From Campylobacteraceae bacterium (GTDB lineage Bacteria > Campylobacterota > Campylobacteria > Campylobacterales > Arcobacteraceae): a stretch of 64,000 bases of DNA. The stretch spans positions 62,001 through 126,000 of the forward strand of contig JABSOM010000005.1 of NCBI GenBank assembly GCA_013215945.1, read 5' to 3'. How positions within the stretch are numbered: position 1 is the first letter of the stretch; the number at the start of each line of letters is the position of its first letter. The position numbers and the translations under genes are program-made. Shown here piece after piece: positions 1 to 64,000 of the stretch. Below the pieces are notes generated by a model. That model saw nothing but the letters and a program-made list of their open reading frames with translations, was not told the origin of the DNA and ran no database searches.

Positions 1-100
1 ATATTTTAGGAATTTGTTTTGTATTAACATGGTATTTCTTTATATATATAATTTAAATATTATTGCATAAGTAGCATTAATACTTAAAAAACATAAAAAA

Positions 101-130
101 ATAAACGAAAAGAGTTTTCTTTTCGTTTAT
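101..130 (-). terminator. Rho-independent terminator of the DASS transporter gene
   Basis: A perfect 12-bp stem (ATAAACGAAAAG at 101-112 with CTTTTCGTTTAT at 119-130) has a 6-base loop. Read on the minus strand it is followed by a run of T residues (from positions 100-95), the classic intrinsic terminator layout. It lies 11 bases beyond the stop codon of the transporter gene. Confidence 0.8.
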
Positions 131-141
131 TATAGACTTAC

Positions 142-1554
142 TTAAAGAATGAAAAAACCTAAGGAAATTAAAGCACCTAAATAAATAGCTCCAAAGATTG
201 CTCCTAATCTCCACCATGTTGCTTGTGGAATATAACCAGCCCCATACCAAATAGGAGAAGGTCCTGTTGCATAAGGTGTAATTATTCCCATAAGTCCAAG
301 GGAACCTACAAATAAGATTGAAAGAGGTTGCAGCATCTCACTTGGTAATAAACTTGAAGCTACTGCTAAAAACAGTGGCAATAAAGCAACCGTATGTGCA
401 GTAACACTTGCAAAAAAATAATGAAAGATAAAAAACAAAAATAATAAAATCAAAGCAATACTAAGCGGTTCAAAACCTTCAAGACCTGTAGAAATTAAGC
501 CTGTTGCCCAAGCTAAAAAACCAACTTTTTTAAGTCCAGCTGCCATAGTAACTAAAGTAGCAAACCAAATGAATACATTAAAAGCATTTTTATTAGTAAT
601 GACATCATTCCAGGTAATTACATTTGTTAAAACCAATAAACACAAAACCAATAAAGCGGCCGTTGTTCCATTAATAGAGAATTGTTTACCAAAAATCCAT
701 AATACTAAAGCTAAGGTACCAAGACCTAACATTAAGAGTTCATTTTTAGTGATTTTTCCCATTTTATCTAACTCTTTAGCTGCCCATGCAGGAGCTTCGG
801 GAGATTTTTTTTGTGTAGGAGGGTAGATTATATATGCCAACAAAGGTACAGCTAAAAACAAAGGAATCATAATGATTGCTAAAGTAGAAAACCACTCTCC
901 CCATTCAATAATAATACCTGCATTTTTTTCAACTAAAGAAACGGCTAAAAGATTGGGTGCAAGTGCTGTTAAAAACATAGAACTGGTAACACAAGTAGCA
1001 GCTATTGCTACCCACGAGATATAAGCACCCAGTTTTCTTGGTTCATGCTCAGGTGTTGAATCAAACATTTGTGGAATATTAATAGCTATTGGGAAAATGG
1101 TTCCTGCACTTCTTGCTGTATTTGAAGGCATAAAAGGAGCTAAAATTCCATCTGCAAAGGCTACTGCATAACCAAGACCTAAAGATGTTTTTCCTAAAGC
1201 TTTAACCAATAAAAGAGAAATTCTTTTTCCTAAACCACTTTTTTGATAACCAAGGGCAAACATAAATGCTGCAAAAATCAGCCAAATTACACCATTTGAG
1301 AAACCACTTAAAGCCCAATCTCTGTTGGCTTTAGCTGTCGTTTCAACAAGCCCAAAAGATGCTGAAAATATAACACCAACAAGTCCAATGAGAGCAGCTG
1401 GAATAGGTTCTAGAATTAAGGCAATAATTACAGCTAAAAATACTGCAAAAAACTGATGGGCATTTGTGCTTAGGCCTTCAGGCGTTGGTAATAAAACAAC
1501 AAAAATTCCGATTAATATAGGTATTAAAAGCCTAATTTTTTTACTTTCTAACAT
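142..1554 (-). CDS. DASS/SLC13-family anion:sodium symporter (dicarboxylate type)
   Basis: This is a polytopic inner-membrane protein of the divalent anion:Na+ symporter family, which brings in C4-dicarboxylates, 2-oxoglutarate, citrate or sulfate. About 470 residues and roughly a dozen hydrophobic segments fit the family, as do the SNTA motif in the first half (APFMPSNTARSAG) and the ITPYATGPSPIWYGAGY motif in the second, the two sites that form the substrate pocket. The frame is open to 1605, but the ATG at 1554 (MLESKK) has a GGAG six to seven bases upstream, so it is preferred. The gene stands alone and ends at a strong terminator. Substrate cannot be read from the sequence; malate or a related C4 acid is plausible because malate dehydrogenase is divergently transcribed next door. 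Confidence 0.85.
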   Translation of the reverse strand: MLESKKIRLLIPILIGIFVVLLPTPEGLSTNAHQFFAVFLAVIIALILEPIPAALIGLVGVIFSASFGLVETTAKANRDWALSGFSNGVIWLIFAAFMFALGYQKSGLGKRISLLLVKALGKTSLGLGYAVAFADGILAPFMPSNTARSAGTIFPIAINIPQMFDSTPEHEPRKLGAYISWVAIAATCVTSSMFLTALAPNLLAVSLVEKNAGIIIEWGEWFSTLAIIMIPLFLAVPLLAYIIYPPTQKKSPEAPAWAAKELDKMGKITKNELLMLGLGTLALVLWIFGKQFSINGTTAALLVLCLLVLTNVITWNDVITNKNAFNVFIWFATLVTMAAGLKKVGFLAWATGLISTGLEGFEPLSIALILLFLFFIFHYFFASVTAHTVALLPLFLAVASSLLPSEMLQPLSILFVGSLGLMGIITPYATGPSPIWYGAGYIPQATWWRLGAIFGAIYLGALISLGFFIL

Positions 1555-1704
1555 AATAATTCTCCATAAAGTGTGTGGGTTTAAATAAATTGTTTGATAA
1601 AACAAAAGAAAAAATACTTCTTACGTTAAAATTTTACTCCAAAGAAAAAGTACTTACCTTGTTTCAAATCAATTCATTATATTAAAAATAACTTTAAAAT
1701 ATAA

Positions 1705-1710
1705 TATAAT
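1705..1710 (+). promoter_or_regulatory. Putative -10 box of malate dehydrogenase
   Basis: TATAAT lies 32 bases before the ATG of mdh, inside an A/T run. This fits Campylobacterota sigma-70 promoters, which usually lack a -35 box. An AAAGGATAG ribosome site follows just before the ATG. Confidence 0.5.
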
Positions 1711-1742
1711 TTAATAAATTAAAATTTACAAAAGGATAGGCA

Positions 1743-2684
1743 ATGATTAAAAAAGTAGGAATAGTAGGTGTTGGTAATGTAGGTGCTACTTTGGCTTTTA
1801 TTTTAGCCAGTAAAAATATTTGCGATGAAATTGTTTTAAAAGATATAAGAGAAAATATTCTTGAAGCAATGACTTTAGATATCTCTCAAGCAAGCGCTGC
1901 TAGTAATTCAAAAACAAAAGTTAGCTCTGCAAAAGAAGCAAAAGAATTTAACACTTGTGATATCGTTGTAATAACAGCTGGAATTCCAAGAAAACCTGGA
2001 ATGAGCAGAGATGATTTATTAATAACCAATGCAAATATAATGATATCAGTAATAAAAGAAACAATAGCGTTTAACCCTAATGCTGTAATAATTATTGTTT
2101 CAAATCCTTTAGATGCTATGGTTTATACTGCTCTAAAAGCTTCTTCTTTTAAAAGAGAGAAAATAATAGGAATGGCAGGCATTTTAGATTCTTCAAGAAT
2201 GGCACATTTTATTTCAAAAAAACTCAATATTCCTTGTAATGAAATTGAAACATCTGTTATGGGAGGGCATGGAGATGCTATGGTTCCTTTAGTTAATTAT
2301 ACAAAAGTACAAAATAAAAAGTTAAGTGAATTTTTAAATGATGTTGAAATTCTAGAAATCATGGATAAAACAAGAAAAGGTGGGGCTCAAATTGTAGCTG
2401 CTTTAGGAAATGGAAGTGCTTATTATGCCCCTGCTTATTCTACATATTTAATGATTAATGCTATTTTAAATGATACAAAAGAGATCTATCCTTGTGCGGT
2501 ACTCTTAGAAGGTGAATATGATTATAGTAATATTGTTGCAGGTGTTCCTATTGTTTTAGGAAAAAAAGGTTTAGAAGAAATTGTTGAATTGAATTTAAGT
2601 GTGGAACAAAAAGAACAATTTAAACACTCTGTTTTAGGGGTGAAAGAATTAACAAGTATTTTAGATAAAGAAATTTTTAATTAA
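1743..2684 (+). CDS. mdh: NAD-dependent malate dehydrogenase (LDH-like type)
   Basis: The 313-residue enzyme interconverts malate and oxaloacetate with NAD in the cytoplasmic TCA cycle. The Rossmann motif GVGNVG is at residues 9-14. The mobile-loop segment IPRKPGMSR carries arginine at 83, where lactate dehydrogenases carry glutamine, so malate is favoured over lactate. The catalytic pair is Asp149 (LDSSR) and His176 (GGHGDAMVP). Length is normal for the LDH-like malate dehydrogenase group found in many bacteria. The ATG has AAAGGATAG directly upstream. It is a single-gene unit, divergent from the anion transporter. Confidence 0.92.
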   Translation: MIKKVGIVGVGNVGATLAFILASKNICDEIVLKDIRENILEAMTLDISQASAASNSKTKVSSAKEAKEFNTCDIVVITAGIPRKPGMSRDDLLITNANIMISVIKETIAFNPNAVIIIVSNPLDAMVYTALKASSFKREKIIGMAGILDSSRMAHFISKKLNIPCNEIETSVMGGHGDAMVPLVNYTKVQNKKLSEFLNDVEILEIMDKTRKGGAQIVAALGNGSAYYAPAYSTYLMINAILNDTKEIYPCAVLLEGEYDYSNIVAGVPIVLGKKGLEEIVELNLSVEQKEQFKHSVLGVKELTSILDKEIFN

Positions 2685-2700
2685 AAATCTCTTTATAGTT

Positions 2701-2790
2701 TTAGGCATTACCTGTAATAACAAGCAAAAAAGTAAGAATTAATCCTGTAAAAAGAATAATTGCCAAGGCTATAAATAATCCAAGTTTCAT
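2701..2790 (-). CDS. Tiny hydrophobic membrane peptide, 29 residues
   Basis: A 29-codon frame starts at ATG 2790 with AAAGG nine bases upstream and ends at TAA 2701. The product begins MKLGLFIALAIILF and is one continuous transmembrane helix with a Lys at residue 2 and a short polar tail (TGNA). It lies 41 bases after acetyl-CoA synthetase on the same strand, so it may be co-transcribed. Such single-helix peptides often act as small subunits or regulators of membrane complexes, but no family is recognised here. The codons match the surrounding genes. Function is unknown. Confidence 0.55.
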   Translation of the reverse strand: MKLGLFIALAIILFTGLILTFLLVITGNA

Positions 2791-2831
2791 AAAAGTATGC
2801 CTTTAATTTTTTAGAATTATACACGAAAATC

Positions 2832-4778
2832 TTAAAGGTTTTCTTTTTTATAAACATTAATGATATCTTCTACCACAGAAGAATCGGCAAGTGTGGAGAT
2901 ATCTCCTAAGTTTTCAAAGTTTTTATTGGCAATTTCTCTTAAAATTCTTCTCATGATTTTTCCTGAGCGTGTTTTTGGAAGAGCAGGGCTTATTTGTATT
3001 ATTTCTGGTTTAGCATGACTTCCTATTTGTTCTTTTACCCAAGATTTTAACTCTTCTTTTAAATCCTTTTTTATGTTAACATTCTTCATTAAACTTACAT
3101 AAGCAAAAATGGCTTCGCCTTTTATAGGATGAGCATAAGAAACAACGGCTGCTTCTGCCACCGCTTCGTGCGCAACGAGTGCTGATTCTAATTCGGCGGT
3201 TGATATTCTATGTCCTGAGATATTCATAACATCATCTACTCTTCCTCTTATCCAATAAAATCCATCTTCATCCCTATATGCACGATCTCCTGAAAAATAC
3301 TTATTTTCATGTGTTTTAAAATAGGTTTCATAAAATCTTTTTTTGTTTCCATATATGCCTCTCATTTGCCCAGGCCATGAATTATTTATACATAAATCAC
3401 CTTCTGCCCTGCCTGTTAAAATCTTAGAATTTTCATCTAATAATAAGGGTTTTATTCCAAAAAAAGGTACGCTTGCACAGCCTGGTTTTAATTTTGTAGC
3501 ATAAGCTTGCGGGCTTATTAAAATACCACCTGTTTCTGTTTGCCACCAGGTGTCAACAATAGGGCAATTTTGTTTGCCTATGTAATTATAATACCAATGC
3601 CAGGTTTTTGGATTAATAGGTTCTCCTACGCTTCCTAGAACGCGTAAAGAGGATAAATTGTAGGGTTTAACATACTCATCACCTTCTTTCATTAAGGTTC
3701 TAAGAACTGTGGGTGCTGTATATAAAATATTTACCTTATGTTCTTCTACAATTTTCCAGAATCTTGATGGGTTTGGATACGTAGGCATACCTGCAAAAAT
3801 GACTGTAGTAGCCCCATTTGCAAGAGGGCCATATACAATATAAGAATGTCCTGTAATCCAACCCACATCAGCAGTACACCAGTAAATGTCTTTTTCTTTA
3901 TAATCAAAAATCATTTCATGGGTAAAAGAAGCATACACCATATAACCACCAGTAGTATGTAAAATACCTTTGGGTGTTCCTGTTGAGCCTGAGGTATATA
4001 AAATAAATAAAGGGTCTTCTGCTTTCATTTGTTCTGGTTCACAAATTTTTTCATACTTGTGTTTAATTTCATGATAATAGATATCTCTTTCTTTATTCAT
4101 AAATACGTTTGTATTTTTGTGTTTTATGACTAAAACTGTTTTTACTTTGACACCTTTTATTTTTAGGGCTTCATCTACAATATTTTTATATTCAATCTTT
4201 TTTCCACCTCTTTGTCCTTCATTTACAGTAATTACAAAGTGTGATTTACAATCTTTTAAGCGTTTTGCAATAGCTAAAGAAGAAAATCCTCCAAAAATAA
4301 CAGAATGCACAGCCCCAATTCTTGCACAAGCAAGCATGGCAAAAACAGTTTCTTTTATCATGGGCAAATAAATAGTAACTCTGTGGCCTTTTTTTACGCC
4401 TAAGTCTTTGAGTGCATTGGCTAAAACACATACTTCTTCATACAGTTGTTTATAACTTATGTGTTCTGCTTGGTTCTCTTCATCTGCTTCACAAATCAGC
4501 GCGGTTTGAGAAGCTCTTTTTTGCAAGTGCCTGTCAATACAATTCACACTGGCATTTAAAACTCCTTCTTTAAACCAAGAAATATGTAAATCTTCTTTTT
4601 TAAAAGAAACATCTTTTATAGTATTAAAATCATGATACCAAGAAATTCTTTTGGCTATTTTTTTCCAAAAATTTTCATTGTTTAGGAGGGATTCGTTATA
4701 AATTTTGGAATAGTTTTTATTATTAAGGTGATGTTTATGTAATAACATCTCTTTGGGTTCAAGTAGAAACTTGTTCAT
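2832..4778 (-). CDS. acs: Acetyl-CoA synthetase
   Basis: The 648-residue AMP-forming enzyme activates acetate to acetyl-CoA through acetyl-AMP. Visible family motifs are the P-loop YTSGSTGTPKG at 261-271, the WWQTETGG segment that shapes the acetate pocket, and KTRSGKIMRR at about 602-611, whose lysine (about 607) is the residue acetylated and switched off in known Acs enzymes. Length is standard. The ATG has AAGGA eight bases upstream. An 18-bp AT palindrome (4802-4819) lies just before the gene and could be an operator. rlmF is 114 bases upstream on the same strand, so a separate promoter is likely. Confidence 0.95.
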   Translation of the reverse strand: MNKFLLEPKEMLLHKHHLNNKNYSKIYNESLLNNENFWKKIAKRISWYHDFNTIKDVSFKKEDLHISWFKEGVLNASVNCIDRHLQKRASQTALICEADEENQAEHISYKQLYEEVCVLANALKDLGVKKGHRVTIYLPMIKETVFAMLACARIGAVHSVIFGGFSSLAIAKRLKDCKSHFVITVNEGQRGGKKIEYKNIVDEALKIKGVKVKTVLVIKHKNTNVFMNKERDIYYHEIKHKYEKICEPEQMKAEDPLFILYTSGSTGTPKGILHTTGGYMVYASFTHEMIFDYKEKDIYWCTADVGWITGHSYIVYGPLANGATTVIFAGMPTYPNPSRFWKIVEEHKVNILYTAPTVLRTLMKEGDEYVKPYNLSSLRVLGSVGEPINPKTWHWYYNYIGKQNCPIVDTWWQTETGGILISPQAYATKLKPGCASVPFFGIKPLLLDENSKILTGRAEGDLCINNSWPGQMRGIYGNKKRFYETYFKTHENKYFSGDRAYRDEDGFYWIRGRVDDVMNISGHRISTAELESALVAHEAVAEAAVVSYAHPIKGEAIFAYVSLMKNVNIKKDLKEELKSWVKEQIGSHAKPEIIQISPALPKTRSGKIMRRILREIANKNFENLGDISTLADSSVVEDIINVYKKENL

Positions 4779-4892
4779 TATAAATCCTTCTTGTTATTGG
4801 GTAATAATAAATATTATTAATGATAACGAAGAAGTGATTAGTAGTAAAAAAAGAATTTAATGTAAATTAAAAATTAAACTTTTCTTAAGATT

Positions 4893-5831
4893 TTAAAGAT
4901 GTTTTTCTAGCCATGCTTGTTTTTCTTTTTTACTTAAAAAACTCCAAACTAAAATTCTAGATATTTTTTGACCTTGTTTCATTTCAAGAATTTTAATATC
5001 AATGGCTTTTAAGTTCTTAAGTTTTCGCTCGAAAATACTTAAGTGCTCTTTTTTAGAAACCAAAGTAGAGAAACAAAAGAAATTCTTTTTATAAAGTGTA
5101 CTTTGAGAAATAAGTTTAGATATAAACTCTACTTCTCCACCTTGACACCAAAGTTCACTTGCAGTTCCTGAGAAATTAAGTACCGTTTTAGCATATTCAT
5201 CTTTTTTTAGGTTCTTTATTTTTCTGCTTGAAGCAGCACTGGCATCTTCTTGTGATTTATGAAACGGAGGGTTACAAATACTTGCCATGAAATATTCATC
5301 GTTTGAAACAATGTTTTTTAATACATCACTTTGTTTATTTTGGAACCTAAATTCTACTTTATTGTTCAAAGATATATTGGATGCTACAATATTTTTTGCA
5401 ATGTCTAAAGACTCTTGTGAGCTATCACTTGCTACAAGGTCCCAATCATAAGCAGAACTTGCAATAATAGGATAAATACAGTTAGCACCTGTTCCTATGT
5501 CTAAAATCTTTACGTCTTTTCCTCTTGGAATTGTATTGTTATTGTTTTGCATTAAATATTGTGCTAAATAGTGTATATAATCTGCACGTCCAGGAATAGG
5601 AGGAATTAAATGCTGCTGTGGTAAATCATAATTCTCTATTTTATAATAGTGTTTTAAGAGCGCTTTATTAAGGGCAAGTACTGCTTTTGTATTAAAAAAA
5701 TCTATGGATTCATTATTGTATTTATTTATTAATACATATTCTTTTAAAGCAGGGTAAGAAGTACAAAGTTCATCAAAATTGTATTCTTGATTGTGCGGAT
5801 TGTTTTTATGGAGTGTTTTTGTTTTTTTCAT
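4893..5831 (-). CDS. rlmF: 23S rRNA (adenine(1618)-N6)-methyltransferase RlmF
   Basis: RlmF (formerly YbiN) adds a methyl group to N6 of A1618 in 23S rRNA using S-adenosylmethionine. The 312-residue protein shows the SAM-binding motif DIGTGANCIYP at 111-121 and the NPPFH adenine-methylase motif at 187-191, both typical of this family, and an N-terminal stretch with the family segment PPIPGRADYIHYLA at 77-90. It lies 35 bases after an ABC exporter gene on the same strand and probably belongs to that transcript. Confidence 0.9.
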   Translation of the reverse strand: MKKTKTLHKNNPHNQEYNFDELCTSYPALKEYVLINKYNNESIDFFNTKAVLALNKALLKHYYKIENYDLPQQHLIPPIPGRADYIHYLAQYLMQNNNNTIPRGKDVKILDIGTGANCIYPIIASSAYDWDLVASDSSQESLDIAKNIVASNISLNNKVEFRFQNKQSDVLKNIVSNDEYFMASICNPPFHKSQEDASAASSRKIKNLKKDEYAKTVLNFSGTASELWCQGGEVEFISKLISQSTLYKKNFFCFSTLVSKKEHLSIFERKLKNLKAIDIKILEMKQGQKISRILVWSFLSKKEKQAWLEKHL

Positions 5832-5866
5832 TGTTTATCTTAATGTTTTTTTGTATTATAACCTAA

Positions 5867-7639
5867 TTATATGAGTTGAGAGTGAACAAAACTATTGTAA
5901 TGCCCCTCTTCTAAAGACAAAGTCTCATGATTTCCTTCTTGTACAATATTCCCTTCATGTAAAACATAAATTTTATTGGCATTTTTTACTGTACTTAAAC
6001 GATGCGCAATAGTAATAACGGTTTTGTTTTTTAATACTTTTTCTAAATCTGCAAAAAGTCTGGTTTCTGTATGTACATCCAAAGCAGAAGTTGATTCATC
6101 GAATATTACAACAGCAGGATCAGCAATAATCATTCGTGCAATGGATAAGCGTTGGCGTTGTCCTCCGCTTAAACGAATTCCATTTTTCCCAACAATGGTA
6201 TTTAAACCCTCTTTCATGTCATTTATAAGTTCTGTCATTTGAGCTATTTCAAGGGCTTCTTTAATTTTATTATCGCAGATTTCATCATTTCCCATAGTAA
6301 TATTAAATCTAAGAGTATTATTAAATAAAATAGGCATTTGAAGTACTAAAAATATATTTTCTCTTAAAGAAGATTTTTTAATATCATGAATGGAGATATC
6401 ATTGTAAAAAATATTCCCACCTTTTAGGGTATAAAAAGAAGATATTATTTGAGCAAGGGTCGTTTTACCTGAACCACTAGCGCCTATAAAAGCCACTTTT
6501 TCACCGGCTTTAATAGAAAAAGAAATATCATCTAAAACAATTTTATCTGTATTGTAAAAAAATCGTAGTTTTTTAACATGTATGTCTAAAGCATTGTTTT
6601 TAAGTTTTAATATTTCATGGCTGTCTTCTTCTAAATGCAAATCAAGAATTTTATTAATTCTTTTAATGGCTGCTTTTGCAGATGCATAAGAGTACTGCAT
6701 GGATAAGATATCTTGAATGGGAGTTATTATAAACCAAATATAACCAAACATTGCAAACATTAAACCAATAGATAAATCACTGTAAGCCACCATAATTAAA
6801 CCAGAGGCTCGTAATACTTCAAAAGCAACTAAAAAAATAGTAAAAGAAAAACGCTCATAAGCCAAACTTTTATAGGCGTATTCATTTGATGTTATTTGCA
6901 CGTTTTTGGCTTTGTTAATGGCATTTTGAAAAAAGTTCTCTTCTTTATTTGATGCTTTTATTTGTGAAAAAAGTTCTAAAACTTCTGAAATATTGTTTTG
7001 AAAATCTTCTACTGCTTCATTTTCTTCTTTTTTTAATACAGAAACATTTTTTGAGATTCTCTTGGATAAGAGCATGATTATTGGTTGTATGGTTAAAATC
7101 ATAAGTCCAAGCATGGGATGAATAATAATCATTACAACAGAAACGGCGAGAAGTGTTAAAACAGAGGAAATTAATTTTGAACTGCTGGTTATAATAAATG
7201 CATCCAAGGTATTAACATCGGTAATTAAATTAGCAGATACAGCGCCAGATCCTAAGGTTTCATATTCATTGATACAAACACGTTTTAAATGCGTAAGAAG
7301 TTTTTCTCTTATTTTAAACGTAACATGTTTGGAAATTTTTGTAAAAATTTTAGTAATAATTACTGAGAGAATAAAATATACTATACGCAATATTATGACA
7401 GACAAAGTTACAATGCTTATATAATAAAAAGCATCCCCAGATCCTATGATTGTATCAATACTAGCTAAAATTGAACTGGGTTTATCTAAAAGAACTTCGT
7501 CCACTAACATAGGCAATAACAAAGGAATGGGAATAGAAATCATTATTGCAAGCACAGTAACAATTTGACCAATTATAAGCGCTTTCTTTTTTTCTAGAAC
7601 GCTTTGGAAGATGAATTTAAAAGTAATATTTCTTGACAT
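5867..7639 (-). CDS. ABC exporter, fused membrane and ATPase domains (MsbA-like fold)
   Basis: This is a half-transporter that would dimerise to export a lipid, peptide or drug. Residues 20-320 hold about six transmembrane helices (type IV exporter fold). The ATPase domain follows, with Walker A GASGSGKT at 386-393, signature LSGGQRQ at 490-496, Walker B VVIFDE near 510-515 and the H-loop histidine in TIAHRLSTVK. All catalytic residues are present. It follows a small lipoprotein gene by 11 bases and precedes rlmF. Substrate is unknown; it could equally be a lipid flippase or a multidrug exporter. Confidence 0.85.
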   Translation of the reverse strand: MSRNITFKFIFQSVLEKKKALIIGQIVTVLAIMISIPIPLLLPMLVDEVLLDKPSSILASIDTIIGSGDAFYYISIVTLSVIILRIVYFILSVIITKIFTKISKHVTFKIREKLLTHLKRVCINEYETLGSGAVSANLITDVNTLDAFIITSSSKLISSVLTLLAVSVVMIIIHPMLGLMILTIQPIIMLLSKRISKNVSVLKKEENEAVEDFQNNISEVLELFSQIKASNKEENFFQNAINKAKNVQITSNEYAYKSLAYERFSFTIFLVAFEVLRASGLIMVAYSDLSIGLMFAMFGYIWFIITPIQDILSMQYSYASAKAAIKRINKILDLHLEEDSHEILKLKNNALDIHVKKLRFFYNTDKIVLDDISFSIKAGEKVAFIGASGSGKTTLAQIISSFYTLKGGNIFYNDISIHDIKKSSLRENIFLVLQMPILFNNTLRFNITMGNDEICDNKIKEALEIAQMTELINDMKEGLNTIVGKNGIRLSGGQRQRLSIARMIIADPAVVIFDESTSALDVHTETRLFADLEKVLKNKTVITIAHRLSTVKNANKIYVLHEGNIVQEGNHETLSLEEGHYNSFVHSQLI

Positions 7640-7650
7640 AAGATATTAGA

Positions 7651-7929
7651 CTAGTTCATTTCTTCACAAATATTGGATTTTAATTTTTCATTGTATACAC
7701 AGTGTAATCCACATTTATAAGTAGCTAAATCTAAGTTTTCTTTTATTAAATAAGATTTTGCAAGTTCTTGACATTTTTTTAAGTCTTTTGTTGTATCTTC
7801 CAAAATTAAAAAACGTTTGGTATTGCTAGGATCTGGATAAATAAACGCACTCCACTTGTCTTCTACTTCTTCAAAACATCCTTGAAATAGAACTGCTGTA
7901 CAAAGTACTAATAAAATATTTTTAATCAT
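7651..7929 (-). CDS. Small lipoprotein of unknown function
   Basis: The product (92 residues from ATG 7929, or 95 from GTG 7938) starts with a hydrophobic signal peptide ending in the lipobox LFQGC, so the cysteine should be lipidated and the protein anchored in a membrane. The mature part has four more cysteines (in the segments KKCQELA, KCGLHC and ICEE), which suggests disulfides in the periplasm. No family is recognised. It is the first gene of the lipoprotein-ABC exporter pair, 11 bases apart, and may assist that exporter. GTGAG before the ATG is a weak ribosome site. Confidence 0.7.
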   Translation of the reverse strand: MIKNILLVLCTAVLFQGCFEEVEDKWSAFIYPDPSNTKRFLILEDTTKDLKKCQELAKSYLIKENLDLATYKCGLHCVYNEKLKSNICEEMN

Positions 7930-8027
7930 AATGCTCACTTTTGTGTTTTTTAAGTCAAAAATAAAAAATAATTAAATTTTATGTATTTTTAACGGGCTTT
8001 TGTTAAAGGATTCTAATGAAATATTTC

Positions 8028-8798
8028 TTAAGATAGGATTTTATTAAGGGTATTCTTCATAATAGTGAACTCTTTAAGTTCTTCTTTTAATCGTAAGTTC
8101 TCTAAATACATTTCAATGGCTTTGTTTAATTGTTCAGATATTTTTCCTGTAGATGCTGATTTATTAATCGTATCTGGTTTATATCCAATTTCACTTGCCA
8201 GTCTTTTATACGTTAATTGTAAGTCTTTACACACTTGTTTGATAATATTTGGATGCAATTCTTTATAAAGTTCTGTAAAAGAAATATCAAATTCTTCACA
8301 AACCTCTTCTAAAATACTTTTTTTATTTAATAAAGAAAGTCTGTGCAGATTTGCAGGAGAATTGGGTTTATAAATATTAAATTTATCTTTTGATACAGAT
8401 ATAAACAGTTTGTTACCATCACATCCAATCATATATTCAAAAGAATCAACTAACGCATTGTTTTCTCTGTGTTTAAATTCTTCTATGAACATCAAAGAGT
8501 TAATTGTTTTTGCTTTTGTTTTAGCTTCTTTGTATTCTTCAAAAGTGATTTCAAAATTATGATGTTTATAATCAACATAAATCGAATCTTTTGGCATGTT
8601 TCCATTTACTTTTATATGGAAATTTGTTTGTGTATCTCTGTTATTTGAAAATACATTTACTAAATTGTCTATTTTTAGCATATAATTTGATAGAAAATCG
8701 TTTATAACTTCTTCTACTTCAGGGATGTCAGTATAACCACATTCTTGGTCTCTTACAATATAAGGGACAGAATTGAATAATTTTCCTACTTGGGGCAT
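8028..8798 (-). CDS. Putative regulator with C-terminal helix-turn-helix-like region
   Basis: I do not recognise a named family. The last third (from about residue 170) is helical and includes YKRLASEIGYKPDTINKS, which looks like a helix-turn-helix of the Cro/C1 or phage-regulator kind, followed by a charged coiled-coil-like tail (NLRLKEELKEF). The first 150 residues are a mixed, soluble region without signal peptide. AGGA lies six bases before the ATG. The gene is divergent from the flavoprotein gene at 8996 and could control it, but this is only inferred from position. Confidence 0.6.
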   Translation of the reverse strand: MPQVGKLFNSVPYIVRDQECGYTDIPEVEEVINDFLSNYMLKIDNLVNVFSNNRDTQTNFHIKVNGNMPKDSIYVDYKHHNFEITFEEYKEAKTKAKTINSLMFIEEFKHRENNALVDSFEYMIGCDGNKLFISVSKDKFNIYKPNSPANLHRLSLLNKKSILEEVCEEFDISFTELYKELHPNIIKQVCKDLQLTYKRLASEIGYKPDTINKSASTGKISEQLNKAIEMYLENLRLKEELKEFTIMKNTLNKILS

Positions 8799-8995
8799 TT
8801 TAGGTCCTATTATTTTAATATGTGCATTATATGATTTATTTTATTATTAAATGCTTATTTTAGTATAATTATTAAACAATTAAAATATTGATAATATAAC
8901 TAATTATTTTAATTGCTTAAATGTCTTTTGTTTTTACCAAAAAATTAAAAATATAGACTAAAATATGTTTAACAATATTTAAAAGGTTGGTATTT

Positions 8996-10375
8996 ATGAA
9001 AAATTACGATTTGATAATTATAGGAGCTGGACGAGCAAGTAATTTAGCAGTAAAAGCTTCAAAATTGGGAAAAAAAGTTGCATTGATAGAAAAAAGTGCT
9101 TTAGGAGGTACTTGTCCCAATAGAGGATGTGTTCCATCAAAGTTATTAATTGGATATGCCCATGTTGCACGTGCTATAAAAGAATCAAAAAAACATTTTA
9201 TTGAAGCAAGTATTCAAAATATTGATCTTGAGAAAATTTTTGAAGAAAGTAATGCTTATGTTAATGGTATAGATAGTGTATATAAAAATAAATTTAATGA
9301 AAATGTTACTGTTTATAAAGGAAATGCAAGTTTTCTTAATAATACTACGGTTAAAGTAAACAATGAAGAATTAAGTGCAAAAATTATTGTTATAGCAACA
9401 GGTACAAGACCTATTGCGCCAGAACATCAAAAAGCCTGGAGCAGTGATGATTTATTTCCCTTAAAAACACGTGTTCCTAAATCTATTACTATTGTAGGTT
9501 CTGGGTTCATAGCTTGTGAACTTGCGAATTTTTTTGATGCGGTGGGTATTAAAACCAAATTGTTAGTGCGTTCAAATACTTTATTGAAAAATGAAGATGC
9601 TTATATTTCTGATATTTTTAAAAAAGAGTTTTCTAAAAATATAGATATTGATTTTGAAACAACACTGGAAGACGTGCAGTATAGTAAGAATGAATTTACA
9701 ATGAAATTAAAACATAAAAATAAAACAAGTACGCTTCATAAAAGTGAAGCTTTATTATATGCAACAGGAAGAATAGCTAATACGGATACGCTGGAACTAG
9801 AAAATACGGACATAAAAATCAAAGCAAATGGTTTTATTAAAAGAGATGCATTTTTCCAAAGTTCTGTAAAAGGAGTTTATGTTGTAGGAGATGCAAGTGG
9901 AGAACATATGTTACAACATGCGGCTGCTTATGAAGTGAATTATTTGTACAAAATTTTATTTGCGAATGAAAAAAAACCCTTGGCTTTTAAATATATGCCT
10001 CATGCTGTTTTTACTGATCCTGAAATTGCAAGTGTTGGATATACACAAGAAGAATTGGACTCTAATAAGAGAGTTTATGTAAGCTCAACAACAAACTGGT
10101 TAGCAAGTGCAAAAGCAATGTCTACCAAACGTACTTATCCCCGTACGAAATTATTAGTAGATCCTGCTTCTTATGAAATATTAGGATGTCATTTAATAGG
10201 ACCAGAAAGTTCAACCTTGATGCATCAAATTTTGGCAGTAATGCATATAAATAATGATGTAAGGCATTTAAAAGATATGTTGTATATTCATCCTGCATTA
10301 AGTGAAGCTATCTTACCAGCAGCCGTAAAAGTAATGGAGGCTGTAAATAATTATAAAGAAAAGAGTCAAGCTTAG
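8996..10375 (+). CDS. Pyridine nucleotide-disulfide oxidoreductase (mycothione reductase / lipoamide dehydrogenase type)
   Basis: A FAD enzyme that passes electrons from NAD(P)H through a redox-active disulfide to a small disulfide substrate. From ATG 8996 (AAAAGG upstream) the FAD motif IIIGAGRAS is at 7-15, the active disulfide C40-x4-C45 lies in GGTCPNRGCVPSK, the NAD(P) motif VGSGFIACELA follows near residue 165, and the C-terminal HPALSE carries the catalytic His-Glu pair. The dimer domain is complete. The sequence reads closest to mycothione reductase or lipoamide dehydrogenase, but there is no 2-oxoacid dehydrogenase operon here, and Campylobacterota are not known to make mycothiol. 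The true disulfide substrate is therefore open. The frame extends upstream to a TTG at 8987, which is too close to the ribosome site. Confidence 0.8.
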   Translation: MKNYDLIIIGAGRASNLAVKASKLGKKVALIEKSALGGTCPNRGCVPSKLLIGYAHVARAIKESKKHFIEASIQNIDLEKIFEESNAYVNGIDSVYKNKFNENVTVYKGNASFLNNTTVKVNNEELSAKIIVIATGTRPIAPEHQKAWSSDDLFPLKTRVPKSITIVGSGFIACELANFFDAVGIKTKLLVRSNTLLKNEDAYISDIFKKEFSKNIDIDFETTLEDVQYSKNEFTMKLKHKNKTSTLHKSEALLYATGRIANTDTLELENTDIKIKANGFIKRDAFFQSSVKGVYVVGDASGEHMLQHAAAYEVNYLYKILFANEKKPLAFKYMPHAVFTDPEIASVGYTQEELDSNKRVYVSSTTNWLASAKAMSTKRTYPRTKLLVDPASYEILGCHLIGPESSTLMHQILAVMHINNDVRHLKDMLYIHPALSEAILPAAVKVMEAVNNYKEKSQA

Positions 10376-10426
10376 TATATGATTTTACACTATTATTATG
10401 ATATTATTAACAAAAAAAGTGATTAA

Positions 10427-10636
10427 ATGAAAAAATTATTATTAATGCTTCTTTGTTTTTCTTTTGTGTATTGCGAAAACTTTTCAGAAATGAGTACACA
10501 GGAGCTTATTGCAATAATGGGCTATGTAAAACCTGCTAAAATAAATAATTTTAAGCGAGAACTTAACTCTAGGCTTTCTACTATGAATGCTTCAGAAAAA
10601 AAAGAGTATTTAAAAAATGTTAAAAAGATGAAATAA
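10427..10636 (+). CDS. Small periplasmic protein, DUF1104-like
   Basis: The 69-residue product has a signal peptide (MKKLLLMLLCFSFVYC) and a short helical mature part beginning NFSEMSTQELIAIMGYV, which resembles DUF1104 proteins of Campylobacter and Helicobacter. The stop codon overlaps the start of the response regulator gene (TAATG), so the two are translationally coupled. By context it may be a periplasmic accessory of the two-component system, but its biochemical role is unknown. Confidence 0.7.
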   Translation: MKKLLLMLLCFSFVYCENFSEMSTQELIAIMGYVKPAKINNFKRELNSRLSTMNASEKKEYLKNVKKMK

Positions 10637-11307
10637 TGAAAAAGAAAATATTTTTATTAGAAGATGATATTACCTTGAATGAAACGATTTCTGAGTATTT
10701 AAGTGAAAATGATTATGAGGTCGTATCTATGTTTGATGGTTATGAAGCTTATACTCACTTGTATGAAAACTCTTATGATTTGATTTTACTGGATGTTAAT
10801 GTTCCTTCATTAAATGGTTTTGAGCTTTTGAAAAACCTACGCAATCATAATATTTTAGTACCTGCTATTTTTTTAACGTCTTTAAATTCAATGGATGATT
10901 TTGAAAAAGGCTATGAGAGTGGCTGTGATGATTTTTTACGTAAACCTTTTGAATTAAAAGAACTTCTTTTGCGTATTAAAACCATTATAAAAAACGGTTA
11001 TTTTCATAATATAAATGAAAGAATAGAAATAGATACAGGTATTTTTTACGATGTTAATAACAATACTTTATATAAAAATGATGAAAAAATAGTTTTAAAT
11101 CATAAAGAATGTTTGTTATTAAAGTTTTTTTTACAAAAACAAAATACTTTAATTTCTCATGAAGAAATACACCAAGCTCTTTGGGATTATGACGAAGTGT
11201 TTAGTGATAATTCTTTGCGAACCTATATTAAAAACTTACGAAAAATATTCGGTAAAGACAGGATAATCAGTGTTAAAAAATTTGGGTATAGATTTACATC
11301 AAAGTGA
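10636..11307 (+). CDS. OmpR-family response regulator
   Basis: The 223-residue protein has a receiver domain (acidic pair ED at 9-10, phospho-acceptor Asp in LILLDVNVP near residue 54, Thr/Ser in IFLTSLN, Lys in FLRKPF near 103) and a C-terminal winged helix with the typical DNA-binding hairpin ending KKFGYRF. It should bind DNA as a dimer when phosphorylated by the adjoining kinase. It overlaps the small periplasmic protein by one base and the kinase by 38 bases. It is clearly paralogous to the regulator at 43228. Confidence 0.92.
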   Translation: MKKKIFLLEDDITLNETISEYLSENDYEVVSMFDGYEAYTHLYENSYDLILLDVNVPSLNGFELLKNLRNHNILVPAIFLTSLNSMDDFEKGYESGCDDFLRKPFELKELLLRIKTIIKNGYFHNINERIEIDTGIFYDVNNNTLYKNDEKIVLNHKECLLLKFFLQKQNTLISHEEIHQALWDYDEVFSDNSLRTYIKNLRKIFGKDRIISVKKFGYRFTSK

Positions 11308-12451
11308 AAAAAAGACTTTATATTCTTTTTTAAGCCTTTATACTTTCCTTTGCCTTGTAATTATCTTTTTTGTCTCTTTTTTATATTTTACTTTTCAAAA
11401 AGACTTAATGCTTCAAAATAAAAGAGAAGTATTACAAGCTTATTCCAAAGACTTTATCTTACGTTTAAAAGACTTACATATTAATTTTGACAAATACAAA
11501 TATTATCCCAGAGATGAAAAATTCAATTCAGCTATTTATGACAGTGAGCAAACGCTTATTTTTTCAACCCTAGAAGCCAAAAATGTTTCTTTAAATGAAG
11601 TTATTTATACCAATACTTCTCATATTCATTTTATAGAAGAACCTGAATCTTATTATTTAGGGGCTAAGTATATTGTTATTGAGATAATAGACAAAAATGA
11701 TTGGTTTTTTAGTGTAAAAAAAGAGATAGCACTTTTTTCAAGTATTGCTTTTATTTTTATGTTTTTAATGGGATTTTTTTTATTAAGATTATTTTTAAAA
11801 CCAATGAGAGACTCTTTTTTCCTTTTGGATAATTTTATAAAAGATACAACGCATGAGTTAAATACGCCCTTAATGGTTATTACTTCAAATGTTGAAATGC
11901 TTAAAAACCATAGTTTTGATGAAAAAATTCAAAAAAAGATAAACAGAATAGAAATTGCAGCACGCACGGTTTCAAATATTTATGATGATTTGACGTATTT
12001 AACGCTTAATAATAAAATTATTTCAAAGAATGAGAATATAAACCTAAGTATTTTGTTTCTTCAACGCATTGAATATTTTAAATCCTTATCAAAAAGTAAA
12101 AAAATAACAATGCACTCACAGATAAACAAAGATATTTTTATTTATTGCGATAATAAGAAGATTTCTAAAATAATCGATAATTTAATTTCCAATGCTATTA
12201 AATATAATAAAATAAAAGGAAGTATACATTTTATTTTAAAAGAGTCTTATCTTTGCATAGAAGATACGGGTATTGGGATTAAAGAAGAAGATATAAAATA
12301 TCTGTTTCAGCGTTACTCTCGTTTTTCTTATCAAGTTGGGGGTTTTGGGATTGGACTTAATATAGTTAAACTTATTTGTGATGAGTATGATATAAATATT
12401 ACGGCTTCTTCTCTTATTAAGAAAGGAACAAAAATGGAGCTTAGATGGTAA
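11270..12451 (+). CDS. Sensor histidine kinase
   Basis: The inner-membrane kinase has a first transmembrane helix near residues 18-40, a periplasmic region of about 110 residues without a named fold, a second helix near 154-178, the His box TTHELNTPL (His near 195), the N box NLISNAIKYN and the ATP motifs EDTGIGI and GGFGIGLNIVK. It should phosphorylate the regulator encoded just upstream. GTG 11270 is the furthest start giving a full first helix; TTG 11282 is an alternative, and the exact start is not certain. The end overlaps the next gene by 7 bases. Confidence 0.88.
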   Translation: MLKNLGIDLHQSEKKTLYSFLSLYTFLCLVIIFFVSFLYFTFQKDLMLQNKREVLQAYSKDFILRLKDLHINFDKYKYYPRDEKFNSAIYDSEQTLIFSTLEAKNVSLNEVIYTNTSHIHFIEEPESYYLGAKYIVIEIIDKNDWFFSVKKEIALFSSIAFIFMFLMGFFLLRLFLKPMRDSFFLLDNFIKDTTHELNTPLMVITSNVEMLKNHSFDEKIQKKINRIEIAARTVSNIYDDLTYLTLNNKIISKNENINLSILFLQRIEYFKSLSKSKKITMHSQINKDIFIYCDNKKISKIIDNLISNAIKYNKIKGSIHFILKESYLCIEDTGIGIKEEDIKYLFQRYSRFSYQVGGFGIGLNIVKLICDEYDINITASSLIKKGTKMELRW

Positions 12452-12774
12452 AAGTTTTAATGATAGGGTTTTGTTTAATAATACAAATGCAAGCTTCTGT
12501 GTACAAGCAGAACTGTTTATCTTGCCATAACAAACTTCCTGTTTCAATTGATAAGTTTTTTTATAGGTATTTGCTTACGTATTCTTCACAAGGTGAGCTT
12601 AAAAAACAAATGCTCTCTTATCTGCAAAATCCCAAGGAAAAAAATACCATAATGCCAGAAGCTTTTATTAGTCGTTTTGGAATAAAAGAAAAAACATATT
12701 TAAGCAAAGAAGAATTAAAAAGTGCTTTAGATGAGTACTGGGAAGAATATAAAGTATTTGGGAAGTTAGAGTAA
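12445..12774 (+). CDS. Small exported protein with one c-type haem motif
   Basis: The 109-residue protein has a short signal peptide and then CLSCH at residues 24-28, a single covalent haem-binding motif. Methionines follow (MPEAF near residue 70), one of which could be the second haem ligand. The start overlaps the kinase gene by 7 bases, so it is translated as part of the signalling operon. A haem protein made together with a kinase could act as a redox or gas sensor partner, or be a regulated electron carrier; the sequence does not decide. Confidence 0.75.
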   Translation: MVKVLMIGFCLIIQMQASVYKQNCLSCHNKLPVSIDKFFYRYLLTYSSQGELKKQMLSYLQNPKEKNTIMPEAFISRFGIKEKTYLSKEELKSALDEYWEEYKVFGKLE

Positions 12775-12778
12775 AACA

Positions 12779-12811
12779 GTAATAAGATTGTTAGGAAAGC
12801 AATCTTATTAC
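12779..12811 (-). terminator. Flagellin gene terminator overlapping its stop codon
   Basis: GTAATAAGATTG (12779-12790) and CAATCTTATTAC (12800-12811) form a perfect 12-bp stem with a 9-base loop that holds the flagellin stop codon (12791-12793). On the minus strand a T-rich stretch follows. The upstream arm encodes the last residues of flagellin. The same stem could also stop the convergent signalling operon. Confidence 0.75.
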
Positions 12812-13621
12812 GGCATCTTGTTTAATATTATTACTTTGGGCAAGGGCATAAATACCTGCTTGTGTTAATACATTGTTTTTATTAAAGTTTGCTATTTCTT
12901 CTGCAATATTGGCTGAACTTAGAACAGATTGCGCTTCTTGTGTTTGAGTATAAGCAGAAATCAATGATCTTCCAGAGCTTTCTAATTGGTTTTGTGAGCT
13001 TCCTAATTCTGAACGAAAGCTGCTTAAGGTGCTAATAGCAGAATCAACAGTCTCTAAATATTCTCTTGCTGTACTTGAATCAAAAGTAGCTGCATCTTGA
13101 TTTAATAAGTTTTCAAGACCAAGTCCTAGCGTATTTGCTTGAATTCCTTGTGTTTCAATGGTATCAGAACTTGAATTCCCTGCTTGAAAACTTAAATTTG
13201 CACTTGTTTCTTGTGAAGTGGCATTTTCTTGTAAGAGATAATTGCCATTATAATTAGTAGAGCTTGCAATATTGTTTAATTGCTCACTCAAAGCTTGAAT
13301 ATCTTTTAAAATATTTGCTCTTCCATCATCTGAAGTTGTATCGGTTGAGGCTTGTAAAAGTTTTTCTTTAATGGTATCTAGGATATTACTTTGTTCATTA
13401 ATAGCCTGATCTGCAATTTGTGTTAAAGCAACACCAGAATTAACATTTGAAATAGATTGTGCATAACCACTGCTTTGTTTTTGTAGTTGGGCAGATATAG
13501 CTAAAGAGGAAGCATCATCACTGGCAGAGTTTAATTTTGAGCCACTTGAAATTCGCTCTAATGCTTTATTTCCATTTAAATAAGAACTCTGATTGTACGA
13601 TATTCCTGAATTAATTTCCAT
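12791..13621 (-). CDS. fla: Flagellin
   Basis: The filament subunit of the flagellum, 276 residues. The N-terminal D0/D1 part has the typical RISSGSKLNSASDDASSLAI segment and the C-terminal part (SSANIAEEIANFNKNNVL) forms the coiled-coil partner; the middle is short with almost no variable D2/D3 domain, as in other small Arcobacter flagellins. There is no signal peptide, as expected for type III export. AAGGAG lies 8 bases before the ATG. I see no clear sigma-28 or sigma-54 promoter; a 17-bp perfect palindrome lies upstream. No other flagellar gene is in the window. Confidence 0.95.
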   Translation of the reverse strand: MEINSGISYNQSSYLNGNKALERISSGSKLNSASDDASSLAISAQLQKQSSGYAQSISNVNSGVALTQIADQAINEQSNILDTIKEKLLQASTDTTSDDGRANILKDIQALSEQLNNIASSTNYNGNYLLQENATSQETSANLSFQAGNSSSDTIETQGIQANTLGLGLENLLNQDAATFDSSTAREYLETVDSAISTLSSFRSELGSSQNQLESSGRSLISAYTQTQEAQSVLSSANIAEEIANFNKNNVLTQAGIYALAQSNNIKQDAVIRLLS

Positions 13622-13635
13622 AAGAACTCCTTGAT

Positions 13636-13652
13636 GTATACAAATTGTATAC
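13636..13652. promoter_or_regulatory. Perfect 17-bp palindrome upstream of flagellin
   Basis: GTATACAAATTGTATAC consists of two 8-bp arms around one central base. It is 14 bases upstream of the flagellin ATG, directly before the ribosome site. It could be an operator for a dimeric regulator or, if transcribed, a small hairpin in the 5' leader that affects translation or mRNA life. Confidence 0.5.
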
Positions 13653-13806
13653 TTAAAGACTTTAAAATAGAATTAAAGGCATAAACTAGTTATTTGTGAA
13701 TTTAAATTTATTTGTTTGGGTGTTTAGAAAAGGATAGAATTTATAGTAAATTTTGTAAAAATAACAAAAGTGTTCTTTAGTAGTAGGATTAAAATTTTAC
13801 ATAAAA

Positions 13807-13832
13807 AAAGGCTTGTGAAAACACAAGCCTTT
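13807..13832 (-). terminator. Terminator of the HU gene
   Basis: AAAGGCTTGTG (13807-13817) pairs with CACAAGCCTTT (13822-13832) around a 4-base loop, an 11-bp stem flanked by A runs on the plus strand, which are T runs on the minus strand. It is 15 bases past the HU stop codon. Confidence 0.85.
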
Positions 13833-13847
13833 TAAAAAAAAATAGAA

Positions 13848-14129
13848 TTATTTTTTTCCAGATACTGCTTCTTTTAAAGATTTTCCAACTTTAAATTTAG
13901 CTACAGTAGTTGCAGGTACATTAACTGTTCTGTCTGTTCCTGGTACTTTCGCTGTTCTAGCAGCTCTGTCAGCTGTAGAAAAAGTTCCAAAACCAATAAA
14001 ACTAACGTTTTCTCTTTTTACTAATGTTTCAGTAATTGTTTCAAGTACTGCATCAACTGCACCCTTAGCGTCTTTTTTAGATAATCCAGCTTTTGCTGCA
14101 ATTGCGTCGATAAATTCTGCTTTATTCAT
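13848..14129 (-). CDS. hup: DNA-binding protein HU
   Basis: A 93-residue histone-like nucleoid protein that bends DNA as a dimer. It starts MNKAEFIDAIAAKAGLSKKDA and has the conserved core VSFIGFGTFSTADRAARTAK followed by the DNA-contacting beta arm with the prolines PGTDRTVNVPA. Length is standard for HU. AAGGGA lies 8 bases before the ATG. It is a single-gene unit with its own terminator. Confidence 0.95.
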   Translation of the reverse strand: MNKAEFIDAIAAKAGLSKKDAKGAVDAVLETITETLVKRENVSFIGFGTFSTADRAARTAKVPGTDRTVNVPATTVAKFKVGKSLKEAVSGKK

Positions 14130-14244
14130 AGAAAAATCCCTTTGTTTAAATTTAAGATAGGCAAACTTTATACTATCTAAGCTTACAAATACCTAAAAGT
14201 AGGCTCATTACTTAAATAATTGTATTTTTCTTATATATCTCCCA

Positions 14245-14820
14245 TTAAAAAGATGATTTTAGACTAAGTAATCTACAACTATTTTCTAAGATTGCAATTT
14301 TTTTTAATAAAGAATTAATATCTCTGTCGTAAACATAAGTACCTACACCTTTGATTATCATGACATGATTATGGGATTCTTTTAAATATTTTGTAATCTC
14401 CAAACCATTTCTGTTATACCAAGTTGAGAAATCCCCTGGATCATAAATAGGAAGTTCATTAAACGCTGTTTTGCCAAAGTAGTCTTCAAAAACAATTTTA
14501 TCGTGCGTTAAAGAATATGCTGTTGTATAAAGAGGCACTCCAAAAGCAATATATTTTGCTTCATGAATGTTATTATAAATATTGGCATGAATATGAGAAT
14601 CCATACTTGCTGTATTCCATCTGTAATCTTGTGTAATAATACTTAAGTCACAATATGCATTTTCATCCATTTTATCAAACATTGAGTCCGATTTATTGAT
14701 TAAGAACCTGTGCTGGTCAGTCTTTGCTGAAATCGCACCATGGTAAATACCAAAAAAATTCTTTCTAAACATTATAGAACAAATGCTGGATAATAAATTT
14801 ATTGTTTTTTTATCAGTCAT
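14245..14820 (-). CDS. Class II aldolase/adducin-family protein
   Basis: The 191-residue protein has the class II aldolase fold segments: an N-terminal FGIYHGAISAKTD, the metal-site histidines His76 and His78 in SHIHANIY, and a later His in SHNHVMIIKGVGTYVY. These enzymes use zinc to break or make carbon-carbon bonds of sugar phosphates, or act as epimerases or dehydratases. Which substrate it uses cannot be told. It is divergent from rsmH (61 bases apart) and stands alone. AAGGC precedes the ATG. Confidence 0.75.
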   Translation of the reverse strand: MTDKKTINLLSSICSIMFRKNFFGIYHGAISAKTDQHRFLINKSDSMFDKMDENAYCDLSIITQDYRWNTASMDSHIHANIYNNIHEAKYIAFGVPLYTTAYSLTHDKIVFEDYFGKTAFNELPIYDPGDFSTWYNRNGLEITKYLKESHNHVMIIKGVGTYVYDRDINSLLKKIAILENSCRLLSLKSSF

Positions 14821-14881
14821 TTTAAAAAGCCTTAAATTAAAGTTTTGTTATGATATCAAAAATAAAATAAGGATGTATTTA

Positions 14882-15784
14882 ATGACTGCACCACATATAC
14901 CTGTACTATACAATGAAACGCTAAAGGCTTTTGAAGATATAGAAGAAGGTTATATCATTGATTGTACTACTGGTTATGCAGGACATTCCAAGGGTTTATT
15001 ACTTCAAAACGATGATATTAAGCTTATTTGTAATGATCAAGATGATGAAGCTTTAGATTTTTCAAAAATTGCTTTAGAAGAATTTTCTCCCAGAGTTAGG
15101 TTTAACAAAGGGAATTTTGAGCATATTTTTGAACAATTTAAAGATTTTGAAATCAGAGGAATTTTGGCTGATATTGGCGTTTCTTCTTTACAATTGGATA
15201 AAAAAAGCAGAGGTTTTTCTTTTGAGAGTGAAACTCTTGATATGAGAATGGATGATAAACAAGAACTGGATGCTTCTTTTGTTGTCAATAATTATTCCCA
15301 AGATGAATTAGAACGAGTATTTGATGAATGTGGAGAAGTAAGAGAATATAAAAAAATGGCCTCACTTATTGTTAATAACAGGCCTTTTACATCTGCAAAA
15401 AACCTAGCCGCTTGTATATCAAAAAACATGCATAAAGGGCGAATTCACCCAGCAACTCTTCCTTTTCAAGGAATTAGAATAGAAGTAAATGATGAGCTTG
15501 GTGTGTTAAAGCGATTATTTGATTCTCTTGCTTTGTTTAAACCCAAAAATTGTATTGTGGCTATTATTTCTTTTCATTCGTTGGAAGATCGAATAGTAAA
15601 ACAATATTTTAAACAATGGAGTAAAAAATGTATTTGTCCAAGTGATGCGTTTAGATGTACTTGTGGAAATAATAACTCTTTGGGAAAAATTCTTAGTAAA
15701 AAACCAATTACTCCTAGCGCGCTTGAGATTAAAGTGAACCCACGCTCACGTTCTTCCAAATTAAGGATTTTTAAGTTTGATTAA
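14882..15784 (+). CDS. rsmH: 16S rRNA (cytosine(1402)-N4)-methyltransferase RsmH
   Basis: RsmH (MraW) methylates N4 of C1402 in the ribosomal P site using S-adenosylmethionine. From ATG 14882 the product is 300 residues and starts MTAPHIPVLYNETL, matching the family start; AAGGA lies about 9 bases upstream. The frame is open to 14783, but that stretch is antisense to the aldolase start and not family-like. Motifs are TTGYAGHSKGLL (SAM site), LADIGVSSLQLD, RGFSF and SFHSLEDRIVKQYF. It overlaps the next gene by 8 bases, as rsmH does with ftsL in many bacteria. Confidence 0.93.
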   Translation: MTAPHIPVLYNETLKAFEDIEEGYIIDCTTGYAGHSKGLLLQNDDIKLICNDQDDEALDFSKIALEEFSPRVRFNKGNFEHIFEQFKDFEIRGILADIGVSSLQLDKKSRGFSFESETLDMRMDDKQELDASFVVNNYSQDELERVFDECGEVREYKKMASLIVNNRPFTSAKNLAACISKNMHKGRIHPATLPFQGIRIEVNDELGVLKRLFDSLALFKPKNCIVAIISFHSLEDRIVKQYFKQWSKKCICPSDAFRCTCGNNNSLGKILSKKPITPSALEIKVNPRSRSSKLRIFKFD

Positions 15785-16028
15785 ACTAAATGCAAAAAAT
15801 TCAATTATTATTGCTCTGTCTGCTTTAGGCATTGCATTATTATTGTATTTCCCAAAAATATATATAAAAAACAATATCTATTATACTTCTAAAGATATTA
15901 ATAAACTTTTTGGGCATTATATTTCTTTGAAAGAAGAAAACAGATTTTTAGTTCAACAATTAGAAGATATGAAGTTTAAAAATCAAATTATTGATTCTTT
16001 GATTATAAATACCTTGGATAAACAATGA
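15777..16028 (+). CDS. FtsL-like small membrane protein
   Basis: The 83-residue product has a short cytoplasmic start, one transmembrane helix (about residues 9-25) and a helical heptad-like stretch (YISLKEENRFLVQQLEDMKF). This is the layout of FtsL, the divisome protein that pairs with FtsB. Its position right after rsmH, with 8 bases of overlap, is where ftsL sits in most bacteria. It starts with TTG 15777, with AAGGA nine bases upstream. FtsL sequences diverge fast, so the name rests on context and topology only. The end overlaps the RND gene by 4 bases (ATGA). Confidence 0.6.
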   Translation: MIKLNAKNSIIIALSALGIALLLYFPKIYIKNNIYYTSKDINKLFGHYISLKEENRFLVQQLEDMKFKNQIIDSLIINTLDKQ

Positions 16029-19000
16029 TAAAATATATTATCTCTTTTGCTTTAAATAAACCCATTCTAAACCATCTTCTCTTGTTGTTTTTACTGCTTT
16101 TGTCTGTATTTTCTTATTTTAATATTCCTAAAGAAATATTTCCACCTTCAAAAATGCAAGCCATTTCTATACTTGGAAGTTATGCAGGCGCTAGTTCTGA
16201 ACTCTTGGATAAAATAGTTGTTGAAGACTTAGAAGATGATTTAGGTCAGGTATCTGATGTATCAAAAATTTCTTCTACTATTAAAAATGGATTTTTTACT
16301 ATTGTTTTGGAATTAAAAAAAGACGTAAATGTAAATGATGTTATTTTTGAAGTAAAAGACATTGTAAGTAAAAGTAAAAAAAATCTTCCTTCTGATATGG
16401 ATGAACCTACTATTAGTGAAGTTATTTATAAAATACCTCTTATCACTGTAGTACTTAGTTCAGCACTAAAAAAAGAAAAACTCTTAGTTATTGCAAAAGA
16501 TGTAAAAAGAGACATTATTAAACTAAAAGATTTATCCGAAGTTGAAATTTGGGGCGATTCTTCTAAAGAACTAGAGATTGTTTTTAATGAAAAAAAAATA
16601 GATGCGTATGGCTTAAATGTAAATGATGTAATAACAGCGGTACAAAATCAAAGCAGTATTTTTCCCTTGGGCGTTATAAAAGACAGTAAAAGGCATTATT
16701 ATTTAAGTACGTATAATGGTGAAAAAGAACTAAAAACATTAGAAAACTCTTTACTTACTGTGAATAATTTAAGTCTGCGTCTTAAAGATATAGCAAAACT
16801 TGATTTTACACTGGATGATAATTCTTTTGTCTCCCATTTTAATGGGGTAAGAGATATTTCTATTGGTATTAATAAAAGTGCCTCAGGCGACGCTATTTAT
16901 TTAGCCCAAGAAATAAAAAAGATTTTAAAAAACTATGGACAAAAATACCCAGATATTGTTTTTGATACGCATACGGATACGTCTGTTTGGATAAAAAACA
17001 GATTAAATACGGTGGTGTCTAATATTTTATTTGGTTTGTGTTTATTGTTTATTGCTTTACTGTTTTTTATTAATGCAAGAATTGCAATTGTAATAGCTAT
17101 TGGTATTCCTACTTCTTTTATGATTGCTTTAATTGTTATTAATGCTTATGGCTATTCTATTAATATGCTGTCTTTATTAGGTGCTTTACTTGCGCTTGGA
17201 ATGTTGGTTGATGAAGCTATTGTAGTAGGAGAGAATATCTATAGGCATTTAGAAATGGGAAAAAACAGATTTGATGCAGCACTTGATGGGGCGCTGGAAG
17301 TTTATCCTGCTGTATTAACTGCAACGGCTACAACTATTTGTGCTTTTTTACCTATTTTACTAATGACAGGTGAAACAGGCAAGTTTATGAAGATACTACC
17401 TGTCATTATTAGTATTTTATTATTGGCTTCTCTTTTAGAAGCCTTCTTTTTTCTTCCTTTGCATGCAAAAGAGTTATTTAAAGTACATACAAAAACTAAA
17501 AAATCAGATATTTTTTGGATAAAAAGTAAAATATTTTATAAAAAAGTGTTAAATTATTTATTGAAAAAGCGTTTTTTTGGGCTTATCTCTATGGTATTAA
17601 TAATATTATCGTTGATTGTTGTTTCTGCTTTTAACTCAAAATTTACCTTAATGCCAGAATTTGACAATACTCAAATATTTATTAATGGTTCAGTTGGCGT
17701 GGGGGCGAAACTTTCCCAAACAGAAGAATTAGTGAGTCAAATTGAACAAAAGATTCTGAAAGAATATGATTTCTCAAATAATGTGGCTTCCATTTCATCT
17801 GTTATTGGTTTAAAACTAGATGGGCAGAATCAAGCCCAGTTTGAAGAATTTTATTTCCAGATTTTTGTTAATTTAAATGAACATGTTCCTGCTAATGTTT
17901 TTGATAAGTATATAAATCCTTATTTATCTCCTAAATATGATGATAGCAATATGTTAAGAACGACTACGGCCCAAAACATACAAATTGAGCTCTTAGCTCT
18001 TCTAAAAGAGTTTACGCTCTCACCTTCATTTAAGGACTTAAATATTTTTGTACCACAAGCAGGTATTATTAAAAATGATTTTGAACTTTCTTTAAGTGGA
18101 AACAGTGAAGAAGTAAAAAAAGCCCTTGTTTTACTTAAAAACAAACTTTCTTCTTTAGACGGTGTTACTAATATATCCGATGATGTTTTAGAAGGAAATT
18201 TAGAAATAAAATTACGTCTTAATAATTATGGGAAAAGTCTTGCTATTAGTGAGAGTTATTTAAGTACACAATTAAAACCTCTTTATTTAAATGCAACGTA
18301 TTCTAAAATGTTTGATAAAGAAGGTTTGGTTGATATTGTTTTTAAAGGAAAAAACAAAGATATTTTTTCTTCTTTAGAAAGTTTTGAAATAAAAGTACCT
18401 TTTGACAATAAAAAAGTTTTATTAAAAGAAATAGTATCTTTTCACAGTAATACCTCTTATTCTCAAATTTTTAAAGAAAATTCTTTGCGTATTATTTCTC
18501 TTACGGCTTCTTTATCAAAAATAACATCATCCGAAGTTTATTCGCACTTAGAAGATTTATTAGAAGACGTAGGACATAATGTAAGCATTAAAATCAAAGG
18601 AGAAGAAGAAGAAAATATAAAAGTAATTGAAGAAATGATTCAATCTGTACTTATTGCTGTTACTTTGATTTTTATTTCTTTGGTTTGGATGTTTAATTCT
18701 TTGATTAAACCTCTTATTATTATTTCAACCATTCCTTTATCTCTTTTAGGGGTTATTGTAGGACATAATCTTTTAGGAATGAACATTACCATGCCTTCTT
18801 TAATTGGAGTGGTTGGTCTTGCTGGAGTGATTGTTAATGACGGTATTATTATGATGGATTTTATAAAAAAAGCAAAAACGCTTGAAGAGTTGGAAGAATT
18901 AGCCCTTACTAGGTTACGACCTATTTTATTAACCTCACTTACTACTATTTTGGGTTTATCTACTTTGATATTCTTTGCTTCTGGACAGGCTTTAATTTTA

Positions 19001-19108
19001 CAGCCTATGGCAGTTTCTTTAGGTTTTGGAGTATTATGGGCTACGGTGTTAAATTTGTATTATGTACCTATGTTATATCGTTTGGTCTATTTAAGAAAAG
19101 CAGTATAA
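16025..19108 (+). CDS. RND-family efflux transporter permease (AcrB/MexB type)
   Basis: The 1027-residue inner-membrane pump uses the proton gradient to drive substrates out. It has the usual two-fold pattern: helix 1 near residues 10-30, a large periplasmic loop, five helices, then the second half repeat. The helix-4 proton relay motif is ALGMLVDEAIVVGEN, with Asp-Glu where AcrB has Asp-Asp. Length is standard. It overlaps the FtsL-like gene by 4 bases. No membrane fusion protein or outer-membrane channel gene is adjacent, so partners are elsewhere or the pump is of a different RND branch. Confidence 0.88.
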   Translation: MIKYIISFALNKPILNHLLLLFLLLLSVFSYFNIPKEIFPPSKMQAISILGSYAGASSELLDKIVVEDLEDDLGQVSDVSKISSTIKNGFFTIVLELKKDVNVNDVIFEVKDIVSKSKKNLPSDMDEPTISEVIYKIPLITVVLSSALKKEKLLVIAKDVKRDIIKLKDLSEVEIWGDSSKELEIVFNEKKIDAYGLNVNDVITAVQNQSSIFPLGVIKDSKRHYYLSTYNGEKELKTLENSLLTVNNLSLRLKDIAKLDFTLDDNSFVSHFNGVRDISIGINKSASGDAIYLAQEIKKILKNYGQKYPDIVFDTHTDTSVWIKNRLNTVVSNILFGLCLLFIALLFFINARIAIVIAIGIPTSFMIALIVINAYGYSINMLSLLGALLALGMLVDEAIVVGENIYRHLEMGKNRFDAALDGALEVYPAVLTATATTICAFLPILLMTGETGKFMKILPVIISILLLASLLEAFFFLPLHAKELFKVHTKTKKSDIFWIKSKIFYKKVLNYLLKKRFFGLISMVLIILSLIVVSAFNSKFTLMPEFDNTQIFINGSVGVGAKLSQTEELVSQIEQKILKEYDFSNNVASISSVIGLKLDGQNQAQFEEFYFQIFVNLNEHVPANVFDKYINPYLSPKYDDSNMLRTTTAQNIQIELLALLKEFTLSPSFKDLNIFVPQAGIIKNDFELSLSGNSEEVKKALVLLKNKLSSLDGVTNISDDVLEGNLEIKLRLNNYGKSLAISESYLSTQLKPLYLNATYSKMFDKEGLVDIVFKGKNKDIFSSLESFEIKVPFDNKKVLLKEIVSFHSNTSYSQIFKENSLRIISLTASLSKITSSEVYSHLEDLLEDVGHNVSIKIKGEEEENIKVIEEMIQSVLIAVTLIFISLVWMFNSLIKPLIIISTIPLSLLGVIVGHNLLGMNITMPSLIGVVGLAGVIVNDGIIMMDFIKKAKTLEELEELALTRLRPILLTSLTTILGLSTLIFFASGQALILQPMAVSLGFGVLWATVLNLYYVPMLYRLVYLRKAV

Positions 19109-19122
19109 CAAATACTGCTTTT
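19096..19122. terminator. Bidirectional terminator between RND pump and NlpC/P60 gene
   Basis: AAAAGCAGTAT (19096-19106) pairs with ATACTGCTTTT (19112-19122) around a 5-base loop. The stem contains the RND stop codon region and the first two bases of the convergent gene's stop on the other side, so it can end both transcripts. Runs of T follow on both strands. Confidence 0.75.
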
Positions 19123-20437
19123 AATTGTTTAATAAAACAAGTCCTTTTATTTTGGATAATAAAGAATCTTTATTGTCTTGATTTCTTGCAGTAAAAGGTT
19201 CTAGTGAGGAAATAACTGCTTTCCCAATAATATTTTTATTTTTTACACCTTCTTCATTTTGTCCTACAATACTCCAAAGATTATGAAAAATAATAGGTTC
19301 ATTGTTTTTATGCCCAATATATAACATAATATGACCTTGTTTATAAAGAAGGGTTAAAAAAGGAACTCCATGTTTTATCAAAAACGCTTTTTTCTCTTTA
19401 TTGTTTAATTTCTCCATACTTAGGTATTTGCCATTTTTACTTTGAGATCTTGAATTTCTGTCCAAATAAATACCAAAAGGAGATAAAAAATCTCTGGTTA
19501 ACTCAGAACAATCTCTTGCATGAAAGGTACCACCCCAACCATAAGGCTCATTAATAAGCTCATTGGTTAAAGAGGTAAGATTAGAGGTATTAAAAGCTAT
19601 GGGTGCTTTTTTTACATTGTCAGAAGAAATATGTATATAAGAAATAAGACCTTTTAACGATCCATGTTTTCTTACTATGAAAAATTCATCGCTTTTTTTG
19701 CCTCTTTTATAAGGAAAAATAGTTCCAACTTTTACATTTTCAATAAACATATTGTGTTTATAAATCGCAAAATTATCTTTTGTTGCAATGAAATAATCTT
19801 TTGTTTTAAAAAGTTTTATTAGTTTAGCACTTACATAAGCTAAATCTTTCATTTTCAACCATCCAGAAGTATAGGCTGTTTGTGCATAAGCCCAGGCTTT
19901 ATCTTTTGAGAGATGAGAAATTACAATAGGGGTGTTTATTTTAATACTAGAAGCTTGATTATAATCAAAAGCTAAAGCAGAAGCATTGTCTTTAAAATTG
20001 TAAAATATTTTTCCATCACTTGGAAATACTCTTAAGTTTGAGTTATTAACAGTAATAGCATTTTTCATCAAAGTATTGTACTTTTTAAAGTTTGAATTGT
20101 ATGTTTGTTTTTTAAACCAAGAAGAAGGAATTTTTTGAAAATTTGAGCTGTAAACGTCTCTTTTAGCATACATTAAACCCCATTGCGCTTCTTCTTTTGA
20201 AAAAGAAAACTTTCTAATTTCCCAGGGTTTAAAATGTTTCCTTATTAAGTGTTTGAATTTTTTATCTTGTTTATTTATACTTGATTCTATCTTTTGTGCA
20301 TAAAACAAAGGGTTTTGTGAAACGTTTAAAGAGACTTGTTTCTCTTGCTGTGTGTTTTGTACTTGTACCTGTGGTTTTGTAGAAGAACAAGCAATAAATA
20401 AAAAGCTTAAACTTATTAATAGAATGTGTGTTTTCAA
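19121..20437 (-). CDS. SH3-domain NlpC/P60 peptidoglycan hydrolase, lipoprotein
   Basis: An exported cell-wall peptidase, 438 residues. A signal peptide ends in a lipobox with Cys17 (LFIAC), so it is probably lipid-anchored. Residues 40-120 look like the NlpC/P60 stabilising domain, 125-280 contain SH3-like segments, and the C40 peptidase core follows: catalytic Cys310 in FHARDCSELTRDF, His369 in QGHIMLYIGH and a later polar residue in the IIFHN region. All catalytic positions are present. Such enzymes cleave the D-gamma-glutamyl-diaminopimelate link. It is monocistronic, convergent with the RND gene. Confidence 0.85.
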   Translation of the reverse strand: MKTHILLISLSFLFIACSSTKPQVQVQNTQQEKQVSLNVSQNPLFYAQKIESSINKQDKKFKHLIRKHFKPWEIRKFSFSKEEAQWGLMYAKRDVYSSNFQKIPSSWFKKQTYNSNFKKYNTLMKNAITVNNSNLRVFPSDGKIFYNFKDNASALAFDYNQASSIKINTPIVISHLSKDKAWAYAQTAYTSGWLKMKDLAYVSAKLIKLFKTKDYFIATKDNFAIYKHNMFIENVKVGTIFPYKRGKKSDEFFIVRKHGSLKGLISYIHISSDNVKKAPIAFNTSNLTSLTNELINEPYGWGGTFHARDCSELTRDFLSPFGIYLDRNSRSQSKNGKYLSMEKLNNKEKKAFLIKHGVPFLTLLYKQGHIMLYIGHKNNEPIIFHNLWSIVGQNEEGVKNKNIIGKAVISSLEPFTARNQDNKDSLLSKIKGLVLLNN

Positions 20438-20593
20438 TGTTTTACCTTTTAATAATATATTGTATAAAACAATGCTTCTTTTTTATTAAACAAAGAAAGC
20501 AGTATTGAAAAATTGTATCATAATAATAAAAAAAATGCCTTAGCTCTTAAACAAAGATAAGATACACTTCTTTAAATAAAAAAAGGCAAATAA

Positions 20594-21436
20594 ATGCTAC
20601 AACTTAGTGTCGATCAAAAAGTTTTTGAAGATATTTTAAATGCACAACAAAAAATATTAAGAAAAGACTTTTCCAAATATTGGCAAAAAGAGCTTTTAGA
20701 ACCTAAAATACTAAATGATAAAATCAGCTATTCCATTAAAAACATACAGAAACTAAAAATAGTAAATGGTTTGGGCTCTTTAAAACCTCAGCTTATTATT
20801 GAATGTACTTCCTTAAAATACAATACTAAAGAACAATGTTTTGAATTTCACTTAGGTATTATATTAGAACAAAAGAATACAACTTCTATTGATTTAAGAG
20901 ATGAGATAATAAAAAAGCTTTTAAAAGAAAAAGAAGACATGGCAGATATTATGTTTAGGGATTATTTAACAGGTTTATATAACAGGTATAAAATGAAAGA
21001 TGATTTAAATGCTTATGTTAAACGCTTGGATTCAAACAAACTCTCTGCTGTTTTTGTAGATGCAGATAGGTTTAAAGGTATTAATGATAAGTTTGGTCAT
21101 GATGCAGGGGATGAAGCTTTAAAATACTTAAGTTCGAAACTACAAGATTATTGTTTGCTTTTAAATGCACAGGTATATAGGTTTGGAGGAGAAGAGTTTA
21201 TTCTTTTATGTTTTAAAGAAGAAGAAGAATTGTTAAAAATTCTAAACAGACTAAGAATTGAAATTAAAAGTCAAAAAGTACCAAATGTAAAAGAAAGTAT
21301 TAGTCTTACTGTATCAATGGGTGTTGCATTTTGGAAAAATGCCAGTTCTAAAGATGATTTAATTAAAAGAGCAGATTTAGCTGTATATGAAGCCAAAGAA
21401 CAAGGACGAAATAAAGTTTTAGTTCATCAAACCTAG
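20594..21436 (+). CDS. Diguanylate cyclase (GGDEF protein)
   Basis: The 280-residue cytoplasmic protein makes the second messenger c-di-GMP. The N-terminal 110 residues are an unassigned input domain without membrane segment. The GGDEF domain starts at FRDYLTGLYNRYKMKDDL and has the active-site motif RFGGEEF near residue 198. The inhibitory RxxD site expected five residues earlier is absent (the sequence there is LNAQVY), so product inhibition may be missing. AAAGG precedes the ATG. It stands alone. Confidence 0.88.
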   Translation: MLQLSVDQKVFEDILNAQQKILRKDFSKYWQKELLEPKILNDKISYSIKNIQKLKIVNGLGSLKPQLIIECTSLKYNTKEQCFEFHLGIILEQKNTTSIDLRDEIIKKLLKEKEDMADIMFRDYLTGLYNRYKMKDDLNAYVKRLDSNKLSAVFVDADRFKGINDKFGHDAGDEALKYLSSKLQDYCLLLNAQVYRFGGEEFILLCFKEEEELLKILNRLRIEIKSQKVPNVKESISLTVSMGVAFWKNASSKDDLIKRADLAVYEAKEQGRNKVLVHQT

Positions 21437-21463
21437 AAAATCTAGATTTGATAATAAAATGTC

Positions 21464-21742
21464 TTATTTACCGATTTTATCAGCAATTGCTTGAATATCA
21501 GCAGCGCTTAATTTAGCAACTTGACCTTTCATAAGACCTTTCATTGGTCCACCGTAAGATCCATCTTTATAACCGTTTAGTGCAGCTACAATTTCAGACT
21601 TAGTCATATCTTTCATTACTTTTGATTTACCTAATGCTTTTTTCTCTCCGTTTGCTCCATGACATCCAGCACATTTTGCATAAGGTGCAGAGAATGCTGC
21701 AGTTGCAGCAAGAATACAGGCCATTATTACTAATTTTTTCAT
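21464..21742 (-). CDS. Cytochrome c553 (class I monohaem)
   Basis: The 92-residue periplasmic electron carrier has a signal peptide ending in AFSA and the haem motif CAGCH at 24-28 right after it. Methionines in the segment GGPMKGLMKG supply the other haem ligand. Size and motif order match the c553 proteins of Campylobacterota, which carry electrons to the terminal oxidase. AAGGAAAC lies before the ATG. It is monocistronic, convergent with the diguanylate cyclase gene. Confidence 0.92.
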   Translation of the reverse strand: MKKLVIMACILAATAAFSAPYAKCAGCHGANGEKKALGKSKVMKDMTKSEIVAALNGYKDGSYGGPMKGLMKGQVAKLSAADIQAIADKIGK

Positions 21743-22033
21743 TTTGTTTCCTTTTAATGTTTGTAAATGTAGTTATTTTAAACTAAACTAAATTAAAATT
21801 ACTTGATTACTATCAAAGCTTAGATTAAAATTGTAAATTTTTTGTGTATTGCTACTTTTTTTCTCTGATTTTGATTATTTTATTTATTAAAAAACCTGAG
21901 AATGGGGAGTTATTGATATTGAATATTATTATTAAATAATATTGTTCCTCTTTTTACTCTAAAATAATTAAATATAATCCCTTATAAGTAAACGAAGAAT
22001 ACACATAAAATGACTAAAGTGCGGAAATTTATA

Positions 22034-22060
22034 AAAGAGAATTTACCATAAATTCTCTTT
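22034..22060 (+). terminator. Perfect 12-bp hairpin, possible terminator of a short RNA or leader
   Basis: AAAGAGAATTTA (22034-22045) pairs with TAAATTCTCTTT (22049-22060) around a 3-base loop, then ACTTTATT follows. The stem contains the end of a 13-codon frame. It sits 100 bases before ovoA and about 60 bases after a TATAATCC box. It may end a small RNA or act as an attenuator. Confidence 0.5.
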
Positions 22061-22084
22061 ACTTTATTAAAGGTAAGTTATGGT

Positions 22085-22090
22085 TATAAT
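22085..22090 (+). promoter_or_regulatory. Putative -10 box of ovoA
   Basis: TATAAT followed by GT lies 68 bases before the ovoA ATG, and after the hairpin at 22034-22060. If this is the promoter, the hairpin is not in the ovoA message. Confidence 0.4.
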
Positions 22091-22158
22091 GTACCCTACA
22101 ATTTTACCCATAGTAATTATTACTATAAAACACTCAAAAAATCACTAAGAGAGATAAA

Positions 22159-24249
22159 ATGAATTATATAAAAGATACCATTGTTTTAGATACTGGCAGT
22201 ATAGAAGAGAAAAGAAAAGAAATTAAAGAATATTTTTTGCAAACCTTTGAACTGGATGAAAAACTTTTTGATTTATTAAAAGATAAAAAAGATATCTTAA
22301 AACAACCCAATAGACTAAGACATCCTTTGGTTTTTTATTTTGGACATACTGCAACATTTTTTGTTAATAAACTAATGGTAGCTAATATCATTAAAGAACG
22401 TGTAAATAAGACCTTTGAAGCAACATTTGCTATAGGGGTAGATGAAATGACTTGGGATGATTTAAATGCAAGCAGTTATGCCTGGCCTAGTTATGAAGAA
22501 ACAAAAATCTATAGAGATGAAGTTAAAGCTATGGTATTAGGACTAATTGATAATATAGAATTTACTATGCCTATTAATTGGGATTCTCCTATGTGGATTA
22601 TACTTATGGGTATTGAACATGAAAACATTCATATAGAAACATCTTCTGTATTGTTAAGAGAATTAGATCTAGAGTATTTAAGCTCTAAAGCTTTGTTTAC
22701 TTATAACAATGAAGCTTCTTCAACCTATCCTAAAAATGAGCTCATAAAAGTTCTTGGTTCTACAGTGGTTTTACAAAAAGACAGAGAAGATCCTAAAGCT
22801 TATGGATGGGACAATGAATTCTCTTACCATAAAGCAAGTATCAAAGATTTTGAAGCTTCTAAGTACTTAGTATCTAATGGAGAGTTTTTAGAGTTTATTG
22901 AAGCAGGGGGCTATTCTAAACTGCATTACTTTAGTGAAGAGGGTATTCAATGGTTAGATCATTCAGAAGCCTGTTATCCAAAGTTTTGGGTAAAACGAGA
23001 CAATGCGTATTATTTAAGAGAAATCAATAGAGAAGTTGAGCTTCCTTTAAATTATCCTGTAGATGTAAATGCACATGAAGCAGAAGCATTTTGTAAATAC
23101 AAAAGTGAGCTTTTAGGCTATGAAGTAAGACTGGCCAGTGAAGATGAGTTTTATGCTTTAAATGATTATGTTAAGGCACAAGACAAAGAAGCCAATATTG
23201 CACTTAAATATTTTAATCAAACGCCTGTAGATAAATATGCTTTTGATGATTTTTATGATGTTGTTGGGAATGTATGGCAATGGAGTACTACTCCTATGTA
23301 TCCTTTTGATGATTTTTTAGAACATAAATCTTATGATGATTTTACTACTCCTACTTTTGATGATAAACACTGTTTAATGAAAGGGGGCTCTTTTATGTCT
23401 TTAGGAAATGAAGTTTTACGTTCTGCTAGATATGCTTTTAGAAAAGATTTTTATCAACATGCTGGCTTTAGATATGTTAAATCAAGTAATGAGTACAGAA
23501 CAAAATTAAATGACAATGTATATGAAACCGATGAATCCATTTCTCAATACTGTGAATTTCATTATGGAGCTGAGAACTTTGGCGTAAAAAACTTTTGTGT
23601 GAATGCGGTTGAAATTGTAAAAGATTTTATTCCTAAAAACAAAACCATAAAAGCTTTGGATTTAGGTTGTTCAGTAGGACGATCTACTTTTGAACTTGCT
23701 AAACATTATGATGAGGTATTAGGAATTGATTTTTCTGCTAATTTTATTAATGTTGGAATAAAACTGGTTAAATACGATACTTTGACGTATAAAGATAAAA
23801 GAGAAGGTGAAATCTTTGATAATAAAGTTATTTCATTAAAAGACTTAGGACTAGATGAGTATAAAAATAAGGTAAGTTTTATGCAAGGAGATGCGTGTAA
23901 TTTAAAAGACAATTATACGGCTTATGATTTGATTTTTTGTTCAAATTTAATTGATAGATTGTATTCTCCCCAAAAATTCTTAGAAGATATTCCAACACGT
24001 GTAAATAAAGAGGGTCTTTTAGTGATATTAAGTCCTTATACGTGGTTAGAAGAATACACACCAAGAGAAAACTGGTTGGGTGGATATATTAAAGACAATA
24101 AAGAAATATCTACCTTGCAGACATTAAAAGAGTCTTTAAGCGACTTTGAATTGCTTCATACAACAGATGTACCTTTTGTTATTAAAGAGAGTAAACGAAA
24201 ATATCAACATACTTTATCTGAAATGTCAATTTGGAAAAAAATCAAATAG
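22159..24249 (+). CDS. ovoA: OvoA: 5-histidylcysteine sulfoxide synthase with C-terminal methyltransferase (ovothiol A biosynthesis)
   Basis: OvoA joins cysteine and histidine with oxygen at a mononuclear iron and later methylates the imidazole to give ovothiol A, a very reactive low-molecular-weight thiol. The 696-residue product has all three expected parts: a DinB-like domain with iron ligands His63 (YFGHTATFF) and His154/His158 in GIEHENIHIETSS, an FGE-sulfatase-like domain at about 200-460 (MKGGSFMSLGNEVLRSARYA), and a SAM methyltransferase from about 490 (ALDLGCSVGRSTFELA). It is full length. It is monocistronic with its own TATAAT and AGAGA-type ribosome site; comEC follows after 36 bases and has its own -10 box. 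No partner for the cysteine-sulfoxide lyase step (OvoB) is adjacent. Confidence 0.9.
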   Translation: MNYIKDTIVLDTGSIEEKRKEIKEYFLQTFELDEKLFDLLKDKKDILKQPNRLRHPLVFYFGHTATFFVNKLMVANIIKERVNKTFEATFAIGVDEMTWDDLNASSYAWPSYEETKIYRDEVKAMVLGLIDNIEFTMPINWDSPMWIILMGIEHENIHIETSSVLLRELDLEYLSSKALFTYNNEASSTYPKNELIKVLGSTVVLQKDREDPKAYGWDNEFSYHKASIKDFEASKYLVSNGEFLEFIEAGGYSKLHYFSEEGIQWLDHSEACYPKFWVKRDNAYYLREINREVELPLNYPVDVNAHEAEAFCKYKSELLGYEVRLASEDEFYALNDYVKAQDKEANIALKYFNQTPVDKYAFDDFYDVVGNVWQWSTTPMYPFDDFLEHKSYDDFTTPTFDDKHCLMKGGSFMSLGNEVLRSARYAFRKDFYQHAGFRYVKSSNEYRTKLNDNVYETDESISQYCEFHYGAENFGVKNFCVNAVEIVKDFIPKNKTIKALDLGCSVGRSTFELAKHYDEVLGIDFSANFINVGIKLVKYDTLTYKDKREGEIFDNKVISLKDLGLDEYKNKVSFMQGDACNLKDNYTAYDLIFCSNLIDRLYSPQKFLEDIPTRVNKEGLLVILSPYTWLEEYTPRENWLGGYIKDNKEISTLQTLKESLSDFELLHTTDVPFVIKESKRKYQHTLSEMSIWKKIK

Positions 24250-24274
24250 TTTAATAATTTAAATCATTATTTCA

Positions 24275-24280
24275 TATAAT
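24275..24280 (+). promoter_or_regulatory. TATAAT five bases before the comEC start
   Basis: TATAAT ends 5 bases before ATG 24286. If used as a -10 box, transcription would start at or within the ATG, giving a leaderless message. No Shine-Dalgarno sequence is present. Confidence 0.4.
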
Positions 24281-24285
24281 GGTTT

Positions 24286-25530
24286 ATGAAATTAAAAAAA
24301 CTAAAACTACTTAAAAACAAACAAGAATATATCAAGGCTTGTTTGTTTTTAGCTTTAATACTTTTATTAAGTACTTTGTATGAATATACTTCTTATAAAA
24401 ACGTTAAAAAGAATGTATTGTACGAAGACTCTTTTACTATTTTGTTCTTTTATAAAAAAGACGATTTTTATATTAGTAAATTAACAAACAATGATTTCAC
24501 GTTTTACAGTAAAATACCCAAAGACTATAATTTAAATGAAATAAAAAACATTCAATTATTACTTTTAACAAAAAATATTACTTTTTATTCTTATCTTAAG
24601 GGTTTTTATACCAACAGTATTGTTTTATATGCCAACAGTTCTATACCTACTACAAAAAGCAGACTTTCTTCTTTAATTAAACAGCAGCATGAGAATATAT
24701 TAATGCAGCACTTATATCAAGCCTTGTTTTTAGGACAAAGTATGGCAAAAAGTTTACGAAAAGCTATTAATACTTATGGCGTATCGCATTTATTTGCCAT
24801 TTCTGGTTTTCACCTAGGAGTGATTGTTCTTGTTTTATATTTTATTTTGCATCTTTTGTATAAAAATATACATCAGCAGTTTTTTCCTTATAGAAATAAA
24901 AGAATGGATATTTTATTGGCTATTTTTTGTTTCTTGTTTTTTTATTTGTATTTGATTGGCTTTTTAGCATCGTTTTTAAGAGCCTTTATAATGTTTTGTA
25001 TTGCTTTAGTCCTATTACGTTCCCATATCAAACTTTTCTCTTTTACAAGCCTCTTATTAACCTTTATGCTTATTATATGTTTTTTTCCTAAGTATATATT
25101 TTCTTTATCTTTGTATTTTTCTTTAGCAGGTGTATTTTATATATTTTTGTATTTTGTACATTTGAAAAATTTAAATAAAAAAATATCATTTTTATTTTTT
25201 AATATTTGGATTTTTGCTGCTTTAAATCCTATTATTCACTATTTTTTCCCTCTTACTTCTTTGTATCAGCTTTTTTCACCCCTCTTGTCTTTATTGTTCA
25301 TTCTTTTTTACCCTTTTGTTTTGTTTTTGCATCTTATTAATGAAGGTTCTTTTTTTGATGAATATTTACTTTGGATTTTATCTTATGAGGTGAGTACTTA
25401 TAATTATGATACGAATATTTATTTTTTGTTTATATATATTGTTTTTTCTTTTTTAAGTATTAAATCAAGAAAAGCATTTATTGTTTTAAATATTTTATTG
25501 TTTGTATTTAATATAAAAGTTTTTGTTTAA
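24286..25530 (+). CDS. comEC: ComEC/Rec2-type competence membrane protein (short form)
   Basis: The membrane channel that carries single-stranded DNA into the cytoplasm in natural transformation. The 414-residue product has a first transmembrane region, a soluble part, then the ComEC signature SHLFAISGFHLG near residues 167-178 and many hydrophobic helices to the end. Unlike Bacillus ComEC it ends after the membrane core and lacks the C-terminal metallo-beta-lactamase domain; short forms like this are usual in Campylobacterota. It lies 36 bases after ovoA, with TATAAT only 5 bases before the ATG. Confidence 0.82.
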   Translation: MKLKKLKLLKNKQEYIKACLFLALILLLSTLYEYTSYKNVKKNVLYEDSFTILFFYKKDDFYISKLTNNDFTFYSKIPKDYNLNEIKNIQLLLLTKNITFYSYLKGFYTNSIVLYANSSIPTTKSRLSSLIKQQHENILMQHLYQALFLGQSMAKSLRKAINTYGVSHLFAISGFHLGVIVLVLYFILHLLYKNIHQQFFPYRNKRMDILLAIFCFLFFYLYLIGFLASFLRAFIMFCIALVLLRSHIKLFSFTSLLLTFMLIICFFPKYIFSLSLYFSLAGVFYIFLYFVHLKNLNKKISFLFFNIWIFAALNPIIHYFFPLTSLYQLFSPLLSLLFILFYPFVLFLHLINEGSFFDEYLLWILSYEVSTYNYDTNIYFLFIYIVFSFLSIKSRKAFIVLNILLFVFNIKVFV

Positions 25531-25539
25531 GAGTGGTAC

Positions 25540-25575
25540 TTACAGGTAAGAAGTAAAAATACTTCTTACCTGTAA
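25540..25575. terminator. Strong bidirectional hairpin between comEC and NSS transporter
   Basis: A perfect 16-bp stem (25540-25555 with 25560-25575) and a 4-base loop (AAAA) lies between the convergent stop codons. No T run follows immediately on either strand, so it may rely on stem strength, or protect the 3' ends of both messages. Confidence 0.75.
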
Positions 25576-25577
25576 TG

Positions 25578-26912
25578 TTAAGAGATTAGTCCCAGTTTGT
25601 TTACTAATAAAATAGTAATAGCTAAAGGTACAAGATATTTAACTAAAATATACCAAAGATTAAATACTAAAATAGAAGTGTGTTTTTCAAAGCTTGTTTG
25701 TAATAATTTTTTATCTACAAAATAACCTAAAAATACGCAGGTTAAAATAGCAGCAAGTGGCATCATAACAGAGGATGTAATAAAATCCATCCAATCAAAA
25801 GCGTTTTTACCAGAAAAACTTAATAAAGAACCGTATTCATCTGACATTGATAATAAAGCTATTATTCCAAGTATATAAAATACAGCACCACATAATACTG
25901 TTGCACTTCGTCGTGTCATTTTGAAACGTTCAATAAAAAACATTAAAGCAGGCTCAATCATAGAAACAGCAGAAGTAATTCCAGCAAATACTAAAGCCAG
26001 AAAAAATGAGATAGCAATAACTTGTCCTAATATTCCCCAAGAAGAAAATATTACAGGAAGAGATATAAATACTAAACCAGGTCCAGAAGCACTTGGTGCT
26101 CCTGCTTCAAACAAGAAAGTGAAGATAATTAAACCCGAAATAAGTGCAATAGATGTATCTATAATTGCTACATACAACGAAGATTTAATAAAATTAGACC
26201 CTTTAGGAAGCGCGGCTGAGTAGGTAAGAATAGTACCAATTCCTAAAGACAAGGTGAAAAAAGCTTGCCCTAGTGCTGCTAAAAGTGCATCTTCGTTGAT
26301 TTTTGAAAAATCAGGGATAAACATAAAACTCATGGCTTTTGAAAAAGAATCCAAAGACAAAGCATATAAAAGTAGGCCAAATAAAATAAGTGCTAATAAA
26401 GGCATCAAAATTAAGTTTACTTTTTCAATTCCCTCTTTTATTCCTTTTAGAACAATGTAAATTACGGTAATAGATATCAAGGTATGATAAAATATTTGTG
26501 TATTAATATCTTTTGTTAATGCGCCAAAACTAGCCCCTGCTATTGAAGCTTCACTGGGTAAAGATGAAAATGAACTTACTACATAATGCAAAATCCAACC
26601 CAAAACGACAGAATAAAATGCCAAAATAATAAGACCTGTAAAGACCATAAATCCCGTATATTTCCATAAAGGATTTTTTTTACTTGATGTTTTAACAAAA
26701 GCGCTTGCTACATTACTTTCTGCATATTGACCTATAAATGATTCTGCTATAAATACAGATAATCCAATAAGCAAAATACAAAGAAGGTAAATAAGAACAA
26801 AAGCTCCTCCTCCAAATTCCCCTGTAATATAAGGGAACTTCCATATATTTCCTAGTCCAACAGCTGAGCCTGCAGCCGCTAGAATAAAACCTATTCTTGA
26901 AAACTTATTCAA
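25578..26912 (-). CDS. Sodium-dependent transporter, NSS/SNF family
   Basis: An inner-membrane symporter that couples sodium entry to uptake of an amino acid or similar amine. The 444-residue product has about 11 to 12 helices and the family start GFILAAAGSAVGLGNIWKFPY, which is part of the sodium and substrate site. It is the last gene of the minus-strand run tatB-tatC-queA-exonuclease-NSS, starting 8 bases after the exonuclease stop. Substrate cannot be inferred; bacterial relatives take up tryptophan, tyrosine, leucine or alanine. Confidence 0.88.
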   Translation of the reverse strand: MNKFSRIGFILAAAGSAVGLGNIWKFPYITGEFGGGAFVLIYLLCILLIGLSVFIAESFIGQYAESNVASAFVKTSSKKNPLWKYTGFMVFTGLIILAFYSVVLGWILHYVVSSFSSLPSEASIAGASFGALTKDINTQIFYHTLISITVIYIVLKGIKEGIEKVNLILMPLLALILFGLLLYALSLDSFSKAMSFMFIPDFSKINEDALLAALGQAFFTLSLGIGTILTYSAALPKGSNFIKSSLYVAIIDTSIALISGLIIFTFLFEAGAPSASGPGLVFISLPVIFSSWGILGQVIAISFFLALVFAGITSAVSMIEPALMFFIERFKMTRRSATVLCGAVFYILGIIALLSMSDEYGSLLSFSGKNAFDWMDFITSSVMMPLAAILTCVFLGYFVDKKLLQTSFEKHTSILVFNLWYILVKYLVPLAITILLVNKLGLIS

Positions 26913-26920
26913 TTTTTTCC

Positions 26921-27670
26921 TTAATAATTATTTGTATTTAATACTTTGTCTAAAGTATATTTTAAATCTTCATCTAAATCCATATTTGATTTCATCCAGT
27001 TAAGGTATGAAGCATCCTCTTTTGCTACTTGTGCAATTTCTTTACCCTTATGTTTTCCAAATTTAAAGGTTTTAATTAAAACAGGTGTTCGTGTTAAATC
27101 TACTAAACGCTCAATTGGGTTATAATCTGGATAAAGTTCTCTTGCTTTTGTTATTAATTTTGATAAAAAGAGTTTCATTACTAAAACATCTCCCAACGCA
27201 TCATGGGCTTTAATTACAATATTAAGTTTTGCTGCTTCTTCTTTTTCTGTTTTATACAATTCAAGTGCATATCTCAAATATTGTAAACGATGATAAGGAA
27301 GATCTGGAAAAAGATGTTTTGCACATCTTAGCGTATCAATTAACTGTAAATTATTTTCAAAACCTTCTTTTTTTATCATTCCTAAATCAAAAGAAATATT
27401 ATGAGCTATTAAATAGTTCTCATTAGTATTTAACTCTAATAATTTTTTATAAAAGTTTGTTTCAGTAGCTTTTGGTTTTCCTTCAAACATATCAGGTGTT
27501 AGGTTATGAACTTCCATTGCTTCAATTTTAATTTTTTCTTCACTGGAACACAATTCATCAAATACTTCTAAAGAAGAGTCTTGATTAATAATCATAGCAC
27601 CAAACTGTATGATTCTGTCTTCGTCTTTATTTCCTGTAGTTTCTGTATCAAATAATATATATTTTGCCAT
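26921..27670 (-). CDS. DnaQ-type 3'-5' exonuclease (ExoX-like)
   Basis: The 249-residue protein begins with the DEDDh exonuclease motif FDTETTG (residues 7-13), continues with HNISFDLGM and HDALGDV later, which supply the other metal-binding Asp and the catalytic His. The C-terminal segment FKFGKHKGKEIAQVAKED is the small domain found in exodeoxyribonuclease X. It may trim single-strand DNA in repair or proofreading. It is 13 bases after queA and 8 before the NSS gene. Confidence 0.8.
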   Translation of the reverse strand: MAKYILFDTETTGNKDEDRIIQFGAMIINQDSSLEVFDELCSSEEKIKIEAMEVHNLTPDMFEGKPKATETNFYKKLLELNTNENYLIAHNISFDLGMIKKEGFENNLQLIDTLRCAKHLFPDLPYHRLQYLRYALELYKTEKEEAAKLNIVIKAHDALGDVLVMKLFLSKLITKARELYPDYNPIERLVDLTRTPVLIKTFKFGKHKGKEIAQVAKEDASYLNWMKSNMDLDEDLKYTLDKVLNTNNY

Positions 27671-27683
27671 ATTTTTTCCTTCT

Positions 27684-28724
27684 TTATATAATCAACATAC
27701 CGTCACCATAAGAAAAAAATCGATATTCTTCTTTTATGGCTTCTTGGTAAATTTCCATGGTTTTTTCTAAACCAACAAAACTAGCAATTAACATAATCAA
27801 AGTAGATTTTGGTAAATGAAAGTTGGTTAGTAAATGGTCTACTTTAATGGGTTTGTTTGAGGTATTTAAAAATAAATCACACTCTCCTTGTATCATATTT
27901 GTACGTGCATAATATTCTACTGTTCGTGTAACGGTTGTTCCAACAGCAAGAATCTTTTTAGCAGTATCAATGGCTTCTTTTGCATCTATTCCTATATGAA
28001 AATATTCACTGTGCATAGGATGATCTAAAATATTTTCAGCATCAACGGGTTTAAACGTACCTGCTCCTACATGCAAAGTAAGGTAATTCACTTTATACTT
28101 CTCATTTATTTTTTCAAGTAAGTCTTTTGTAAAATGCAGTGATGCTGTAGGAGCTGCTACTGCTCCATAGTTTTTAGCAAAAAGTGTTTGATAATCTTCA
28201 TTGTCTTTTTGTACATCTTCTCTGTTCATATAATGAGGCAAAGGCAAATGCCCAATACTGTTTAATAAATCAATAAGTTCTAAAAAATCCAATTGTTTTT
28301 CATTTTGAAAGAATTTTACAACACGTGTGCCATCTTCATTGATTTCTAGAACTTCAACTCTAAGGTTTTGTTCAAAATATAATACAGAACCAATATTTAC
28401 TTTGCCTTTAATCATTACTAAAAAACGGTTCATAAATAAAGCTTTATTAAACAAAAGCTCAATTTTTCCACCTGTGTCTTTTTTTCCATAAATACGGGCT
28501 TTTATAACTTTTGTATCGTTTAAAAATACAGACAGGTTTGCTGGTAAATAGTCCATTAGATGTTCAAAAGTAGAATGTATGATTTCATTCTTTTCTCTGT
28601 TATATACTAAGAGTTTTGCTTTATCAGCTGGATACAGTGGTTTGTTTGCTATGAGTTCTTGTGGTAACAAATAGTCATAACTTGAGGTTTTAAGTGGGTC
28701 TTTAATTTTATTCTTCATCTTCAT
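27684..28724 (-). CDS. queA: S-adenosylmethionine:tRNA ribosyltransferase-isomerase
   Basis: QueA transfers the ribosyl part of SAM to 7-aminomethyl-7-deazaguanine in tRNA, giving epoxyqueuosine. The 346-residue protein has the family segments YDYLLPQELIA, FLNDTKVIKARIYG, HLPLPHYMNR and TLHVGAGTFKPV, and ends with the motif FHLPKSTLIMLIASFVG. Its first codons overlap tatC by 17 bases; ATG 28724 and ATG 28718 are both possible starts. Confidence 0.93.
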   Translation of the reverse strand: MKMKNKIKDPLKTSSYDYLLPQELIANKPLYPADKAKLLVYNREKNEIIHSTFEHLMDYLPANLSVFLNDTKVIKARIYGKKDTGGKIELLFNKALFMNRFLVMIKGKVNIGSVLYFEQNLRVEVLEINEDGTRVVKFFQNEKQLDFLELIDLLNSIGHLPLPHYMNREDVQKDNEDYQTLFAKNYGAVAAPTASLHFTKDLLEKINEKYKVNYLTLHVGAGTFKPVDAENILDHPMHSEYFHIGIDAKEAIDTAKKILAVGTTVTRTVEYYARTNMIQGECDLFLNTSNKPIKVDHLLTNFHLPKSTLIMLIASFVGLEKTMEIYQEAIKEEYRFFSYGDGMLII

Positions 28725-29436
28725 CTTTACTACTTGGATTAAATACTTTTGCTATATAAATGGATACACCGTATAATAATATTAGTGGACCTGCCATTAA
28801 AAATTGTGTGATTACATCAGGAGGAGTTAATAGTGCTGAAAATATAAAAATGATAACAACAGCATATTTAAAAAAATCTTTTAACATTTGATCATCAACT
28901 AAACCAATTTTTGCTAAAAAGAAAGTAATTACAGGTAATTCAAACGATACCCCAAAACCAAATAATAATTTGGTGAAAAAACCGACATATTTTCCAATAC
29001 TTGGTAAAATAGTTACAACAGTAGAACCAAAAGCAATTAAAAATTCAAAACCAAAAGGTACTACTACATAATAAGCAAAAGCTGCACCTGATACAAACAT
29101 TAATGTTGCAAAAAAAACAAAAGGAAATACCAGTTTTTTTTCATGATCATAAAGACCAGGTGCCATAAATAACCATAACTGCCAAAATATGACAGGTAAA
29201 GAAAGAAAAAAAGCAGAAAAGAAAGAAACTTTTAAAGCAGTGAAAAATGTTTCTTGTATTTCAATTGCAACCATTTGAGAACCCTCAGGTAAAACCGCTT
29301 TAACAGGTTGCATCATCCATTCTAAAATAGGTTCGTAAAATGAAAAACAAATAAAGAACATAACTATTAGCGTAAGAATACTAATAACCAAACGTTTTCG
29401 TAAGTCAGCAATATGAGGTTTTAGTTCTTCAAACAT
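28708..29436 (-). CDS. tatC: Sec-independent protein translocase TatC
   Basis: TatC is the six-helix receptor that binds twin-arginine signal peptides of folded proteins. The 242-residue protein starts MFEELKPHIADLRKRL, the conserved N-terminal signal-peptide site (HLxELRxR), and has six hydrophobic helices and the segment FGVSFELPVITFFLAKIG with the conserved Glu. It overlaps tatB by one base (TAATG) and queA by 17 bases. Confidence 0.95.
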   Translation of the reverse strand: MFEELKPHIADLRKRLVISILTLIVMFFICFSFYEPILEWMMQPVKAVLPEGSQMVAIEIQETFFTALKVSFFSAFFLSLPVIFWQLWLFMAPGLYDHEKKLVFPFVFFATLMFVSGAAFAYYVVVPFGFEFLIAFGSTVVTILPSIGKYVGFFTKLLFGFGVSFELPVITFFLAKIGLVDDQMLKDFFKYAVVIIFIFSALLTPPDVITQFLMAGPLILLYGVSIYIAKVFNPSSKDEDEE

Positions 29437-29846
29437 TATTGATTATCCTCATCTTTTTTTACTTTAAATTTATCGCTTGCTTTTACTGTTTCTTTTTTAC
29501 TCGTAGTATTTTCTTCTGTTGTAATTTCTTGATTTTGTTTTTTTTCTTTTTTGGAAGGAGCACTTAGGGGCTCATCATCCTCTACATCAAAGGATTTTGA
29601 TAAATTATCTAAAGAAACACTGTTTTTAGCATTTTCAATTTGTGCTTTGAATTTACTGGCTTCTGCTTTCATATCAGAAATATTAAGTTCACTGTCCAAT
29701 GTTGATTTTGCATCATCAATGCCTGATTTGAATTTTTTTAAAAATTTTGCAATTTCTACCATGGCCGTTGGTAGTTTATCTGGCCCCAAAGCAATAATAG
29801 CAATAATAGCTACTAATAGTATTTCCATAAAACCCATTCCGAACAT
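29436..29846 (-). CDS. tatB: Sec-independent protein translocase TatB
   Basis: The single-pass partner of TatC. From ATG 29846 (GGAG 5 bases upstream) the 136-residue protein has one N-terminal helix with MEILLVAIIAIIALGPDKLP, an amphipathic helix, and a long acidic/lysine-rich tail, longer than TatA proteins. The frame is open to 29909 but that N-terminal extension has no ribosome site and is not family-like. It is the first gene of the operon tatB-tatC-queA-exonuclease-NSS. tatA is not in the window. Confidence 0.88.
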   Translation of the reverse strand: MFGMGFMEILLVAIIAIIALGPDKLPTAMVEIAKFLKKFKSGIDDAKSTLDSELNISDMKAEASKFKAQIENAKNSVSLDNLSKSFDVEDDEPLSAPSKKEKKQNQEITTEENTTSKKETVKASDKFKVKKDEDNQ

Positions 29847-29988
29847 ATAATCTCCATTATTTATACAATATTTACTTGCATTTATTAACAAAAGTATAGT
29901 ATTTAACAATATACTTTTTTTTTAAGCTTTAAAAGATGTGATTTTACCTAATTTTTGATAAAATTACACAAAATTATGAAGGTTACCT

Positions 29989-30741
29989 ATGAAATTCTTA
30001 GTATTATTACTTGTTGGTTTTGTTTTGTATTTAATATCACGTTCGTATAAAACAGAAAAATTTGTTAATATTAATCTAAATGTTAAAGACAGATACACGG
30101 GTGATTTAATGCACCATGAAGCAGGTTTGTTAGTTGCCTTAATGGCAAAAGTAGCAAAAGCAGATGGACAAGTTTCTGAATTAGAAGCACAAGTATTAAA
30201 ACACACCTTTTCTGATATTTCTTCTCATTTTGAAAACCAAGAAGAAATTAGAGAAAAATTAAAAGAAATATTTAGCAAAGAAAAAGACAGTTTTGATAAT
30301 ACAGTTGATGTGTGTAATAAACTGTATAAGTTAACATCAAACGATTATGCTAAACGTGTTAAAGTACTAGAATACCTACTGAACCTTGCTTTCATTGATA
30401 AAGACTTTTCAAAAACGGAAGAAATGATTGTTGAAGACATAGCAAGTGCTTTAAAAATCAAACAAAGTGATTATGAAAATATAGTACAAAACTTTAAGAA
30501 TTTTTATGCAAATGCAGCACAAAATGCAAGTAAAACCTTAGAGGAAGCTTATGAGATATTGGGGATTAATGAACAAAGTGATGATAAAACTATCAAAAAT
30601 GCTTATCGTGCTTTGGTTAAAAAATATCATCCTGATATCATTACAGGGCAGGGTGCTGCTCAAAATATTATTGATGAAGCTACTTCTAAATTACAAGAAA
30701 TTAACGAAGCCTATCAAATGATTAAAGAAAGTAAAAAATAA
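29989..30741 (+). CDS. DnaJ-domain protein with TerB-like domain (DjlA-like)
   Basis: A membrane-anchored co-chaperone. Residues 1-15 form a transmembrane helix, about 35-140 are a helical TerB-like region (VALMAKVAKADGQVSELEAQVL), and about 180-250 form a J domain with EEAYEILGI and the DnaK-activating HPD in KKYHPDII. This layout is that of DjlA. It starts a six-gene plus-strand run with the BFD-like gene 62 bases later. Confidence 0.85.
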   Translation: MKFLVLLLVGFVLYLISRSYKTEKFVNINLNVKDRYTGDLMHHEAGLLVALMAKVAKADGQVSELEAQVLKHTFSDISSHFENQEEIREKLKEIFSKEKDSFDNTVDVCNKLYKLTSNDYAKRVKVLEYLLNLAFIDKDFSKTEEMIVEDIASALKIKQSDYENIVQNFKNFYANAAQNASKTLEEAYEILGINEQSDDKTIKNAYRALVKKYHPDIITGQGAAQNIIDEATSKLQEINEAYQMIKESKK

Positions 30742-30803
30742 TTACTGTATACTTAAATTTAAGAATTAGTATAAGAATTAAAATAATAGAATAAAGGCTA
30801 GTT

Positions 30804-31034
30804 TTGGCACAAAAGTTTTTACATTCATATATTGTTTGTAGCTGCAAAAATGTAAGTTTATCAGAAATACTATTTGCAATAAAAGAAAAAAATGCCAAAA
30901 ACTTAAAAGATATTGCTTTTTATACCGATGCCGGAAGTGCTTGTGGCTCTTGTACCTGTAAAGAAAAGGATGTTGGTGAAAAAAAAATGGATTTATATTT
31001 AAGTCAAATTCTGGATAAATACAATAAAAAATGA
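30804..31034 (+). CDS. BFD-like [2Fe-2S] protein
   Basis: The 76-residue protein has four cysteines in the spacing of the BFD-type [2Fe-2S] domain: Cys12 and Cys14 (VCSCKN) and Cys47 and Cys50 (ACGSCTC), with one more at 52. Such domains help release iron from bacterioferritin or feed electrons to NirB or NifU-like proteins. It starts with TTG 30804 with AAAGG nearby. It is the second gene of the dnaJ-like to lpxK run, 8 bases before the next gene. Partner unknown. Confidence 0.7.
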   Translation: MAQKFLHSYIVCSCKNVSLSEILFAIKEKNAKNLKDIAFYTDAGSACGSCTCKEKDVGEKKMDLYLSQILDKYNKK

Positions 31035-31041
31035 AGAGAAA

Positions 31042-31257
31042 ATGATAAAACAAACATTAATAGATGATATAAAAGAACTTATTAAAACGAATAAAGAGGA
31101 TGTAATAGAGATTAATCCAAAGTTTTTGGATTATTTCACTCAAGAAGAGTTAGAAAGCATAAGAGATAATTTAGTTATTAAAAAATTGACACAAAAAGAA
31201 AACAATTCATTATTTCTTGATGAAATTTATGAAAAAACAAAAAAAGATAAGATATAA
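31042..31257 (+). CDS. Small acidic protein of unknown function
   Basis: The 71-residue product is charged and probably all-helical, without signal peptide, cysteines or a recognised motif (segments LIKTNKEDVIEINPKFL and YFTQEELESIRD). It lies between the BFD-like gene (8 bases) and nadE (23 bases), so it is in the same transcript. A similar small gene next to nadE is common in Campylobacterota, but I know of no assigned role. Confidence 0.6.
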   Translation: MIKQTLIDDIKELIKTNKEDVIEINPKFLDYFTQEELESIRDNLVIKKLTQKENNSLFLDEIYEKTKKDKI

Positions 31258-31279
31258 TAATTTTTACGAGGGTTTTATA

Positions 31280-32038
31280 ATGAATTTTGAAGATATAAAA
31301 AAACAATTAATTGAATTTTTAAAAACAGAAGTGTCAAAAACAGGACTTCAAAAAGTAACTGTAGGTATTTCAGGTGGATTAGATTCTGCAATTGTTGCCG
31401 TTTTATGTAAAGAAGCCTTTGGTGATAATTTTTCAGGGGTATTAATGCCTTCTCAATTTTCATCTGATTCATCTATTAAAGATGCAGTAAAATTATGTGA
31501 AGAGTTTGATATCTCTTATGAAGTTGTTGAAATAAAACCAATGTTAGAAGCATATATTAAAAATATGAATGAAGATAAACTACGCATTGGAAATTATTCA
31601 GCAAGAATAAGAATGTCTGTTTTATATGATATTTCAGCACGTGATAAGTCTTTAGTTATAGGAACTTCTAATAAGAGTGAAATTTTATTAGGTTATGGAA
31701 CCATTTTTGGAGATATTGCTTGTGCTATTAACCCAATTGGGCAGATGTATAAGAGTGATGAATTTGAGTTTGCTAAGTATTTAGGCGTTGTTGCTGCTAT
31801 AATTGAGAAAAAACCAAGTGCAGATTTATGGGAAGGCCAAAGTGATGAAGATGATCTTGGTTATTCTTATAGTGTAATGGATCAGGTTTTAAAACAATTA
31901 GTTGATGAGAATAAAAGCAAAGAACAATTAATTAAAGACGGCGTAGAAAAAGAGTTAATAGAAATGTGTGAATATCGAATAAAGAGTAATGCGTTTAAAG
32001 GGAAGTTACCAATAATTGCAAATATTAAAGGATATTAG
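31280..32038 (+). CDS. nadE: NAD+ synthetase (ammonia-dependent)
   Basis: NadE makes NAD from nicotinate adenine dinucleotide, ATP and ammonia. From ATG 31280, with GAGGG upstream, the 252-residue product has the P-loop SGGLDSA at 31-37, and later GTSNKSEILLGYGTIFGDIAC and the C-terminal PSADLWEGQSDEDDLGYSY segment. It lacks a glutaminase domain, so free ammonia is the donor. The frame is open upstream to 31217, which overlaps the previous gene and lacks family similarity. Confidence 0.94.
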   Translation: MNFEDIKKQLIEFLKTEVSKTGLQKVTVGISGGLDSAIVAVLCKEAFGDNFSGVLMPSQFSSDSSIKDAVKLCEEFDISYEVVEIKPMLEAYIKNMNEDKLRIGNYSARIRMSVLYDISARDKSLVIGTSNKSEILLGYGTIFGDIACAINPIGQMYKSDEFEFAKYLGVVAAIIEKKPSADLWEGQSDEDDLGYSYSVMDQVLKQLVDENKSKEQLIKDGVEKELIEMCEYRIKSNAFKGKLPIIANIKGY

Positions 32039-32039
32039 T

Positions 32040-33176
32040 ATGAAAGAAATTGCATTTTACAGAGCCAGTGTTGATCAAGAAGAAATAAAACAACTTGAAT
32101 CCGCTTTGACATATACCAAAGATGGTTCTAAGGTTGAAAAGTTTGAAGAGAGTATTGCACAGTTTGTTGGATCAAAACATGCTGTTGCTACGTGTAATGC
32201 AACAGCTGCAATTCATCTAGCACTTAGCTCAATTAAACTAAAACGTGGAGATAAGATTCTAATGTCTGTTAATTCTTTTGTAAATGTTCCCGAAGTAGTT
32301 AGACATTTTGATGCGGAACCTATTTTTATTGATATGAATATGGAAGATATGAATATTGATTTAAATAAATTCGAAAAAGTTTTAGAAGAAAATAAGTCAA
32401 AAAAATTAAGAGGGGCTATTATCTCTTTTGTGGCTGGGCAAACGCCTGATTTAGACAGATTATATGCTATTTGTAAAAAATACAATATTATTTTAATTGA
32501 AGATGCAACGTGTGCTTTAGGTGTTACTTATAAAAATGAAACAATTGGTTCATTAAAAGCAGATATGACAATATTCTCAACCAATCCCTCTAATGGAAAA
32601 CATGCCGTTTCACGCTGTGGAATTTTGGTTACAAATAATGAAGAAATTGCTGCTCGTGCAAGATTATTACGAACACATGCATTAACTACTACATATGATG
32701 ATTATGGAAACTTAGATTATATTTATGATATTGTTGATATTGGACATAAATACGATATGAGTGAATTAGATGCTGCTTTTTCTTTGGCTCAATTGCAAAA
32801 AACCAATAAATTTATTAAAAGAAGAAAAGAAATTGCAAAAATGTATGAAGATCGTTTGGCGGGTGTAAAACACATAACAACTCCTGCTCATAAAGATGAA
32901 CATATTTTTACTCAGTATATTATTAAAGTATCACGAAACAGAGATGCTTTTGCTAGAGCATTAAAAGAAAAAGGAATAGCAACAGGTCTTAATTATATTC
33001 CTTTACATCTTTTATCGTATTATAAAAATAAATACTCTATTAAAATTACCGCTTATGGAACCGCTTTAACTTCTTACCAGCAAATTCTTTCAATTCCAAT
33101 GTATCCTGGATTAAGTGATGAAGAAGTGAATTATATTTGTGACCAAATTATTGACATAGCGTCTTCTTGGATTTAA
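32040..33176 (+). CDS. DegT/DnrJ/EryC1/StrS-family aminotransferase
   Basis: A PLP enzyme of the sugar aminotransferase family, 378 residues from ATG 32040 (AAAGG upstream). Segments typical of the family are VATCNATAAIHLALSS, LIEDATCALG and a lysine in SNGKHAVSRCG (near residue 188), where the PLP Schiff base is formed. The family makes amino sugars for surface polysaccharides or lipid A. It is inserted between nadE and lpxK with 1-2 base gaps, so it may serve lipid A or LPS, for example a GnnB-type step, but substrate is not visible. Confidence 0.85.
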   Translation: MKEIAFYRASVDQEEIKQLESALTYTKDGSKVEKFEESIAQFVGSKHAVATCNATAAIHLALSSIKLKRGDKILMSVNSFVNVPEVVRHFDAEPIFIDMNMEDMNIDLNKFEKVLEENKSKKLRGAIISFVAGQTPDLDRLYAICKKYNIILIEDATCALGVTYKNETIGSLKADMTIFSTNPSNGKHAVSRCGILVTNNEEIAARARLLRTHALTTTYDDYGNLDYIYDIVDIGHKYDMSELDAAFSLAQLQKTNKFIKRRKEIAKMYEDRLAGVKHITTPAHKDEHIFTQYIIKVSRNRDAFARALKEKGIATGLNYIPLHLLSYYKNKYSIKITAYGTALTSYQQILSIPMYPGLSDEEVNYICDQIIDIASSWI

Positions 33177-33177
33177 T

Positions 33178-34125
33178 TTGCGACAAAAAATAATTTTATG
33201 GATAGAAGATTATCTTTTCTATCCAGATTTTTTTCAAAAACTGCTTTCTTTTTTTTTACTGCCTTTAACTTTCATATATATATTAATTATTACCTTTAAA
33301 AAAGTAGGGGTAAAAAAAACAGATTTTGGCCTTCCTATTATTTCTATTGGAAATTTAATTGTAGGTGGAAGTGGTAAAACTCCTTTTGTTTTAGAATTGG
33401 CAAAAAATAAAGAAAATGTAGCTGTAATTTTAAGAGGTTACGGGCGAAGCAGCAAGGGTTTACATATTGTATCGTATAGAGGGGATATCAAAGTAGATAT
33501 TAATACTTCTGGGGATGAAGCTATGTTACTTGCAAATAGTTTGCCAAAAGCTAGTATTATTGTTGCCGAAAATAGAAAAGAAGCTATTTTAAAAGCGAAA
33601 ACACTGGGATGTAGCCTTATTTTTTTAGATGATGGTTTTTCTAAATATGATATCAAAAAATTTGACATTTTATTAAAACCAAAACGTGAACCTGAAAATG
33701 TCTTTTGTTTGCCTTCTGGTGGCTATAGAGAACCTAAAATGATGTATGCTAGTGCTGATATCGTTTTACAAGAAGGTATCGATTTTGAGAGAATGGTTAG
33801 TTATAAATTAAACAATGAGGTAATATCTTCTTTGCCATTAAAACTCGTACTCTTAACAGCAATTTCAAAACCCAAACGCTTATTGGATTTTTTACCAAGT
33901 TATACTATTCTTGAAGCTTATGCAGATCATCATAGTTTTAAAAAAGAAGAAATTGATGAATTATTACTTAAGTATAAAGGATATTCTTTTATCACTACTT
34001 CAAAAGACTTGGTTAAATTAGAACAGTTTGATATAAAAGATATTTGTTTAATGTCTTTAGAGTTAAGAATATTAAAAAATATGGATAAAATGCAAGAATA
34101 TATTTCTAATTATTATAAAAATTAG
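33178..34125 (+). CDS. lpxK: Tetraacyldisaccharide 4'-kinase
   Basis: LpxK phosphorylates the 4' position of lipid A disaccharide at the inner membrane. The 315-residue protein has a membrane-attached N terminus (residues 20-40 hydrophobic), the P-loop GGSGKT at 63-68, then ILRGYGR and a GDEAMLLA motif, and LIFLDDGFSKYD with the acidic pair. It starts with TTG 33178, only one base after the DegT gene stop, so translation is coupled. Confidence 0.9.
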   Translation: MRQKIILWIEDYLFYPDFFQKLLSFFLLPLTFIYILIITFKKVGVKKTDFGLPIISIGNLIVGGSGKTPFVLELAKNKENVAVILRGYGRSSKGLHIVSYRGDIKVDINTSGDEAMLLANSLPKASIIVAENRKEAILKAKTLGCSLIFLDDGFSKYDIKKFDILLKPKREPENVFCLPSGGYREPKMMYASADIVLQEGIDFERMVSYKLNNEVISSLPLKLVLLTAISKPKRLLDFLPSYTILEAYADHHSFKKEEIDELLLKYKGYSFITTSKDLVKLEQFDIKDICLMSLELRILKNMDKMQEYISNYYKN

Positions 34126-34127
34126 TT

Positions 34128-36902
34128 TTAGAGATCTTTTTGTGGTTTAGAAAAATAATAACCTTGAGAATAATCAAGATCTAATTCTTTTAGAACATTA
34201 AAGATTTCTTCATTTTCTACAAACTCTGCAACTGTTTTTAAGCCTTGTTTTTTTGTAAACAATAAAATACTTTCTACAATGTTTTTTTGATTTTCATCTT
34301 TATGGATATTTTTAATTAAAGAACCGTCAATTTTTATAAAGTCAACTTTTAATTTAGCCAAATAAGAAAAATTAGAATAACCGCTACCAAAATCATCAAT
34401 AGCAACTTTACAGCCATAACGTTTTACTTTATTGATAAAAGAAATAATATCTTCAAAGTTTTCAATTCCCTCTGATTCAACAATTTCTAAAATAAGTCTG
34501 GAGCCACACTTATATTCTTCTAATTTATCATAAAGGTATTTACGCGTAGTATAAGATAAAATATCTTGAATGGTTAAATTAATTGAGAATTCAAAATCAA
34601 GATCTTTAAACTTTTTAAAGGTTTTTTCAATCATAATTTTGGTGAGTTCCCCATATAATTTTGCTTTTTTAGCATGCTCTAAAAATAAATAAGGAGACAG
34701 AACTTTACCATCACGATCAATTAGTCTTATTAAGGCTTCATATTTACTTACTTTTTTTGTTTTATTATCAACTATAGCTTGATAATACGGAACAATCCTA
34801 TCTTCTGTGATAGCTTGTTTTATTTTCTCTATCATAATAATATTGTTTCTGATTTTTTCTTTTAGGGATGTCTCTGCATTAAAAAATACAATTTTTTTCC
34901 TTTGTTCTTTTGCTTCTTTTAACGCAATATGTGCAAGCGTATAAATATTTTTTCCTTTTGCAAATGCCATACCAGAAGTAGTATTAATAGAAATATCATA
35001 TTTAGCAATTTTATAATGAAGATTTTCAAGCTCAAGAATTTTAAAATTGATACTTTTTAATAAAGATTCCCACTCTTTAGGGCGTTTACTAACAATCGCA
35101 AATTCATCCCCTGTAATTCTAAAAATATTATTTCCAAAAATTTCTTTTAAATTTTTCGTAAAAAGTTTAAGTACATTATCTCCAATATTGTATCCGAAGT
35201 AGTTATTAATTTCTGAAAATCTGTCTAAGTTAATTAAAATAAGAAGATATTTTTTTTCTTTCTTTTCAAAAAGTTTTAATAAAGCCTCTCGATTATTTAC
35301 TTGTGTTAATTTATCAATTAAACCTTCTTTAATAATCTTATCTTTTAAAAATATTTCACTTACATCGGTACGTATGCTTATGTACTCAATGATTTTTCCT
35401 TTTTTATCAAAAATAGGAATCATCACTGCTTTTACATAATATTCTTCCCCTTTTTTATTTTTATTTTTAAAAGTATTTTGCCAAACCTTACCTTTTATGA
35501 GGGCATTCCACATGTTTACAAATAAGGAAGTAGGGGTATCTGGATGTCTAATTATATTATGGTTTTGTCCCATAAGCTCTTCTCTTGTATATCCAGAAGT
35601 TTGACAAAACTTATCATTAACATAAATAATTTGACCTTGTGCATCTGTTTTAGAAACAATAGCACTCTCATCTAGGGCTATTTTGTATTGGTTTAATAAG
35701 TCCTGACTTGAGGTTAATTCTTCTTGAATAGTATCAATTAAGTGTGTTTGCGCAGAAATCTTTTTTGATAAAACTTCTTGTTCTTTATTTGTTTCAATTT
35801 TTTTATTGATATTATTTTCTGAAAGAGAAAGTGTAGTACTAGTATTGTTTAATAAATACGTTTTTCCATTGTTATTGAAAAACTCTCCATAAGTAAAAAA
35901 TCCACTGTTTTTTCCAACTTTATTTAAGATAGTAAATTCATTGTGTGTTTCATCATAAATAAAATGTTTTCTTGCACTACAGGAATAAACAAAAAGTACT
36001 TCAATGGGATTTTGAAGTATTCTTTCTTGGTGTTTATAGGTATCGTTTAAACTGTCTGTTTCGTGCGTAACAGAAAACTTTACCCTGTCCCCTTCTTGAA
36101 TTTTTCCTGAAAATAAATAAGCATTGTCTTGTGTTTTTTCTCTAATTGAGAGTGCAACATTCATTGTTTTTTCAGTTTTTATAAGAGGAAATTCGTAGTC
36201 AAAATTGGGTAGCTGAGCTGCTATTTGTTTTCCTAAATAATGCGAATAAACCTCTTGTATAGGTTTATTATCAAGCTCATATATAATGTTATTTTCACAT
36301 CTACTTACAAGCATTTCTTTTCCTACTGTACTCCAAGTAAGTGAATAATCAGAATAAACATTTAATTCTGTTGAATTTAATGAAAGTAAAACAATACCTT
36401 CTTTATAAATAGTATTGTCTTTGATAATGAAATTTTCTTTTCCATGATCTTCTCCACTTGCGCAACCTCCAGCTATAACAAGCGATTTATTATTCTTAGT
36501 AAAAGCATCAAGAAAACCTTCCGAATCATTTTTAAAAGTTTCTGAAAAAATAATGCAGACTTTTGTATCCCTTTTAATAATATTTTTTGCTGCTTTTAAG
36601 CCTTGAGAATAATTGGCTTTTGGGTAATAATATGCTTTTACGCGGGTATGTTCGAAAAAACAAAAGGAGATAAGAATTCTATCATTACATAGTTTCCCAT
36701 TATTTATTCCTCCTGCACTGGAAGCGCCAATAAGAACTGCATGTGGAAGGCTTTCCTGTAGGTGTAACAGAATTTTTTGTATTATCTTTGTATTAAAATC
36801 AGCACAAAAAAGTTGTATCATAATAGTCTTAGAAGAAGGAAAATTTAATATTTCTTCTTCTAATTTTGTATGCGTATAAAATATGTGGTTAACTAAGTGC
36901 AT
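34128..36902 (-). CDS. FIST-PAS-GGDEF-EAL sensory protein
   Basis: A 924-residue cytoplasmic c-di-GMP protein. Residues 1-370 look like FIST N and C (MIQLFCADFNTKII, LIGASSAGGINNGKL, CSARKHFI), a small-molecule sensor fold. About 395-520 is a PAS domain (SGYTREELMGQNHNIIRHPD). About 530-690 is a GGDEF domain whose motif is degenerate (RITGDEF, near 598). About 690-924 is EAL: YEALIRL, DDFGSGYSNFSYL, FIKIDG and QGYYFSKP are all present, so phosphodiesterase activity is likely and cyclase activity doubtful. No transmembrane segment. The gene is convergent with lpxK (2 bases apart) and monocistronic. Confidence 0.85.
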   Translation of the reverse strand: MHLVNHIFYTHTKLEEEILNFPSSKTIMIQLFCADFNTKIIQKILLHLQESLPHAVLIGASSAGGINNGKLCNDRILISFCFFEHTRVKAYYYPKANYSQGLKAAKNIIKRDTKVCIIFSETFKNDSEGFLDAFTKNNKSLVIAGGCASGEDHGKENFIIKDNTIYKEGIVLLSLNSTELNVYSDYSLTWSTVGKEMLVSRCENNIIYELDNKPIQEVYSHYLGKQIAAQLPNFDYEFPLIKTEKTMNVALSIREKTQDNAYLFSGKIQEGDRVKFSVTHETDSLNDTYKHQERILQNPIEVLFVYSCSARKHFIYDETHNEFTILNKVGKNSGFFTYGEFFNNNGKTYLLNNTSTTLSLSENNINKKIETNKEQEVLSKKISAQTHLIDTIQEELTSSQDLLNQYKIALDESAIVSKTDAQGQIIYVNDKFCQTSGYTREELMGQNHNIIRHPDTPTSLFVNMWNALIKGKVWQNTFKNKNKKGEEYYVKAVMIPIFDKKGKIIEYISIRTDVSEIFLKDKIIKEGLIDKLTQVNNREALLKLFEKKEKKYLLILINLDRFSEINNYFGYNIGDNVLKLFTKNLKEIFGNNIFRITGDEFAIVSKRPKEWESLLKSINFKILELENLHYKIAKYDISINTTSGMAFAKGKNIYTLAHIALKEAKEQRKKIVFFNAETSLKEKIRNNIIMIEKIKQAITEDRIVPYYQAIVDNKTKKVSKYEALIRLIDRDGKVLSPYLFLEHAKKAKLYGELTKIMIEKTFKKFKDLDFEFSINLTIQDILSYTTRKYLYDKLEEYKCGSRLILEIVESEGIENFEDIISFINKVKRYGCKVAIDDFGSGYSNFSYLAKLKVDFIKIDGSLIKNIHKDENQKNIVESILLFTKKQGLKTVAEFVENEEIFNVLKELDLDYSQGYYFSKPQKDL

Positions 36903-36989
36903 AATCTTTTGTCTTTATTTAATAATTTTAACTATTATAACAAAAGAAGCTTATTACTAGCTATGTAAAAAGAAAAATAACAATTTATT

Positions 36990-38171
36990 TTAGTCTTCAA
37001 TTATATGTCCAACAAATTTGGACATATTATCAAGAATTTTTCCGCCTTTTCTAAAACCTAAAGCGCAGGCTTCATAAGCATAAAAAACACCTGCTTGATA
37101 ATACGCTCCATCTTCATCTTGATTAAATTCATAAAACTCTTGATAAATAGCCTTGTAACCTTCGTATTCTCCATCTGTTTTCATATCTAAAGAATTATCT
37201 GCATTTACAATTGCTATATTTGCACCTTCTCTTCCAAAACATCTTTTTTCAACTTGTTTGGTATTCACAAGTGGCTCATAAGATGTTTCTAACAATAAAG
37301 GATGATTCGGATACATGTCCCATAATATTTTCATCATGGCTTTTGATTGGAACATTAAAGTATAGGCTGGATTAAAAATAATACATTTTTTACTTTTAAT
37401 AATTTCATTAATAATCAATGCCAATTCATTTTCATCGATTGCTATGTCTTCCCAAGGAATGAGTTTAAACCAAAATTCAAAATTCACATCATCTTTATGA
37501 ATTCCTTCATCCGAAAATTGTACATTTTCAATATATTCATACTCAGTATTAAAGCCTGCTTCATTAGCAATATGCTGTAATAATTTTGTCGTATTTTCAT
37601 CTTCAGAGGAAGAAGAAATAGAAGAAAATAGTATTTTCCATCCTAAATCTTTGTAGTACTCTTCAAATTTTTCTACATCAGAGTCAAGGGTAATCAAACG
37701 TTTAAAGTTATCTTTGATGGCTTCATATAAATTATTAAATTGTTTTGCTTCATCCAGACCGTTCTTTTTTAGAAGTGCCCATTGTATAATAGCTGTTTCA
37801 AAAAGTGAGGTAGGAGTATCTGCATTAAACTCTATTAGTTTTATCGCTTTTCCATCCATTCCTCCTGCTAAATCAAAGCGTGAATATAAATGCCAGTGTA
37901 CATCTTCTTCCCATGATTCTTTAATTATTTCTACTAAATTAAAAGGAATATTGATATCATGAAATAAATCATTATCTATAACATATTGTCCTGCTTCACA
38001 AAACATATCATAAAGCTCATTTGTTGCTTCATAATAAGCGTTGGCTTCATCTTCACTCAAAACTACAACATCATTTGAAATATAAGAGCTTTTATCAAGA
38101 TCTGTATGCCAAGAAAATCCTATAGATTCTAAGTATTCATTACTTAAAGGTTCAAGTTGTTTTAATTTCAT
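36990..38171 (-). CDS. Glutathionylspermidine synthase-like ATP-grasp protein
   Basis: The 393-residue protein belongs to the GSP_synth family (YgiC/YjfC of E. coli). Family segments are SWEEDVHWHLYSRFDLAGGM, IKLIEFNADTPTSLFE and REGANIAIVN, which form the ATP-grasp core. It has no amidase domain. In E. coli the related proteins do not make glutathionylspermidine clearly, so the substrate here is not known. It follows UPF0323 by two bases in the operon aroE-UPF0323-GSP, an arrangement also known for Cj0371-Cj0372 of Campylobacter. Confidence 0.8.
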   Translation of the reverse strand: MKLKQLEPLSNEYLESIGFSWHTDLDKSSYISNDVVVLSEDEANAYYEATNELYDMFCEAGQYVIDNDLFHDINIPFNLVEIIKESWEEDVHWHLYSRFDLAGGMDGKAIKLIEFNADTPTSLFETAIIQWALLKKNGLDEAKQFNNLYEAIKDNFKRLITLDSDVEKFEEYYKDLGWKILFSSISSSSEDENTTKLLQHIANEAGFNTEYEYIENVQFSDEGIHKDDVNFEFWFKLIPWEDIAIDENELALIINEIIKSKKCIIFNPAYTLMFQSKAMMKILWDMYPNHPLLLETSYEPLVNTKQVEKRCFGREGANIAIVNADNSLDMKTDGEYEGYKAIYQEFYEFNQDEDGAYYQAGVFYAYEACALGFRKGGKILDNMSKFVGHIIED

Positions 38172-38173
38172 CT

Positions 38174-38788
38174 TTAACCTCCAAAAAATGAAGAACGTTT
38201 TTTACTGCTGTTAGAAGAACCAAAAAAACCACTTTTTTTAGAGCTTGAACTTGATCTTGACGCACTTGATTTAGCTTTAGAAAAACTACTTTTTGATTTT
38301 GAATACGTAGATGGAGATTTATATTGAGTTCTTCTTTGACTTTGGTAGTTTGAATTATTGAATAATTTATTTCCAATGTAAGAGCCAATCATTGCTCCAG
38401 CAACAGAAGATAATAATACTCCCCCTAATCCCATACCACCATTACCTGATGACATTTCTGGGTTGGTTAAAGCAGACGTTCCATTTTGAATTTTTACATC
38501 TTCTTCTCGAACCAGTGCATCAATTTCTGCTTTAGATAAGATACGTTCAGTTCCATCTGGTTTTCGTAAAACAATAGTAGTATTTGCGCTTGGAAATTCA
38601 TCAACAATTGCATAAGAACCATTTATTTCTTCTTGTATGATTACAAAAGCACCTTGTTTTTGGCTGGCATTCGTAAAAGCATCATTTTTTTGGGAATTTT
38701 TGTCTTCACAACCTACTAAACCCATAACTAATATAGCGCCAAGTCCACCAACCATTGCATAATTCGATATTTTCTTAATGTGTTTCAT
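38174..38788 (-). CDS. UPF0323-family lipoprotein
   Basis: The 204-residue protein starts with a signal peptide and lipobox LVGC with Cys27, so it is lipidated. A middle part follows (NGSYAIVDEFPSANTTIVLR), then a glycine-rich segment (GGMGLGGVLLSSVAGAMIGS) and a serine/lysine-rich tail to the C terminus. UPF0323 lipoproteins of Campylobacter and Helicobacter share this pattern; function is unknown. It overlaps aroE by 14 bases and precedes the GSP-like gene by 2, so all three are one operon. Confidence 0.85.
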   Translation of the reverse strand: MKHIKKISNYAMVGGLGAILVMGLVGCEDKNSQKNDAFTNASQKQGAFVIIQEEINGSYAIVDEFPSANTTIVLRKPDGTERILSKAEIDALVREEDVKIQNGTSALTNPEMSSGNGGMGLGGVLLSSVAGAMIGSYIGNKLFNNSNYQSQRRTQYKSPSTYSKSKSSFSKAKSSASRSSSSSKKSGFFGSSNSSKKRSSFFGG

Positions 38789-39584
38789 TATTTTCCTTTA
38801 AAGCTTGTCTCATAATTTCAATTGTTTTTGTATCTATTGTTTCTTTTAAAAAATATTCTAAGGCCAATACTCCTTGGTATAAAAGCATATCTTCCCCATC
38901 TTTTACTGGTAACTTTTCTTTTTTTGCTAAAGCTAAAAAAGGTGTTTCTTTTCCATAAATACAGTCAAATGCATAATGTGCATTTAAAAACACATTTTCT
39001 AGTTTCTGCATTGGTAAGGGATATTTTTGGTCTTTCAATCCAGCGCTGGTCGCATTAACAACTAAATCATAAGCATTTAATCTAAAATCATCCCAAGTAA
39101 AGGTTTTTATATCATTTTCTTTAAAAAAAGCAAGTTTTTCAGGAGAGCGGTTAACTACAGTTACATCATAATTTTTTTCCTGTAAACTTAAAGCAATGGC
39201 TTTTGCCGTTCCTCCCGCTCCTAAAATAAGAACCTTTTTAACATTATTGAATACTTGTATGGCTTTTATAAAACCTGCTCCATCTGTATTATAAGCAATG
39301 ATTTTATCATTTTCTTTTACATAAGTATTAACTGCTTGTATTTTTTGCGCAATTCCTCTTACTTCATCTGCTTCTAAATAAGCCGTTTCTTTATGTGGAA
39401 CTGTTATATTAGCTCCTTTAAACCCTTCTTTATTAAATACATCTTTAATAGTACTTGCATTTGTTAATAAATATTTTTCATATTTATTATCATAATTTAA
39501 ATGCTTAAATGCAGCATTGTGCATTTGAGGGGATTTTGAGTGTTCAACAGGGTTGCCAAAGATAACGAATCTATTTTTTTGCAT
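38775..39584 (-). CDS. aroE: Shikimate dehydrogenase
   Basis: AroE reduces 3-dehydroshikimate to shikimate with NADPH. From ATG 39584 with AAGGAAAACA upstream, the 269-residue product starts MQKNRFVIFGNPVEHSKSPQ, with the Ser pair that binds substrate, and has NITVPHKE with the catalytic Lys, the NADPH motif LILGAGGTAKAIALS, and NATSAGL. The frame is open to 39614 but the upstream part is not family-like. First gene of the aroE-UPF0323-GSP operon. Confidence 0.92.
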   Translation of the reverse strand: MQKNRFVIFGNPVEHSKSPQMHNAAFKHLNYDNKYEKYLLTNASTIKDVFNKEGFKGANITVPHKETAYLEADEVRGIAQKIQAVNTYVKENDKIIAYNTDGAGFIKAIQVFNNVKKVLILGAGGTAKAIALSLQEKNYDVTVVNRSPEKLAFFKENDIKTFTWDDFRLNAYDLVVNATSAGLKDQKYPLPMQKLENVFLNAHYAFDCIYGKETPFLALAKKEKLPVKDGEDMLLYQGVLALEYFLKETIDTKTIEIMRQALKENNETH

Positions 39585-39667
39585 TGTTTTCCTTTTAAAA
39601 AAGGATTTTAACACAAAATCAACTAAGAAGATATTAAAATATACAAAAGAATTTTAAAGGTTAATAT

Positions 39668-40339
39668 ATGTATCGTATTGAAAGTTTTTTTAGCGATAAA
39701 AATGATGGCAATATAGCTTACCATGTGGGCGATATTGTAAAGAATGTTAATGAAAATAGAAATGAGCTCTCTTTAAAACACAGTTTTAATGTAAATAATA
39801 TAATGTATATGAATCAAGTACATGGAGATAAAATCCAAATAGTACATAATGGCTCTTCTAGACACAGTCTTGATTGTGATGCTTTAATAACACAGGAAAA
39901 AGGTCTGTATTTGATGGTTATGGTTGCTGATTGTATTCCTATACTTATTAAAGATTCAAAAAAAGGTGTTGTAGCAGCTGTTCATGCGGGGAGGAAATCA
40001 AGTTTTTTAAAAATTGTTGAAAAGGTAGTATTGAGAATGAAAAAAGAGTTCTCTTCTAAGGCGTGTGATATTGAAGTAGAATTTGGGCCTTCTATACAAG
40101 TTTGTTGTTATGAAGTTGATGAAGAAATGCAAGATTTTGTAAAAAATAACTTTGGAGCGGAATTTTGTAAAGGTAAAAATATAAATTTACAAGAAATAAA
40201 TAAAAAAATGCTAAATGATTTGGGTGTAAATAAAATCATTCTTTCAAATCATTGCACAAAATGTGGAGAAAAAAAATATTTCTCATATAGAAACAATTCA
40301 AAATGTGGTCGTTTTGCTGGTTTTATAGGTATAAAATAA
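39668..40339 (+). CDS. pgeF: Laccase-domain protein PgeF (peptidoglycan editing factor)
   Basis: The 223-residue protein belongs to the YfiH/PgeF family. Zinc-site and core motifs are MNQVHGD (near residue 53), ADCIPILI (near 88), VHAGRKSS (near 103) and CCYEVDE (near 140), then a cysteine pair CTKCGEKKYFSYR near the C terminus. In E. coli the family keeps peptidoglycan free of mistaken L-serine-type muropeptides. The HAGR motif has Arg where most have Trp. It is monocistronic. Confidence 0.85.
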   Translation: MYRIESFFSDKNDGNIAYHVGDIVKNVNENRNELSLKHSFNVNNIMYMNQVHGDKIQIVHNGSSRHSLDCDALITQEKGLYLMVMVADCIPILIKDSKKGVVAAVHAGRKSSFLKIVEKVVLRMKKEFSSKACDIEVEFGPSIQVCCYEVDEEMQDFVKNNFGAEFCKGKNINLQEINKKMLNDLGVNKIILSNHCTKCGEKKYFSYRNNSKCGRFAGFIGIK

Positions 40340-40362
40340 TAATTAATTTTATTTATTACATA

Positions 40363-40406
40363 ATTATGTAAATATTATGTAGATATCATGTAATTATCAT
40401 GTATCT
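40363..40406 (+). repeat. Four tandem 11-bp repeats ATYATGTANNT before malic enzyme
   Basis: The octamer ATYATGTA occurs at 40363, 40374, 40385 and 40396, exactly 11 bases apart, each unit ending in T (ATYATGTANNT). The first copy is also half of a 16-bp perfect palindrome at 40356-40371 (TTACATAATTATGTAA). 11 bp is close to one DNA turn, so all sites face the same side. The array lies 24 bases after pgeF and about 46 bases before a TATAAT. Confidence 0.75.
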
Positions 40407-40452
40407 TAAGCTTAAAGAAAACTTTTTATGTGAAGTAATACCATGTTTTTAT

Positions 40453-40458
40453 TATAAT
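40453..40458 (+). promoter_or_regulatory. Putative -10 box of malic enzyme
   Basis: TATAAT lies 67 bases before the ATG of the malic enzyme gene and 46 bases after the 11-bp repeat array, a spacing that would suit an activator or repressor bound upstream. A second AT-rich candidate (TTACAAT, 40473-40479) also exists. Confidence 0.4.
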
Positions 40459-40525
40459 TAAGTTACATTTTGTTACAATTCTTTCAAATAACATATAGGG
40501 TTATAAAAATATCAAGGATTATTAA

Positions 40526-41785
40526 ATGAGCAAAACAGTAACAAAAGAAGAAGCATTAGATTATCACCAGTATCCAAAACCTGGTAAATTAGCGATATCA
40601 ACAACAACAAACCTAAGTACACAAAGAGATCTTTCTTTAGCATATACTCCTGGTGTTGCTCATCCTTGTTTAGCTATTCAAGATGATCCACAAAATGCAT
40701 ATAAATATACAGCGAAAAGAAATCTTGTTGCTGTTATCTCAAATGGTACTGCTGTTTTAGGTCTTGGTGACATTGGTGCACTTGCTTCAAAACCAGTTAT
40801 GGAAGGGAAATCAGTTTTATTTAAAGCTTTTGCTGCTGTTGATTCTTTTGATATTGAAGTGGATGAAAAAGATGTTGATGAGTTTTGTAAAGTTGTAAAA
40901 GCAATCGCTCCTACTTTTGGTGGAATCAATTTAGAAGATATTTCTGCACCTTCTTGTTTTGAAATTGAGAGAAGATTAGTAGAAGATTTAGATATCCCTG
41001 TAATGCATGATGATCAACACGGAACGGCTATTATTACAACTGCTGGTTTAATTAATGCCTGTGAATTATTAGGTAAAAAATTAGAGCATTTAAAAGTAGT
41101 AGTAATTGGAGCTGGTGCGGCTGCAATATCTTGTTCACGAATGTATAAACATGTTGGAGTTACAAATATTATTATGTGTGATTCTAAAGGTGTTATACAT
41201 AAAGGAAGAACAGATTTAAATCAATACAAAGAAGAATTTGCAATTGATGAAGAAATGAGTTTTGATGATGCATTTAGAGGAGCTGATGTTGTTTTAGGTT
41301 TATCAAAACCAGGTTCATTTGGAATTGAGCACATTGCTTTATTATCTGATAAACCTATTGTTTTTGCTTTATCTAATCCTACTCCTGAAGTATTTCCAGT
41401 TGATATTTTAAAAGTTAGACCAGATGCTATTGTTGGTACTGGACGAAGTGATTTTAATAATCAAGTAAATAACGTAATTGGATTTCCTTTTATTTTTAGA
41501 GGTGCATTGGATGTTCAAGCAAGAAAAATTAATATGGAAATGAAAACAGCTGCTGCTCATGCTATTGCAAATTTAGCTAAAGAAGAAGTTCCAAAAGAAG
41601 TACAAGATATTTTTGGAGGAAATGTAAAATTTTCAACTGATTATATTATTCCAAAAGCTTTTGATAAACGTTTAATTGTTGAAGTTTCTTCAGCTGTTGC
41701 ACAAGCTGCTTTTGAATCAGGAGTTGCAAGAGTTACTGAATTTAATCTTGAAGCTTACAGAAAAGAACTTGCTACTCTAATCTAA
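40526..41785 (+). CDS. Malic enzyme (NAD(P)-dependent, short form)
   Basis: The 419-residue enzyme decarboxylates malate to pyruvate. Family motifs are LSLAYTPGVAHP, GDIGALASKPVMEGKSVLFK (catalytic Lys), EDISAPSCFEIERRL, MHDDQHGTAI (metal ligands) and the dinucleotide fold VVVIGAGAAAISCSR. The length is that of the bacterial malic-enzyme core, without the phosphotransacetylase domain of E. coli MaeB. NAD or NADP use cannot be told. AAGGA precedes the ATG. It is monocistronic, with an unusual repeat array upstream and a terminator downstream. Confidence 0.93.
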   Translation: MSKTVTKEEALDYHQYPKPGKLAISTTTNLSTQRDLSLAYTPGVAHPCLAIQDDPQNAYKYTAKRNLVAVISNGTAVLGLGDIGALASKPVMEGKSVLFKAFAAVDSFDIEVDEKDVDEFCKVVKAIAPTFGGINLEDISAPSCFEIERRLVEDLDIPVMHDDQHGTAIITTAGLINACELLGKKLEHLKVVVIGAGAAAISCSRMYKHVGVTNIIMCDSKGVIHKGRTDLNQYKEEFAIDEEMSFDDAFRGADVVLGLSKPGSFGIEHIALLSDKPIVFALSNPTPEVFPVDILKVRPDAIVGTGRSDFNNQVNNVIGFPFIFRGALDVQARKINMEMKTAAAHAIANLAKEEVPKEVQDIFGGNVKFSTDYIIPKAFDKRLIVEVSSAVAQAAFESGVARVTEFNLEAYRKELATLI

Positions 41786-41794
41786 AAAGTCTTC

Positions 41795-41813
41795 TTCGTA
41801 AGTAAATTACGAA
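41795..41813 (+). terminator. Terminator of the malic enzyme gene
   Basis: TTCGTAA (41795-41801) pairs with TTACGAA (41807-41813), loop GTAAA, followed by a T-rich stretch. It begins 10 bases after the stop codon. Confidence 0.7.
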
Positions 41814-41848
41814 TAGATTTTATTTTTAATTTTCTTTAAAATTAATCA

Positions 41849-41896
41849 ATATAATGGTATTATTTCAAAAATAATTTTGGAGTAATACCATTATAT
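41849..41896. repeat. 48-bp inverted repeat before purU, containing a TATAAT
   Basis: Arms of 14 bp match perfectly (41849-41862 and 41883-41896; core TAATACCATTATAT). Inside the 20-base loop a second 5-bp pair, CAAAA (41866-41870) and TTTTG (41875-41879), extends the fold. The first arm contains TATAAT at 41850-41855, the second a TATATA just after it, about 26 bases before the purU ATG. This looks like an operator pair or a cruciform rather than a terminator, because the malic enzyme terminator is already at 41795-41813. Confidence 0.65.
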
Positions 41897-41923
41897 ATAG
41901 GTTTACTTTTTTATAGGAAAAGA

Positions 41924-42757
41924 ATGAAAGAATTTATACTTCTAATAAATACAAGCGATGAAATAGGGCTTGTTTATAATGTCTCTAAAGTTTTATATGC
42001 TAATAACTTAAATATAATACAAAACTCAGAATATGTTGATCAAAATACAAACAAATTTTTTATGCGTACCATTATCTCTGGATCTGTAGAGAAAGAACTT
42101 CTCTTAAAAGAACTAAAAAAAGTACTTCCTCTAACATCCAGCATTTCTTTAAATATGCAAAACAAAAAAGATATTGTAATAATGGTTACAAAAGAAGCTC
42201 ATGTATTAGGGGATTTATTAATCAGATATATTGATGGCGAATTAAATGCAAATATAAAAGCAGTTATTTCTAACCATTCTCACTTAAAATCTTTGGTTGA
42301 AAAATTTGATATTCCTTATTTTCATATTTCTAGTAATGAAATATCAAGAGAAGAACATGAAAAAAAAATTATTGCTAAAATAGATGAGTTTGAACCTTCT
42401 TTAATTGTATTAGCAAAATATATGAGAATTTTAACACCTTCTTTTGTAGAGAATTATTCTGAAAAAATATTAAATATTCATCACAGTTTTCTTCCTGCTT
42501 TTATTGGGGCAAATCCTTATAAACAAGCACATGAAAGAGGTGTTAAAATTATTGGTGCTACGGCACATTATGTTACAAATGATTTGGATGAGGGTCCTAT
42601 TATTTCACAAAATATTGTAAGAGTTGACCATAATTATACATGGCAAGATATGAGAAAGGCTGGAATTAACGTGGAAAAAGTGACTTTAAGTAGTGCATTG
42701 GAATTATTATTAGACGAAAAGGTGTTCATACATGGAAATAAAACGGTGATACTATAA
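41924..42757 (+). CDS. purU: Formyltetrahydrofolate deformylase
   Basis: PurU splits 10-formyl-tetrahydrofolate to formate and tetrahydrofolate, supplying formate for PurT or balancing one-carbon pools. The 277-residue protein has an N-terminal ACT domain (residues 1-80) and a formyl-transferase core with NIHHSFLPAFIGANPY and GATAHYVTNDLDEGPII (catalytic His and Asp). AGGAAAAGA lies directly before the ATG. It overlaps trmL by one base (TAATG). Confidence 0.92.
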   Translation: MKEFILLINTSDEIGLVYNVSKVLYANNLNIIQNSEYVDQNTNKFFMRTIISGSVEKELLLKELKKVLPLTSSISLNMQNKKDIVIMVTKEAHVLGDLLIRYIDGELNANIKAVISNHSHLKSLVEKFDIPYFHISSNEISREEHEKKIIAKIDEFEPSLIVLAKYMRILTPSFVENYSEKILNIHHSFLPAFIGANPYKQAHERGVKIIGATAHYVTNDLDEGPIISQNIVRVDHNYTWQDMRKAGINVEKVTLSSALELLLDEKVFIHGNKTVIL

Positions 42758-43227
42758 TGTTTAATATTGTATTACATGAACCAAGAATGCCTGGAAATGT
42801 AGGTACGATTGGTAGAACCGCTTTTGCATTGGATTGTACACTTCATTTAATTAAACCTTATGGGTTTGGAGAAATCACTGCAAAAGAAGTAAGACGCGCA
42901 GGACTTGATTATTGGTTTGATTTAGATGTAAGAGAATATGAAAATATAGAAGAGTTTTGGAAAAAAAATCCTTTTTCTTCACGTCATTTTTTTGCAACAA
43001 CTAAAACAAAAAAGAATTATTTTGAGGCAAAGTTTGAAGAGGGTGATTATATTTATTTTGGAAGAGAGGATGCAGGTTTGCCACAAAGTATATTGGATAA
43101 AAATAAAGAGACGTGTATTACTATTCCAATGGCTAATAACGCACGTTCTTTAAACCTCTCAAACTCTGTATCAATTATTGCTTATGAAGCTTTAAAACAG
43201 AACTATAGCTCATTTAAACAATCTTAA
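42757..43227 (+). CDS. trmL: tRNA (cytidine(34)-2'-O)-methyltransferase TrmL
   Basis: TrmL methylates the wobble ribose of certain leucine tRNAs. The 156-residue SPOUT-fold protein shows the knot motifs MPGNVGTIGRTAFALD, IYFGREDAGLP and IPMANNARSLNLSNSVSIIA. It is coupled to purU (1-base overlap) and the response regulator follows with no gap. Confidence 0.92.
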   Translation: MFNIVLHEPRMPGNVGTIGRTAFALDCTLHLIKPYGFGEITAKEVRRAGLDYWFDLDVREYENIEEFWKKNPFSSRHFFATTKTKKNYFEAKFEEGDYIYFGREDAGLPQSILDKNKETCITIPMANNARSLNLSNSVSIIAYEALKQNYSSFKQS

Positions 43228-43887
43228 ATGTTTAAAATACTAATTCTTGAAGACGATTTACTTTTTGCTCAAAGTTTAGAAGATTGTTTAGAAGAAGAAG
43301 GCTATGAAATTCATCTGGCAAAAGATTCAGAAACTATGATGGAATTCTCTTATACGAACAATTATGATGTATATTTACTTGATATAAATGTTCCAGGAAT
43401 TAGTGGTTTGGATTTACTTAAAGATTTAAGAGAAGCAGGAGATAATACTCCTAGTATTTTTCTAAGCTCCTACAAAGATCAAGAAACACTAAAAAATGCT
43501 TTTATAAATGGAGCAGATGATTTTTTACGTAAACCTATTGATTTAGAGGAACTGTTTTTAAGAATTTCTTCTTTGTTAAAACGATCTGGAAAACGCATAG
43601 AATCTCTTGTTTTAAAAAATGGTCTTTCTTATGATGCCCAAAAAAGCAGATTGTTCTTAAATACACAAGACTTAAATGTGCCCATTAAAGTTATGCACTT
43701 ATTTGAATTATGTTTGGAAAATAGAAAGTCTATAATTACTAAAGAAATGATAGTCTCTAAACTGTGGACGCTTAATGAAGATTATAGTGAAGGCTCAATT
43801 AGGGTATATGTAAATAATTTGAAAAAGATATTGGGAAAAGAAAGTATTATTAATATCAAAGGCATAGGATATAAAATTGAATTCTAA
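43228..43887 (+). CDS. OmpR-family response regulator
   Basis: The 219-residue regulator has a receiver domain (acidic pair EDD near 8-10, phospho-acceptor Asp in YLLDINVPG near residue 53, Lys in FLRKPIDLEE near 102) and a winged-helix DNA-binding domain ending IKGIGYKIEF. It resembles the regulator at 10636 over its length (for example ADDFLRKPIDLEELFLRI against CDDFLRKPFELKELLLRI), so they are paralogues. It directly follows trmL with no gap and overlaps the kinase by 11 bases. Confidence 0.92.
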   Translation: MFKILILEDDLLFAQSLEDCLEEEGYEIHLAKDSETMMEFSYTNNYDVYLLDINVPGISGLDLLKDLREAGDNTPSIFLSSYKDQETLKNAFINGADDFLRKPIDLEELFLRISSLLKRSGKRIESLVLKNGLSYDAQKSRLFLNTQDLNVPIKVMHLFELCLENRKSIITKEMIVSKLWTLNEDYSEGSIRVYVNNLKKILGKESIINIKGIGYKIEF

Positions 43888-44728
43888 AAAAAAGATATTT
43901 TATATTTCTCAAAGTATTGTACTTGTATTTATTTTATTAATATCTCTTAGTTTTAACTATTTTTTGTATGATACTTTTGGTTTTTTTTTAGAAAATATGA
44001 TTTTGGTTACTTTATTTTCTTTATGTTTTGCTTTATTTTTGTATTTTATTTTATCAAAATCTATTTTGGATCCTTTGTTTAAAAGTGATGATAATTTGCA
44101 AAAAGCCCTTAATGAAACACTGCATGAATTAAATATTCCTGTTTCAACCATTGAATTAAATGTAAAAATGCTTGAAAAAAACATACATGATGAAAAAAAC
44201 ATTAAACGATTAAACAGAATAAAGATGGCTTCAAAAAACTTATTAAAACTCTATGAAGATATGGAATACTCAATTAAAAAAGAAATTGATAAAATTGAAA
44301 ACAAAGAGTTTTCTCTAAAAGAATGTATTAATGAGTCTTTATTAAAGTTTGATGATATTAAAAAAGATATTAATATTAAAATAAATATAGAAGAAGTAGT
44401 TCTTAATGCTGACTACAATGGCTTTTGCACACTTTTAGATAATTTATTATCAAATGCTATAAAATACAATAACGCTGAAAAACGAATAGAAATAAATTAT
44501 AAGAATGATATTTTAAGCATTTTTAATACAGGTGTGTCTATTGATGCACAAAATTTAAAAAATGTATTCGATATGTATTATCAAGAAGACAGATCCTTAG
44601 ATGGTTTTGGTTTAGGTCTGAACATTGTCAAAGAATTTTGTGACAATAATAAAATTTTTATTTCTATTAAACCAGAAGAAAAAGGAACTATAGTTTACTT
44701 GAATTTAAAAAATCTTCGTAAAACCTAA
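43877..44728 (+). CDS. Sensor histidine kinase with degenerate G1 box
   Basis: The 283-residue kinase starts at TTG 43877. Two close helices (about residues 12-30 and 39-60) leave almost no periplasmic sensor, so signals must come from the membrane or another protein. The His box is TLHELNIPVSTIELN (His near 83), the N box is NLLSNAIKYN, and the G2 box is DGFGLGLNIVKEF. The G1 box reads NTGVSI instead of DTGxGI, so the Asp that contacts adenine is Asn. Its pair is the regulator just upstream. The end overlaps the convergent glycosyltransferase by 41 bases. Confidence 0.85.
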   Translation: MNSKKKIFYISQSIVLVFILLISLSFNYFLYDTFGFFLENMILVTLFSLCFALFLYFILSKSILDPLFKSDDNLQKALNETLHELNIPVSTIELNVKMLEKNIHDEKNIKRLNRIKMASKNLLKLYEDMEYSIKKEIDKIENKEFSLKECINESLLKFDDIKKDINIKINIEEVVLNADYNGFCTLLDNLLSNAIKYNNAEKRIEINYKNDILSIFNTGVSIDAQNLKNVFDMYYQEDRSLDGFGLGLNIVKEFCDNNKIFISIKPEEKGTIVYLNLKNLRKT

Positions 44729-45506
44729 GTTTTTTTCCATATTTTTCTAAGATAGTATTATTTTTATGTTTTTTCGCACCTTTTAATAAAATAGTAGTTT
44801 TTATTAAAAGTTCTTCCAATACTTCTTTTTTATATTGGGAATTTATGTGCTTTTCTAGGGCAAAAATTCTATAAATGTCAATTAATTTTGTATTGAATGA
44901 GAGTTGGTTTTCATGTCCTGCATATTTATTTATTAATTCTTCATTTATTAAGTGTATGTTATATTTTTGCAAAATTCTTAACCATAAATCATAATCTTCA
45001 CAAGCAGGTAAAGATTCATCAAAATACAAATCATCCTCAAATACTTTTTTATGCGCGAAAAAACTTGAAGAACCTATTTTACATAAATCTAAAGAGTTTA
45101 TAAATGTAGGCTGGGCTTTTTGTTGGTATTTTTTAAGAGAAATAACTTTTCCATTACGTATCCATTTTTCATTTGAATAAGAAGCATAAATATTTTTGTT
45201 ATTTTGGTGAAAATCTATGTGTTTTTCTATTTTATTATTATTCCAGGTATCATCCGAATCTAAAAATGCAAGCCAGGGATTTTTTGCTTTTTTTATACCT
45301 AAGTTTCGTGCTGCTGCTACACCTTTATTTTCTTGATAATAATATTGTATATTTTGATCTTTGAGTAGGTTTTTTGTTTCATCTCTTGAACCATCATCAA
45401 TGACTATTATTTCATCAACTAAAATACTTTGTTCTTGTATGCTAGTAATGGCTCTTAAGATAAAATTGGCTCTGTTATAAGTAGGTATAATGACGGATAT
45501 TTTCAT
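44688..45506 (-). CDS. Family 2 glycosyltransferase
   Basis: A cytoplasmic GT-A enzyme that moves a sugar from a nucleotide donor to a surface glycan or lipid. The 272-residue protein has the typical start ISVIIPTYNRANFILRAI, the metal motif in FLDSDDTW (DxD near residue 98) and a later CEDYDLWLR with catalytic acid. Donor and acceptor are unknown. Its 3' end overlaps the convergent kinase gene by 41 bases, so the two messages are antisense there. Confidence 0.85.
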   Translation of the reverse strand: MKISVIIPTYNRANFILRAITSIQEQSILVDEIIVIDDGSRDETKNLLKDQNIQYYYQENKGVAAARNLGIKKAKNPWLAFLDSDDTWNNNKIEKHIDFHQNNKNIYASYSNEKWIRNGKVISLKKYQQKAQPTFINSLDLCKIGSSSFFAHKKVFEDDLYFDESLPACEDYDLWLRILQKYNIHLINEELINKYAGHENQLSFNTKLIDIYRIFALEKHINSQYKKEVLEELLIKTTILLKGAKKHKNNTILEKYGKKLRFYEDFLNSSKL

Positions 45507-45620
45507 GCGCCATTATAACGTATTCTAAAATATATAAGTATTTTCTACTGTATTTAATTAAATAATAAATAAAACGAAGAATTTATGATTAATTTAATCT
45601 TTAAAACAATAGAATAATCC

Positions 45621-47534
45621 ATGAAAAAATATAATGAGAATCAAATACTATTTATTATCAGATGGGCTCCTATATCTTTTATTGTTATTATTTCTATTAT
45701 TATCACTTATTTAAGATTAAATGACAATAATATATTACACAATAATGAAATTCTTGAGCTTAAGAAAAATTTTATTCAAACAAAAAATAATCTTATTAAA
45801 AATGATGTATATGCTCTTGAGAAATACTTACAGTATTCTAAAGCAAAAAGTGAAAATGAACTTAGGGTTTTATTAAAAGACAAAGTTTACAGAGCCCATA
45901 ATATTGCAAGTCGTATTTATTTTGAAAATAAAGATAAAAATAAAGACGAAATACTTAACTTAATAAAAGATGCTTTGCGTTATATGCGTTTTAATGATAA
46001 CAGAGCCTATTATTTTATTCATAACATAAAAGGAAAATCTTTATTATATCCCTTAAATAAAAGTCTAGAAGGTAAAAATTACGCTTCTTTGCATGATATT
46101 AATGGATATTATTTTGTACAAACAATAATGAAAAAAGTTGAAAATAAAACAGAAGGATATGATGAATATTATTGGGTAAAAGAAAAGAATTTGTCATCAA
46201 AAGCCTATAAAAAAATCATTTTTACTAAATATTTTGAACCCCTAAATATTGTAATTAGTACAGGAGATTATATTATTGATTATGAAAATAATATTAAAAT
46301 ACAAGTACTCAAATATATTAATACTTTATCAATTCAAAAACATTCATCTTTATTTATTATAAATAAGGATAAAAAGATTTTAAGTCATTCCAATGTTAAT
46401 CTTTTAAACAAAGAGTTCGGTGAACTTCCTCTAAATGTACAAAATACAATTTTAGATATAAGTGAAAAAATTCCTCGAAAAGAAGGTTTTATTAATTATA
46501 TAAATACCTTTGATGCTAAAATTAATTTAAAAGATGAAAAACAAACAACATTTATAAAAGTATTTAATCCCTGGAAATGGAGAATTGGCTCTGCTTATTA
46601 CGATAAAGAGTTGGAAACTTTAATTTTTAATGAGAAAGAAAAATTAAATAAAAGAATAGATGATGATTTTCTTTTTACTTTAAAAGCGAGTATTTTTTCA
46701 ACGCTTGCTTTTTTATTGGTTTCTTTTTTCCTGTCTTCTTTAGTAAGCAAACGTTTTATTTCGTATAAGAATGAGTTATTAAAAGAAGTTGAAAAAAACA
46801 GATTAAAAGATTCCCTTTTAGCTCAGCAATCAAAAATGGCGGCCATGGGTGAAATGTTGGCAAATATTGCACATCAATGGAGACAGCCCTTATCTGTGAT
46901 ATCTACGGCATCAAGTGGGATACGTTTAAAAAGTGAGTTTTCAAGTCTTGAAGAAGAAGATTTATACCATTCTTTAGAAACAATTGATAACAGCACTATT
47001 TATTTATCAAAAACAATTGATGATTTTTCTAATTTTTTCAAAACAAGTAAAGAATTAACACGAACAAATACAAAAAAAATATGGAAAAATGTTGAGTCTT
47101 TAATTTTCGCACAATTTAAAACTTTAAATATTTCTTTTGTTCTAAATATTGAGGATGAAGAAGTATACCTTTTAAAGAATGAGTTAATTCAAGTACTTTT
47201 AAATCTTTTAAGTAATGCAAAAGATCAATTTGTTTTAAACAAACAAGGTGGATGTTTTATTTTTGTAAACATGTATATAAAAGATGAGAATTTGCATATA
47301 AAAATAAAAGACAATGCTGGGGGAATTGACAATCACATCATTTCTCGTATCTTTGAGCCTTATTTTACTACAAAATATAGAGCTCAAGGAACAGGTATTG
47401 GTTTATATATGAGTGAACAAATAGTCACAAGAAGTTTAAAAGGAAGCATAAGTGCAACAAATAGAAAATACAAACACAATGAAGTAGATTATGAAGGTGC
47501 TTTAATTACAATTATAATCCCAACAAACATCTAA
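45621..47534 (+). CDS. Histidine kinase with double Cache sensor
   Basis: The 637-residue kinase has a transmembrane helix near residues 13-32, a long periplasmic region (about 35-345) that reads as a dCache domain (DNRAYYFIHNIKGKSLLYPL, WRIGSAYY), a second helix near 352-372, the His box ANIAHQWRQPLSVI (His near 417) and ATP motifs (NLLSNAKDQF, KDNAGGI, GTGIGLYMS). Cache domains bind small ligands such as amino acids or organic acids. It is monocistronic with no regulator next to it, so its partner is elsewhere. Confidence 0.88.
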   Translation: MKKYNENQILFIIRWAPISFIVIISIIITYLRLNDNNILHNNEILELKKNFIQTKNNLIKNDVYALEKYLQYSKAKSENELRVLLKDKVYRAHNIASRIYFENKDKNKDEILNLIKDALRYMRFNDNRAYYFIHNIKGKSLLYPLNKSLEGKNYASLHDINGYYFVQTIMKKVENKTEGYDEYYWVKEKNLSSKAYKKIIFTKYFEPLNIVISTGDYIIDYENNIKIQVLKYINTLSIQKHSSLFIINKDKKILSHSNVNLLNKEFGELPLNVQNTILDISEKIPRKEGFINYINTFDAKINLKDEKQTTFIKVFNPWKWRIGSAYYDKELETLIFNEKEKLNKRIDDDFLFTLKASIFSTLAFLLVSFFLSSLVSKRFISYKNELLKEVEKNRLKDSLLAQQSKMAAMGEMLANIAHQWRQPLSVISTASSGIRLKSEFSSLEEEDLYHSLETIDNSTIYLSKTIDDFSNFFKTSKELTRTNTKKIWKNVESLIFAQFKTLNISFVLNIEDEEVYLLKNELIQVLLNLLSNAKDQFVLNKQGGCFIFVNMYIKDENLHIKIKDNAGGIDNHIISRIFEPYFTTKYRAQGTGIGLYMSEQIVTRSLKGSISATNRKYKHNEVDYEGALITIIIPTNI

Positions 47535-47538
47535 AAGT

Positions 47539-48165
47539 TTAAAGCATGAATTTTTTTTGTATTTTCTCTTCTAATTGACTAACGGTATCAATAGCATCTT
47601 CTTTGTGATTTGAAAAACCCCAGTTCACAAGAACCCAATCTACTCCTGCATTTTTTGCAGCCAAAGTATCTTTATGTGAATCTCCTATCATTTGGGCATT
47701 TTCTTTTAAGATATCGTGTTTATCTAAAATTTTATGTAACATCTCCGGATGGGGTTTTGCTTGTGTCACATCGTTGTAACCTAAAACAGTATCAAAATAA
47801 TGATCAAGACCCAAATGAGCTAACATCTTTTTTGCATAAATAGAATTGGCATTGGTTGCTACACTTAAGGTAAAATCATTTTTTAAATTTTCTAATAAAT
47901 CTTTAATACCATCATAAATAACTAAATCGTTTAAGCAATGTTTTTCATAATAATCACCAAAAAGTTTACTTTGTAAAGGAGTGAATTCTGTAGTTCCATA
48001 AAAAAACTCAGAAGAATTGATCTCTGGTTTGTTAATATTTTCTAAAATATAGTCTTTTTCAAGTCTTTCTAAATTTAAATTTTCTCGTACATAATTTACA
48101 GTATTGCTAATAGCATATCCACTGTTTATAAGTGTTCCATCCATATCAAACATTAAAAGTTTCAT
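47539..48165 (-). CDS. HAD-family phosphatase (phosphoglycolate phosphatase-like)
   Basis: The 208-residue protein has the HAD nucleophile motif FDMDGTLINSG (Asp7, Asp9), a cap domain, SVATNAN with motif II Thr, the Lys of motif III in AKPHPEML, and IGDSHKDTLAAKNAGV for metal binding. Sequence is closest in style to Gph/PGPase, which removes phosphate from phosphoglycolate, but the cap sets specificity and it could be another sugar phosphatase. It is monocistronic, 4 bases from the convergent kinase. Confidence 0.82.
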   Translation of the reverse strand: MKLLMFDMDGTLINSGYAISNTVNYVRENLNLERLEKDYILENINKPEINSSEFFYGTTEFTPLQSKLFGDYYEKHCLNDLVIYDGIKDLLENLKNDFTLSVATNANSIYAKKMLAHLGLDHYFDTVLGYNDVTQAKPHPEMLHKILDKHDILKENAQMIGDSHKDTLAAKNAGVDWVLVNWGFSNHKEDAIDTVSQLEEKIQKKFML

Positions 48166-48377
48166 TGTTTTCCTTATAATAAATATTAATTTTAAGATTA
48201 TAGTATCTTCTTATTAAAAATGAAGACTTTCCAAAATTTAACACATAATTAACACATCAAAGATAAACTATTTTTGTTAAAAGATTTTCTCCCTTTCTTT
48301 TAATAGGCATTGGTTCGGCAACTAATGCTTTTATATTTTTTTTGCTATTATACTCATAAACTAAAAGACGGATACTT

Positions 48378-49055
48378 ATGGAATCTTTTTCACTTCTTAC
48401 AATTATTACTATTGCTTTTTTAGGATCTTTTGGTCACTGTGTAGGAATGTGTGGAGGAATCGTTGTTGCTTATACTTCTACAAAAGTCAATAATTCTTGG
48501 AGCAAACAAAAACAAAGTATTTCTCACTTATTGTATTCTTTTGGCCGAGTGACTTCTTATACTATTTTAGGCGCAATTTTTGGAGCGCTTGGTAGTTTAA
48601 GTACTTTTTCTAAAGAAACAAATGGGTACTTTTTGATTTTTGTGGGAATACTTATGTTTCTTGTTGGAATATCTATTTCGGGTCAATTTAAGTTTTTAAC
48701 ACTTATTGAGCACTCTTTATCAAAACAATCTTGGTATAAAACAAGTTTTAAAAAACTATTGTCTGATTCTTCTTTAAAAAGTTTTTATTTCCTTGGTCTA
48801 TTAAATGGTCTCTTACCTTGTGGTTTTGTTTATGTTTTTATTATCATGGCTTTAGGAACTGCTAGTATTTTCTGGGGTGCGATTGTGATGTTTATTTTTG
48901 GAGTCAGTACTATTCCCGCACTTTTTTCTTTGGGTTTTTTCATTGGTTTGTTTAAACAAAATACCTACAGAGCCTTGTTTATTAAAATAGCTTCTATTTT
49001 AGTCATACTTTTTTCTTTCTCAACTATGTATAAAGGATATTTGTTTCTTTCTTAA
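48378..49055 (+). CDS. SafE/UreH-type membrane protein (DsbD_2 domain)
   Basis: The 225-residue inner-membrane protein has about six helices and two cysteine motifs: GHCVGMCGG (residues 19-27) and LPCGFVY (near 150). This fits the DsbD_2 (PF13386) branch of sulfite-exporter-like proteins, whose members are often linked to copper or cytochrome oxidase assembly. Direct role here is unknown; no cytochrome oxidase gene is adjacent. Alone, 95 bases after its start from upstream gene region and before the corrinoid uptake region. Confidence 0.75.
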   Translation: MESFSLLTIITIAFLGSFGHCVGMCGGIVVAYTSTKVNNSWSKQKQSISHLLYSFGRVTSYTILGAIFGALGSLSTFSKETNGYFLIFVGILMFLVGISISGQFKFLTLIEHSLSKQSWYKTSFKKLLSDSSLKSFYFLGLLNGLLPCGFVYVFIIMALGTASIFWGAIVMFIFGVSTIPALFSLGFFIGLFKQNTYRALFIKIASILVILFSFSTMYKGYLFLS

Positions 49056-49128
49056 AAGAAATAAACAATTAACTAGTAATAGCCATTCTTGAGTATCTTA
49101 GTCTAATATTTTTATCTTTTTTTTTAGC

Positions 49129-49134
49129 TATAAT
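49129..49134 (+). promoter_or_regulatory. TATAAT six bases before a 60-residue frame
   Basis: TATAAT ends 6 bases before ATG 49141, after a T-rich stretch typical of Campylobacterota promoters. The transcript would start at or in the ATG. It could also be the promoter of the corrinoid uptake operon, with about 250 bases of leader. Confidence 0.4.
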
Positions 49135-49140
49135 GCGCCC

Positions 49141-49323
49141 ATGAAGAATCTTAGAGGTTATAAAAAATCATATTTTAAATTAGCTGTTATTGCTATGTTC
49201 TCAACGCTTTGTAAATTATCAAAGATTGAAATTAATATGATGTACCACAAAAGAGCCTACGAAGACAGTATTAAATGCCTAGACCCTCCTTTTTCCATTT
49301 TTTCTCACAACAAAACATACTAA
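49141..49323 (+). CDS. Possible small protein, 60 residues
   Basis: The open frame starts at ATG 49141 right after a -10-like TATAAT and has no Shine-Dalgarno. The product has a mildly hydrophobic N-terminal half (YFKLAVIAMFSTL) and a basic, His/Tyr-containing C terminus. No family is recognised. It may be a real leaderless small protein, an upstream frame in a leader, or chance. Confidence 0.35.
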   Translation: MKNLRGYKKSYFKLAVIAMFSTLCKLSKIEINMMYHKRAYEDSIKCLDPPFSIFSHNKTY

Positions 49324-49340
49324 AATAAAATACAATAATA

Positions 49341-49360
49341 CCTATTAAATAAATAATAGG
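49341..49360 (+). other. Small hairpin before the TonB receptor start
   Basis: CCTATTA (49341-49347) and TAATAGG (49354-49360) form a 7-bp stem. It lies 33 bases before the TTG start of the TonB receptor. It is AT-rich and not followed by a T run, so it is not a clear terminator. Confidence 0.35.
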
Positions 49361-49392
49361 CATTTAAATGATGAAAGAAAAAAAGGAAAAAA

Positions 49393-51294
49393 TTGAATAA
49401 TAAAATTACAATAAGTTTAATCACCTGTGCACTTTTAAGCACAAATTTGTTCTCGCTAGAAACATTGGGAAATATTGAAGTAACATCAAGTTTAATTCAT
49501 ACAGATGAAATAAATGCTACGTATGCCACTGAAATCTATTCTAAAGAAGATATCGCAAAAACAAAATCAAAAGATATATTTGAATTTTTAAATACTCAAA
49601 CATCTGTTAATATAGCTCCTAATTATGGAAACCCTTTTGCACAGCTTATAGATTTAAGAGGATATGGATTAACAAATGGTTATCAAAATTTAGTTATTTC
49701 TATTGACGGAAGAAGATTAAATAATATTGATATGGCGCCACAATTGTTATCTTCTATTGCAATTGATTCAATTGAAAGAATTGAAATAATTAAAGGAAGC
49801 GGTTCTGTTGCATATGGAGATGGTGCAAATGCAGGTGTTATTAATATAATAACAAATGGCAAGAACAGCAACTATATAAAAACATATTATGGAAGTAATG
49901 GTAATAAAAATGCGACTCTTAGCCTAGGCTACAGTACTGACAATTTTATTATAAATGCTTTTACAGATAATACCTCTTCTGATGGAAGTAGAAATAATTC
50001 TAGCGGAGATAAAGATGAAAATTTTAATAAAAATAAAAATATAAATGTATTATTTTTCCCTAATGATTCTTTGGAATTAAGAGTTGGAAGGTTATTTTCA
50101 AATACAAGTGTTTATTATGGAAAGGGATTAAGTTTAGATGAATATAAAAACAATCCCAATCAGTCAAGTACCTTTACAAAAGGTTTGAATGATACCTATA
50201 CAACGACACTAGGAGCATCTTATTTTATTAATAAAGACTATACTTTAGATATTGATTATTCTGATACAGATAAAAGAAGTCAATTCCTTTATTCCTCAGG
50301 ATTTTTATCTGTTTACAGTACGGAAGCGGAAACACTAAATACTAAATTAAATATTAAAAAAGATAAATTTAAAATTGCACTTGGTATCGATATTTTTGAA
50401 GCCGAACGAACGGCTACAACAAACAAAACTACTAAAAATAATAAAGCAGTTTTTTTAAGTGTTAACTACATGTTAAACAATAACATCTCTTTATCTTCAG
50501 GAATTAGAAAAGAAAAAGTGGAATATATTTATGCCTTAAATACAGGAAGTAGTATAGACAGTGATTCAAATTTACATGCCTTTGATCTGGGAATAAATTA
50601 TAAAATAAATAATAACTCATCTATTTTCGCAAATTATAATAAATCTTTTCAAGCACCTGATATTGACAGATTTTTTAAATCAGGAACATTTAATGCTTTT
50701 ATCGAACCAGCAAAGGTTCAAACCGCAACTCTTGGATACACAAACATTCAAGAAAAGAACAAGTTAAAGCTTTCTATCTTTCGAAGTAATTTAGAAAATG
50801 AGATTTACTACTACAAACCTGAATTTATTAATACAAACATAGATAAATCGCATAAATATGGTTTTGAATTTTTTGATAAATATTTGTTATCGAAAAATTA
50901 TTTTACTTCCCTTAATTATTCTTATATTATTGCTAAAATAGACAATGAAGATAAAGGTAATGGTACTTTTAATGGTAAAGATTTACCAGGTGTTCCAAAA
51001 CACAATGTTACGCTTAATGTAGGTTATCAAAGTAAGAATTTTTCTTCAAATATATCTCATACTTATAGAAGTTCAACGTATTCCGCCAATGATTTTGAAA
51101 ATTCTTTTACTCAGAAACAAGAATCTTATAATTCAACCGATGTAAATATTTCTTATACATATAAAACAGTAGAATTTTTTGGAAAAATAGAGAATTTATT
51201 TGCTGAAAAAAATGGCTTTTGGACAAAAGATGACAATATTTATCCTTTTAATTTTGAAAGAACATATTTAGCTGGAATTAAATATAATTTCTAA
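49393..51294 (+). CDS. TonB-dependent outer-membrane receptor, corrinoid-type by context (BtuB-like)
   Basis: The 633-residue receptor imports a ligand through a 22-strand barrel using TonB energy. It has a signal peptide (ending near NLFS), a plug domain (QLIDLRGYGLTNGY, RIEIIKGSGSVAYGDGANAG) and a barrel that ends with a terminal aromatic, LAGIKYNF. It starts with TTG 49393 with AAGGAAAAAA upstream. It overlaps btuF by one base and heads a five-gene operon with a corrinoid enzyme at the end, so vitamin B12 or a precursor is the likely ligand. Confidence 0.82.
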   Translation: MNNKITISLITCALLSTNLFSLETLGNIEVTSSLIHTDEINATYATEIYSKEDIAKTKSKDIFEFLNTQTSVNIAPNYGNPFAQLIDLRGYGLTNGYQNLVISIDGRRLNNIDMAPQLLSSIAIDSIERIEIIKGSGSVAYGDGANAGVINIITNGKNSNYIKTYYGSNGNKNATLSLGYSTDNFIINAFTDNTSSDGSRNNSSGDKDENFNKNKNINVLFFPNDSLELRVGRLFSNTSVYYGKGLSLDEYKNNPNQSSTFTKGLNDTYTTTLGASYFINKDYTLDIDYSDTDKRSQFLYSSGFLSVYSTEAETLNTKLNIKKDKFKIALGIDIFEAERTATTNKTTKNNKAVFLSVNYMLNNNISLSSGIRKEKVEYIYALNTGSSIDSDSNLHAFDLGINYKINNNSSIFANYNKSFQAPDIDRFFKSGTFNAFIEPAKVQTATLGYTNIQEKNKLKLSIFRSNLENEIYYYKPEFINTNIDKSHKYGFEFFDKYLLSKNYFTSLNYSYIIAKIDNEDKGNGTFNGKDLPGVPKHNVTLNVGYQSKNFSSNISHTYRSSTYSANDFENSFTQKQESYNSTDVNISYTYKTVEFFGKIENLFAEKNGFWTKDDNIYPFNFERTYLAGIKYNF

Positions 51295-52127
51295 TGAAAA
51301 TTTTATTACTATTCGTTTTTTACGGTTTATTTAATATTACATTATTAGGGCAGAGTCGTATTATTACGCTCTCTCCTTCTTTAAATGAAATTGTTTTTGC
51401 TTTGGGAATGGGCGATAAGATTGTTGCTAATACTTTATATTCTAATTATCCAAAAGAGGCTCAAGATATTCCTAAAGTAGGTGGTTATTCTAGTATTTCT
51501 GTTGAAAAAATATTGGCTTTTAAACCTACTGTCGTGCTCTCTCAAAACTATGATCAAAATTTCTTAAGAATTTTAAAAGAACTTAAAATCAATACCAAAG
51601 TTTTTAATACTTCTTCTTTAAGTGATATCAAAAATACTATTGAAAATTTGGGTATTTATTTTAAAAAAGAAAAAAAAGCACAAGAAATTAATGCGGCCAT
51701 TGATTTACAGTTAAAACTAATTAAGAATATTGTAAAAAATAAAAAAATACTTATTGTTATCTCTGCAAGAAAAGGCTTGTCTCAAGCTATTTATGTCACA
51801 AACAATCATATTTATTTTGAAGATATAATAAACGCATCAAATAATAAAAATGCCTTTTATTCGAAGAGTACAGCACAGCCTATGGTAAATGTAGAAAAAG
51901 TGATCAATATGAATCCTGATATAATAATACTCTTAACGCCTTTTTTATCTAAAAATAAAGAAAAACAAGAAGAACTTATTGCTTCATGGAGTACTTTACC
52001 AATAAGCGCAAGTGCTAATAAAAATATTTATACTATCTCTGAATTTTATGCAGGAATACCTTCTCATAGAGTTCAGTATTTTATAGAAGACTTTAGGAAA
52101 ATACTTGAAAATGTTAGAAATAAATAA
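51294..52127 (+). CDS. btuF: Periplasmic corrinoid-binding protein (BtuF-like)
   Basis: The 277-residue protein has a signal peptide and the class III binding protein fold, beginning RIITLSPSLNEIVFALGMGD, the BtuF/FhuD-type start, and containing KVGGYSSISVEKILAFKPTVVLS. These bind the ligand and deliver it to the BtuCD permease. Overlaps the receptor gene by one base and the ATPase gene by 23 bases. Confidence 0.8.
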   Translation: MKILLLFVFYGLFNITLLGQSRIITLSPSLNEIVFALGMGDKIVANTLYSNYPKEAQDIPKVGGYSSISVEKILAFKPTVVLSQNYDQNFLRILKELKINTKVFNTSSLSDIKNTIENLGIYFKKEKKAQEINAAIDLQLKLIKNIVKNKKILIVISARKGLSQAIYVTNNHIYFEDIINASNNKNAFYSKSTAQPMVNVEKVINMNPDIIILLTPFLSKNKEKQEELIASWSTLPISASANKNIYTISEFYAGIPSHRVQYFIEDFRKILENVRNK

Positions 52128-52809
52128 TTACAACAGTACACTGTTAAAGAATATTTCATTTTCATTACAAAAAAATGAAAACTTACTTATATTAGGAGAA
52201 AATGGAGCAGGGAAGAGTACTCTTGCTAAAGTATTGTGTTATTTGATAAGTAGCAATAATGTAAAACTTTTTGGTGAAGATTTAGCTACGTTAAGCTCAC
52301 TTAAACGTGCTTCTTTGATTAATTATATTCCTCCTAAACTTGATATATTTGATGAATATATCACCCTTAGAGAATTTTTTGCTCTGAGTTTTATAGATGA
52401 AAGTAATGAAAAAAAAATTGATGAAATAATCAAACTTCTTTCTTTAGAACATCTGGAGAATAAAAGTTGTCTTCACTTTTCTTCAGGAGAAAAACAACTT
52501 TTATTATTGGGTTCTGCTTTATTACACAATGCGAAACTTACTATTTTTGATGAATTAAGTGCCAATTTAGACATTAATCGTTTGAAAGAAGTTTTTAATG
52601 TTTTTAAATCTAACGCCTTAGAACAAAAAATCATTATTACTCACAATCTTGATTTAGCTTATGCCTTAAAATATAAAATTCTGTATCTAAAAGAGGGTGA
52701 GATTGTTTTTTTTGGAGAACATGAGGAGTTTTTTTCTAGTGCAAATTTAGAGAAGTTTTACAAAAATACTTTGATTAAAATACAAAACCATTTGGTTGTG
52801 AATCTATGA
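52105..52809 (+). CDS. btuD: ABC transporter ATPase (BtuD-like)
   Basis: The 234-residue ATPase has Walker A GENGAGKS at 31-38, a signature FSSGEKQ (a variant of LSGGQ) and Walker B LTIFDEL near the middle, and a H-loop His in IITHNLDLAYAL. It powers the corrinoid uptake system. The start is either TTG 52105 or ATG 52111; AGGA is better placed for the TTG. It overlaps btuF by 23 bases and btuC by 4. Confidence 0.82.
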   Translation: MKMLEINNYNSTLLKNISFSLQKNENLLILGENGAGKSTLAKVLCYLISSNNVKLFGEDLATLSSLKRASLINYIPPKLDIFDEYITLREFFALSFIDESNEKKIDEIIKLLSLEHLENKSCLHFSSGEKQLLLLGSALLHNAKLTIFDELSANLDINRLKEVFNVFKSNALEQKIIITHNLDLAYALKYKILYLKEGEIVFFGEHEEFFSSANLEKFYKNTLIKIQNHLVVNL

Positions 52810-53762
52810 AAACAAATTTGTTTATATTTTGTATTATTTTAATATTTTTTTCACCTTTTATAGGTGAAATTAGCATGGTCTTTGAAGATATTTTTAAAAC
52901 TTCAAGTGTGACGTATAAAGTTTTTTGGGAGTTACGTATTCCACGTGTTATTTTAGCTTTTTTCATAGGAGGTATTTTGGCATTATCTGGTTTGATTTTT
53001 CAAATCATTTTTAAAAATGCACTTATTACTCCTTATACTCTTGGAATTGCAAGTGGAACAACTTTATTTACGGCTATTTCTATTTTGTTTTTTCCTTTTG
53101 TTCCTTTATATATTCCAGGTATTTTCGGTTCTTTTTTTACTATTATGGTTTTATATTTTATTTCAAGAAAAATGAGTGAAAGAGAAATTAGTGTTTCTAC
53201 GAATTCTATTTTATTAATCGGAATTGCTTTGTCTTATTTTTATTCTTCTGCTTTAATGCTGGTATTTTATATGAGTAATTTAGAAGAAAATTATTCTATT
53301 ATCCGTTTTACTCTTGGTAGTTTAGATACGATTGGATATAAAAACGTAAGTATTATTGCTCTCGTAGCCAGCTTGTTTTATATGGGAATTTATAAATACA
53401 AAAATAAAATAAAGCTTTTACTTCTTTCAAATGATACGGCTTTTTTAAAAGGTCTTGATGTTCATAAAACTAATTTATTTTTATTGGTTTTGATCTCTTT
53501 ATGTGTGGGAATCTCTATCTCTTTTGTAGGCCCTATTGGTTTTATAGGTTTGATTATTCCTCATGTCATGAAATTATTGTATAAACAAAGTGCGGATAAA
53601 TTAATTTTCCCTGTTTTCTTTTTTGGGGGTGTGTTTTTGGTTTTTGCAGATTTGATTTCCCGAAATTTAAATACGGCATCTACGTTACCAATTGGCGTTG
53701 TAACTGCTTTTATAGGCGCTCCATTTTTTGTGTATTTGCTTATTAAAAGGAATAAAAACTAA
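52806..53762 (+). CDS. btuC: ABC transporter permease (BtuC-like, FecCD family)
   Basis: The 318-residue permease has about nine or ten helices and the FecCD family segments ELRIPRVILAFFIGGILALSGLIFQ and VGPIGFIGLIIPHVMKLL. It moves corrinoid across the inner membrane with BtuD. Overlaps btuD by 4 bases and cobB by one (TAATG), so the order is receptor-BtuF-BtuD-BtuC-CobB. Confidence 0.85.
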   Translation: MKTNLFIFCIILIFFSPFIGEISMVFEDIFKTSSVTYKVFWELRIPRVILAFFIGGILALSGLIFQIIFKNALITPYTLGIASGTTLFTAISILFFPFVPLYIPGIFGSFFTIMVLYFISRKMSEREISVSTNSILLIGIALSYFYSSALMLVFYMSNLEENYSIIRFTLGSLDTIGYKNVSIIALVASLFYMGIYKYKNKIKLLLLSNDTAFLKGLDVHKTNLFLLVLISLCVGISISFVGPIGFIGLIIPHVMKLLYKQSADKLIFPVFFFGGVFLVFADLISRNLNTASTLPIGVVTAFIGAPFFVYLLIKRNKN

Positions 53763-55027
53763 TGCATGCTCTTTGTATTTCTGCTTGTGCTTCCAATCAA
53801 GGAAAAACGATATTAAGTACTGCTTTGTTGTACCACTACAAAAATAAGGTACGTCCTTTTAAAATTGGTCCTGATTTTATTGACCCTTTATTTCATGAAA
53901 AAATATCAAAAGAAAAAAGCATAAATTTAGATACTCATATTATGAACCAAAACCAAGTTAAGTGGATGTTTGATAAATATGCAAATAAAGATTTTAATAT
54001 TCTAGAAGGGGTTATGGGGTTTTATGATGGTATGGATAAAAATGCTTCTGCTTATGATGTATCTTCTTTACTTAAAATACCAAGCCTAATTATTTTAGAT
54101 GCCAGTGCATCTTATATAACACTAGCAGCTGTTCTGCAGGGTTTATGTAACTTTAGAGATGATAATACTATAAAAGCTGTTGTTTTTAATAAAGTGGCTT
54201 CACAATCTCATTATGATTTGATTCTTACTTGCATAGAGAAAGAATGTCCCAATATTGTTTCTCTTGGTTTTATTAAAAAAGATTTGGATGTACTTGATTC
54301 TGTTCATTTGGGTTTGAATTTGCATGAAAATAATTATGAAGCATTGGAAAAAATATCCAAAGAGGTATTAAAACATATAAATTTAGAAAAACTAGAAAAA
54401 ATTTCTGTTTATAAAAAAGCAGCTACTATAGCTTATCCATTTATTAAACAAAAAAAAGTGCTAAAGTCTATAGCTATTGTAAATGATGATAATTTTTGTT
54501 TTTTATATCATGACAATGTTGTATTTTTAAAAGAAGTATTTCAAAACGTATATTTTGTCTCTGCTATTAAAGATGAAATAATTCCTGATGTAGATGTTGT
54601 TTATATTCCAGGTGGTTATGTTGAAACAAAAGTGGCCTACGATAAAATAAAAGATTCTAATAATTTTAGGAAGTCTTTAATCAAACATGGAAAAAATAAA
54701 GCTATTTATGCTGAATGTGCGGGTTTATTGTATTTAGGGAAAAATGTGGATGATAAAAAAATGTCTGCTTTACTTCCTTTAGAATTTACTCTTCTTAAAA
54801 AAGCAGCAAGAATGGGATATTATAAAAATGACTTAAATATCACAGGACATGCTTTTCATTACACCCAAGTGAAAAATGAAATAAAAGGTGAATATACCTT
54901 ATATAAATCATCTTCTTCAAAAGCTACTTACGCTGCTTTTAAACATAACAAGGTTTTTGGAACCTACTTACATACAATGTTTAGAAACAACTTTCATCTT
55001 ATAAAGAGAGAGTTTAGTATAGAATAA
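53762..55027 (+). CDS. cobB: Cobyrinic acid a,c-diamide synthase
   Basis: The enzyme (CobB, also CbiA) adds amide groups to the a and c carboxylates of cobyrinic acid using ATP and glutamine. The 421-residue protein has an N-terminal ATP-binding part with the modified P-loop ACASNQGKTILSTALL and a C-terminal class I glutamine amidotransferase with Cys near residue 319 (YAECAGLL) and His near 401 (YLHTMF). Length is slightly below the usual 430-460. It is the last gene of the uptake operon. No other corrin-synthesis genes are in the window, which suggests salvage of imported corrinoid or that the other genes are elsewhere. Confidence 0.82.
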   Translation: MHALCISACASNQGKTILSTALLYHYKNKVRPFKIGPDFIDPLFHEKISKEKSINLDTHIMNQNQVKWMFDKYANKDFNILEGVMGFYDGMDKNASAYDVSSLLKIPSLIILDASASYITLAAVLQGLCNFRDDNTIKAVVFNKVASQSHYDLILTCIEKECPNIVSLGFIKKDLDVLDSVHLGLNLHENNYEALEKISKEVLKHINLEKLEKISVYKKAATIAYPFIKQKKVLKSIAIVNDDNFCFLYHDNVVFLKEVFQNVYFVSAIKDEIIPDVDVVYIPGGYVETKVAYDKIKDSNNFRKSLIKHGKNKAIYAECAGLLYLGKNVDDKKMSALLPLEFTLLKKAARMGYYKNDLNITGHAFHYTQVKNEIKGEYTLYKSSSSKATYAAFKHNKVFGTYLHTMFRNNFHLIKREFSIE

Positions 55028-55043
55028 TACTTAGCGCAGATAA

Positions 55044-55238
55044 TTATTTTGGGTTTAAGAGGGCTTTTATTTTTTTAGGTAGATGGGCAAAAACCAATTG
55101 TTCGTTTTTTTGTAAAACACCATTTTCTTTTACTTCTAATTCTACACACATTTTATCTTTTCTAAATGTTAGAATTTTATATTCTTTTGTTTCTTTTGTA
55201 AAACAAATATTTTTATTTATTAAATTTATTATTTTCAT
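55044..55238 (-). CDS. Small basic protein of unknown function
   Basis: The 64-residue product starts MKIINLINKNICFTKETKEY and includes charged segments, with no signal peptide and no recognised domain. TATAAT (55244-55249 on the minus strand) ends five bases before the ATG and no ribosome site is seen, so the message would be leaderless. It is convergent with cobB, 16 bases between stops. Confidence 0.55.
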   Translation of the reverse strand: MKIINLINKNICFTKETKEYKILTFRKDKMCVELEVKENGVLQKNEQLVFAHLPKKIKALLNPK

Positions 55239-55243
55239 AAGAA

Positions 55244-55249
55244 ATTATA
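55244..55249 (-). promoter_or_regulatory. TATAAT five bases before a small-protein start
   Basis: Minus-strand TATAAT ends 5 bases before ATG 55238, the same distance as at comEC. Start of transcription would fall at the ATG. Confidence 0.4.
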
Positions 55250-55333
55250 ATCAAATAGTCTTATTTTTTGTTTACTTTAAACTTTAAGTGATAAAATTAT
55301 TCAGATTATAATTTACAATATAAAGGTTAAAGA

Positions 55334-56353
55334 ATGACACACAGATATATTGGAAAAACAGGACTACGAGTTAGTCCTATTTGTTTAGGAACTATGACCT
55401 TTGGTTCATGGACTTCTAAAAAAGAAGCTTTTAAAATAATGGATAAAGCCTATGATGAGGGTATTAATTTTTTTGATACTGCAGAACTATACCCTGTACC
55501 TCCCAAAGCAGAAATGCAAGGCGTAACAGAAGAAATTGTAGGAGAGTGGTTAAAAACAAAACCCAGAGATTCTATTATTTTAGCATCAAAAGTAGCAGGA
55601 GCAGCTTCAGGATGGTTTGTTCCACCTACAAGACATGGTCTTACTGCCATTGATTCTTTTCATATTAAAAAAGGTATTGAAACATCTCTAAAAAAACTTG
55701 ATACTCCTTATTTAGATTTATATTATATGCATTGGCCTGATGCTATTGTGCCTATTGAAGAGAGCTTAAAAGCCTTTGATGCTTTAGTAAAAGAAGGAAA
55801 AGTTAGATACATAGCTTCTTCAAATGATACAGCTTATGGTTTAAGCAAAGCCACTGAAACATCAAAACACAGAAATTTAGCACGTTTTGAAGGGATTCAA
55901 AATAATTTTTCTTTGGTTAATCCACGTGCATTAGATGAAATAGCTGAAGTTTGTAAAAAAGAACAAATTTCACTTCTTCCTTATTCTCCCATGGGTGGAG
56001 GAATGTTAAGTGGAAAGTATAATAATGGATTATATTCAAAAGATTCTAGGTTTGGTGAATATTTAGCAAATAAAAACCCTCGTGTTCAGGAGATGGCTAA
56101 ACGTTTTGTAAATGAGAAGTCTATCGCTGCTTGTAAAGAATATGTTATTTTAGCAAAAGAGCTTGGAATCTCGCCTGTTACATTAGCTATTGCTTGGTCA
56201 AAAAACTTTGATTTTGTAGCTTCTACTATTATAGGTGCAAGAAGGATTGAGCAATTAGATGAATCCTTAGCAGCCATGAGTTTGGAACTTTCGGCTGAAA
56301 CTATGGCTAAAATTGCAACAATACAAAATAAAATTATGTACCCCCTAGGTTAA
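55334..56353 (+). CDS. Aldo/keto reductase (YhdN/Tas-like)
   Basis: The 339-residue protein is a TIM-barrel NADPH enzyme that reduces aldehydes and ketones. Motifs are MTFGSWTSKKEAFKIMDKA, NFFDTAELYP (catalytic Asp and Tyr), LYYMHWPDA with the His, and SPMGGGMLSGKY near the cofactor. Length fits the Tas/YajO group. The substrate is unknown. AAAGGTTAAAG precedes the ATG. It is monocistronic; 399 bases follow before the next gene. Confidence 0.88.
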   Translation: MTHRYIGKTGLRVSPICLGTMTFGSWTSKKEAFKIMDKAYDEGINFFDTAELYPVPPKAEMQGVTEEIVGEWLKTKPRDSIILASKVAGAASGWFVPPTRHGLTAIDSFHIKKGIETSLKKLDTPYLDLYYMHWPDAIVPIEESLKAFDALVKEGKVRYIASSNDTAYGLSKATETSKHRNLARFEGIQNNFSLVNPRALDEIAEVCKKEQISLLPYSPMGGGMLSGKYNNGLYSKDSRFGEYLANKNPRVQEMAKRFVNEKSIAACKEYVILAKELGISPVTLAIAWSKNFDFVASTIIGARRIEQLDESLAAMSLELSAETMAKIATIQNKIMYPLG

Positions 56354-56751
56354 AATTTTTAAAAGTGAATCTATAAACAAAAAATAATAACTTAAAAAAT
56401 AAGAAGTAATCAAAGCATATAGAGAAAAATAAGGTAAATTTTAGGAATTAATCTGAAATGCTACCTTTATGCTATTTTTACTTGTTACACTTATTTGTCA
56501 ACGGATAATTAAAGGATTGACCAAAAACTTACGAAACAAAAATTTTAGAATATTTTATGTGTCATTATTTTGTTTCAACAACGAATTTTTGAATATTTTG
56601 GCTGGTATTCAAATCTTCATTCCCTACTAAACTCTTAATTATAAACAAAAATCATTTTTTATTTATTGTTACTTATTCACTTATGTATATTTCATAGCTA
56701 TTTCTAAAGATGTTTTAAGTATTATAACTCTTAGAAAAACAAGGATAATAT
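56354..56751. other. 398-base intergenic region
   Basis: No clear gene or RNA. It is very AT-rich with many stops in all frames. Near its end there are AT-rich -10 candidates (for example TATAAC at 56723-56728) and AAGGATAAT, which serves the 46-codon gene. I see no strong repeat, terminator or relic. Confidence 0.5.
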
Positions 56752-56892
56752 ATGATAACAAGAGTGTTTTTAACGAAAGAACAATACGATAAAGAAGTAA
56801 AAAAAGGCGATATGCCTCATAAAACATACGAAGAATATTTAAAAGCAGCTAATGAACTATTTGATGAATTAGATTTAGATACTGAAGATTAA
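56752..56892 (+). CDS. Small acidic protein, 46 residues
   Basis: ATG 56752 has AAGGA six bases upstream, and the frame ends at TAA 56890-56892. The product (begins MITRVFLTKEQYDKEVKKGD, ends LDLDTED) is acidic and helical, with no signal peptide or known motif. It lies 48 bases before an SDR gene in the same direction and may start that operon. Function is unknown. Confidence 0.6.
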   Translation: MITRVFLTKEQYDKEVKKGDMPHKTYEEYLKAANELFDELDLDTED

Positions 56893-56940
56893 AATATAAC
56901 ATAGATTATTAGGTGTACTGTATATATAAAAAGGAAAAAC

Positions 56941-57714
56941 ATGACAAATTATATTAAAAATAAAACAGCTCTAATTACAGGGGCAAGTGCAGGAATGGGA
57001 AAACAATTTGCCATAGATTTAGCAAACTTAGGACTTAACTTGGTACTTGTTGGACGTAATGAAAGTAAACTAGAAGAAGTTAAAAATGAAATAAATAAAA
57101 CTTGTGATGTGCTTATTACTTTAATTACTTTTGATGTAAGAAATAAAGAAGATGTGAATGCTTCTTTAGAAAACTTACTTAAAAATACCACTGTTGATAT
57201 TTTAATTAATAATGCAGGTTTAGCTTTAGGGTTAGACCCCTTAGATCAAGGTGATTTAGATCAATGGGAAAATATGATTGATACTAATATCAAGGGTTTA
57301 TTATATGTAAGTAGAGCTATTATTCCACAAATGAGAAAGCTTGAAACAGCTCATATTGTAAATATAGGTTCAGTAGCTGGAAAAATATCTTATCCTAATG
57401 GAAATGTATATTGTGCTACTAAAGCAGCTGTTCACTCACTTGGGGATTCTATGAATATTGATTTATATGGAACAAATGTTAAAGTTACCACGCTAGCACC
57501 AGGAGCTGTTAAAACAAACTTTTCAAAGGTGCGTTTTGAGGGAGATGAAGATAAGAGCGATACTGTTTATGAAGGTTTTACGCCTTTAAGTGCAGAAGAT
57601 GTCTCTTCTGTACTAATAAGTATTTTAAACACACCTAAACACGTAAATATTCAATACCTAGATTTAATGCCAACAGCACAAAGAAACCCGTATATGTTAT
57701 ACAGAGATAAATAA
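56941..57714 (+). CDS. Short-chain dehydrogenase/reductase (YdfG-like)
   Basis: The 257-residue protein has the SDR cofactor motif TGASAGMG (about 14-21), NNAGLALG, and the catalytic triad Ser-Tyr-Lys in NIGSVAGKI and YCATKAA. The C-terminal GFTPLSAEDV region resembles YdfG-type reductases of serine or 3-hydroxypropionate, but substrate is not fixed by sequence. It is 8 bases before the GGCT-like gene. AAAGGAAAAAC precedes the ATG. Confidence 0.85.
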   Translation: MTNYIKNKTALITGASAGMGKQFAIDLANLGLNLVLVGRNESKLEEVKNEINKTCDVLITLITFDVRNKEDVNASLENLLKNTTVDILINNAGLALGLDPLDQGDLDQWENMIDTNIKGLLYVSRAIIPQMRKLETAHIVNIGSVAGKISYPNGNVYCATKAAVHSLGDSMNIDLYGTNVKVTTLAPGAVKTNFSKVRFEGDEDKSDTVYEGFTPLSAEDVSSVLISILNTPKHVNIQYLDLMPTAQRNPYMLYRDK

Positions 57715-57722
57715 GGCTTAAA

Positions 57723-58151
57723 ATGGATAATTCAGAAAATAGATTAGTAGATGTATTTTTTTATGGTTTGTATATGGATGAAGAAATTCTTCTAAAAAAA
57801 GGTGTGAAAATAAGAAATCAACGAAAAGCATATGTAAAAGACTTTGTTTTAAGAGTTGGTAAAATGGCTACATTATTAAGAGCTGAACAAAAAGAAGCTC
57901 ATGGTTTAGTATATGAACTTACACATAAAGAAATTGATATTTTATACAAAGATTCTGGATTAATTGAGTATGTAGGTGAAGCCATTTTATTGCACGTTGA
58001 AAACAAAAGTATTACTGCTTTAGTATGTAACTTACTTGTTCCACCTTTAAAAGATGATAAAAATGAGCAATATGTAGAAAAACTTCTTGTTTGTATGAAT
58101 AAATATAAATTACCTTTACCAACAGAGTACCAGTTAAACAAAAAAGGCTAA
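57723..58151 (+). CDS. Gamma-glutamylcyclotransferase-fold protein
   Basis: The 142-residue protein shows the GGCT/AIG2 fold start FFYGLYMDEEIL (the YGxLM-type motif) and HGLVYELTHKEIDILYKDS. Typical members release 5-oxoproline from gamma-glutamyl compounds, with a Glu as acid; which Glu serves here is not clear. The family identity is probable, activity uncertain. It lies between two SDR genes (8 and 2 bases). Confidence 0.6.
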   Translation: MDNSENRLVDVFFYGLYMDEEILLKKGVKIRNQRKAYVKDFVLRVGKMATLLRAEQKEAHGLVYELTHKEIDILYKDSGLIEYVGEAILLHVENKSITALVCNLLVPPLKDDKNEQYVEKLLVCMNKYKLPLPTEYQLNKKG

Positions 58152-58153
58152 TT

Positions 58154-58885
58154 ATGAATAAAATTGTTTTAGTAACAGGTGGAAGTAGGGGCATTGGAGC
58201 TGCTACATCACGGCACTTAGCGCAAGAAGGGTATTGGGTTTGTATTAATTATTTGCAAAATGAAGAAGCTGCTTTGGAATTAGTAGCTCTTATTGGAAGT
58301 GAAGGCGGTGAAGCCATTGCTGTTCAAGCAGATGTTTCTATAGAAGAAGAGGTAAAACGTTTATTTGAAACGATTGATGAAATATATGGTCCCATAACAC
58401 ACTTAGTTAATAATGCAGGTATTATTATGCCTCAAGCTAAACTATTGGATATGGATGCCACAAGAATTAATAAAGTTCTTAATACAAATGTCACTTCTTG
58501 TTTTTTATGTTGCAAAGAAGCCTTAAAACGTATGAAAGAAGGATGTGCAATTGTAAATGTCTCTTCAATGGCAGCCAAACTAGGTTCTGCTAATGAATAC
58601 ATAGATTATGCTGCTTCAAAAGGTGCAATTGATAGTTTAACTATAGGTTTAGCAAAAGAAGTAGCCCACTTGAATATCAGAGTAAATGCAGTACGACCAG
58701 GACTTATTTATACCGATATTCATAAAAGTGCAGGAGAAGAAAACAGAGTCGAGCGCTTAAAAGATTCTGTTCCCTTAAAACGAGGGGGAGAACCTTACGA
58801 AGTAGCTAGTGCAATTGCTTATTTATTAAGTGAAGAAGCTTCATACAGTACAGGAATATTTATTGATGTTTCTGGTGGAAGATAA
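58154..58885 (+). CDS. Short-chain dehydrogenase/reductase (FabG-like)
   Basis: The 243-residue protein has TGGSRGIG (cofactor), LVNNAGII, and the catalytic Ser-Tyr-Lys in NVSSMAAK and YAASKGA. It looks like a 3-oxoacyl-(ACP) reductase family member, but is not in a fatty acid operon, so its substrate is probably another hydroxy or oxo compound. It starts 2 bases after the GGCT-like gene. Confidence 0.85.
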   Translation: MNKIVLVTGGSRGIGAATSRHLAQEGYWVCINYLQNEEAALELVALIGSEGGEAIAVQADVSIEEEVKRLFETIDEIYGPITHLVNNAGIIMPQAKLLDMDATRINKVLNTNVTSCFLCCKEALKRMKEGCAIVNVSSMAAKLGSANEYIDYAASKGAIDSLTIGLAKEVAHLNIRVNAVRPGLIYTDIHKSAGEENRVERLKDSVPLKRGGEPYEVASAIAYLLSEEASYSTGIFIDVSGGR

Positions 58886-58909
58886 AACTATATATCAAAG
58901 GATGAGTAT

Positions 58910-59344
58910 ATGAAAATAAGAGAAGCTAAACAAAAAGATGCAAAAATCATTGAACAAATTTTAAAATCCAATGCTTTACCTTCCGAAGATTTTGAAGCAC
59001 ACTTAAATAATTTTTATCTATATGAAGATAAAAATAAGATTGTAGGACTTGCTGGTTATGAGTTATGTGGTTCATATGCTTTGTTGCGCTCTTTTGCTGT
59101 ACTTGATGAGTACAAAGGTTTAGGCTTAGCAAGAAAATTATATGAGGCCTTAAAAAACAAAGCCAAAAAAGAAGAAATAAATAGCTTCTATTTATTAACA
59201 GAAACAGCAAGTAAATATTTTGAAAAACTTGGTTTTGAGTATTTAGATAGAGAAAAAGCTCCCCTAAGTATAGAAAATACAGAACAATTTAAATCTATTT
59301 GCCCAAATAGTGCGCAATTAATGTATCTTGATTTACTAAGATAA
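58910..59344 (+). CDS. GNAT acetyltransferase, ArsN2-like
   Basis: The 144-residue protein has an acetyl-CoA motif in EYKGLGLARKLYEAL and the C-terminal pattern REKAPLSIENTEQFKSICPNS, close to the end of ArsN2-type GNAT proteins found in arsenic resistance operons. No other arsenic gene is here, so the substrate could be an amino acid-like compound. It is the fourth enzyme of the run, 37 bases before the MmcQ/YjbR gene. Confidence 0.65.
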   Translation: MKIREAKQKDAKIIEQILKSNALPSEDFEAHLNNFYLYEDKNKIVGLAGYELCGSYALLRSFAVLDEYKGLGLARKLYEALKNKAKKEEINSFYLLTETASKYFEKLGFEYLDREKAPLSIENTEQFKSICPNSAQLMYLDLLR

Positions 59345-59381
59345 TCAATGTACGTAAATTGGCTAAAACAAAAGCTTGAAA

Positions 59382-59753
59382 ATGCTTAAAAAACTTGAAT
59401 CTTTTATCTTAAATAAAAAAGCAGTTACTCTTTCTTATCCTTTTGGGGAACAGGCAATGGTATTTAAACTTAATGGAAAAATGTTTGCCCTTATTGCTAA
59501 AAAAGAAAAGCCTTTACATCTAAGTTTAAAATGTGATCCTTTTGATGCGCTTTCTTATAGAGAAATATATGAAAGTGTTATTCCTGGCTATCATTTAAAT
59601 AAAAAACATTGGAATACTATTTATGTTAATGGAGAAGTAAAAGAAGATATACTCTTTGAGATGATAAATGATTCATATGAACTAGTACTTCAAAAGTTTT
59701 CTAAAAAAATACAAAATGAAATAGAAAATAACAAGGATAATAATGTCTTATAA
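59382..59753 (+). CDS. MmcQ/YjbR-family protein
   Basis: The 123-residue protein from ATG 59382 (TTG 59376 is possible) has PFGEQAMVFKLNGKMFALI and later GYHLNKKHWNTIYVNG and LFEMINDSYELV, the core of the YjbR/MmcQ fold, a small DNA-binding-like domain of unclear role. It overlaps the DUF711 gene by 11 bases. A 13-codon frame (59348-59389) starts just upstream and overlaps the beginning. Confidence 0.75.
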   Translation: MLKKLESFILNKKAVTLSYPFGEQAMVFKLNGKMFALIAKKEKPLHLSLKCDPFDALSYREIYESVIPGYHLNKKHWNTIYVNGEVKEDILFEMINDSYELVLQKFSKKIQNEIENNKDNNVL

Positions 59754-60972
59754 AAAAACGAAATATTGTAAAGTTAGAACGGTCACTACTTTTTTGACTT
59801 TATCTAAAGATAAAAAAACCTGGGAAAAAGAAATACAAAAAGCCTGTAATTTTTGTAAAGATTTAACAAAAAAGTTTGAAGCTAAAAATTATGAAGTACA
59901 ATCAATAAGAATAGTTACGAATGCTTTTGGGGAGTATTTAGATACTTCTTCTTTAAAAAATGCGTCAAAAGACTTGCAAAGCATTAAAGATATTATTGAT
60001 AAGATTTCTTTTGATGGTTTACGAATACGTTTTGCTATTGGGGAGGCTAAAACCTATGAAGAAATTGCTTTATTGCCCGAGCTTATAAGAGATTATGGGG
60101 ATTTATGTAATGCTTGCGTGAATGTACCATCTAATGATTTGGGTATTTTAGACAATGAATTAATTGAGCATTGTGCAATTGCTGTTAACCGCATTTCAAA
60201 AATTACGCCAAGAGGGGAAGGAAATTTTAATTTTACGGTTAATTTTAATTGTGAAGAATTTATTCCTTATTTTCCAGCGTCTTATTTTAATTCTTCTTCA
60301 AAAAACTCCTATGTTATTGGTTTAGAAACACCTGATTTATTGGTAAAAGTTCTTAAAAATCTTGCTAAAAAACATTCTCATGTTTCTCATGCAGAATTTT
60401 TTGAAGAAGCCTATGCACGAATGTGTGAAGCTTTGCAATATCATGTAGATGAATTAAAAACAATTCTTGACACAAATACCAATGATGATTTTATTTTTGC
60501 AGGACTAGATTCTTCAGCAGCTCCTTCTAAAAATTGTTCTTCAATGGTTAAGGTATATAAATTGTTAGGGGTTAAACACTTTGGAATATCTGGAAGTATT
60601 GAAGTATCTTCTTTATTAACAAAAGTTTTTAAAAGTATTAAAAATATGCCACTTTTAGGCTTTTCTGGCTTAATGTTGGCTGTTATTGAAGATGAAGGTT
60701 TAGCAAAAGATATTACAAACAAAAAATATGACATCAGATCTTTATTGGCAAATTCAGCCGTTTGTGGAATAGGGCTTGATACTGTACCTATTCCAGGAGA
60801 TACGCCTTTAGGAAAAATTTCTGCTTTAATGAGAGATACGGGAACCTTGGCTTTTAGATTAAACAAACCTTTAACCGTGCGACTTTTTCCTTATCCTACA
60901 TTAAATGCAGGGGATATGACTGCGTATGAAAGTGATGATTTATGCAATTGTGCTGTTTTAGCAGTTCCCTAA
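59743..60972 (+). CDS. DUF711-family protein
   Basis: The 409-residue protein matches the DUF711 family (segments GLDSSAAPSKNCSSMVKVYK and LANSAVCGIGLDTVPIPGD). Such proteins are found in archaea and bacteria, with unproven activity; a glycyl-radical-like fold has been seen in relatives. It contains cysteines near the C terminus (LCNCAVLAVP). It overlaps the MmcQ/YjbR gene by 11 bases and is followed by a phosphoesterase 22 bases later. Confidence 0.7.
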   Translation: MSYKKTKYCKVRTVTTFLTLSKDKKTWEKEIQKACNFCKDLTKKFEAKNYEVQSIRIVTNAFGEYLDTSSLKNASKDLQSIKDIIDKISFDGLRIRFAIGEAKTYEEIALLPELIRDYGDLCNACVNVPSNDLGILDNELIEHCAIAVNRISKITPRGEGNFNFTVNFNCEEFIPYFPASYFNSSSKNSYVIGLETPDLLVKVLKNLAKKHSHVSHAEFFEEAYARMCEALQYHVDELKTILDTNTNDDFIFAGLDSSAAPSKNCSSMVKVYKLLGVKHFGISGSIEVSSLLTKVFKSIKNMPLLGFSGLMLAVIEDEGLAKDITNKKYDIRSLLANSAVCGIGLDTVPIPGDTPLGKISALMRDTGTLAFRLNKPLTVRLFPYPTLNAGDMTAYESDDLCNCAVLAVP

Positions 60973-60994
60973 AAAAAATAAAAAGAGAAAATAA

Positions 60995-61744
60995 ATGAAA
61001 ATTGCTATTTTATCCGATATTCATTCCAATGTATTCGCACTTGAAGCAGTTCTTGCAGATGCAAAAAGTAAAAATGTTGATATTTTAATTAATTTAGGAG
61101 ATATTTTATATGGTCCTATTGCTCCCAAAGCTACGTATGAGCTTTTGAAAAAAAACAGATTTATTACAATAAGTGGCAATCAAGACAGACAAATAGTAGA
61201 AGCCTCACAAGAAGAAATAAAAGAGAATGCTACCTTAGCTTATATTTTAGAAGACTTGGGTTCTGAGGGCTTTAAATGGCTAAAGGAACTGCCTTTTGAT
61301 ACACAATTTAATGAAGATATTTACTTATGCCATGCTACTCCGAAAGATGATTTGACGTATTTGTTAGAAGATACACAAAGCGGTTATAATATTTTAAAAA
61401 ACGATAAAGAAATTTTAAAATTACTTGGAAATAACAGCTCAAAGGTTATTTTGTGTGGACATACTCATATTCCAAGAAAGATATATTTAAGCACGGGTCA
61501 GCTTATCATTAATCCAGGAAGTGTCGGTTTGCAAGCATATAAAGACGATGAGCCATGGGTTCACTGCATGCAAAGAAAAACTCCTGAAGCTTCTTATGCT
61601 ATTTTAGAGTATAAAAACAATACATATACAGCTGCTTTAATTAATGTTGTTTATAATTATTCTTTAGCAATAAACGAAGCTAAAAAAAGAAAAAGAGAAG
61701 ATTGGATGCATTATTTAAAAACGGGAAAAGAGTACTTTGTATAA
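60995..61744 (+). CDS. Metallophosphoesterase (YfcE/MJ0936-like)
   Basis: The 249-residue calcineurin-like enzyme has metal-binding motifs ILSDIHSN (Asp-x-His), NLGDILYG (Gly-Asp), SGNQDRQ (Gly-Asn), and a GHTHIPRKI with INPGSVG. It cleaves phosphodiesters or phosphate monoesters; the substrate is not known. It ends the run of small enzymes, with moeA convergent 16 bases away. Confidence 0.88.
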   Translation: MKIAILSDIHSNVFALEAVLADAKSKNVDILINLGDILYGPIAPKATYELLKKNRFITISGNQDRQIVEASQEEIKENATLAYILEDLGSEGFKWLKELPFDTQFNEDIYLCHATPKDDLTYLLEDTQSGYNILKNDKEILKLLGNNSSKVILCGHTHIPRKIYLSTGQLIINPGSVGLQAYKDDEPWVHCMQRKTPEASYAILEYKNNTYTAALINVVYNYSLAINEAKKRKREDWMHYLKTGKEYFV

Positions 61745-61760
61745 GTACTCTTAATAAAAT

Positions 61761-62981
61761 TTATTTCAGCTCATTTAATAAAAGTATATCTACTAAATCA
61801 TCTTTTTTAATATCATTCGAATCTTCATCTTGTATTAATAAAGCAGGATTTTGTAGCATATTGGTTAAAATTGCTGACGTTCCTGCTTTTTTCCCTTCAA
61901 AATCAATACTGTATTCATTGTTTTCATAATATACATTACACGCCGTAAAAATGGTTTTTTTCATTTTCATTTTATAATCTTCTTTAATTCGTGCTTTTAC
62001 AAGAGGAAGTTTTTTATTTGATCCCAATAATTTATAAATCATAGGTAAAACATATAAAATAGCACAAACAGTTGAAGAATAAGCAAAGCCAGGCAAAGCA
62101 ATGATTAACTTTTCATCTTTTACAGCAATTAATATATGCATACCTGGTTTAATAATCACTCCATGAAATAAAACTTTTGCATTTAATTTATCTTTAATAA
62201 CATCTTGTACAAAATCATAATCTCCAACAGAAACTCCTCCTGTTGTTACTATGATATCTGCTTTTTTTAATCCCTCAAGCATTAAATTAGTAATTGAAGA
62301 AATATCGTCTTTTACAATTCCTAATTGTAATGTAGAAGCCCCTGCTGTCTGACATAAAGCTTCTATTGTTAAATGATTAGAGCTTCTAATTTGCGAATCA
62401 TTTGTTTGTTTTTCCCCCAGGTCCAAAATTTCACTTCCCGTACTTGCAATCGCAACAATGGGCTTAGAAAAAACGCAAACCAAAGGAATATTTAAAGAAG
62501 CCATAACGCCAATTTCAGCAAAAGAAATAATGCTTCCTTTTTTAATTAAAATTTCATTCTTTTTATAGTTTTCTCCAATGTCTCTGTTTGCAAAACCTTT
62601 GGGTACTTTTTTATTAATAATAATAGTATTGTTTAGAACTTCTACATTTTCAATTGGAATTAAGGTATCTGCTCCTTGTGGCATAAGTGAGCCCGTAAAA
62701 GTTTTAATACAAAGACCTTCTTCAACGCTTGATTTACTAATGCTTCCAGCAGGTGTTTTATCAATAATTATAATACTTTGTTTATCTTGGTCACTGTATT
62801 TAATCGCATAACCATCCATTGCAGATGTTGGAAATTCTGGACTGTTATGATCTGCAATTATATCTTGAGCTAAAACGCGGCCTCTGGCATCTGAAATAAA
62901 TAGTTTTTCAATTAAATTGTTTTTTAATGTAAGTGTATTTAAAATCTCTAAAGATTTTTTGTACGTTATAAAATCTCTCAT
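61761..62981 (-). CDS. moeA: Molybdopterin molybdenumtransferase MoeA
   Basis: MoeA inserts molybdenum into adenylated molybdopterin. From ATG 62981 with AAGGATAAAA upstream the 406-residue protein has FPTSAMDGYAIKY, TGSLMPQGADTLIPIE, IASTGSEI and TTGGVSVGDYDFVQD, all family motifs. The frame is open to 63008, but that extension lies before the ribosome site. It is monocistronic here. Confidence 0.93.
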   Translation of the reverse strand: MRDFITYKKSLEILNTLTLKNNLIEKLFISDARGRVLAQDIIADHNSPEFPTSAMDGYAIKYSDQDKQSIIIIDKTPAGSISKSSVEEGLCIKTFTGSLMPQGADTLIPIENVEVLNNTIIINKKVPKGFANRDIGENYKKNEILIKKGSIISFAEIGVMASLNIPLVCVFSKPIVAIASTGSEILDLGEKQTNDSQIRSSNHLTIEALCQTAGASTLQLGIVKDDISSITNLMLEGLKKADIIVTTGGVSVGDYDFVQDVIKDKLNAKVLFHGVIIKPGMHILIAVKDEKLIIALPGFAYSSTVCAILYVLPMIYKLLGSNKKLPLVKARIKEDYKMKMKKTIFTACNVYYENNEYSIDFEGKKAGTSAILTNMLQNPALLIQDEDSNDIKKDDLVDILLLNELK

Positions 62982-63083
62982 TTTTATCCTTAAAGTATTT
63001 TGCATCAATAATAGGGCGAAATATGAAATATATTAGCACATAATTGTAAAATAAATAATTAAAAAATGAGTTTTTTTCTTTTC

Positions 63084-63404
63084 TTAGTTCGCGTTTTGCA
63101 GAATATAATCTTTATATTTACTGGCGGTATTATAAGATACTTTTGCATCTTTAGCAACTGAATAAACAGTGATTTTTGCATTTAAAAGTCTCATCATATT
63201 AATACTGTTTTCAATTTTCCTTTTAGCCGTCTCTTGCCTTGTTTTAGTAGCTTTTTTAGTAGCTTTTGTTTTTTTAAGTGTTTTACTGTTGTTTGCTTTT
63301 TCTTCTTCAATATGAAGTTTTTTATACAATTCTGCTTGGCCTTGGTTTTTACATAATTCTTGTAAAATTTTTAATTCAATGAGTGTAAGTGTAATTCTGA
63401 TAAT
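63084..63404 (-). CDS. Small HTH-like protein, probable ATT start
   Basis: The frame from the ATT at 63402-63404 gives 106 residues: an N-terminal helical part (LIELKILQELCKNQ), a lysine/threonine-rich linker (KTLKKTKATKKATKTRQE), and a C-terminal helix-turn-helix-like stretch (VYSVAKDAKVSYNTASKYKDYI), similar in style to small transposon or plasmid regulators. AAAGG lies 4-5 bases before the ATT, and TATAAT is about 22 bases upstream of it; the first ATG or TTG option (TTG 63329) would leave a 92-base leader and drop 25 coding-like codons. Function is inferred as DNA binding only. Confidence 0.5.
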   Translation of the reverse strand: MIRITLTLIELKILQELCKNQGQAELYKKLHIEEEKANNSKTLKKTKATKKATKTRQETAKRKIENSINMMRLLNAKITVYSVAKDAKVSYNTASKYKDYILQNAN

Positions 63405-63426
63405 CTTTCCTTTAAAATGGACGCGA

Positions 63427-63432
63427 ATTATA
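63427..63432 (-). promoter_or_regulatory. Putative -10 box of the HTH-like gene
   Basis: Minus-strand TATAAT is 22 bases before ATT 63404, leaving a short leader that contains AAAGG. Confidence 0.45.
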
Positions 63433-63578
63433 ACACTTAAGGTTTAATTTTAAATAAATTTTGTTAAATAAATCAATCGTAACTAAGAAAATTATTAAAA
63501 TGTTTTTTTAATATAAATTAATAATTAATATATAAATATAGAATGACTATTATTAGATACAAATAAAAAGGATCACTT

Positions 63579-64000
63579 ATGTTTACTCATGATTTAAAAA
63601 TAAGTATAAATGGTTTTGAAAAGAAAGAAGCGAAGGAATTGATTGATTCCTTGTTAGAAATTTTTGCATTATTTGTCAATTTAGACCTTCGACGGTTTTC
63701 AACATTAATTGTAAGCGATACTTTTGATGATGAAATAAGAAAAATTACTACAAGAAGCACTTTTGTAATGAAAAATACGTTTCTCCTAAATAACAATACT
63801 CATGCAATGGTATTAACGCTTGTCAAAGATGATACCTATGAGATGCTTCTTGTATTAAAAAGTTGTTTTGCTCTTAATTTAATAAGAAATGAAAAAAATC
63901 CTATTCGATACAAAGATGCAATTCATATTGTTCATCATGAATTTGCGCACATTCATGATATAAATAAAAAAATCGATGCAAAAAAAGATTTTTCTTTTTC
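63579..64000 (+). CDS. Partial gene for a HExxH zinc-metallopeptidase-like protein
   Basis: From ATG 63579 (AAAAGGATCACTT upstream) the frame runs past the window end, giving at least 140 residues. It has the zinc motif HHEFAHIHD at about 119-127 (HExxH), and a preceding charged region without a signal peptide. The C-terminal part, including any third zinc ligand, is cut off. I do not know the family; the gene is separated from the HTH-like gene by a divergent intergenic region. Confidence 0.6.
   Translation, partial: MFTHDLKISINGFEKKEAKELIDSLLEIFALFVNLDLRRFSTLIVSDTFDDEIRKITTRSTFVMKNTFLLNNNTHAMVLTLVKDDTYEMLLVLKSCFALNLIRNEKNPIRYKDAIHIVHHEFAHIHDINKKIDAKKDFSF

Follow-up and report, generated by a model that had tools for sequence, protein, structure and literature searches.

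Direct repeats spaced by one helical turn are the mark of OmpR/PhoB-type response regulators. The sites of Escherichia coli ArcA consist of two to five direct repeats whose spacing is predominantly 11 bp, and a site of four repeats gives a footprint of 44 bp (PMC3798270). MaeKR of Lactobacillus casei is a two-component system that acts on tandem direct repeats in the malic enzyme promoter (PMC5457438). In Campylobacteria, energy and carbon metabolism are regulated by CemR/HP1021/Cj1608 (PMC6052347, PMC11334517), for which the HP1021/CemR box consensus is TGTTWCW (PMC6052347).

The window, that is, the whole stretch of 64,000 nucleotides that was analysed, contains an array of this kind upstream of a malic enzyme gene (mae). 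The product of mae has an NADP-dependent malic enzyme as its best NCBIfam match, under the model cut-off. All four 11-mers fit ATYATGTANNT at exact 11-bp steps, as an earlier note on this DNA had reported, with ATTATGTA in the first two units and ATCATGTA in the last two (Table 1), and the array thus consists of head-to-tail repeats within the 10–11 bp spacing of OmpR/PhoB-type binding sites. It lies 120–163 bp upstream of the mae ATG, and 67 bp separate its end from a conserved -10 element. At up to three mismatches, the 44-bp pattern has a single match in the window and none in 100 dinucleotide shuffles of it. The only two-copy matches without mismatch in the source genome are three overlapping ones within the mae array. 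Two-copy matches with up to two mismatches were no commoner than those of the reversed control (36 vs 34) and carry little meaning alone; weight was therefore given only to arrays of at least three units or to units in a conserved position.

Table 1. Features of the mae locus and of a second candidate regulator (window positions unless a contig is named; conservation of G refers to 22 aligned arrays)
Feature	Position	Strand	Remarks
pgeF, upstream neighbour	39668..40339	+	NCBIfam TIGR00726 above cut-off
16-bp palindrome	40356..40371	.	TTACATAATTATGTAA; overlaps unit 1
Array unit 1	40363..40373	+	ATTATGTAAAT; conserved G (core -31) 91%
Array unit 2	40374..40384	+	ATTATGTAGAT; conserved G 95%
Array unit 3	40385..40395	+	ATCATGTAATT; conserved G 95%
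Array unit 4	40396..40406	+	ATCATGTATCT; conserved G 86%
Core promoter element	40460..40479	+	AAGTTACATTTTGTTACAAT; TACAAT (40474-40479) taken as -10 hexamer
TGTTACA, overlaps -10	40471..40477	+	Perfect match to HP1021/Cj1509 (CemR) box TGTTWCW; putative site by sequence
Malic enzyme gene (mae), presumed target	40526..41785	+	Pfam malic + Malic_M
OmpR/PhoB-type response regulator, candidate array binder	43228..43887	+	Pfam Response_reg + Trans_reg_C
Sensor histidine kinase, partner of response regulator	43877..44728	+	Pfam HATPase_c; HisKA below cut-off
DctSR-like response regulator, source genome	C18:16051-16734		Paired kinase with large periplasmic sensor region

Malic enzyme was searched in 41 genomes picked regardless of the array, and 18 loci of the family were scored (g1–g20 are the kinship labels of the genome search). 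An 11-bp-phased TYATGTMA array was found upstream of mae in 12 of these 18 unselected family genomes with a close malic enzyme, so that the conservation proposed in the earlier note is borne out, and none of 200 dinucleotide shuffles of the same region matched for any of the 12. Nine genera carry the array before mae (g1, g3, g6, g9, g10, g13, g15, g17, and g19), mostly with four units, and g3 and g6 have a reversed pair; in the unselected family set the array is absent from g4, g5, g7, g16, and g20. Further species with the same mae array were found by pattern search, but these were selected for the array and are not independent tests. The malic enzyme search of genome contigs returned mainly Bacteroidota enzymes.

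Almost every mae upstream region in the family contains a second block, AAGTTWCATTTNGTTACAAT, with TACAAT as its likely -10. The last array core lies 73–75 bp from the conserved GTTACAAT -10 element in g1, g10, g15, and most of g19 (75 bp in the window, from the core A of unit 4 at 40399). Elsewhere the distance is 86–87 bp (g13), 53 bp (g17), and 64 or 96 bp (two g19 species), shifts of roughly one turn (about 11 bp) or two (about 22 bp), and g9 alone, with 28 bp, agrees less closely with the helical register. Modulo 11, 22 of the 24 promoters fall within 73–75 bp, a count that overstates the independent cases because many of the promoters come from one genus (g19). The spacing is thus locked to the helical turn, in keeping with the suggestion that the sites occupy one face of the helix, and the fixed face with its whole-turn jumps is the constraint that would be expected from a protein meeting RNA polymerase. 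Information content of the aligned arrays peaks every 11 bp with the linker near background, and the G of ATGTA is 86–95% conserved across units (22 aligned arrays). Mean pairwise identity is 68% in the array, 72% in the promoter block, and 49% in the DNA between them. Since GTTAC is also present in other promoters of this family, the TGTTACA of mae may be either promoter or box.

An AT-rich tandem repeat born by chance or slippage might be imagined here, since the genome is AT-rich and Tandem Repeats Finder detects the period (period 11, 3.5 copies, 40366-40403). However, the linkers differ between units while the cores are conserved over at least nine genera, and the distance to the promoter is fixed. 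This origin is extremely improbable, and the conservation of the array already contradicts it. It is also highly unlikely that the array is a transcribed feature, either an RNA element or part of the pgeF 3' end, rather than a protein-binding site. It does begin 24 bp past the pgeF stop, and within a few bases of the stop in some species, but it has no match to a known RNA family in Rfam up to E=1 and folds no better than shuffles (z -0.77), which gives no support to a riboswitch or other RNA leader element. Moreover, its repeats are direct, not inverted, and its word also stands before unrelated genes in both orientations. The palindrome that the earlier note saw joined to the first copy exists, but it is not conserved: of 24 arrays, only 5 have an inverted half-site close to unit 1, its spacing varies, and no inverted repeat of the kind found in palindromic (dimer) operators is conserved among the 24. 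Its overlap with unit 1 is probably incidental.

The word recurs at other promoters of the family. In 104 family genomes the three-copy pattern gave 75 matches, compared with 15 for the reversed pattern. Intergenic three-copy matches mostly precede organic-acid genes: ackA-pta, TRAP dctP, acetate permease, DctA, DASS, lactate permease, and the aceE/lipoate divergent region. Four-copy matches, some of them weak, add nifJ, AlsT, SstT, and TctC; gene names without a cited family search come from protein sequences judged by eye. Arrays before further carbon-metabolism genes, as anticipated, thus recur at dctP, DASS, pta, actP, and nifJ. The array at lactate permease was found in G003 only; the 96%-identical copy in G002 lies too near a contig end, and paralogues of this permease elsewhere have no array.

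For dctP, DASS, and pta, follow-up loci were chosen by protein, not by array. Two reversed units lie 8 bp before the -10 of dctP in 11 of the 14 family genomes searched, the source genome included; one of the three promoters without the pair is masked by N. DASS symporters have four to six units in g3, g6, g13, and g19, where a promoter region of their own exists, and those lying within about 40 bp after mog have none. Two or three units stand near -140 from the ATG of pta in g3, g6, and g10 (p up to 0.01); the units are weaker in g9 (p 0.13) and g15 (p 0.07), and pta of g1 has none. The source genome itself has the full array only at mae, two units at dctP (p about 0.05), and an imperfect pair at C5:212577, 99 bp upstream of oadG (oxaloacetate decarboxylase gamma chain). 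Among the DASS loci, one reading frame in a member of the source genus contains several stops (G003:C101:3667-4863), and two others contain single stops. The units are in forward orientation at mae and in reverse at dctP and at mae of g3, g6, and g11; since orientation and promoter distance vary among targets, one activation mode does not explain all of them.

In a scan of 397 genomes of the class, almost all three-copy matches fell within the family. Outside it, 5 of the roughly 350 genomes searched have a three-copy match with at most one mismatch, and because two of these five precede a gspG-like gene, no extension of the regulon is claimed. Judged by these matches, the putative organic-acid regulon is largely confined to the family. 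As a separate observation, two genomes outside the family share a conserved array of four ATGTAA-like units upstream of a gspG-like secretion gene.

We read the array as a regulator site because it is conserved across many genera and recurs before other organic-acid genes; most likely a regulator of C4-acid and pyruvate metabolism docks on it. As judged from genome comparison, it is a real, conserved cis-regulatory element with a familiar architecture, a new word, and a clear target set. We consider it likely that the 44-bp array is an OmpR/PhoB-type binding strip that switches mae, with the same regulator acting at dctP, pta, and DASS. Each 11-bp unit (TYATGTMANNN) would take one winged-helix monomer, and four phosphorylated monomers (two dimers), presumably bound cooperatively, would lie head to tail on one helix face upstream of the mae promoter, the array cores being at about -86 to -119 if the start is 7 bp after TACAAT. 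They would switch mae, more probably as an activator contacting RNA polymerase from upstream. At dctP this regulator would occupy a two-copy site in the -35 position, at pta a pair of copies near -140 from the ATG, and at DASS symporters four to six copies. It would thereby link malic enzyme and the pyruvate/acetate node to the import of C4-dicarboxylates and further organic acids.

The source genome has 46 OmpR-type regulator genes, and two readings of which of them binds the array are refinements of the OmpR/PhoB-type explanation, not opposites of it. One plausible binder, with the balance somewhat against it, is the pair of response regulator and kinase encoded 1.4 kb downstream of mae. mae, purU, trmL, and the two genes of the pair lie on one strand, so the pair may control its own operon through the array, and in 59 of the 75 genomes having both it follows mae on the same strand at no more than 20 kb. 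However, where mae has been lost the pair is still found beside pgeF-purU-trmL, and linkage alone therefore proves little. Its recognition-helix stretch reads YSEGSIRVYIN with almost no variation among the genomes that bear the array; changed forms occur in g4 (SNGAIRVYIH), g7 (SEGSLRVYVT), and g20 (SEGSIRNYIL), which have no mae array, and g5 and g8 have neither the mae-linked regulator nor the array. Against this, g16 and g2 keep the helix yet have no mae array or no mae, g4 keeps a weak dctP pair despite its altered helix, and the comparison is confounded by overall divergence. Nor does an array precede the regulator gene itself: none was found before it in 8 genomes with the pair near mae, or around the pair in 18 genomes with mae absent or unlinked.

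Alternatively, the binder may be a DctSR-like pair beside dctPQM that would sense C4-dicarboxylates and act on mae, DASS, and DctA as well, although we regard this as rather unlikely. The pair adjoins dctPQM in g1, g9, g10, g11, and g12, the dctP promoter carries the two-unit site, the target genes are compatible with C4-dicarboxylate sensing, and other local pairs in these genomes seem to have repeat words of their own beside the transporter they flank. But in g3, g6, and g13 the dctP site is present with no DctSR-like pair adjacent, and no unit lies upstream of dctS or dctR.

Two local regulators were rejected as binders. In promoters of the TRAP 'KWKLATTWG' operons the shared pair is another one, TATCAT at 11 bp, adjoining the -10, and the source-genome copy of the operon has no ATGTA units; the symporter promoter beside the DUF4212/SSS regulator has a TTGCTAY pair. 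Five TRAP operons with an adjacent kinase-regulator pair, one of them in the source genome (C8:147.8 kb), share in their promoters a TATCATNNYATTATCAT pair immediately upstream of GTTACAAT, probably the site of the local regulator. At C7:70.5-74 kb of the source genome (L175 and L275), a kinase-regulator pair lies beside DUF4212 and SSS symporter genes, whose promoter has TTGCTAY-N4-TTGCTAY, 11 bp apart, facing the pair. TGTCATA-type repeats (C2:16168-16206 in the source genome), conserved between two genera, adjoin another kinase-regulator operon and seem to be the word of yet another regulator.

Two-component systems are abundant in these bacteria, and to our knowledge few of their binding words are known. 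With the conserved word, the promoter register, and the set of target operons, one regulon becomes directly testable, and a single signal would then connect C4-acid uptake with malic enzyme and acetate metabolism. More tentatively, the OmpR/PhoB-type binder might be a global organic-acid regulator of the family, non-orthologous to ArcA and following the same logic, in which C4-dicarboxylate/pyruvate status would set promoters by repeat number, with two repeats for dctP and pta, four for malic enzyme, and four to six for DASS.

The claim that no regulator with this site is known in Campylobacterota stands uncontradicted in those open-access papers that were searched. CemR/HP1021/Cj1608 shares with the locus a perfect TGTTWCW box overlapping the mae -10, but the word and spacing of that box are not those of the array. 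MaeKR likewise has tandem direct repeats in a malic enzyme promoter, but MaeR belongs to the citrate/DcuR family, unrelated to the OmpR type, and its three repeats read TTATT(A/T)AA. The array resembles the pho box of PhoB in its 11-bp direct repeats and in some units reading ATGTCA, which we take to be close to the pho box TGTCA, and the dctP site stands in for the -35 region, as a class II pho box does. However, among the arrays whose neighbours were read, a set that does not include the pst promoter, none precedes a phosphate gene; the PhoB-like regulator of the source genome adjoins phoU and pstB. From ArcA the locus differs in its word, TYATGTMA at mae, and in an array set upstream at a fixed distance from the -10, unlike typical ArcA repression sites; the candidate regulator downstream of mae scores 66.8 bits against an ArcA model (cut-off 334). 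In its architecture the array nevertheless matches OmpR/PhoB-type response regulators, and above all E. coli ArcA, with 11-bp centre-to-centre direct repeats, four-repeat sites of about 44 bp, a repeat number that varies between promoters, and the presumed control of carbon oxidation genes.
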